A stretch of DNA of 6,911 bases, from the NCBI GenBank assembly GCA_014380965.1, contig JACMIV010000023.1, positions 1 to 6,911 of the forward strand, written 5' to 3'. Of this stretch, positions 1-6,911 are shown piece after piece. The translations under genes and the position numbers were made by a program. The stretch's first letter is position 1, and each line of letters opens with the position of its first letter. This DNA is from Rhizobiaceae bacterium. GTDB lineage: Bacteria; Pseudomonadota; Alphaproteobacteria; Rhizobiales; Rhizobiaceae. The notes under the pieces are model-generated. The model was not told the DNA's origin. It saw only the letters and a list, made by a program, of their open reading frames with translations, and did not search any database.

Positions 1-306
1 CGAGCCGGCGCGCGGATCATCGCGGGCGGGACACGCGTCATCCTCGTCGAGGGCAATTACGTGCTTCTCGACGCCGAGGGCTGGCGCGACCTCTCCCCGC
101 TCTTCGACGTGACCGTCATGGTCCGGGCGGACGAGGCGGTGCTGGAGGCGCGATTGCGGGAACGCTGGGCGCGCTTCGATGCCGCGGCGATGACGGAAAA
201 GATGGACGGCAACGATCTTCCGAACATGCGCCTCGTCCTTCGAAGCAGCCTGCCCGCGCATTACGTTCTCGATACCGATGCCGGAACCGCCGATGCCGAG
301 TCATGA
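1..306 (+). CDS. P-loop kinase-like protein (uridine kinase / FrcK-like), 3' part only
   Basis: This is the C-terminal 101 residues of a gene that begins before the window; frame 1 is open from the first base to the TGA at 304-306. The visible part carries the segment EGNYVLLDAEGW (residues 17-28), followed by a predicted beta strand (FDVTVMV) and an Arg-rich helix (LEARLRERWARF). It then has GNDLPNMRLVL, a signature I associate with the uridine kinase/phosphoribulokinase-like kinases annotated in rhizobia as fructose transport kinase FrcK and in enterobacteria as YggC. Such proteins bind ATP through an N-terminal P-loop, which lies outside the window, so the phosphate-donor site cannot be checked. 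The physiological substrate is uncertain: sugar, nucleoside or pantothenate-like compounds are all possible. The 3' end overlaps the start of rsmE, which suggests the two genes are co-transcribed and translationally coupled. Family assignment is fairly safe; specific substrate is not. Confidence 0.72.
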   Translation, partial: RAGARIIAGGTRVILVEGNYVLLDAEGWRDLSPLFDVTVMVRADEAVLEARLRERWARFDAAAMTEKMDGNDLPNMRLVLRSSLPAHYVLDTDAGTADAES

Positions 307-1048
307 CTTCAAGAGCCCGAGGCTCTTCACCGCAGAGGCGCTCGGCGACGGCTTGTCTTTCGAGGCGAGCGCCGAGCAGGCGAACTATCTTCTCAACGTC
401 CTGCGCCTCGACGAGGGCGCTGCCATTCTTCTCTTCAACGGACGGGAAGGGGAGTGGCGGGCCGATCTGTCGCGTCCGTCGAAGAAGCGGCTGGTGCTCC
501 GCCCTCTCGCGCGCATCCGCGACCAGACTCCGATCCCGACGCTGCACTACCTCTTTGCCCCGCTGAAGTCGGCGCGGCTCGACTACATGGTCCAGAAGGC
601 GGTGGAGATGGGGGCCGGCCGGCTTCAGCCCGTGATGACGCAGCATGTCCAGGCGCCGCGGATCAACGTCGAAAGAATGCGGGCGAATGCGATCGAGGCG
701 GCCGAGCAATGCGGCATCCTGTCCGTTCCGGACTGCTGCGAGATGATGCGGCTCGCCGACGTCCTCGATCGTCTCGATCCGGCGCGCACGCTCCTCTTCT
801 GCGACGAGCGCGAGGCGGAAGCGAGCCCCATCGATTATCTGAGACGCGAGCCGAGAGGACCGATCTCGCTGCTCATCGGCCCTGAAGGCGGGTTTTCCGA
901 GGAGGAGCGGCGGCTTCTCCGCTCCACGAAAGGCGTCCTGCCGATCTCGCTCGGGCCCCGGATCCTCAGGGCCGACACGGCCGCCGTCGCCGCGCTCGCC
1001 GTAGTGCAGGCGGCGATCGGGGATTGGGACGGATCCTCGCCACGCTGA
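293..1048 (+). CDS. rsmE: 16S rRNA (uracil(1498)-N3)-methyltransferase RsmE
   Basis: RsmE uses S-adenosylmethionine to methylate N3 of U1498 in helix 44 of 16S rRNA, in the assembled 30S subunit in the cytoplasm. The 251-residue product has the usual family length. An N-terminal PUA-like RNA-binding part (about residues 8-75, starting PRLF) is followed by a SPOUT methyltransferase domain. Diagnostic motifs are K102 and E105 in QKAVEMGAG, AAEQCG at 136-141, the SAM-binding knot loop LLIGPEGGFSEEE at 193-205, and LGPRILRADTA at 220-230. The last has Asp where many homologues have Glu. The start at 293 is preferred because GGAA at 283-286 sits 6 bases upstream and the protein then begins close to the conserved PRLF. 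An in-frame ATG at 278 would add five residues but has no visible ribosome binding site. The gene overlaps the preceding kinase-like gene by 14 bases. Function is confident; the exact start is less so. Confidence 0.95.
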   Translation: MPSHDFKSPRLFTAEALGDGLSFEASAEQANYLLNVLRLDEGAAILLFNGREGEWRADLSRPSKKRLVLRPLARIRDQTPIPTLHYLFAPLKSARLDYMVQKAVEMGAGRLQPVMTQHVQAPRINVERMRANAIEAAEQCGILSVPDCCEMMRLADVLDRLDPARTLLFCDEREAEASPIDYLRREPRGPISLLIGPEGGFSEEERRLLRSTKGVLPISLGPRILRADTAAVAALAVVQAAIGDWDGSSPR

Positions 1049-1073
1049 TCCGGCTGGCCGCAGCGTTCACGCC

Positions 1074-1102
1074 TTGGCACTTGCGGAACGGAGCGAAAGA
1101 TT
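1074..1102 (+). promoter_or_regulatory. Weak candidate sigma-70-type promoter for gshA
   Basis: TTGGCA at 1074-1079 matches the -35 consensus TTGACA at five of six positions. Seventeen bases downstream, AAGATT at 1097-1102 matches the -10 consensus at only three positions. Position and orientation suit gshA, and alphaproteobacterial -10 boxes are often poor, but this is a by-eye match in GC-rich DNA and may be chance. Confidence 0.22.
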
Positions 1103-1169
1103 TCAGAGAGCCTCGGGCCCTGATCCGTCGCAGCCACCGGTCCGTCCGGAGCGCGACATGCCGACAGCC

Positions 1170-1175
1170 GAGGAG
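1170..1175 (+). promoter_or_regulatory. Ribosome binding site of gshA
   Basis: GAGGAG lies five bases before the ATG at 1181. It is a good Shine-Dalgarno match and fixes that ATG as the start, in agreement with where homology to glutamate-cysteine ligases begins. Confidence 0.7.
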
Positions 1176-1180
1176 CCGCC

Positions 1181-2554
1181 ATGGCGCGCGACACCACAGA
1201 CGCAACGCTCGTCACCTCCCTCGACGATCTCGTCCAGCACCTCCAGGGCGGCGAAAAGCCGGCAGAGGCCTTCCGGATCGGCACCGAACACGAGAAGTTC
1301 GGCTTCTATGCGGACGACCTGTCGCCCGTTCCCTATGCGGGCGAGCGCGGCATCGAGAAACTCCTCGAAGGCATGCAGGCGCTGTCGAACTGGGAGCCGA
1401 TCATCGACGACGGCAAGCTGATCGGTCTCGTCGGCATCGACGGGCAGGGGGCGATCTCGCTGGAGCCAGGCGGCCAGTTCGAGCTTTCGGGCGCGCCGGT
1501 GAGGACGATCCACGACACCTGCCGCGAGTCCAACCAGCATCTGCGCGAGGTCCGTCAGGTGGCCAAGGCGCTCGGCATCGAGTTCCTCGGCCTCGGTTCG
1601 AGCCCGACCTGGACGCTGGCCGAGACGCCGATCATGCCGAAGTCCCGCTACGAGATCATGCGCGCCTACATGCCGAAGGTCGGCACGCGCGGGCTCGACA
1701 TGATGTTCCGCACGACGACGATCCAGGTCAATCTCGACTTCGCCACCGAAGCCGACATGCGGCGCAAGATGCAGATCGGCATGCGCCTGCAGCCGGTCGC
1801 ATCGGCGCTGTTCGCCAACTCGCCTTTCACCGACGGCAAGCCGAATGGCCTCGTATCCTGGCGCTCGGACGTCTGGTCCGACGTCGACAACCGGCGCTCG
1901 GGCCTCCTGCCCTTCGTCTTCGAGCCCGACTTTACCTATCGCCACTATGCCGAATGGGCGCTCGACGTGCCGATGTATTTCGTCATGCGCGACGGGCACT
2001 ATCATGACGCGACGGACGTGACCTTCCGGCAGTTCATGGATGGAGCGCTGAAGGGCAGGATCGCCGATGCCGAGCCCACGATGGGCGACTGGGCGAACCA
2101 TCTGTCGACGCTGTTTCCAGATGTCCGCCTGAAGCGCTTCATCGAGATGCGAGGCGCCGACGGCGGCCCGTGGCGGCGCATCTGCGCCCTGCCGGCCTTC
2201 TGGGTGGGGCTGCTCTACGACGAGACGGCGCTCGCGGAGGCGGAGGCCCTCACGGGCGACTGGAGCTTCGAGGAGGTCTCCGCCATGCGGGCGGACGTTC
2301 CGAAAAACGGCTTCCGCACGCCCTTCCGCGATGGCGCCGTGCTCGACCTCGCCCGGTCGGCCGTCGCCATCTCGAAGGCGGGCCTTCAGCGCCGCGCCCG
2401 GCGGAACGAGGAGGGCGACGACGAAAGCGTTTTCCTGGCGCCGCTGGAGGAGGTCGTCGCGCGCGGCACGACCTCGGCCGAGGATCTCGTCCGTCTCTAC
2501 GAGGGGGAATGGGGTGGCGACATGACGAAGGTATTTCGGCATCTGACATATTGA
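1181..2554 (+). CDS. gshA: Glutamate-cysteine ligase (plant/alphaproteobacterial type)
   Basis: The enzyme (EC 6.3.2.2) joins L-glutamate and L-cysteine at the expense of ATP to give gamma-glutamylcysteine, the rate-limiting step of cytoplasmic glutathione synthesis. The 457-residue product matches the GCS2 family shared by plants and alphaproteobacteria, not the enterobacterial GshA class. Visible hallmarks are FRIGTEHEKFGF at 31-42 (substrate and metal-binding region of the active site), ISLEPGGQFELSG at 92-104, FRTTTIQVNLD at 176-186, and a C-terminal stretch from residue 398 (KAGLQRR) to the Tyr-ending EGEWGGDMTKVFRHLTY that parallels plant GSH1. Only two cysteines are visible, at 114 and 335. 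I therefore see no basis for the regulatory disulfide pair described for plant enzymes. The start is set by the GAGGAG ribosome binding site. The gene probably has its own promoter in the gap after rsmE. No gshB is present in the window. Confidence 0.95.
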   Translation: MARDTTDATLVTSLDDLVQHLQGGEKPAEAFRIGTEHEKFGFYADDLSPVPYAGERGIEKLLEGMQALSNWEPIIDDGKLIGLVGIDGQGAISLEPGGQFELSGAPVRTIHDTCRESNQHLREVRQVAKALGIEFLGLGSSPTWTLAETPIMPKSRYEIMRAYMPKVGTRGLDMMFRTTTIQVNLDFATEADMRRKMQIGMRLQPVASALFANSPFTDGKPNGLVSWRSDVWSDVDNRRSGLLPFVFEPDFTYRHYAEWALDVPMYFVMRDGHYHDATDVTFRQFMDGALKGRIADAEPTMGDWANHLSTLFPDVRLKRFIEMRGADGGPWRRICALPAFWVGLLYDETALAEAEALTGDWSFEEVSAMRADVPKNGFRTPFRDGAVLDLARSAVAISKAGLQRRARRNEEGDDESVFLAPLEEVVARGTTSAEDLVRLYEGEWGGDMTKVFRHLTY

Positions 2555-2598
2555 ACCCATCGGGATCGGCCGGCCGCAGGACGAGCGACGGCGTCGTT

Positions 2599-2616
2599 CT
2601 GCAGAAGCCTCTGCGG
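2599..2616 (+). terminator. Weak hairpin downstream of gshA
   Basis: CTGCAGA at 2599-2605 can pair with TCTGCGG at 2610-2616 (one G-U pair) around a four-base AGCC loop. Only a short ATTT follows, not a full T tract, so it is at best a weak intrinsic terminator or a transcript-end stabiliser. It lies 45 bases after the gshA stop. Confidence 0.25.
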
Positions 2617-2644
2617 CATTTGCCCGCTCCTTCGAGGCCATAAC

Positions 2645-2669
2645 GGAACTCCGCACGATTGCATCGGTT
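2645..2669 (+). promoter_or_regulatory. Candidate EcfG/RpoE2-type general stress promoter of the PKS operon
   Basis: GGAAC at 2645-2649 is followed after exactly 18 bases by TT at 2668-2669, in the context GGTT. This agrees with the GGAAC-N18/19-TT pattern described for the alphaproteobacterial general stress sigma factors EcfG/RpoE2, whose fuller -10 is CGTT, so one base deviates. Transcription would start near 2675-2678, leaving a leader of about 30 bases before the TTG start. A poorer sigma-70-like pair, TTGCAT (2659-2664) and TGTACT (2681-2686) with a 16-base spacer, overlaps it and is an alternative. Confidence 0.45.
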
Positions 2670-2697
2670 GAGCGAGAAGTTGTACTCGCACAGCACC

Positions 2698-2701
2698 GGA
2701 A
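2698..2701 (+). promoter_or_regulatory. Weak ribosome binding site before the TTG start
   Basis: GGAA sits six bases before the TTG at 2708. It is a short Shine-Dalgarno match, but it supports the TTG as the true start because the residues that follow (AYLNRIATAVPP) already belong to the conserved N-terminus of the synthase family, and no upstream ATG or GTG in frame is better placed. Confidence 0.4.
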
Positions 2702-2707
2702 CGTCTT

Positions 2708-3775
2708 TTGACCACCGCCTATCTCAACCGGATCGCGACAGCGGTTCCTCCGAATGACGTGCACGAGGCGTTTTTGGGTTTTGCCGACAAATTGCTGCGG
2801 GACAAGCGCGGACACGCCGCCTTTCGCCGGATGGCGAAGCGAGGACAGATTGACCATCGCTGGTCCTGCCTTACCGCTGCTCCGGCGGATTCGGTTACCA
2901 CGCTCGATGAAGAGGGATTCTACGCCTTCGGCAGGTTTCCATCCACCGGCGAGCGCATGCGCCGCTATGAGATCGAAGCGCCGGGACTGGCCGGAAAAGC
3001 GGTCGAAGCGCTCGAGATAGAGGATCCCGCCAGCCTAACCCATCTGATCATCATATCCTGCACGGGCCTGTCGGCACCGGGTGTCGATTTCGAGCTGATC
3101 CGGCGCTTCGGGCTCAATCCGTCGATCGAGCGCACCGTCGTCGGCTTCATGGGCTGTTACGCCGCTATCAACGGTCTCAAGCTCGCCCGACATATCATCC
3201 GGTCGGAGCCGCGATCGCGAGTCCTGCTCGTCAGCCTGGAGTTGTGCACGCTGCATCTTCAGGAGGCCGGCAATTTGGAGCAGGTGCTCACCTTCATGAT
3301 TTTCGGGGACGGGTGCGCCGCGGCGCTGATCACGGCGGAGCCCCACGGCTTCGCGCTCGATGCCTTCCATGCGATGCTGGTGCCGCAGACGGCCGAGCAC
3401 ATCACCTGGAACATCGGCGATCTCGGCTTCGACATGGTTCTTTCAGGCGGGGTGCCGGCGGGTATTGCGGACGGGCTGCGGGCCGGCACGGCGCCGATGC
3501 TCCTGGACCGAGCTGTCGGCGACATTGATCTTTGGGCGGTTCATCCGGGCGGTCGATCGGTGCTCGACGCGGTCGAGACGGCTCTGGAGCTTCCCGACCA
3601 AGCGCTGGCGCCATCGCGGGAAGTGTTGCGCAGTTACGGCAACATGTCGTCGGCAACGATCCTCTTCGTGCTGCAAGCGATGTTGCAGGACGATCCGGCC
3701 GGCAAGAACGGCTGCGCTATGGCCTTCGGTCCGGGTCTCGTGGCGGAGACGATGCTCTTCAGCGCGGCGGCCTGA
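2708..3775 (+). CDS. Type III polyketide synthase (chalcone synthase-like)
   Basis: This homodimeric ketosynthase family loads an acyl-CoA (or acyl from a carrier), extends it with malonyl-CoA and cyclises the product to a resorcinol, phloroglucinol or pyrone. The 355-residue length is typical of bacterial members. The full catalytic triad is visible: Cys150 in GFMGCYAA, His279 in WAVHPGG and Asn312 in YGNMSSA. Further family marks are SCTGLSAPGVDFEL at 117-130, FGDGCAAALI at 199-208 and the C-terminal AFGPG loop at 339-343. Translation starts at a TTG, which suggests modest expression. It is the first gene of a tight operon with a methyltransferase and a flavoprotein. That context, known from phenolic-lipid operons such as srsABC, favours an alkylresorcinol or alkylpyrone made from a fatty acyl starter; this is inference, since starter specificity cannot be read from motifs. 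No dedicated fatty acid synthase genes are nearby, so starters would come from general metabolism. Confidence 0.93.
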   Translation: MTTAYLNRIATAVPPNDVHEAFLGFADKLLRDKRGHAAFRRMAKRGQIDHRWSCLTAAPADSVTTLDEEGFYAFGRFPSTGERMRRYEIEAPGLAGKAVEALEIEDPASLTHLIIISCTGLSAPGVDFELIRRFGLNPSIERTVVGFMGCYAAINGLKLARHIIRSEPRSRVLLVSLELCTLHLQEAGNLEQVLTFMIFGDGCAAALITAEPHGFALDAFHAMLVPQTAEHITWNIGDLGFDMVLSGGVPAGIADGLRAGTAPMLLDRAVGDIDLWAVHPGGRSVLDAVETALELPDQALAPSREVLRSYGNMSSATILFVLQAMLQDDPAGKNGCAMAFGPGLVAETMLFSAAA

Positions 3776-3779
3776 ACGG

Positions 3780-4508
3780 ATGAGCGCGATCGATTTTTCT
3801 CGTCGGGCGACCACTCCCGAGCTGATGGACACGGAGGATTGCGATTTCGCCACCTTCCGGGGCTGCCTCGTGGATCTTGCCAGGGTCAATCGCCTGACGC
3901 TCGCCTACCGGTCGACGATCGCCTACCTCGATCGGCTCGAGCGCTCCGCACGTCTGCCGAAGGGACGTGCCCTCGAAATCATCGATGTCGGCAGCGGTTA
4001 CGGCGACATGCTGCGGCGCGTCGCCGCTTGGGCGGCCCGGCGCAACATCCAGGTCCAGCTGACGGGGATCGACCTCAATCCATGGTCTGCGGAAGCGGCT
4101 CGCGAGGCGACCCCGGTCGAGGTGCCCGTCGTCTGGCGCACGATGGATGTCTTCGACTTTCGGCCCGACACCCGGCCCGATCTCGTCATCAGCTCGCTCT
4201 TCACCCATCACCTCGACGACGCCGCTCTCGTCCGCTTTTTGGTCTGGATGGAGGAGACGGCCTCGATCGGCTGGTTTGTCAACGATCTTCACCGGCACGA
4301 ACTGCCCTACCGTGTTTTCGCCACCGCCTCTCGCGCGATGCGCGCACACCGCTTCGTCCAGAACGATGGGCCGATCTCGATCACGCGCAGCTTCGTTGCG
4401 GAGGATTGGCGCGCGTTGCTGACGGCGGCCCGGATACCGGCGAAGGGCACGAGGGTGGACTGGTGGATGCCGTTCCGCCTGTGCGTCTCGCGGGTCCGCG
4501 AGCTGTGA
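3780..4508 (+). CDS. Class I SAM-dependent methyltransferase of the PKS operon
   Basis: The 242-residue product is predicted to transfer a methyl group from S-adenosylmethionine to the polyketide product or a later intermediate. The Rossmann fold is shown by motif I, IIDVGSGYGDML (67-78), whose glycine-rich loop binds SAM. LTGIDLNPWS (94-103) follows, with an acidic residue (Asp98) at the end of strand 2. Asp123 lies in TMDVFDF, and motif IV-like DLVISSLFTHHLDD is at 134-147. There is no signal peptide or membrane segment. The ATG at 3780 lies four bases after the synthase stop with no strong ribosome binding site of its own, pointing to translational coupling. The 3' end overlaps the next gene by four bases. 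Position between a type III synthase and a flavoprotein suggests O-methylation of a resorcinol hydroxyl, or C-methylation if the flavoprotein product is a quinone. Substrate and target atom are not determined by the sequence. Confidence 0.85.
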   Translation: MSAIDFSRRATTPELMDTEDCDFATFRGCLVDLARVNRLTLAYRSTIAYLDRLERSARLPKGRALEIIDVGSGYGDMLRRVAAWAARRNIQVQLTGIDLNPWSAEAAREATPVEVPVVWRTMDVFDFRPDTRPDLVISSLFTHHLDDAALVRFLVWMEETASIGWFVNDLHRHELPYRVFATASRAMRAHRFVQNDGPISITRSFVAEDWRALLTAARIPAKGTRVDWWMPFRLCVSRVREL

Positions 4509-5632
4509 CCCGCATCCGCGATGCCATCGTGATCGGCGGCGGTCTCGCCGGGTCGGCGCTGGCGCATAGTCTGGCGCAGGCAGGTCGTGACGTTACGCTT
4601 GTCGAGCGCGAAAGTGGGCCGCATGACAAGGTCTGCGGCGAGTTTCTCAGCCACGAGGCGATCTTCTACCTTCGCCGGCTGGGCCTGGATCTGGAGGACC
4701 TCGGAGCAGTTCCGATCGAAACGGTGGGCGTCGCGGCTCGTGGAAGGTTGGTCACATGTCCCCTGCCTTTCCAGGCGCTCAGCCTGTCTCGACGTCGGCT
4801 CGACGAAGCCCTCACACAGCTGGCGGTCGAAGCCGGCGCTGAATTCCTTCGCGGCAGCGGTGTCAATACGCTGGTCGGGAAGCAGGGGAGCTGGACGGCG
4901 CGGCTTGCCGACGGACAGCATCTGGAGGCACGCGACGCCTTCATCGCGACGGGCAAGCATGACCTGCGCGGATGGAAGCGTCCGCCAGGCAGCCAGAACG
5001 ACCTCATCGGCCTGAAGCTATATTACCGGTTGAAGGCTGGAGAAGCCGCCGAACTGAGGAGGCGGGTCGAGCTGATTCTGTTTCCCGGCGGCTATGGCGG
5101 GCTTCAGCCGATCGAAGACGGGTGCGCCAATCTCTGCCTTCTGGTCGGGAAGGATCGCTTCGCGGAGGCGGGCCATTCGTGGGAGGCTCTCCTCGGCGAC
5201 ATCGGGCGGGACTGCCCGCATCTGGCAGGTCGCCTCGACGAGGCAATCGCGGTTCGAGACCGGCCGATCGCGATCACCTCCATCCCCTATGGCTTCGTGC
5301 GGCAGGAAGCGACGGATTGCTGGCATCTCGGGGATCAGTCGGCTGTCATTCCATCCTTCGCCGGAGAGGGCATGTCGATGGCCCTGCACAGCGCTCATCT
5401 GGCGGCCCGGTGTCATCTTTCGGGCGGTTCGGCAAACGACTTCCAGAAGCGCTTCGCTGCCGACGTCGCGGGGCAAGTTCGCCGCGCGACGCTTCTCTCC
5501 CGACTGCTGGTGCATGGCTGGGCGCAGACGGTGTCGGCCGGCGGTCTTTCAGTGCTGCCTTCCATTCTCGCGGCAGTCGCTTCAAACACTCGCCTGCCGG
5601 CAGCCTCGCTGCTGCGTGGCGCTTCAAGCTAG
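4505..5632 (+). CDS. FAD-dependent oxidoreductase of the PKS operon (hydroxylase or geranylgeranyl-reductase-like)
   Basis: The 375-residue product is a flavoprotein of the large PHBH-fold class that includes aromatic hydroxylases and geranylgeranyl reductases. The N-terminal dinucleotide-binding motif is AIVIGGGLAGSALA (7-20), ending in the ribose-binding acid of TLVERE (31-36). KVCGEFLS (42-49) is shared with the geranylgeranyl reductase branch. FIATGKHDLRGW (146-157) corresponds to the second adenine/ribose contact, and LGDQSAVIPSFAGEGMSMAL (275-294) is the GD motif that holds the FAD ribityl and pyrophosphate. A moderately hydrophobic C-terminal stretch (about 333-358) could support membrane association. 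The GTG start at 4505 overlaps the methyltransferase stop as GTGA, and the binding motif begins within ten residues, so the start is well supported. By analogy with SrsC, it may hydroxylate the resorcinol ring toward a quinone. Reduction of an unsaturated side chain is an alternative. The TAG ends at 5632 and no gene of the operon follows directly. Confidence 0.87.
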   Translation: MTRIRDAIVIGGGLAGSALAHSLAQAGRDVTLVERESGPHDKVCGEFLSHEAIFYLRRLGLDLEDLGAVPIETVGVAARGRLVTCPLPFQALSLSRRRLDEALTQLAVEAGAEFLRGSGVNTLVGKQGSWTARLADGQHLEARDAFIATGKHDLRGWKRPPGSQNDLIGLKLYYRLKAGEAAELRRRVELILFPGGYGGLQPIEDGCANLCLLVGKDRFAEAGHSWEALLGDIGRDCPHLAGRLDEAIAVRDRPIAITSIPYGFVRQEATDCWHLGDQSAVIPSFAGEGMSMALHSAHLAARCHLSGGSANDFQKRFAADVAGQVRRATLLSRLLVHGWAQTVSAGGLSVLPSILAAVASNTRLPAASLLRGASS

Positions 5633-5849
5633 GGTATCGGAACGCCGAGCAAGATGTCGGGACCGGCGTTGGCAGGCGGCGCAGCGATGGCGAGCAGCGG
5701 CGCCTCCACCATCGGGTAGCCTCCGGTCTGCTGTCGGCCGCGAGGGTTCCAACCATGCTGACCCCTCGAAGCTTCACAGCGGCGCCAAAGCCGTTCATTC
5801 TCCGATTCTTGAATGAGCCGCGCTTCAAGCGAGGCCGGAGGAGGATGAA
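5633..5849. other. Intergenic region between the flavoprotein and the DUF937-like gene
   Basis: These 217 bases hold no gene that I can support: the frames that stay open lack ribosome binding sites and resemble no family. An inverted repeat TCATTC (5795-5800) / GAATGA (5811-5816) with a ten-base loop lies near the right end. An 11-base direct repeat flanks the gap. No clear terminator for the polyketide operon is visible. A promoter for the downstream gene is expected here; TTCACA at 5773-5778 with CATTCT at 5796-5801 (17-base spacer) is the best match by eye and is weak. Confidence 0.45.
5837..5844 (+). promoter_or_regulatory. Strong ribosome binding site
   Basis: GGAGGAGG ends five bases before the ATG at 5850. 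It is the best Shine-Dalgarno match in the window and selects that ATG over the out-of-frame ATG at 5845, predicting efficient translation of the downstream protein. Confidence 0.75.
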
Positions 5850-6833
5850 ATGGCGGGCTTCAACGATTGGCTTGATGTGACCGATCCGAAGCTGATGGCC
5901 GAGTCTCTCGCCGACCAGTTCCGCCTCAGCCAGAACGAGTTCCTGAAGGCGCAGCAGGCTCTCGCTCCAGCTTTCGCGCTGGGCTTCCAGCGCGCGATGA
6001 CCGACCCGAAAGCCTGGAGCAACCTTCAGGGTGCGGGGGCCTCGATGCTTCCGGGGGCGGGTGGCGGGCAGGCGCCGCAGATCCTCGATCTCTTCTTCGG
6101 CTCCGACGCGCTGACGAATGCCGTCGCCCGTCAGGCTTCGCTCTTTGCCGGCATCGCGCCCGACACGATCCAGAAACTGATGCCGAGCCTTGCCATGCTC
6201 AGCATGGACGCCATGATGCGCGCGACCATGGCCAATCTGGCACGCCAGCATCCGCAGGGCCTCGCGACCGGCGATTTCGGAGGGGCGACGGCGGAGATGA
6301 TGCGGCGTGGAGCCAATGCGGTCGAAGCGCTGACGCGTCCTTCCGACGAAGCCGCGCGGCGTCGCGACGAGCGGTCCGGCCTTGCGCCCGCCTTCTTCGG
6401 CGACGTGTTTCAGGAGGCGATGAAGGGCGGCCTTGCCTGGATGGGACGAGGATACGAGCCTCAAAACCCGCCAGGGCGCCCCGTCCAGTCGCCCGTCGCA
6501 AGCGGACCGTCGTCCGAAGTCTTCAACCCGATGATGCCCTTCGCAGCACTGTTCGACGCCTTTGCGAGGGGTATGCAGGGCGCGGGTGAGGACGTGCCGT
6601 CGGCGGGCGAGCCGGTGCCGCGCGAAGGGCAGGATGCGCCTCGTCGACCCGACGCTGAAGCTGCTCATGGTGCGCCAGGACAGGCCGAAACGTCTTCTTC
6701 CGGACCGGTCGATGCGTCTGACGATGGCATCGTCGGCGAGATGATGCGCTCGGGACATAAGATGCAGGAGGAGTATGCGAGGGAAATGGCCAGCCTTTTC
6801 GATCGCTATCAGCGCATCGCACCTGCCTCGTGA
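5850..6833 (+). CDS. DUF937-like domain protein of unknown function
   Basis: The 327-residue product has no signal peptide or obvious membrane helix. The N-terminal part (about 1-60) is helical, with Gln-rich QFRLSQNEFLKAQQALAPAF. A glycine-rich linker at 61-75 leads to the core at about 80-132, whose pattern (FFGSDALTNAVARQASLFAG, then IQKLMPSLAML) resembles DUF937: a gene-product-sized helical unit with a conserved LMP. Segments FFGDVFQEAMKGG (182-194) and NPMMPFAALFDAFARGMQ (226-243) are further amphipathic helices. Residues 244-292 are a Pro/Gly/Ala/Ser-rich, acidic, probably disordered linker. The last segment, MMRSGHKMQEEYAREMASLFDRY (298-320), is a charged helix that could mediate assembly. 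I recall similar layouts in rhizobial DUF937 proteins, but no function is established there. A phasin-like role on storage granules was considered and is not supported. The start is fixed by the GGAGGAGG site. It is probably transcribed separately from the polyketide operon. Confidence 0.78.
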   Translation: MAGFNDWLDVTDPKLMAESLADQFRLSQNEFLKAQQALAPAFALGFQRAMTDPKAWSNLQGAGASMLPGAGGGQAPQILDLFFGSDALTNAVARQASLFAGIAPDTIQKLMPSLAMLSMDAMMRATMANLARQHPQGLATGDFGGATAEMMRRGANAVEALTRPSDEAARRRDERSGLAPAFFGDVFQEAMKGGLAWMGRGYEPQNPPGRPVQSPVASGPSSEVFNPMMPFAALFDAFARGMQGAGEDVPSAGEPVPREGQDAPRRPDAEAAHGAPGQAETSSSGPVDASDDGIVGEMMRSGHKMQEEYAREMASLFDRYQRIAPAS

Positions 6834-6911
6834 GTTTTCCGGCGGCGTGACGGGAGACGGCAGGCCGGCTGTCCAGGTTGCGCCGGCAGCGCAAAGAGTG
6901 CGATGACGGCG
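6834..6911. other. Right-edge non-coding stretch
   Basis: The last 78 bases follow the stop of the DUF937-like gene. I see no hairpin with a T run. An ATG at 6903 with AAGAG at 6894-6898 might be the start of a next gene, but only three codons are in view, so it cannot be called. Confidence 0.35.

Follow-up and report, generated by a model that had tools for sequence, protein, structure and literature searches.

The window analyzed here is a stretch of 6,911 nucleotides from a Rhizobiaceae bacterium, likely a relative of Aureimonas, whose genome is a 66% complete bin of 401 contigs. It carries three tightly packed genes, for a type III polyketide synthase (PKS), a methyltransferase, and an FAD-dependent protein, all on one strand (Table 1). 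Four bases separate the synthase from the methyltransferase gene, which in turn overlaps the flavoprotein gene by four bases, the GTG start of the latter overlapping the methyltransferase stop. The TTG start of the synthase is common to the 89% identical synthase of genome G046. An initial sequence-only reading had described this spacing, overlap, and shared strand, as well as a functional order like that of srsABC, and the open reading frames bear it out on each point; synthase, methyltransferase, and flavoprotein follow one another as in srsABC and pkqABC.

Table 1. Coordinates of the genes and junctions in the window
Feature	Position	Strand	Remarks
rsmE, 16S rRNA (uracil1498-N3)-methyltransferase	278-1048	+	NCBIfam NF008696, 349 bits (cut-off 234); conserved flank
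gshA, plant-type glutamate-cysteine ligase	1181-2554	+	TIGR01436, 597 bits (cut-off 463); left flank
Left junction stretch of insert	2559-2609	.	Same-genus DNA similarity ends at or before 2558; similarity to G046 trio starts at 2610
Upstream region common to G046 trio, presumed promoter region	2610-2707	+	Unbroken block at ~2610-2631
Type III polyketide synthase	2708-3775	+	TTG start, 355 aa
Class I SAM-dependent methyltransferase (pair 1)	3780-4508	+	ATG start, 242 aa, motif DVGSGYG
FAD-dependent protein, group A flavoprotein monooxygenase/geranylgeranyl-reductase superfamily (pair 1)	4505-5632	+	GTG start, 375 aa
Right junction stretch of insert	5631-5770	.	Similarity to G046 trio ends at 5630; same-genus similarity resumes from 5771
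Conserved gene, sub-threshold DUF937	5850-6833	+	Right flank of insertion site

The synthase has both the Cys-His-Asn triad and the thiolase-type chalcone synthase fold and domains of a type III PKS. The N- and C-terminal chalcone/stilbene synthase domains score above the Pfam cut-off, and the triad residues Cys150, His279, and Asn312 occupy the positions given in the sequence-only reading and do not vary across the alignment of 51 sequences, of which the window is one. Among solved enzymes, Pks18 is the nearest in sequence; it is published as accepting long-chain acyl-CoA. Cys118, Cys180, and Trp234 occupy cavity positions. Trp234 sits in the slot of Pks18 L266, and all 51 aligned sequences have Trp there, in contrast to the Leu of Pks18. 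Asn208 and Ala209 of Pks18 are replaced by His183 and Leu184, and the tunnel is not purely Pks18-like. The Paracoccus PKS (H2), recovered as two tblastn pieces with six stops in a one-frame translation, was left out of the residue comparison.

The methyltransferase scores above the Pfam cut-offs of Methyltransf_25 and Methyltransf_11, and the FAD protein above those of several FAD/NAD-binding domains. No family model names either protein (GG-red-SF reaches 95 of the 159 bits needed), and no solved relative of the methyltransferase was found at E 0.001. The motifs GxGxxG, GD, and DG mark group A flavoprotein monooxygenases. In the FAD protein GGGLAG stands at residues 11-16, in the GxGxxG place. 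The strict GD pattern is unmatched as written, and Gly276, Asp277, Pro283, and Gly287 do not vary among the 35 sequences aligned; the DG pattern is likewise unmatched, and Gly150-Lys151, within an ATGKHD stretch read here as the DG site, is the same in all 35. A search for defense systems gave nothing beyond a methyltransferase match to mad2, at 31 bits. Methyltransferase and flavoenzyme occur as two matched pairs, assigned by best phmmer score; across 81 loci, members of pair 1 and pair 2 are never combined. Pair 1 is the one present in the window, and the relatives in its genus are of the pair-2 type. These matched tailoring pairs offer a ready test, with two predicted head groups on one synthase family.

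The flanks of the trio are conserved. rsmE adjoins gshA in L130-L133 and L135, and the gshA product of the window is 81% identical to those of G002 and G005 and 79% identical to that of G046. On the right side, similarity to the same genus resumes at 5771 in L131 and at 5850 or later in the other aligning relatives. None of the six relatives examined, which include one member of another genus, has the trio between gshA and the next gene, and it was therefore likely gained there by transfer. Of the five genomes from the same genus, four have another version of the trio at some other place; the sequence-only reading had missed both the absence and this variant. In the tree, the window synthase groups with those of Geminicoccus and Agaricicola, apart from the Aureimonas-type enzymes of four same-genus genomes. 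This is a quick tree with SH-aLRT values only and long outgroup rows, of which only the quoted forks are relied on; L136 and L139, which are too short, and L113 and L114, repeat genomes of L058 and L061, were omitted. An ancestral trio at gshA, since lost by the relatives, appears highly improbable: it has in its favor the ease of gene loss and the incompleteness of the bin, but the uniform absence in the relatives, one from outside the genus, and a synthase clade unlike that of four same-genus genomes both speak against it. The apparent gain offers a natural comparison, within a single genus, of genomes with and without the trio. No tRNA genes were found in L112 and L001.

The unbroken block at the start of the presumed promoter region matched only G046. 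It has no counterpart within the 300 bases preceding each of 16 further related trios, and the best matches there had 8-10 mismatches of 21, the same as shuffles. Searches returned no sigma-70-like sites, no RNA families at gathering score, and one terminator-like site, inside the methyltransferase gene, against 2.4 expected from shuffles.

The trio is widespread. In a species-wide genome collection, the best 80 of 573 confirmed matches listed, which describe near relatives and not all type III PKSs, include 71 loci with both partner genes within 3.5 kb of the synthase, as measured on stop-to-stop frames, so that the association goes beyond chance. Gene order and strand are kept in 69 of these 80 loci. 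Nine of the 80 have no FAD gene within 3.5 kb; in two of these, L023 and L078, the locus extends past the contig end, and L031 stops 1.5 kb past the synthase. Trios were found in Alphaproteobacteria, Acidobacteria, Myxococcota, Planctomycetota, and Deinococcus. The flavoprotein of the Deinococcus trio has no detectable similarity to that of the window, and the Microbacterium flavoprotein, taken from its annotated start, gave no BLAST match to it at E 1e-3. Beside a Streptomyces plasmid synthase, no partner pair was recognizable by eye in the open reading frame list of the unannotated stretch. In Acetobacteraceae, all type III PKS clusters have the PKS, methyltransferase, and FAD-dependent monooxygenase trio, and Azospirillum, Methylopila, Microvirga, and Paracoccus are listed as the nearest outside that family (PMC8776678). 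With trios in several phyla and in most of the best-matching loci listed, the suggestion that the operon is special to its lineage is not supported; the module is not rare and has been described before, and the window adds a new example of a known gene trio.

The trio on a Roseomonas plasmid consists of three adjacent genes homologous to those of the window, with 66% (PKS), 62% (methyltransferase), and 60% (FAD protein) identity over the aligned parts; the Acetobacteraceae clusters differ in organism and genomic site. A Paludisphaera (planctomycete) trio is also homologous, at 41%, 28%, and 29% identity, respectively, over the aligned parts. By description alone (PMC9927152), two further clusters resemble the window: pkqABC of Mycobacterium smegmatis, with a homologous cluster in Streptomyces sp. 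MNU77, has the same order of synthase, methyltransferase, and oxidoreductase, and srsABC of Streptomyces griseus, from another phylum than the window, has an alkylresorcinol synthase with methyltransferase and hydroxylase downstream in the operon. According to the same paper, the pkqABC synthase has Trp at the resorcinol position, a feature that it would share with the window, and its products are polyketide quinones, termed respiratory; the cluster differs in that methylmalonyl-CoA is among the substrates drawn (PMC9927152). The same three enzyme kinds are described for hidABC (hierridins, Cyanobium) and a planctomycetal operon in PMC10896814 and PMC8086630; their usual order is methyltransferase, oxidoreductase, PKS, unlike that of the window, and a variant order, hidC>hidA>hidB, occurs in some cyanobacteria (PMC8086630). 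No reported product was found in the literature searched for any alphaproteobacterial trio.

Rhodospirillum centenum is an alphaproteobacterium, and its synthase RpsA has been characterized, as has the synthase encoded on plasmid p42d of Rhizobium etli, which we take to be the published RePKS. RePKS, from the same order as the host, has Trp at the 234 slot and differs from the window enzyme in its low identity (33% over 250 aa) and in having no methyltransferase or such flavoprotein gene directly beside it. Both enzymes do have reported products: pyrones for RePKS and, for RpsA, alkyldimethylpyrones and/or alkyldimethylresorcylic acids from C6-C20 acyl starters (PMC6274091). RpsA, likened to the window by description alone, differs in using methylmalonyl-CoA (PMC6274091).

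Taken together, we consider it rather probable that 2708-5632 is an intact operon, likely gained at gshA, predicted to make a long-chain 5-alkylresorcinol that is then likely methylated and ring-oxidized to a hydroquinone or quinone lipid. Cys150 would receive a C14-C18 fatty acyl chain carried by CoA or ACP, and three malonyl-CoA condensations, as judged from the family, would give a tetraketide. The cavity narrowed by Trp234 would favor C2-C7 aldol closure to a resorcinol (or resorcylic acid) over the pyrone lactone. The methyltransferase may act on a ring hydroxyl or, alternatively, on a ring carbon, and the FAD enzyme would hydroxylate the ring, giving a hydroquinone that could oxidize to the benzoquinone. 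Candidate uses are a membrane phenolic lipid or an auxiliary electron carrier. Several points weigh against this pathway. In an expression test of such partners from the planctomycete Gimesia, methyltransferase plus flavoenzyme added a single methyl group, probably to a carbon atom, with no hydroxylated product listed and the role of the flavoenzyme left unclear (PMC10896814). Further points are the partly different tunnel, the lack of a family model that names either tailoring enzyme, the unmatched DG pattern, the loci that have no FAD gene nearby, and the incompleteness of the bin. The sequence-only reading had proposed a methylated, oxidized alkylresorcinol or pyrone for the envelope. Of this, the resorcinol type is retained as the best guess, given Trp234 and Pks18, and the envelope becomes one option only; the pkqABC analog is reported to make respiratory quinones. 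Its remark that the product may be undescribed stands, the Rhodospirillales product being called unknown in PMC8776678.

A plain phenolic lipid of membrane or envelope without redox function, namely a methylated alkylresorcinol comparable to the lipids of Azotobacter cysts, with a flavoenzyme that adds a hydroxyl only, is a serious possibility. Azotobacter alkylresorcinols enter the cyst membrane (PMC4824345), and linkage to respiratory genes was seen in only two genomes among 95 loci searched; however, the analogs with the same three activities, pkqABC and srsABC, end in quinones as described in PMC9927152, PMC5916927, and PMC10896814. Alkylpyrones in place of resorcinols, with the partner enzymes decorating the pyrone, seem unlikely. 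Trp at this position has been tied to resorcinol closure, and in ArsB the W281G substitution swaps resorcinols for pyrones (PMC6274091). Moreover, a Pks18-like Tsukamurella synthase has Leu in the Trp234 slot and adjoins a desaturase gene rather than a methyltransferase/FAD pair. Pks18, the nearest solved relative, does make alkylpyrones, and pyrone-making enzymes are reported with Trp too: RePKS has it, and PKS11, described as an alkylpyrone synthase with structure entry titles that agree on the product, is said to carry it (PMC6274091). Trp is therefore not sufficient for a resorcinol product.

A soluble polyketide made from small or aromatic starters is very improbable. The best NCBIfam match of the synthase is DpgA, though at 109 bits it falls far under the cut-off of 425, and His183 and Leu184 take up more room than the Pks18 residues at these places; against this, Cys180 and Cys118 fit the pattern of a long-chain cavity, and planctomycetal trio synthases make C15-C17 alkylresorcinols (PMC10896814). 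WxWxIP, the motif of FAD-dependent halogenases, is absent from the FAD protein. Aromatic hydroxylases score within a few Z units over similar lengths, and the Roseomonas, Paracoccus, and Falsirhodobacter records annotate an FAD-dependent monooxygenase, so a halogenase or double-bond reductase in place of a ring hydroxylase, which these observations oppose, is improbable, if slightly less so than the pyrone product.

Should the product of the predicted resorcinol pathway be a quinone, auxiliary polyketide quinones would extend from Actinomycetota to Gram-negative bacteria. Alphaproteobacteria are generally held to respire with ubiquinone alone. As a speculation that we hold to be doubtful, a self-contained cassette of three genes might pass between Alphaproteobacteria and supply a second quinone of non-isoprenoid type. 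The two tailoring genes, which would determine the head group, would be exchanged together, and close Aureimonas strains would thereby differ in auxiliary quinones used at low oxygen. There is no general link of the trio to respiratory genes, as queries with ccoN, ccoO, and ABC1 matched three of 95 loci, from two genomes.

Two sister genomes in the genus of the window have the synthase-methyltransferase pair directly next to ccoN and ccoO, genes of the cbb3 oxidase, and in one of them the pair also lies beside an ABC1 kinase gene, a hint of a low-oxygen quinone. Eight acidobacterial loci carry an extra gene of one family, of which the one member checked is a YceI-like protein; this gene was also counted as a hint for an auxiliary quinone.

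The window spans contig C333 in full, from a source bin of 2.57 Mb that is 66% complete. The trio of type III polyketide synthase (PKS), SAM methyltransferase (MT) and FAD-dependent flavoprotein (FAD) is a real, intact operon and a further example of an already known gene trio; the coordinates, spacings and catalytic residues given by the sequence-only reading were all found to be right on rechecking. Window positions 6664–6911 match positions 1–248 of contig C208 in the same bin at 98.8% identity, which is an unjoined or strain-variant contig overlap.

Genes in the window
Feature	Position	Strand
Nucleoside kinase gene, 3′ end only	left edge of window, before rsmE	+
rsmE	278–1048	+
gshA	1181–2554	+
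Trio gene 1, type III PKS	2708–3775	+
Trio gene 2, MT	3780–4508	+
Trio gene 3, FAD protein	4505–5632	+
Gene of unknown function, sub-threshold DUF937	5850–6833	+

At least 573 loci encoding a synthase relative were found among the 588 pattern matches listed from the genome collection, and the best 80 of the 573 were analysed. MT and FAD genes both lay within 3.5 kb of the synthase in 71 of these 80, and 69 had the order PKS-MT-FAD on a single strand, with the FAD frame no more than 150 bases from the MT frame in 55 of the 69. Seven of the 80 had an MT without FAD, including one that runs off its contig (L023) and one that ends 1.5 kb past the synthase (L031), and two had neither, including L078 at a contig end. 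By record title the 80 loci were chiefly from Alphaproteobacteria and Acidobacteria; Myxococcota (Polyangiaceae), Planctomycetota, Deltaproteobacteria and Gammaproteobacteria were represented by single loci. Plasmid-borne trios were observed in Roseomonas, Falsirhodobacter, Paracoccus (synthase frameshifted), the planctomycete Paludisphaera and Deinococcus radiodurans, whose flavoprotein had no detectable similarity to that of the window. The protein database gave at least 7,998 matches among the 8,000 candidates listed. Among 150 genomes of relatives, the window's own included, a synthase match of any strength was present in 46 and one better than 1e-100 in 10. Two strains of Mesorhizobium soli each carry two separate synthase loci (L017, L018 and L024, L025), and the synthase at L017 has neither partner. 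An MFS transporter gene, possibly an exporter, lies near the trio or synthase at Bradyrhizobium and Methylobacterium loci (L036 and L054).

The likely gain of the trio at gshA and the matching of the tailoring enzymes are the points added by the present analysis. In all five same-genus genomes examined, rsmE, gshA and the 5850–6833 gene are adjacent with no intervening trio, the match to the last being weak at one locus (L135). In G046, a genome of another genus, gshA also adjoins the 5850–6833 homologue. This gene is kept next to gshA in all six relatives but is evolving rapidly, at 35%–56% identity compared with 72%–81% for gshA. DNA similarity to the same-genus genomes ends by 2558 and starts again at 5771 or later, and that to the G046 trio contig is limited to 2610–5630. 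The G046 trio, whose proteins are 89%, 85% and 78% identical to those of the window, is on a separate contig from its gshA site, with IS66 and IS4/5-type transposase sequences ∼4–7 kb away. In the synthase tree, window and G046 group together (support 99), and join Geminicoccus, Agaricicola and others at the next fork (support 96, seven rows). The synthases of four same-genus genomes belong to a different clade (support 100, 13 rows), and the fifth has a distant synthase only. The GC content of the trio (64%–66%) is slightly lower than that of the flanks (66%–67%). The simplest reading is that the trio was gained at gshA by transfer; contig chimerism is unlikely, since the genes on either side are those expected at this site and stand in the usual order. 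The contig with the G046 trio also has a single reading frame (2416–3846) that joins part of an IS66 transposase to a DctQ domain, suggesting a rearranged transporter gene.

When 95 loci (two genomes counted twice) were scored against representative partners, 53 carried pair 1 (MT1/FAD1), as in the window, and 28 pair 2 (MT2/FAD2); no locus of the 95 mixed components of the two. Nine had MT alone, two neither partner, and three more distant types (Psychrobacter, D. radiodurans, Paludisphaera), one of which combines a Deinococcus-type MT with an FAD protein weakly nearest pair 1. The four same-genus genomes of the other synthase clade have pair 2, or MT2 alone in Aureimonas glaciei and G005 (likely Aureimonas sp. 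SA4125), where no FAD gene was found within 3.5 kb of the synthase. The pair switches at least three times along the synthase tree, and we infer that the two pairs probably yield different head groups.

The most likely product is a long-chain alkylresorcinol, methylated and hydroxylated to a hydroquinone or quinone. A long-chain acyl group and three malonyl units would close to the alkylresorcinol ring, methylation and ring hydroxylation would give the hydroquinone, and this could oxidise to the quinone. The same kinds of enzyme are encoded by srsABC, hidABC, a planctomycetal operon and pkqABC, whose polyketide quinones carry electrons in M. smegmatis (PMC10896814, PMC9927152, PMC5916927, PMC8086630). 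C15–C17 alkylresorcinols are reported from four of six planctomycetal synthases tested in C. glutamicum (PMC10896814). In the same paper, addition of the Gimesia MT and flavoenzyme gave one methyl group, probably on carbon, and left the role of the flavoenzyme unclear, which counts against the later steps of the proposed route. In Acetobacteraceae, all type III PKS clusters are reported to include a methyltransferase and an FAD-dependent monooxygenase, and the Rhodospirillales metabolite is stated to be unknown (PMC8776678). No described product of an alphaproteobacterial trio was found in the literature searched.

Beside the envelope role proposed by the sequence-only reading, a respiratory role is a minority option. 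Directly upstream of the cbb3 oxidase genes ccoN and ccoO, A. glaciei (L058/L113) and G005 (L115) carry a PKS-MT pair without the FAD gene, preceded in A. glaciei by an ABC1-kinase gene. Oxidase and ABC1 queries across the 95 loci matched in these two genomes only, which speaks against a general respiratory link. At eight acidobacterial loci a gene of one family, YceI-like in the member checked, lies near the trio; YceI-like proteins bind quinones or isoprenoids. A gene for a lipid/isoprenoid-binding protein adjoins one planctomycetal synthase (PMC10896814). The extra genes of acidobacterial trios (L032, L046, L048, L057, L059, L060, L070 and L077) encode the YceI-like protein, 3′ of FAD, and a membrane protein with a DUF2306 domain, whose gene separates MT from FAD; for each of the two families a single member was checked against Pfam.
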